Shown: positions 1 to 9,250 of the stretch, one piece after another
Layout: the number at the start of each line of letters is the position of its first letter
How positions within the stretch are numbered: the stretch's first letter is position 1
Source of the DNA: Candidatus Heimdallarchaeota archaeon
GTDB taxonomy: Archaea; Asgardarchaeota; Heimdallarchaeia; Heimdallarchaeales; Kariarchaeaceae
Assembly (NCBI GenBank): GCA_015522385.1
Contig: WAMJ01000029.1
Coordinates: 1 to 9,250 of the forward strand
Direction of reading: 5' to 3'
DNA length: 9,250 nt
The notes under the pieces: model-generated
Told to the model about the DNA's origin: nothing
Seen by the model: only the letters and a program-made list of their open reading frames with translations
Databases searched by the model: none
Program-made: the position numbers and the translations under genes

Positions 1-47
1 GTATTTTCAGGTTGCCCGTATCCCCTGTGAGCTATGATTTGGATCAA
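1..47 (-). CDS. Glycerophosphodiester phosphodiesterase, N-terminal fragment (runs off the window)
   Basis: Only the first 15 codons and two bases of a sixteenth are present. They read MIQIIAHRGYGQPEN plus AC, which must encode Thr, so the protein continues PENT. The family signature at the N-terminus of GDPD/UgpQ proteins is IIAHRG followed by PENT. The His-Arg of HRG belongs to the catalytic site and the Glu of PEN is a metal ligand, so both parts of the first active-site strand are visible. The family hydrolyses glycerophosphodiesters to glycerol 3-phosphate and an alcohol; in archaea a role in lipid headgroup turnover is plausible but inferred. The start is TTG at 47-45, because the reading frame is closed by a TAG at 65-63 and no ATG or GTG lies between. 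No Shine-Dalgarno site is visible. The gene lies 46 bases after the malic enzyme stop on the same strand, so it may be co-transcribed or have its own leaderless promoter. The assignment rests on 16 residues only. Confidence 0.7.
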   Translation of the reverse strand, partial: MIQIIAHRGYGQPEN

Positions 48-68
48 TATTTCATTAGTGTACTATGG

Positions 69-77
69 CTATATCAG
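69..77 (-). promoter_or_regulatory. Possible TATA-like element for a leaderless GDPD transcript
   Basis: On the minus strand the gap between the malic enzyme and the GDPD gene contains CTGATATAG. Its centre is about 26 bases upstream of the TTG start, which is the usual archaeal TATA-to-start-site distance. Together with the missing Shine-Dalgarno site this would fit a leaderless mRNA starting at or near the TTG. The element is short and weak, so this is only a suggestion. Confidence 0.25.
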
Positions 78-93
78 TTGTTCGTAGTAGTTC

Positions 94-1428
94 TCAGAAA
101 TTGTATGCTTGAGGTTTCTTCCTAGTTCCAACGATCTTGCCTGCAGTTTCCTTGTAGTACTCTATTCTCTCCTTGGTAAATTGATAGACCTCATCATAGG
201 TCAGCTTTCTCTGGGCCACTCCATCCTTCACCGCAGCTCTAGCTACAGCCGCTGCTTCCGCAGGCATCAATCGCGGATCAGTTGGTTCAGTGATGACATT
301 GTCGAGAGAGAGTTCATCCTCTGTCAAAACTCCTGCAATTGCCTCTGCAGCTGCAATCTTCATGTTCATGGTGATCTTCGTTGCCTTGACATCGAGAGCA
401 CCCCTGAAAATTGCAGGGAATCCGAGCACATTATTGACCTGATTGTTGAAATCAGATCTGCCAGTCCCAATAATTTTGGCTCCTGCATCTATCGCATCTT
501 GCGGGAGAATCTCGGGTACAGGATTTGCAAGGGCGAATATGATTGGATTGTCTGCCATCTTCTGTATATGACGAGGTTTGAACATTCCCTTTGAACTTAC
601 ACCAATTAGGAGATCAGCACCTTCAGCAGCGTCGTCCAACTGTAGGAACTGCTTCTTGGGATTAATCTGCTCTGCCAATTCTTGCTTATACAGGTTCATG
701 TCATCATGCCTTCCATCAAAAATTGATCCAATTCGATCAATAACCTGCATGTTCTCACCCTTGACTCCCCTACCAAGTAGCATAGTGGCTATGGCTATTC
801 CAGATGCTCCTGCTCCGTGAACAACCACCTTCATATCCTCGAACTTCTTGTCCAATAGTTTTGCAGCGTTGATCGTTGCTGACAATGTGACGATGGCTGT
901 GCCCCATTGATCATCGTGGAACACCGGAATCGGCAATTTCTCGTCAAGTTTCCTCTCAATATAGAAACAGTCTGGTTTCCTAATGTCTTCAAGATTTATA
1001 CCGCCAAAATTCTGCGCCATAATCTCAACTGTCCTGATGAATTCATCCGGGTCCTTGGTATCAAGTATGAATGGCATAGAGTCCACGTTGGCGAGGGCTT
1101 TGAAGAGGATGGACTTCCCCTCCATCACTGGATATCCAGCCATTCCTATATCGCCCAGACCAAGTATTCTTGTGCCATTGGAAATAACCGCCACCGTATT
1201 TCCGACATTAGTATATTGGTACAGACTCGAAGGATTCTTTTCAATGGCTAGGCAGGCTACTGCCACACCTGGTGAGTACGCAAGGGTCAGATCTCGCGCG
1301 TTGGTTACTGAAGTCTTAGCGATGGTCTCGATCTTACCATTTCCCGGATAATTATCAGAATGGTATTCCAGAACATCAATATCAGAATATTTAGCAATAG
1401 CCTTTCCCGAAGGCTTATCATCAGTCAT
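94..1428 (-). CDS. mae: Malic enzyme (malate dehydrogenase, decarboxylating), short archaeal/bacterial form
   Basis: This cytosolic enzyme oxidatively decarboxylates L-malate to pyruvate and CO2 using NAD or NADP and a divalent metal, linking the citric-acid pool to pyruvate. At 444 residues it has the length of the short family and lacks the C-terminal phosphotransacetylase-like domain of long MaeB proteins. Visible motifs, in order: YSPGVA (51-56) with the catalytic Tyr; LGDIGMAGYPVMEGKS (91-106) with the catalytic Lys at 105; GGINLEDI (142-149) with acidic metal ligands; FHDDQWGTA (170-178); the Rossmann loop HGAGASG (204-210); ALANPVPE (299-306); and SDFNNQVNNVLGFP (325-338). IDR at 230-232, after the second Rossmann strand, places an Asp where NAD enzymes often have one, which hints at NAD use; cofactor choice cannot be settled by reading. 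ATG at 1428 is preceded by AAGGAGT on the minus strand, nine bases away, and by a TATA box. The gene is divergent from top6B, with a probable GDPD gene close behind it. Nothing looks broken. Confidence 0.96.
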   Translation of the reverse strand: MTDDKPSGKAIAKYSDIDVLEYHSDNYPGNGKIETIAKTSVTNARDLTLAYSPGVAVACLAIEKNPSSLYQYTNVGNTVAVISNGTRILGLGDIGMAGYPVMEGKSILFKALANVDSMPFILDTKDPDEFIRTVEIMAQNFGGINLEDIRKPDCFYIERKLDEKLPIPVFHDDQWGTAIVTLSATINAAKLLDKKFEDMKVVVHGAGASGIAIATMLLGRGVKGENMQVIDRIGSIFDGRHDDMNLYKQELAEQINPKKQFLQLDDAAEGADLLIGVSSKGMFKPRHIQKMADNPIIFALANPVPEILPQDAIDAGAKIIGTGRSDFNNQVNNVLGFPAIFRGALDVKATKITMNMKIAAAEAIAGVLTEDELSLDNVITEPTDPRLMPAEAAAVARAAVKDGVAQRKLTYDEVYQFTKERIEYYKETAGKIVGTRKKPQAYNF

Positions 1429-1437
1429 TGTCTATTT

Positions 1438-1444
1438 ACTCCTT
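1438..1444 (-). promoter_or_regulatory. Shine-Dalgarno site of the malic enzyme gene
   Basis: The minus strand reads AAGGAGT here, ending nine bases before the ATG at 1428-1426. It is strongly complementary to the 3' end of 16S rRNA and supports that start. Confidence 0.75.
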
Positions 1445-1470
1445 GAAGTTGTCAACTAACAATAACTATC

Positions 1471-1480
1471 TAAAATATAA
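1471..1480 (-). promoter_or_regulatory. TATA box of the malic enzyme promoter
   Basis: The minus strand reads TTATATTTTA, a good archaeal TATA-type sequence. Placing the transcription start about 26 bases from its centre puts it near 1449, giving a leader of about 20 bases that just contains the Shine-Dalgarno site. The matching spacing of TATA, RBS and ATG is the main support; no clear purine-rich BRE is seen beside it. Confidence 0.5.
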
Positions 1481-1562
1481 TGGTTGTGTAAAGTACATAA
1501 AACATAAACGGAAACTCACAAATAACCATAATTTTAAACATTTCCTAGTGAAATCGATGATA

Positions 1563-1574
1563 TTTTTCGAAAAA
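1563..1574. repeat. Perfect 12-base A/T palindrome
   Basis: TTTTTCGAAAAA reads the same on both strands and is flanked by further A residues. Such phased T- and A-tracts bend DNA and can be a protein site, but a palindrome this simple can arise by chance in AT-rich DNA. Confidence 0.3.
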
Positions 1575-1707
1575 AATGATAATAACTCAAATTCTATACA
1601 GATAGAACTTTTTATTGTCAAACTGGGAATTTGTACAACCCACCTCATGACTTAATTCACTAATAAGAAAGTAATCTAGGGAAGTCTGCGGAAATTAAAC
1701 TTCAACC

Positions 1708-1729
1708 CCTCAAAACCTGTTTTTTGAGG
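1708..1729. repeat. Inverted repeat, 8-bp perfect stem with 6-base loop
   Basis: CCTCAAAA at 1708-1715 is exactly complementary to TTTTGAGG at 1722-1729, with CCTGTT between. It sits in the middle of the divergent region, far from either stop codon, so a terminator role is less natural than an operator for a dimeric regulator or a hairpin in a long leader RNA. The stem is only half G/C-anchored and would be modestly stable. Confidence 0.4.
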
Positions 1730-1750
1730 ATATATTCCTTAACTACATCA

Positions 1751-1760
1751 TTATATAAAA
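1751..1760 (+). promoter_or_regulatory. Candidate distal TATA box for top6B
   Basis: TTATATAAAA is an excellent match to archaeal TATA boxes. Used on the plus strand it would start transcription near 1780 and give top6B a leader of about 190 bases. Its reverse complement is also TATA-like, so its direction is not certain. It lies just downstream of the 1708-1729 inverted repeat, which could then act as an upstream operator. Confidence 0.35.
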
Positions 1761-1825
1761 TACAATTCAGTTATACTAAGGATATATACGCGAAGTGTGC
1801 AATTAGATTCATGAAATAAGAACGA

Positions 1826-1833
1826 TTATATAT
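1826..1833 (+). promoter_or_regulatory. Candidate proximal TATA box for top6B
   Basis: TTATATAT is preceded by a purine-rich run (ATAAGAACGA) that could serve as a BRE. A start site about 26 bases on would be near 1855, giving a leader of roughly 115 bases before the TTG start. It is the TATA-like box closest to the gene that leaves room for the RBS. Confidence 0.4.
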
Positions 1834-1876
1834 CACGGAATTATATGAAAAAATGTATTTGTCTTGACGCATTAGA

Positions 1877-2005
1877 ATGAGATTGTCAGGAATCAGCAAG
1901 ATGTATATTGCTGAAGCAATCCTCAATAACCTTGAAAGCAAGATAGACGTCATAACTGAGGGAGTTAATATTGACAAAGAAACGCACCAAAAAGTCAGAC
2001 AGTAA
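1877..2005 (+). CDS. Doubtful 42-residue leader ORF overlapping the start of top6B
   Basis: An ATG at 1877 opens a 42-codon frame beginning MRLSGISKMYIAEAILNNLE and ending at TAA 2003-2005, 35 bases inside top6B in another frame. The frame is closed upstream by TGA at 1865-1867. The predicted peptide is charged, with an amphipathic helical look, and belongs to no family I recognise. There is no Shine-Dalgarno site before its ATG, but the proximal TATA box at 1826-1833 would put a transcription start only about 20 bases upstream. If translated it could couple ribosomes to the TTG start. It may equally be chance, as 42 codons is short. Confidence 0.18.
   Translation: MRLSGISKMYIAEAILNNLESKIDVITEGVNIDKETHQKVRQ
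1958..1964 (+). promoter_or_regulatory. Shine-Dalgarno site deciding the TTG start of top6B
   Basis: GAGGGAG ends six bases before TTG 1971. The reading frame is closed by TAA at 1953-1955, so only CTG 1956 or TTG 1971 could start upstream of the conserved core, and only the TTG has this spacing. The next option, GTG at 2028, would cut into the FFNENKSIAGF strap that precedes the ATPase motif. Confidence 0.7.
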
Positions 2006-5000
2006 GGCCCGAACTGCATCAGCAGCAGTGTTCTTTAATGAGAACAAGAGTATCGCAGGATTCGGTAATCCACTCAGGGCCGTATTTACATCAATTAGAG
2101 AATTAGTAGAGAACGCGCTCGACGCCTCTGAGAAGAGAAATGTGACCCCCAATATCCGAATGAAATTGCGGAGACTTACTCTAGAAGAAGTAAGTTCACT
2201 TATGGATATCGACAGGTCACGACTGAAGGACAAAAGATTAGATTTTCTTCAACTATCATGCAGAGATAATGGTGTCGGTGTGGAACGCGAGTTAATCCCT
2301 CAGCTCTTCGGAACCGTACTAGCGGGTACGAAATACGGTGCGCAGCAGACTAGAGGACGATTCGGTCTTGGGAGTAAGATGGTGCTACTCTACTCCATGT
2401 CAACACTTGATCTGCCTATTCAGATTACAACCAGACCTTATGGTCAGGATATAACATATAGAGTAAAGTTGTTGATCAACCTTGAGAAGAACCAACCAAT
2501 TATTGTCGAGGACCTCCAGTTCGAGGAGGGACACCCTGAATTCTTCGACGACTATGGTACGGAGATCATGGTCTCATTCACCGGAGACTGGGCTAAGGCC
2601 AGGAACTATGTGAAAGAGTACTTCAGACAATTAGCGATCATCACACCCTACGCAGACTTCCTCATTGAACTCCCAAAGGACAAACAGGGTGAGGACGACA
2701 TCATGGAATTCAAGAGGGTTGTGGACGACCTTCCAGACCCCCCAGAAGTGGTGCCCGTTCACCCATGGGGTACTGATGTGACAACATTTAGGAGGGAGAT
2801 GCAGCTTGCCGATCCTGAGCATAATGTTATGGAATTTCTCGTCCATAACTTCATGGGCGTAACGGAGATGTCGGCCAAGGCATTCTTCGAGGAAGTGGGA
2901 GTAGATCCATATAAGAAACCAAGCGAGCTTACAGACAAAGAGGTTCGAAGGATCGTACACGACGGATTCAACAGGGCGTTACGAGAGTCAAAGGAGGTGA
3001 AGAGAAAGAGGGATAGAGTCTTTAAATTCGATGAACCAAAGGGTGATGCACTCTCACCACTTGGGGCAGACCGTCTTCGGAAGGGGATCGAAAAGGAACT
3101 GGACCCTCTCTTCGTTGAGGCCCTGACAAGGCCTCCGAAGGCTTACGAAGGTCACCCATTCATAATTGAACTTGCGTTGGGATACGGTGGTGGAGTTTCT
3201 GCGGCTGCAGCATCCAAAGCAGTATCGTCGATCGACAATAAAATCGTCTATAGATTCGCTAATCGAATACCACTGGTTTTTGGCGCAGGGAGCGATGTGA
3301 TAACCCAAGTGGTGAACCAGATCAAGTGGAATGAGTACGGTCTAACCCGACAGTCAGAGCCACTGGCAATCGCGGTCTCGTTGGTATCAACAAAGATTCC
3401 CTTCCCTGAGACTTCGAAGGAATACATCGATAAGGTAGACGAGATAGAGGAAGAAATTAAGCTGGCAATCATGCAACTGGGTCGTAAGCTACGATCCTAT
3501 CTCAGTCGATCCCGAAGAAGGCAGAGAGAGAGGCAAAGAAGGACTAGATTCGAGAGGTACGCACCGCAGACAGTTCGGAATATCCTGTCGATCTTGGAGA
3601 AAGGAGAACTGTGGGACAAGTACACCGGAGTTCAAGCAGAGAGAGTTATCGCCGCTTTGTCATCAGGAGACCCAAGGATTGGAAGGGCTCAGTACCCCCG
3701 GTTCAGACCTATATACCTTGAACCAGTCTGGAGCTATCCGAGTCATGTTAGCAAGCTTCAGGAGAACGGGATTTACATTGTTGAACACTTCCTTAAGGAA
3801 CCCAACAACAAGCTTGCAAAAATACTGAAGTTGTCACAAGCCAAGGTCGACAAAATTAAGAGGAGAACCCTTCTTGAGGGGAGTAATGCTGGAATTGTGA
3901 AGGATTTCAATCCAGAATTCTTCATCAACCAAGAGGTGGAAAAGAGATTCCACACAAGAGAGTCTACACTGGACTTTCCCCGGTTGTCCAAGGCGTTCCC
4001 GAGGAGATGGATTAGAAACACTTGGGACTATCTCGTCACACCCAATAATCTCTTAAAAATCGTTGGGGGGTATATTCCAAAATTAGTCGAGAAGATCAAG
4101 ATGGAACTGATCCTGATAACTAGTCAGGAGCAGATGTCGGAGGAAGAAATGAGTCAGCTCAGTCAATTATTGGATGCAGACTTTTCACTTACTCCTGAAC
4201 CCGTTACGACAAATGGGATAGTTAAGGACAAAATTGACAGTACTATAGACATTGACATGAAGGAGGTCTTTGCAGCTCTTGAGCTTGACGACCCCACTGT
4301 CGCAGAGCGGCTCAAAGGTACACTTGAGATCAATGATGAAAATCCGAAGGAAGAACCTGTAGAGGTAGAACCACAGACAACAGTGTACCACGGAAAGCCC
4401 AGTCTAGAGCATATGATCCCTACATTAGAAGAACTTCTAGAGGATAAAGAAGTCAAGAAGAGGAAGATTAGCAACAAGTACGAACTACTTATCGAGATGA
4501 GTCATCCAACTAATCCCATCGATTTCACGACACTTGCAGAACTTCTAATTAGGAAATTTAAGGAAGCCATTTCAAGATACATCGAAGCAAATCCCGATTT
4601 CGCCTCTGAGCGAATTGACACGAAAGCATCTTGGCTCGATGGATATACACGTAATGCTTTCAAAAGACGAAAGATTTCGACAGTTCAAGAGCTGTTGGCC
4701 CGCGAGGACTCAGAGTTAATGGAGATAAATGAGATTCTCAGGGCCCTGATGGCTAAACTGGAAGAGTCATTGCGAAAGGACTCTACACTTATTAGAGACC
4801 TCCTTATCGATCCGGACTATGATGATCTAATCGCAGCTCTAGAGAGGTTGGACATCGTATCTCTTGAGCAGCTTGCCGCCCTGCCATCCCTAAGCATTCT
4901 GCAGGACCCGAACGCCGACCAACTGATTAATGTGATCTTGGATGGGACAAAGGAGGAGCTTATCAACAGCCTAATCCAAGAAAATTCGGTATTTTCACTT

Positions 5001-8000
5001 GAGTACCTGAAGTGGATTCCCGAAGAGTTGGAGTCAGAGATATACAGTAAAGAGATCGACGATATTAACAAGCTGCTAAGAACACCTGTGGACACGTTTT
5101 CTAAGGGAGCGGCTAAACGAGTTATTCAAGTCAAACAGAGCATCGGTACGCCACTTTTGGGAACAAAGAAGGAGAAAGAGGGTCTGAACAAGGCTGGAAT
5201 CTACTGTACCGAAGAACTTGTATTCTCTGCGGATTACTACATGAAACAAGATCTTCCTCAGGATATTAGGAAGACACTTGAGAGAATCAACTCGATATTA
5301 CTACTCCCCATCTCCGTCATCTCAAAAGAACTGGTTCGTGTAGAGGATCTACTCGTGGACGTGGGGATAAACACGGTTGGTAGATTTATAGTTTGGCCGC
5401 AACAGGAGCTGGCTACGATAACTGGATTCTCTGCTGAGTGGGTACACCTACTTCAGGAAGGGTTCTCAGAGAAGGACGTGGTCAAGAAGGCCAAGAAATT
5501 GAGTAAGGTATCAACCATACACCACTTACTGCTTGATACCGAAAAGGTAGCCCTTGAGAAAATTGGCTTCGAGACCGTAGATGACCTAGCTACCAAAAGT
5601 TGGAGGATTAACCTTCCGAAAATTGACCAAACTAAAGAATTCCATGAGGTTCGAGACATACTCCTAGGATCCATAAATCGTTTAGAGGAGATATTCACAT
5701 TAGATAAGGAGAAGAAGAACCTCAACAAGGCACTTGACACATTGGAGAAAAATGGCGTTGCCACAGTTCTCGATTTCCTCGAGGCTTCACCCACCCACCT
5801 GATCTCCCAGATTAAGACGAAGAAAGCTCGGAATGCCCTTGAATTGTTAATCATGGGAATTCAAAGCGAGGAACCAGAATCCGTTACTTCGGACTCATCG
5901 GTTTACCAAGCTATCAAACTATTCAAGATACAGGAGAAGCTTAAGCTCTCACCATCCCACCTAAGCAAGTTCAGCAATGATGACGTCGAGAATATGATTA
6001 CTGGAGGAATAAGGTCGATCTACCAACTCCTGTCCGCTGGGTTTTCAGACATAGCAAAATTGCTTAACAAGAGCACAAAGGAGGTTGAGAAGCTCTATAA
6101 CACGTCGACGTTAAGACTTACAGGTACTCCAATTGCTAAGTACGATAGCAAGGGTAAACCCATCTCCATCTTCAAATTTGAGTTCGAGGGTGTGATGCAC
6201 TTCACGGAGAGGGATATCAATGCCATCCTCAACTCGGGATATAGTACCATAGAAAGTCTGTACTACCAATCAGACAGTAGGACATTTGAAGTATATGGGT
6301 TATCATGGGAGGTGATCAAACATGTCAAGGCCCTATTCAGATCACCGTCAGTCCTCATCTCATGGAAGGAAGAGATCCCGGAGGAAGAACTACCCCCACT
6401 ACCCGAAGGAGAAGAGGACAATAGACCGCGTTTTAGGTACGTCACACTTACAAGTGATGAGCTTAAAAAGCTCTCAAAAGCAAAACAAACCAGGGTAATT
6501 GACTTCCTCACGCTACCCACAGAGAAACTCGCCAGCATCCTTGGATGGGATGTAGAAAAGACGAAAAAACTGCAGACATCCACGATTCTCCAAGAAGTCG
6601 GAATAGAGCTTGAGGATGTGAATCTATTCAGGGAGTCTGATCTCAAGATACTTGCAGAGATGAATCTCAGCACGGTTGAGGACATCTATTTCTCAACGTT
6701 TGAGGACACTTGGAATGAGAATATACTCCCTTGGGAGGCTATCAAGACCATCAAGAATATTCTTCGATTACCCATTCAGTACGTTGAGGAAGAGCTATCC
6801 AAGGAGATTGTCGAACTGCTCTTAGAAAATAAGATCATGACCATCCTTGATTTCCTTCTTACTGGAGATCCCATCCTTTCTCAGAAGACTGGACTCCCAG
6901 CGGAAAGGTTTGAGAATCTCAAACATGCCTTGGACTTCACAACTCTTGTAGATACATTTGATAAGTCTGTCTGCTTTATTCCAGATGTCAACTATTATCA
7001 TGCAAAGAACCTAATTAAGGAGAAAATCGAGAAGGTTGCCGACTTCATCCTCGCACCCAACAAGACCATAGCCAAGTTGATGGAGATGAAGGAATCTGAG
7101 GTAAAACTGATCAAGGAGAGTATCTCTAGGAACTCAATATCAGAGAGAGAGGCAGAAGAGGGCATCAGCCTTCGGGATCTCAGGATATTTTCAAGAGCAG
7201 AAATACGCTCTATATCTAAGTCAGGTGTTTTTGAGAGCCGAGAGATCAAGACAGCACAAGAGTTGATGTACCACGTCTCTGAGTCAAGTTTCTACAGCGA
7301 CCCCGTGATTTTCAAGAAGATTCATGATATGCAGAGGGTTCTGAGCATAGACCTAGAACGCTTCAACTTTATAACAAAGGGTGATTTGAAAGCACTTCGG
7401 AAAGAGAATATCAACACTGTTGAAGACATCCTCTTCATCTCAGTGGATGTCTCATATGATCCCTCACTCGACCATATAATGTCTTATCTATCCAATATCC
7501 TGATGGATCTTCGACCTCTAATAGCAATGGGCAGCCTCCCAGCAACTAGCGCGTCCACCATGGAGATCGAAGGTACGCTTCTTGATGCGTGGATAAATAA
7601 TGATGAAAGACTTCATCCTGAATTCAGAGATAAGGTCTATGACATTCTCCTCTTGCCCCTAAAAGCAGTGAGAATTGGACAGCTCCTCCACGAGCTGACA
7701 GAAGATGTGGAGAACTATACTTTAGCAGATGCATGTCTTATCTACGGGGAATCTGCAGACAACCCACTCAGCATAATGAAGGAGGCTCTGTCAACCTCAG
7801 GATCACTCATCACTATTATCAATGAGTCAAGGACACCAATCACGGTCCTAGACCTAACGCCCAAGGGGATTAGAACCCTCCTTGATCACAATATCACGAC
7901 ACTCGAATCCTTGATTTTGAAGGATGTCAAATTCCTTTCAAATATAACTGGAGAGTCACAAAAATTCTTCAGGGAGGTAATTTCAGAGTATCGGTATGGT

Positions 8001-9250
8001 AGTTATAAGCAAAAACTGGAGACGTTTGGAATAGATCTTTTGAGAATATTGACAACTGATGAAGCAATAACTACGCTAATAGGCATGGGAATCAACTTCA
8101 TTGAGCAGTCAATTTCTCTTAATAGCCACCGAGTCCCAGAGGCAGAGACCATCAGGAACTACCTGCTAGGTTCAAACATCTTTCTAATAGGCTACCCCGG
8201 AGAACTTGAACTTACCAGGAATAAAGGTGCACAAACCGTGCTGGAGTCCCTCGTCACCTTGAGGATCATGGGAATGGACCCTATGTCTATTCTCGATATT
8301 GCTATTTTAGGGTTCAGAGCAAGGTACTACTATGCCCTTCCTCTTAAGAAGAAGAAAGCTTTCTATGGTGATAATCATATCCTTTGCATTCAGGATTTGG
8401 TATCTTACCATAACGCATATCCAGAGGTAAAACTGGACAAGGAAGATTCTGCACTAGTAGCAAAGATGTCTGAATCAAGCCTATATCTGAACATTCCTGG
8501 CGACCCTCTAGAAGAACTCGTAATCAAGCACAGGTGTTCCCGGATAGTCGATGCAGTAAGCTATCCATTAATCGGAGACCTCTTAGATCCCATCCGTGAT
8601 GAGATCAAGAAGTCAGGTAGAGTCCCAATTGTTGAAGAAGTTAGACTCCCACTCTCAATCCTGAGGTACATTTCAGGATCCACCTACAGGCGGTTTGGAG
8701 ATATCGAGCTTACTTTGCAGGATATAATCTCCTACCCACGTCTGATGGATGAGTATATTGGTGTTAAGAAGAACGTGCTCGAAATAGCGTTCAAGGAATT
8801 GAACATCCCATTATCTAGACTTGTCGCTAATGGAAGACAGATTGGAATGATCGAGGGGATTTCCAGACTGAGCTCTCTCATCTGTCACCTACCCCACATC
8901 CATAGCCAGAACCCAGAGGTATTCAAGGAGATCATGATTAATCTGAACTCTGAGCTCAGGGTGGTTAGTGATGCACTCTTTGACCAAGAGAAGATGAGCA
9001 TTATATCGACTGCCTTCGGAACAGAAGTCTATGGATTCCATGAACTTTGGGCCATTTCTACCACAAATTACAAAGCCATTGCAAAATCGGATTCAACGCT
9101 GGCACGTAATGTGAAAACAATTATTGCAAGGAGCTTCTTAAGTGTAGCATCCGTCACAGATTTCACCAGTGAAGAGATCTGGACTCTCTGGAGAAACGGG
9201 ATATATACCGTAGCGGAGTTCCTTCTACAATCAGCTCATCTCTCAATAGA
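1971..9250 (+). CDS. top6B: Giant DNA topoisomerase VI subunit B with very long helical-repeat extension (3' end outside window)
   Basis: Top6B dimerises on ATP binding and works with Top6A to pass one DNA duplex through another and relax supercoils. The first ~570 residues look intact. Bergerat ATPase motifs: ELVENALDA (44-52; general-base Glu44, Mg-binding Asn48), RDNGVG (98-103), TRGRFGLGSK (127-136). HPWGTD (264-269) follows, then an H2TH segment near 285-345, the strongly conserved TRPPKAYEGHPF (386-397), and the transducer with VSTKIPF, whose Lys475 is the ATP-contacting switch lysine. The transducer helix ends in an Arg-rich stretch (505-529). Ordinary Top6B is about 530 residues, or somewhat longer with a C-terminal Ig-like domain. 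Here the same frame stays open for at least 1,856 more residues, giving over 2,426 residues and roughly 275 kDa. The extension consists of diverged HhH-like helical units. No frameshift or stop interrupts the frame from core to window end. No Top6A, usually a neighbour, is visible. Core identity is near certain; the role of the extension is unknown. Confidence 0.95.
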   Translation, partial: MTKKRTKKSDSKARTASAAVFFNENKSIAGFGNPLRAVFTSIRELVENALDASEKRNVTPNIRMKLRRLTLEEVSSLMDIDRSRLKDKRLDFLQLSCRDNGVGVERELIPQLFGTVLAGTKYGAQQTRGRFGLGSKMVLLYSMSTLDLPIQITTRPYGQDITYRVKLLINLEKNQPIIVEDLQFEEGHPEFFDDYGTEIMVSFTGDWAKARNYVKEYFRQLAIITPYADFLIELPKDKQGEDDIMEFKRVVDDLPDPPEVVPVHPWGTDVTTFRREMQLADPEHNVMEFLVHNFMGVTEMSAKAFFEEVGVDPYKKPSELTDKEVRRIVHDGFNRALRESKEVKRKRDRVFKFDEPKGDALSPLGADRLRKGIEKELDPLFVEALTRPPKAYEGHPFIIELALGYGGGVSAAAASKAVSSIDNKIVYRFANRIPLVFGAGSDVITQVVNQIKWNEYGLTRQSEPLAIAVSLVSTKIPFPETSKEYIDKVDEIEEEIKLAIMQLGRKLRSYLSRSRRRQRERQRRTRFERYAPQTVRNILSILEKGELWDKYTGVQAERVIAALSSGDPRIGRAQYPRFRPIYLEPVWSYPSHVSKLQENGIYIVEHFLKEPNNKLAKILKLSQAKVDKIKRRTLLEGSNAGIVKDFNPEFFINQEVEKRFHTRESTLDFPRLSKAFPRRWIRNTWDYLVTPNNLLKIVGGYIPKLVEKIKMELILITSQEQMSEEEMSQLSQLLDADFSLTPEPVTTNGIVKDKIDSTIDIDMKEVFAALELDDPTVAERLKGTLEINDENPKEEPVEVEPQTTVYHGKPSLEHMIPTLEELLEDKEVKKRKISNKYELLIEMSHPTNPIDFTTLAELLIRKFKEAISRYIEANPDFASERIDTKASWLDGYTRNAFKRRKISTVQELLAREDSELMEINEILRALMAKLEESLRKDSTLIRDLLIDPDYDDLIAALERLDIVSLEQLAALPSLSILQDPNADQLINVILDGTKEELINSLIQENSVFSLEYLKWIPEELESEIYSKEIDDINKLLRTPVDTFSKGAAKRVIQVKQSIGTPLLGTKKEKEGLNKAGIYCTEELVFSADYYMKQDLPQDIRKTLERINSILLLPISVISKELVRVEDLLVDVGINTVGRFIVWPQQELATITGFSAEWVHLLQEGFSEKDVVKKAKKLSKVSTIHHLLLDTEKVALEKIGFETVDDLATKSWRINLPKIDQTKEFHEVRDILLGSINRLEEIFTLDKEKKNLNKALDTLEKNGVATVLDFLEASPTHLISQIKTKKARNALELLIMGIQSEEPESVTSDSSVYQAIKLFKIQEKLKLSPSHLSKFSNDDVENMITGGIRSIYQLLSAGFSDIAKLLNKSTKEVEKLYNTSTLRLTGTPIAKYDSKGKPISIFKFEFEGVMHFTERDINAILNSGYSTIESLYYQSDSRTFEVYGLSWEVIKHVKALFRSPSVLISWKEEIPEEELPPLPEGEEDNRPRFRYVTLTSDELKKLSKAKQTRVIDFLTLPTEKLASILGWDVEKTKKLQTSTILQEVGIELEDVNLFRESDLKILAEMNLSTVEDIYFSTFEDTWNENILPWEAIKTIKNILRLPIQYVEEELSKEIVELLLENKIMTILDFLLTGDPILSQKTGLPAERFENLKHALDFTTLVDTFDKSVCFIPDVNYYHAKNLIKEKIEKVADFILAPNKTIAKLMEMKESEVKLIKESISRNSISEREAEEGISLRDLRIFSRAEIRSISKSGVFESREIKTAQELMYHVSESSFYSDPVIFKKIHDMQRVLSIDLERFNFITKGDLKALRKENINTVEDILFISVDVSYDPSLDHIMSYLSNILMDLRPLIAMGSLPATSASTMEIEGTLLDAWINNDERLHPEFRDKVYDILLLPLKAVRIGQLLHELTEDVENYTLADACLIYGESADNPLSIMKEALSTSGSLITIINESRTPITVLDLTPKGIRTLLDHNITTLESLILKDVKFLSNITGESQKFFREVISEYRYGSYKQKLETFGIDLLRILTTDEAITTLIGMGINFIEQSISLNSHRVPEAETIRNYLLGSNIFLIGYPGELELTRNKGAQTVLESLVTLRIMGMDPMSILDIAILGFRARYYYALPLKKKKAFYGDNHILCIQDLVSYHNAYPEVKLDKEDSALVAKMSESSLYLNIPGDPLEELVIKHRCSRIVDAVSYPLIGDLLDPIRDEIKKSGRVPIVEEVRLPLSILRYISGSTYRRFGDIELTLQDIISYPRLMDEYIGVKKNVLEIAFKELNIPLSRLVANGRQIGMIEGISRLSSLICHLPHIHSQNPEVFKEIMINLNSELRVVSDALFDQEKMSIISTAFGTEVYGFHELWAISTTNYKAIAKSDSTLARNVKTIIARSFLSVASVTDFTSEEIWTLWRNGIYTVAEFLLQSAHLSI
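3684..9250 (+). other. Top6B extension: array of about twenty HhH-like helical units (protein-level repeat region)
   Basis: Residues ~572-2426 of the giant Top6B form a repeat region visible only at protein level. Units are roughly 50-120 residues apart and share a core like L-x3-(N/G)-I-x-T-V-x-D-(F/L)-L, then 5-10 residues, L-x-x-I-x-(G)-x-S-x3-V-x-x-L. Clear cores: NGIYIVEHFL (599-608), ISTVQELL (902-909), AGIYCTEEL (1075-1083), VGINTVGRF (1131-1139), IGFETVDDL (1198-1206), NGVATVLDFL (1261-1270), GGIRSIYQLL (1345-1354), SGYSTIESL (1422-1430), NLSTVEDIYF (1565-1574), MTILDFLL (1623-1630), IEKVADFIL (1686-1694), INTVEDILF (1814-1822), NITTLESLIL (1974-1983), NGIYTVAEFL (2409-2418). The pattern matches the second half of RadA N-terminal or DUF4332-type HhH domains (GIxTVEDL..P.ELA.ITG.S). 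The Gly-rich hairpin of DNA-binding HhH is mostly missing, so protein-protein scaffolding is as possible as DNA binding. Acidic linkers at 786-804 and 1466-1486 split it into three blocks. No transmembrane segment is seen. Confidence 0.7.

What the first reader, a model, noticed from the sequence alone, without database searches (positions are those of the whole stretch)
1971..9250. Giant topoisomerase VI B subunit (>2,426 residues) in one uninterrupted frame
The N-terminal ~570 residues carry the complete Top6B set of motifs, and the same frame continues without a stop for over 1,850 codons to the end of the window. Known Top6B proteins end soon after the transducer or carry a small Ig-like domain. 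A four- to five-fold enlarged subunit would be a new architecture for type IIB topoisomerases, and could turn a strand-passage enzyme into a chromosome-scale DNA-organising machine. The size and core identity are read directly; novelty is from my knowledge of the family.
Basis: partly seen in the sequence, partly recalled or inferred. Interest (0 to 1): 0.92.

Follow-up and report, generated by a model that had tools for sequence, protein, structure and literature searches.

The report
Giant DNA topoisomerase subunit in Asgard archaea
One half of a common DNA-untangling enzyme has, in the archaea thought closest to eukaryotes, grown to about seven times its usual size by adding a long chain of small helical modules, and the enlarged form is kept across related species, so it very probably does something useful.

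Summary
Window 1971-9248 is one open frame of 2,426 codons; its first ~544 residues are a complete topoisomerase VI B subunit (Top6B). A 75% identical relative has 3,533 aa, and 27 of 62 fetched loci hold a complete Top6B frame of 2,194-4,305 aa, each followed by Top6A. The extension is an ancient array of ~50-residue helix-hairpin-helix (HhH) modules, ending in a Lys-rich tail in seven of the larger relatives checked. HhH-extended Top6Bs form one clade.

Two further results: Top6A beside the giant Top6B has an extra N-terminal domain, ubiquitin-like in Borr/Sif and probably elsewhere; and 49 of 51 tested genomes with an HhH-extended Topo VI also have gyrase or a second, short Topo VI.

The 'DNA-organising machine' reading is only partly supported: giant arrays have lost the canonical GhG DNA-binding hairpin and many are net acidic. 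I favour a specialised, tethered Topo VI whose arm is a spacer and docking scaffold. That mechanism is inference. New variant of a known enzyme; no paper found describes it.

The parts
1971..3602 (+). Top6B catalytic core (residues 1-544): GHKL ATPase, middle region, transducer (PF09239, residues 356-523 = 3036-3539)
   Evidence: ATPase N-box, G1, G2 and switch-lysine columns invariant in 27 aligned sequences, window included (motif names recalled)
3603..9248 (+). C-terminal extension (residues 545-2426, continues beyond the window), array of divergent HhH modules
3708..9239 (+). span of the recognised ~50-residue HhH units (residues 580-2423): 14 units at domain E<=0.01, 16 at E<=1
   Evidence: shuffled, reversed and core controls gave 0 at E<=0.01
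4131..4391 (+). low-confidence, probably disordered linker inside the arm (residues about 721-807)
   Evidence: most of model residues 176-262 have pLDDT under 50
6756..6953 (+). best-matched module (residues 1596-1661), fold like the RAD51C/RAD51D N-terminal domain
94..1428 (-). neighbouring gene, malic enzyme, pointing away from top6B; also upstream in 5 related loci but there in the same direction as top6B; not thought to belong to the system

Best explanation
The window holds the first two thirds of a top6B gene for a giant type IIB topoisomerase subunit of Heimdallarchaeia and relatives (the window's own lineage is probably near Kariarchaeaceae, judged by names of relatives at 41-44% identity). 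SHOWN: complete Top6B core; array of HhH-derived modules; one clade for the extended form; Top6A encoded directly downstream in relatives; purifying selection. INFERRED mechanism: the core with Top6A does ordinary ATP-driven double-strand passage. The arm, a chain of degenerate, often acidic (HhH)2 modules, is a long spacer and docking scaffold for partner proteins, much as NusA's acidic HhH repeat AR2 docks SuhB or the RNA polymerase alpha CTD. In the largest forms a Lys-rich tail at its far tip grips DNA, so the enzyme is tethered to chromosomes and biased toward a special task such as decatenating sister chromosomes, while gyrase or a second, canonical Topo VI handles bulk supercoiling.
For: Core. 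Array: profile self-comparison of 147 tiles, 1,101 non-self hits (probability 5 or more) against 0 for column-shuffled tiles; a repeat model trained on these proteins finds 375 units in 21 of them at E<=0.01 (table sum; some of the 21 are near-duplicates) and 0 in 63 control sequences; HhH Pfam families over cut-off, RAD51D_N in 29 of 29 aligned extensions; two helical-module models, mean pLDDT 82.5 and 85.6; weak profile hits to RNAP alpha CTD (best 6e-4), NusA (0.009) and RAD51D (0.06). Docking rather than DNA reading: hxGhG hairpins 35 in 7 proteins of the ~1,120-aa group (1.1 expected) but 2 in 3 (0.3), 3 in 8 (2.2), 2 in 3 (1.1) and 0 in 11 (3.3) in Borr/Sif, Hod, Kari and Heimdall giants; extension net charge -54 in the window; last 100-120 residues +22 to +41 in P0002, P0003, P0004, P0016, P0024, P0026 and L013. 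NusA AR2 is an acidic-repeat dual HhH domain that docks proteins (PMC6614801, passages). Operon: Top6A follows in 27 of 27 loci with a complete giant frame; active-site Tyr kept in 17 of 17 aligned Top6A rows (motif recalled). Division of labour: gyrase in 38 of 39 single-giant genomes tested, 0 of 11 with long plus short Topo VI.
Confidence: 0.55

Rival explanations
1. Topo V-like clamp: the HhH array itself wraps or tracks DNA and makes Topo VI processive or lets it gather distant segments.
Against: GhG hairpins are at or near chance level in giant arrays. Window extension net -54, pI 5.2, whereas Topo V offers DNA a positively charged track.
Confidence: 0.25
2. Neutral ratchet: the array grew by module duplication without an adaptive role and is kept only because it must stay folded and soluble.
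For: Length varies widely between clades (1,109-4,305 aa) and is shorter in the 1.4 Mb RS678-type assembly (2,194 aa). Extension dN/dS is higher than that of the core in six of seven pairs with an estimate, and in two of three extension parts in the seventh.
Against: Lengths are near constant within a clade (Hod 2,312-2,324; Heimdallarchaeaceae 4,174-4,305); extension dN/dS 0.05-0.17 in six Heimdallarchaeaceae pairs, one of them saturated in dS; 25-42% identity to the window over about 1,120-1,165 residues of the arm in Kari- and Heimdallarchaeaceae-type proteins.
Confidence: 0.12
3. Polyprotein: the core and arm are one gene but are cut into separate proteins.
For: A ~85-residue disordered linker lies early in the arm.
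Against: HhH modules lie on both sides of the linker. Protease sites were not looked for.
Confidence: 0.05
4. Assembly or gene-calling artefact.
For: MAG data; one relative has a frameshift at the core/arm border (L025) and two Hod-type assemblies that are a single long contig or chromosome have shorter arms (L032, L069).
Against: 27 complete giant frames in named assemblies, among them the Heimdallarchaeum endolithica complete chromosome CP084167 (4,305 aa); purifying selection.
Confidence: 0.02

Closest known systems
Archaeal DNA topoisomerase VI B subunit (Saccharolobus shibatae type, PDB 2zbk/1mx0)
   Same: GHKL ATPase and transducer, aligned at E 1.4e-97; works with Top6A, which in giant relatives is the next gene
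   Different: The solved chain has 530 residues; here a further ~2,990 residues follow the core (by P0002)
Methanosarcina mazei-type Top6B with Ig-like C-terminal domain
   Same: Lineage-specific C-terminal extension in an archaeon that also has gyrase; Villain et al. 2022 (PMC9348778, section 11 read whole, other parts as passages) proposed such extensions evolved alongside gyrase, Asgards included
   Different: About 100 residues and an Ig-like fold there; here thousands of residues, predicted almost all-helical in the part modelled. In what I read that paper speaks of a 'globular domain' in Asgards and gives no giant size
Topoisomerase V (Methanopyrus kandleri)
   Same: Topoisomerase domain followed by tandem (HhH)2 domains in one chain (PMC9489208, abstract and passages)
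   Different: Type IC core, unlike Top6B; 12 (HhH)2 domains; positively charged DNA track, where giant arrays lack GhG and are mostly acidic to neutral
NusA acidic repeats AR1/AR2, RNA polymerase alpha CTD, RAD51-paralogue N-terminal domain
   Same: Same small dual-HhH fold by sequence profile and, for RAD51 paralogues and alpha CTD, by predicted structure
   Different: One or two modules there, 14 or more here; no topoisomerase attached
Long Top6B of Lokiarchaeia-like genomes (~1,100-1,250 aa)
   Same: Enlarged Asgard Top6B; 18 of 24 such genomes tested have gyrase
   Different: Distant in the tree; much of the extra sequence lies before or inside the core; no HhH family over cut-off in the two scanned

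Membership tests
Topoisomerase VI subunit B (Top6B) | Scores over the curated equivalog cut-off | tested here: met
   NF003218 451.5 vs 274; TIGR01052 384.5 vs 380.7
Topoisomerase VI subunit B (Top6B) | GHKL ATPase motifs and switch lysine present and conserved | tested here: met
   Invariant E44, N48, D51, D99, G101, G129, G132, G134, K475 in 27 aligned sequences, window included (motif names recalled)
Topoisomerase VI subunit B (Top6B) | Transducer domain | tested here: met
   PF09239 E 4.3e-54, residues 356-523
Topoisomerase VI subunit B (Top6B) | Partner Top6A with active-site Tyr | tested here: met
   In relatives only: downstream in 27 of 27 loci with a complete giant frame; Tyr in 17 of 17 aligned rows (motif recalled). 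Lies beyond this window
Topoisomerase VI subunit B (Top6B) | ATP-dependent strand passage | not testable with these tools
   needs protein
Topoisomerase V | Type IC topoisomerase catalytic domain | tested here: not met
   Pfam and NCBIfam scans list Top6B and ATPase families for the core and no topoisomerase V
Topoisomerase V | Tandem (HhH)2 array | tested here: met
   (HhH-derived; canonical GhG lost)
Topoisomerase V | Positively charged DNA track | tested here: inconclusive
   Net charge of the window extension -54, pI 5.2; surface charge was not mapped on the models
Ig-like C-terminal domain Top6B (M. mazei type) | Ig-like beta domain after the transducer | tested here: inconclusive
   Window residues 546-2426 are modelled as almost entirely helical with a few short strands; the last ~1,100 residues lie outside the window and were not modelled
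Canonical DNA-binding HhH array | hxGhG hairpins | tested here: not met
   1 match in the window's extension

The most novel reading that the evidence does not exclude
Heimdallarchaeia and relatives run a two-part chromosome-untangling hub with no known counterpart: a Topo VI whose B subunit is a very long docking arm that recruits replication, segregation or chromatin proteins, and whose A subunit carries a ubiquitin-like domain that ties strand passage to the cell's ubiquitin-type machinery. It was kept specialised because gyrase or a second Topo VI took over bulk supercoiling. This would be a eukaryote-like mode of topoisomerase regulation in the archaea nearest to eukaryotes.
Probability: 0.2. 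Interest if true: 0.92.

Novelty: new variant of a known kind. Interest (0 to 1): 0.72.

Why it matters
Topo VI is a near-universal archaeal enzyme and a relative of the meiotic Spo11 machinery (recalled), and its B subunit was thought to end soon after the transducer or in a small extra domain. A conserved 2,200-4,300-residue form in the archaeal lineage nearest to eukaryotes gives a second, separate case (after Topo V) of a topoisomerase fused to an HhH array. It makes an open idea testable: that Topo VI was specialised when gyrase, or a second Topo VI, took over general supercoiling. The ubiquitin-like domain on its Top6A partner would link DNA topology to Asgard ubiquitin-like systems.

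Tried and rejected
A simple 'HhH means DNA-binding arm' reading was my first model; it was weakened by the charge and GhG tests. In one search the printed count 'GxG 0 of 383' used a column index off by one and is not used; the per-column table (G 37% at column 39, 1% at column 41) and one search are.

Lokiarchaeia-like long Top6Bs were considered as members of the same group and rejected: distant in the tree, no HhH family over cut-off in the two scanned.

The two short Hod-type arms (L032, 1,247 aa; L069, 1,431 aa) first looked like natural short forms. They match L034 up to its residues 1,201 and 1,387 and then stop; G016, the genome of L032, has no Top6A hit, and L069 ends in a stretch like an unrelated enzyme, OTCace, just under that family's cut-off, so a misjoin or truncation is likely. 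This is not proved.

On checking the draft I found that the malic enzyme gene, upstream of top6B in five relatives, runs there in the same direction as top6B and not away from it as in the window; the draft had called it a shared divergent neighbour.

The first genome-contig scan with the single protein found nothing; the alignment query found 62 loci. Foldseek gave no hit at E<=0.001. No whole genome is held for the window. Two protein-database searches and one paper search were left unused.
Full report
OBSERVATION. The frame from TTG 1971 to 9248 has 2,426 codons without a stop and is open at the window's end. Residues 6-544 are a full Top6B: NF003218 451.5 bits (cut-off 274), TIGR01052 384.5 (380.7), PF09239 transducer, S. 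shibatae Top6B against residues 12-565 at E 1.4e-97. ATPase and switch-lysine positions are invariant in 27 aligned sequences, window included (motif names recalled). Upstream, on the other strand, lies a malic enzyme gene (94-1428).

IT IS REAL AND CONSERVED. A search of 5.8 billion proteins returned 27 homologues (only the 7,983 candidates sharing most words were scored), all with the Top6B transducer family in their precomputed Pfam list; the best, P0002, is 75% identical over the whole query and 3,533 aa long, and others run to 4,210 aa. A scan of genome contigs with an alignment of the window and 26 of these gave 62 loci. Of the Top6B frames in the fetched loci 37 are 2,000 aa or more and 27 of these are closed by stops on both sides (one contains some unread letters): 2,286-2,297 aa in Borrarchaeum/Sifarchaeum, 2,312-2,324 in Hodarchaeales-type genomes, 2,194 in the small RS678 assembly, 3,473-3,573 in three loci of the window's wider (Kari-type) group, 4,174-4,305 in Heimdallarchaeaceae-type genomes, including the complete chromosome CP084167. 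A further group has complete forms of 1,109-1,123 aa; I leave it unnamed and call it the ~1,120-aa group. Group names are mine, from record titles and protein names of some members and from the tree. The window has one 2-copy, 14-base tandem repeat and two short two-copy direct repeats in the extension. Extension dN/dS is 0.05-0.17 in six Heimdallarchaeaceae-type pairs (one saturated in dS) against 0.02-0.05 for their cores, and 0.23-0.36 in one Borrarchaeum pair (core 0.085); three of ten pairs were too diverged for an estimate in the extension.

DOES THE ARM BIND DNA? Two tests speak against a simple yes. (1) The canonical hxGhG hairpin occurs 35 times in 7 proteins of the ~1,120-aa group (1.1 expected from shuffles), but 2 in 3 Borr/Sif (0.3), 3 in 8 Hod (2.2), 2 in 3 Kari (1.1) and 0 in 11 Heimdallarchaeaceae-type proteins (3.3); in the repeat alignment of 383 units the first glycine of the second hairpin is kept in 37% and the second in 1%. 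A relaxed hairpin without the second glycine stays enriched in all five groups (53 vs 9.4, 14 vs 4.6, 57 vs 22.2, 28 vs 13.3, 90 vs 45.4), so the fold's turn is kept even where the DNA signature is gone. (2) The extension without its last 120 residues is acidic in the window (net -54, pI 5.2) and in P0002, P0003, P0004 and P0016 (-60 to -132), but only -16 and -21 in P0024 and P0026 and +32 in L013; group means are -67 Kari, -31 Hod, -17 Borr/Sif, -5 in the ~1,120-aa group and -0.5 Heimdallarchaeaceae-type. Against this, the last 100-120 residues are strongly basic (+22 to +41) in seven of the larger proteins checked (P0002, P0003, P0004, P0016, P0024, P0026, L013); they are +11 in L043 and only +2 to +7 in the Borr/Sif, Hod and RS678 examples. 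An acidic-repeat dual HhH domain with a proven docking role exists: NusA AR2, which binds SuhB and can bind the RNAP alpha CTD (PMC6614801, passages). A topoisomerase whose (HhH)2 array wraps DNA also exists: Topo V (PMC9489208, abstract and passages).

ORIGIN. In a maximum-likelihood tree of 80 Top6B cores the HhH-extended forms fall in one clade of 57 rows (support 100/99), with a 547-aa Top6B (L072, a long branch whose place the tool calls unsure) next to it (100/96). Loci L010, L029, L049, L054, L061 and L068 and rows with under 380 core residues were left out of the tree. Rows cut by contig ends are in the clade by core sequence only; the array was checked in those given. The midpoint root is for drawing only. 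Lokiarchaeia-like long Top6Bs are elsewhere in the tree, and the two scanned had no HhH family over cut-off.

COMPANY. Top6A follows on the same strand in 27 of 27 loci with a complete giant frame; the active-site Tyr is kept in 17 of 17 aligned Top6A rows (motif recalled). In giant-type operons Top6A is longer at its N-terminus by some 80-100 residues. In Borrarchaeum and Sifarchaeum this stretch passes Pfam's cut-offs for Rad60-SLD (29.8 and 30.2 vs 23.8) and ubiquitin (27.4 and 26.7 vs 25.4); the five other Top6A proteins in that scan (Kari, Heimdall, Hod) had no such hit. Their N-termini align to it at 15-29% identity. A profile of all 10 finds ubiquitin and ubiquitin-like proteins such as NEDD8 in the 60 best PDB hits shown of 180 (tetra-ubiquitin 7e-8 as a sum over repeats, single ubiquitin variants from 0.002, plain ubiquitin about 0.14-0.2), but since that profile includes the two Borr/Sif rows it does not by itself prove the domain in the other groups. 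The stretch is missing from the short paralogue's Top6A and from the ~1,120-aa group's Top6A aligned.

DIVISION OF LABOUR. In a phylum-wide search 215 of 227 genomes had Top6B (its match list was cut, so frame lengths of weaker ones were read for 40 genomes). Of the single-giant genomes 39 were tested for GyrA (five more, G041, G042, G044, G046, G052, were not given to the call; some of the 39 have frames cut by contig ends or a frameshift): 38 have gyrase, the exception being a 1.4 Mb assembly (G005). Of 11 genomes with a long plus a short Topo VI none has gyrase. One ~1,120-aa-group genome (G064) showed neither a short Top6B nor gyrase. So 49 of 51 have a second type II enzyme. These are perhaps one or two evolutionary events, so the nominal p-value is not evidence by itself. 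Of 24 Lokiarchaeia-like genomes 18 have gyrase and 6 do not (G085, G086, G088, G095, G099, G118). The pattern fits the proposal of Villain et al. (PMC9348778, section 11) that Top6B extensions in gyrase-bearing archaea mark specialisation, and extends it: where gyrase is missing, a canonical Topo VI stands in.

NOVELTY. Full-text searches found no paper that describes a giant or HhH-extended Top6B; most of the listed papers I saw only as listings, and PMC11302465, PMC12395588, PMC8185306, PMC10307638, PMC5484517 and PMC12188315 only as passages. The library lacks most subscription papers, and one paper on Topo VI diversity was not held. Wu et al. 2022 (PMC8813620; passages) have a figure of Asgard proteins over 3,000 aa; the main text never uses the word topoisomerase, and the figure is not held, so the Heimdallarchaeum protein may be in it. 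Databases name some relatives 'DNA topoisomerase VI subunit B'.

VERDICT. A true Top6B by every criterion I could test, with an architecture not described in print as far as I could search: a new variant of a known kind. That it is one conserved giant subunit is near certain (about 0.97). That the arm is a docking and tethering device is my best guess (about 0.55); a Topo V-like DNA clamp is the main rival (0.25).

Noticed in passing
L033 22851-24239, L048 13458-14873; also Top6A of L001, L002, L008, L011, L013, L016, L034, L050: Top6A next to giant Top6B carries an extra N-terminal domain: ubiquitin-like over Pfam cut-offs in Borr/Sif; same-position domain aligning at 15-29% in Kari/Heimdall/Hod, with no Pfam hit of its own in the five of these scanned.
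   Followed up: partly
genomes: HhH-extended Topo VI is accompanied by gyrase (38 of 39 single-giant genomes tested) or by a short Topo VI without gyrase (11 of 11); G005 and G064 show neither.
   Followed up: partly
GyrA frames in G009, G010, G021, G043, G055: GyrA matches are split at the same place by some 1,300 bases inside one open frame of 939-1,319 aa, as an intein would do.
   Followed up: no
many genomes between G181 and G226: Three Top6B matches in many of these genomes (four in G205), with frames of about 440-760 aa where listed.
   Followed up: no
L079-L082: Lokiarchaeia-like Top6Bs of about 1,100-1,250 aa are enlarged in another way (much of it before or inside the core).
   Followed up: partly
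L025 near 6753: Single frameshift at the core/array border; the array continues in another frame almost to its end. Probably a sequencing error.
   Followed up: partly
L032 and L069: Two Hod-type assemblies that are a single long contig or chromosome have giant Top6B cut short (1,247 and 1,431 aa); the genome of one lacks a Top6A hit, the other frame ends in an OTCace-like stretch. Likely misjoins.
   Followed up: partly
window 94-1428 (-): Malic enzyme gene upstream of top6B, pointing away from it; in L002, L007, L008, L009 and L025 it is also upstream but in the same direction as top6B, and it was not found upstream in L003 or L011. Probably an inversion in one lineage.
   Followed up: partly
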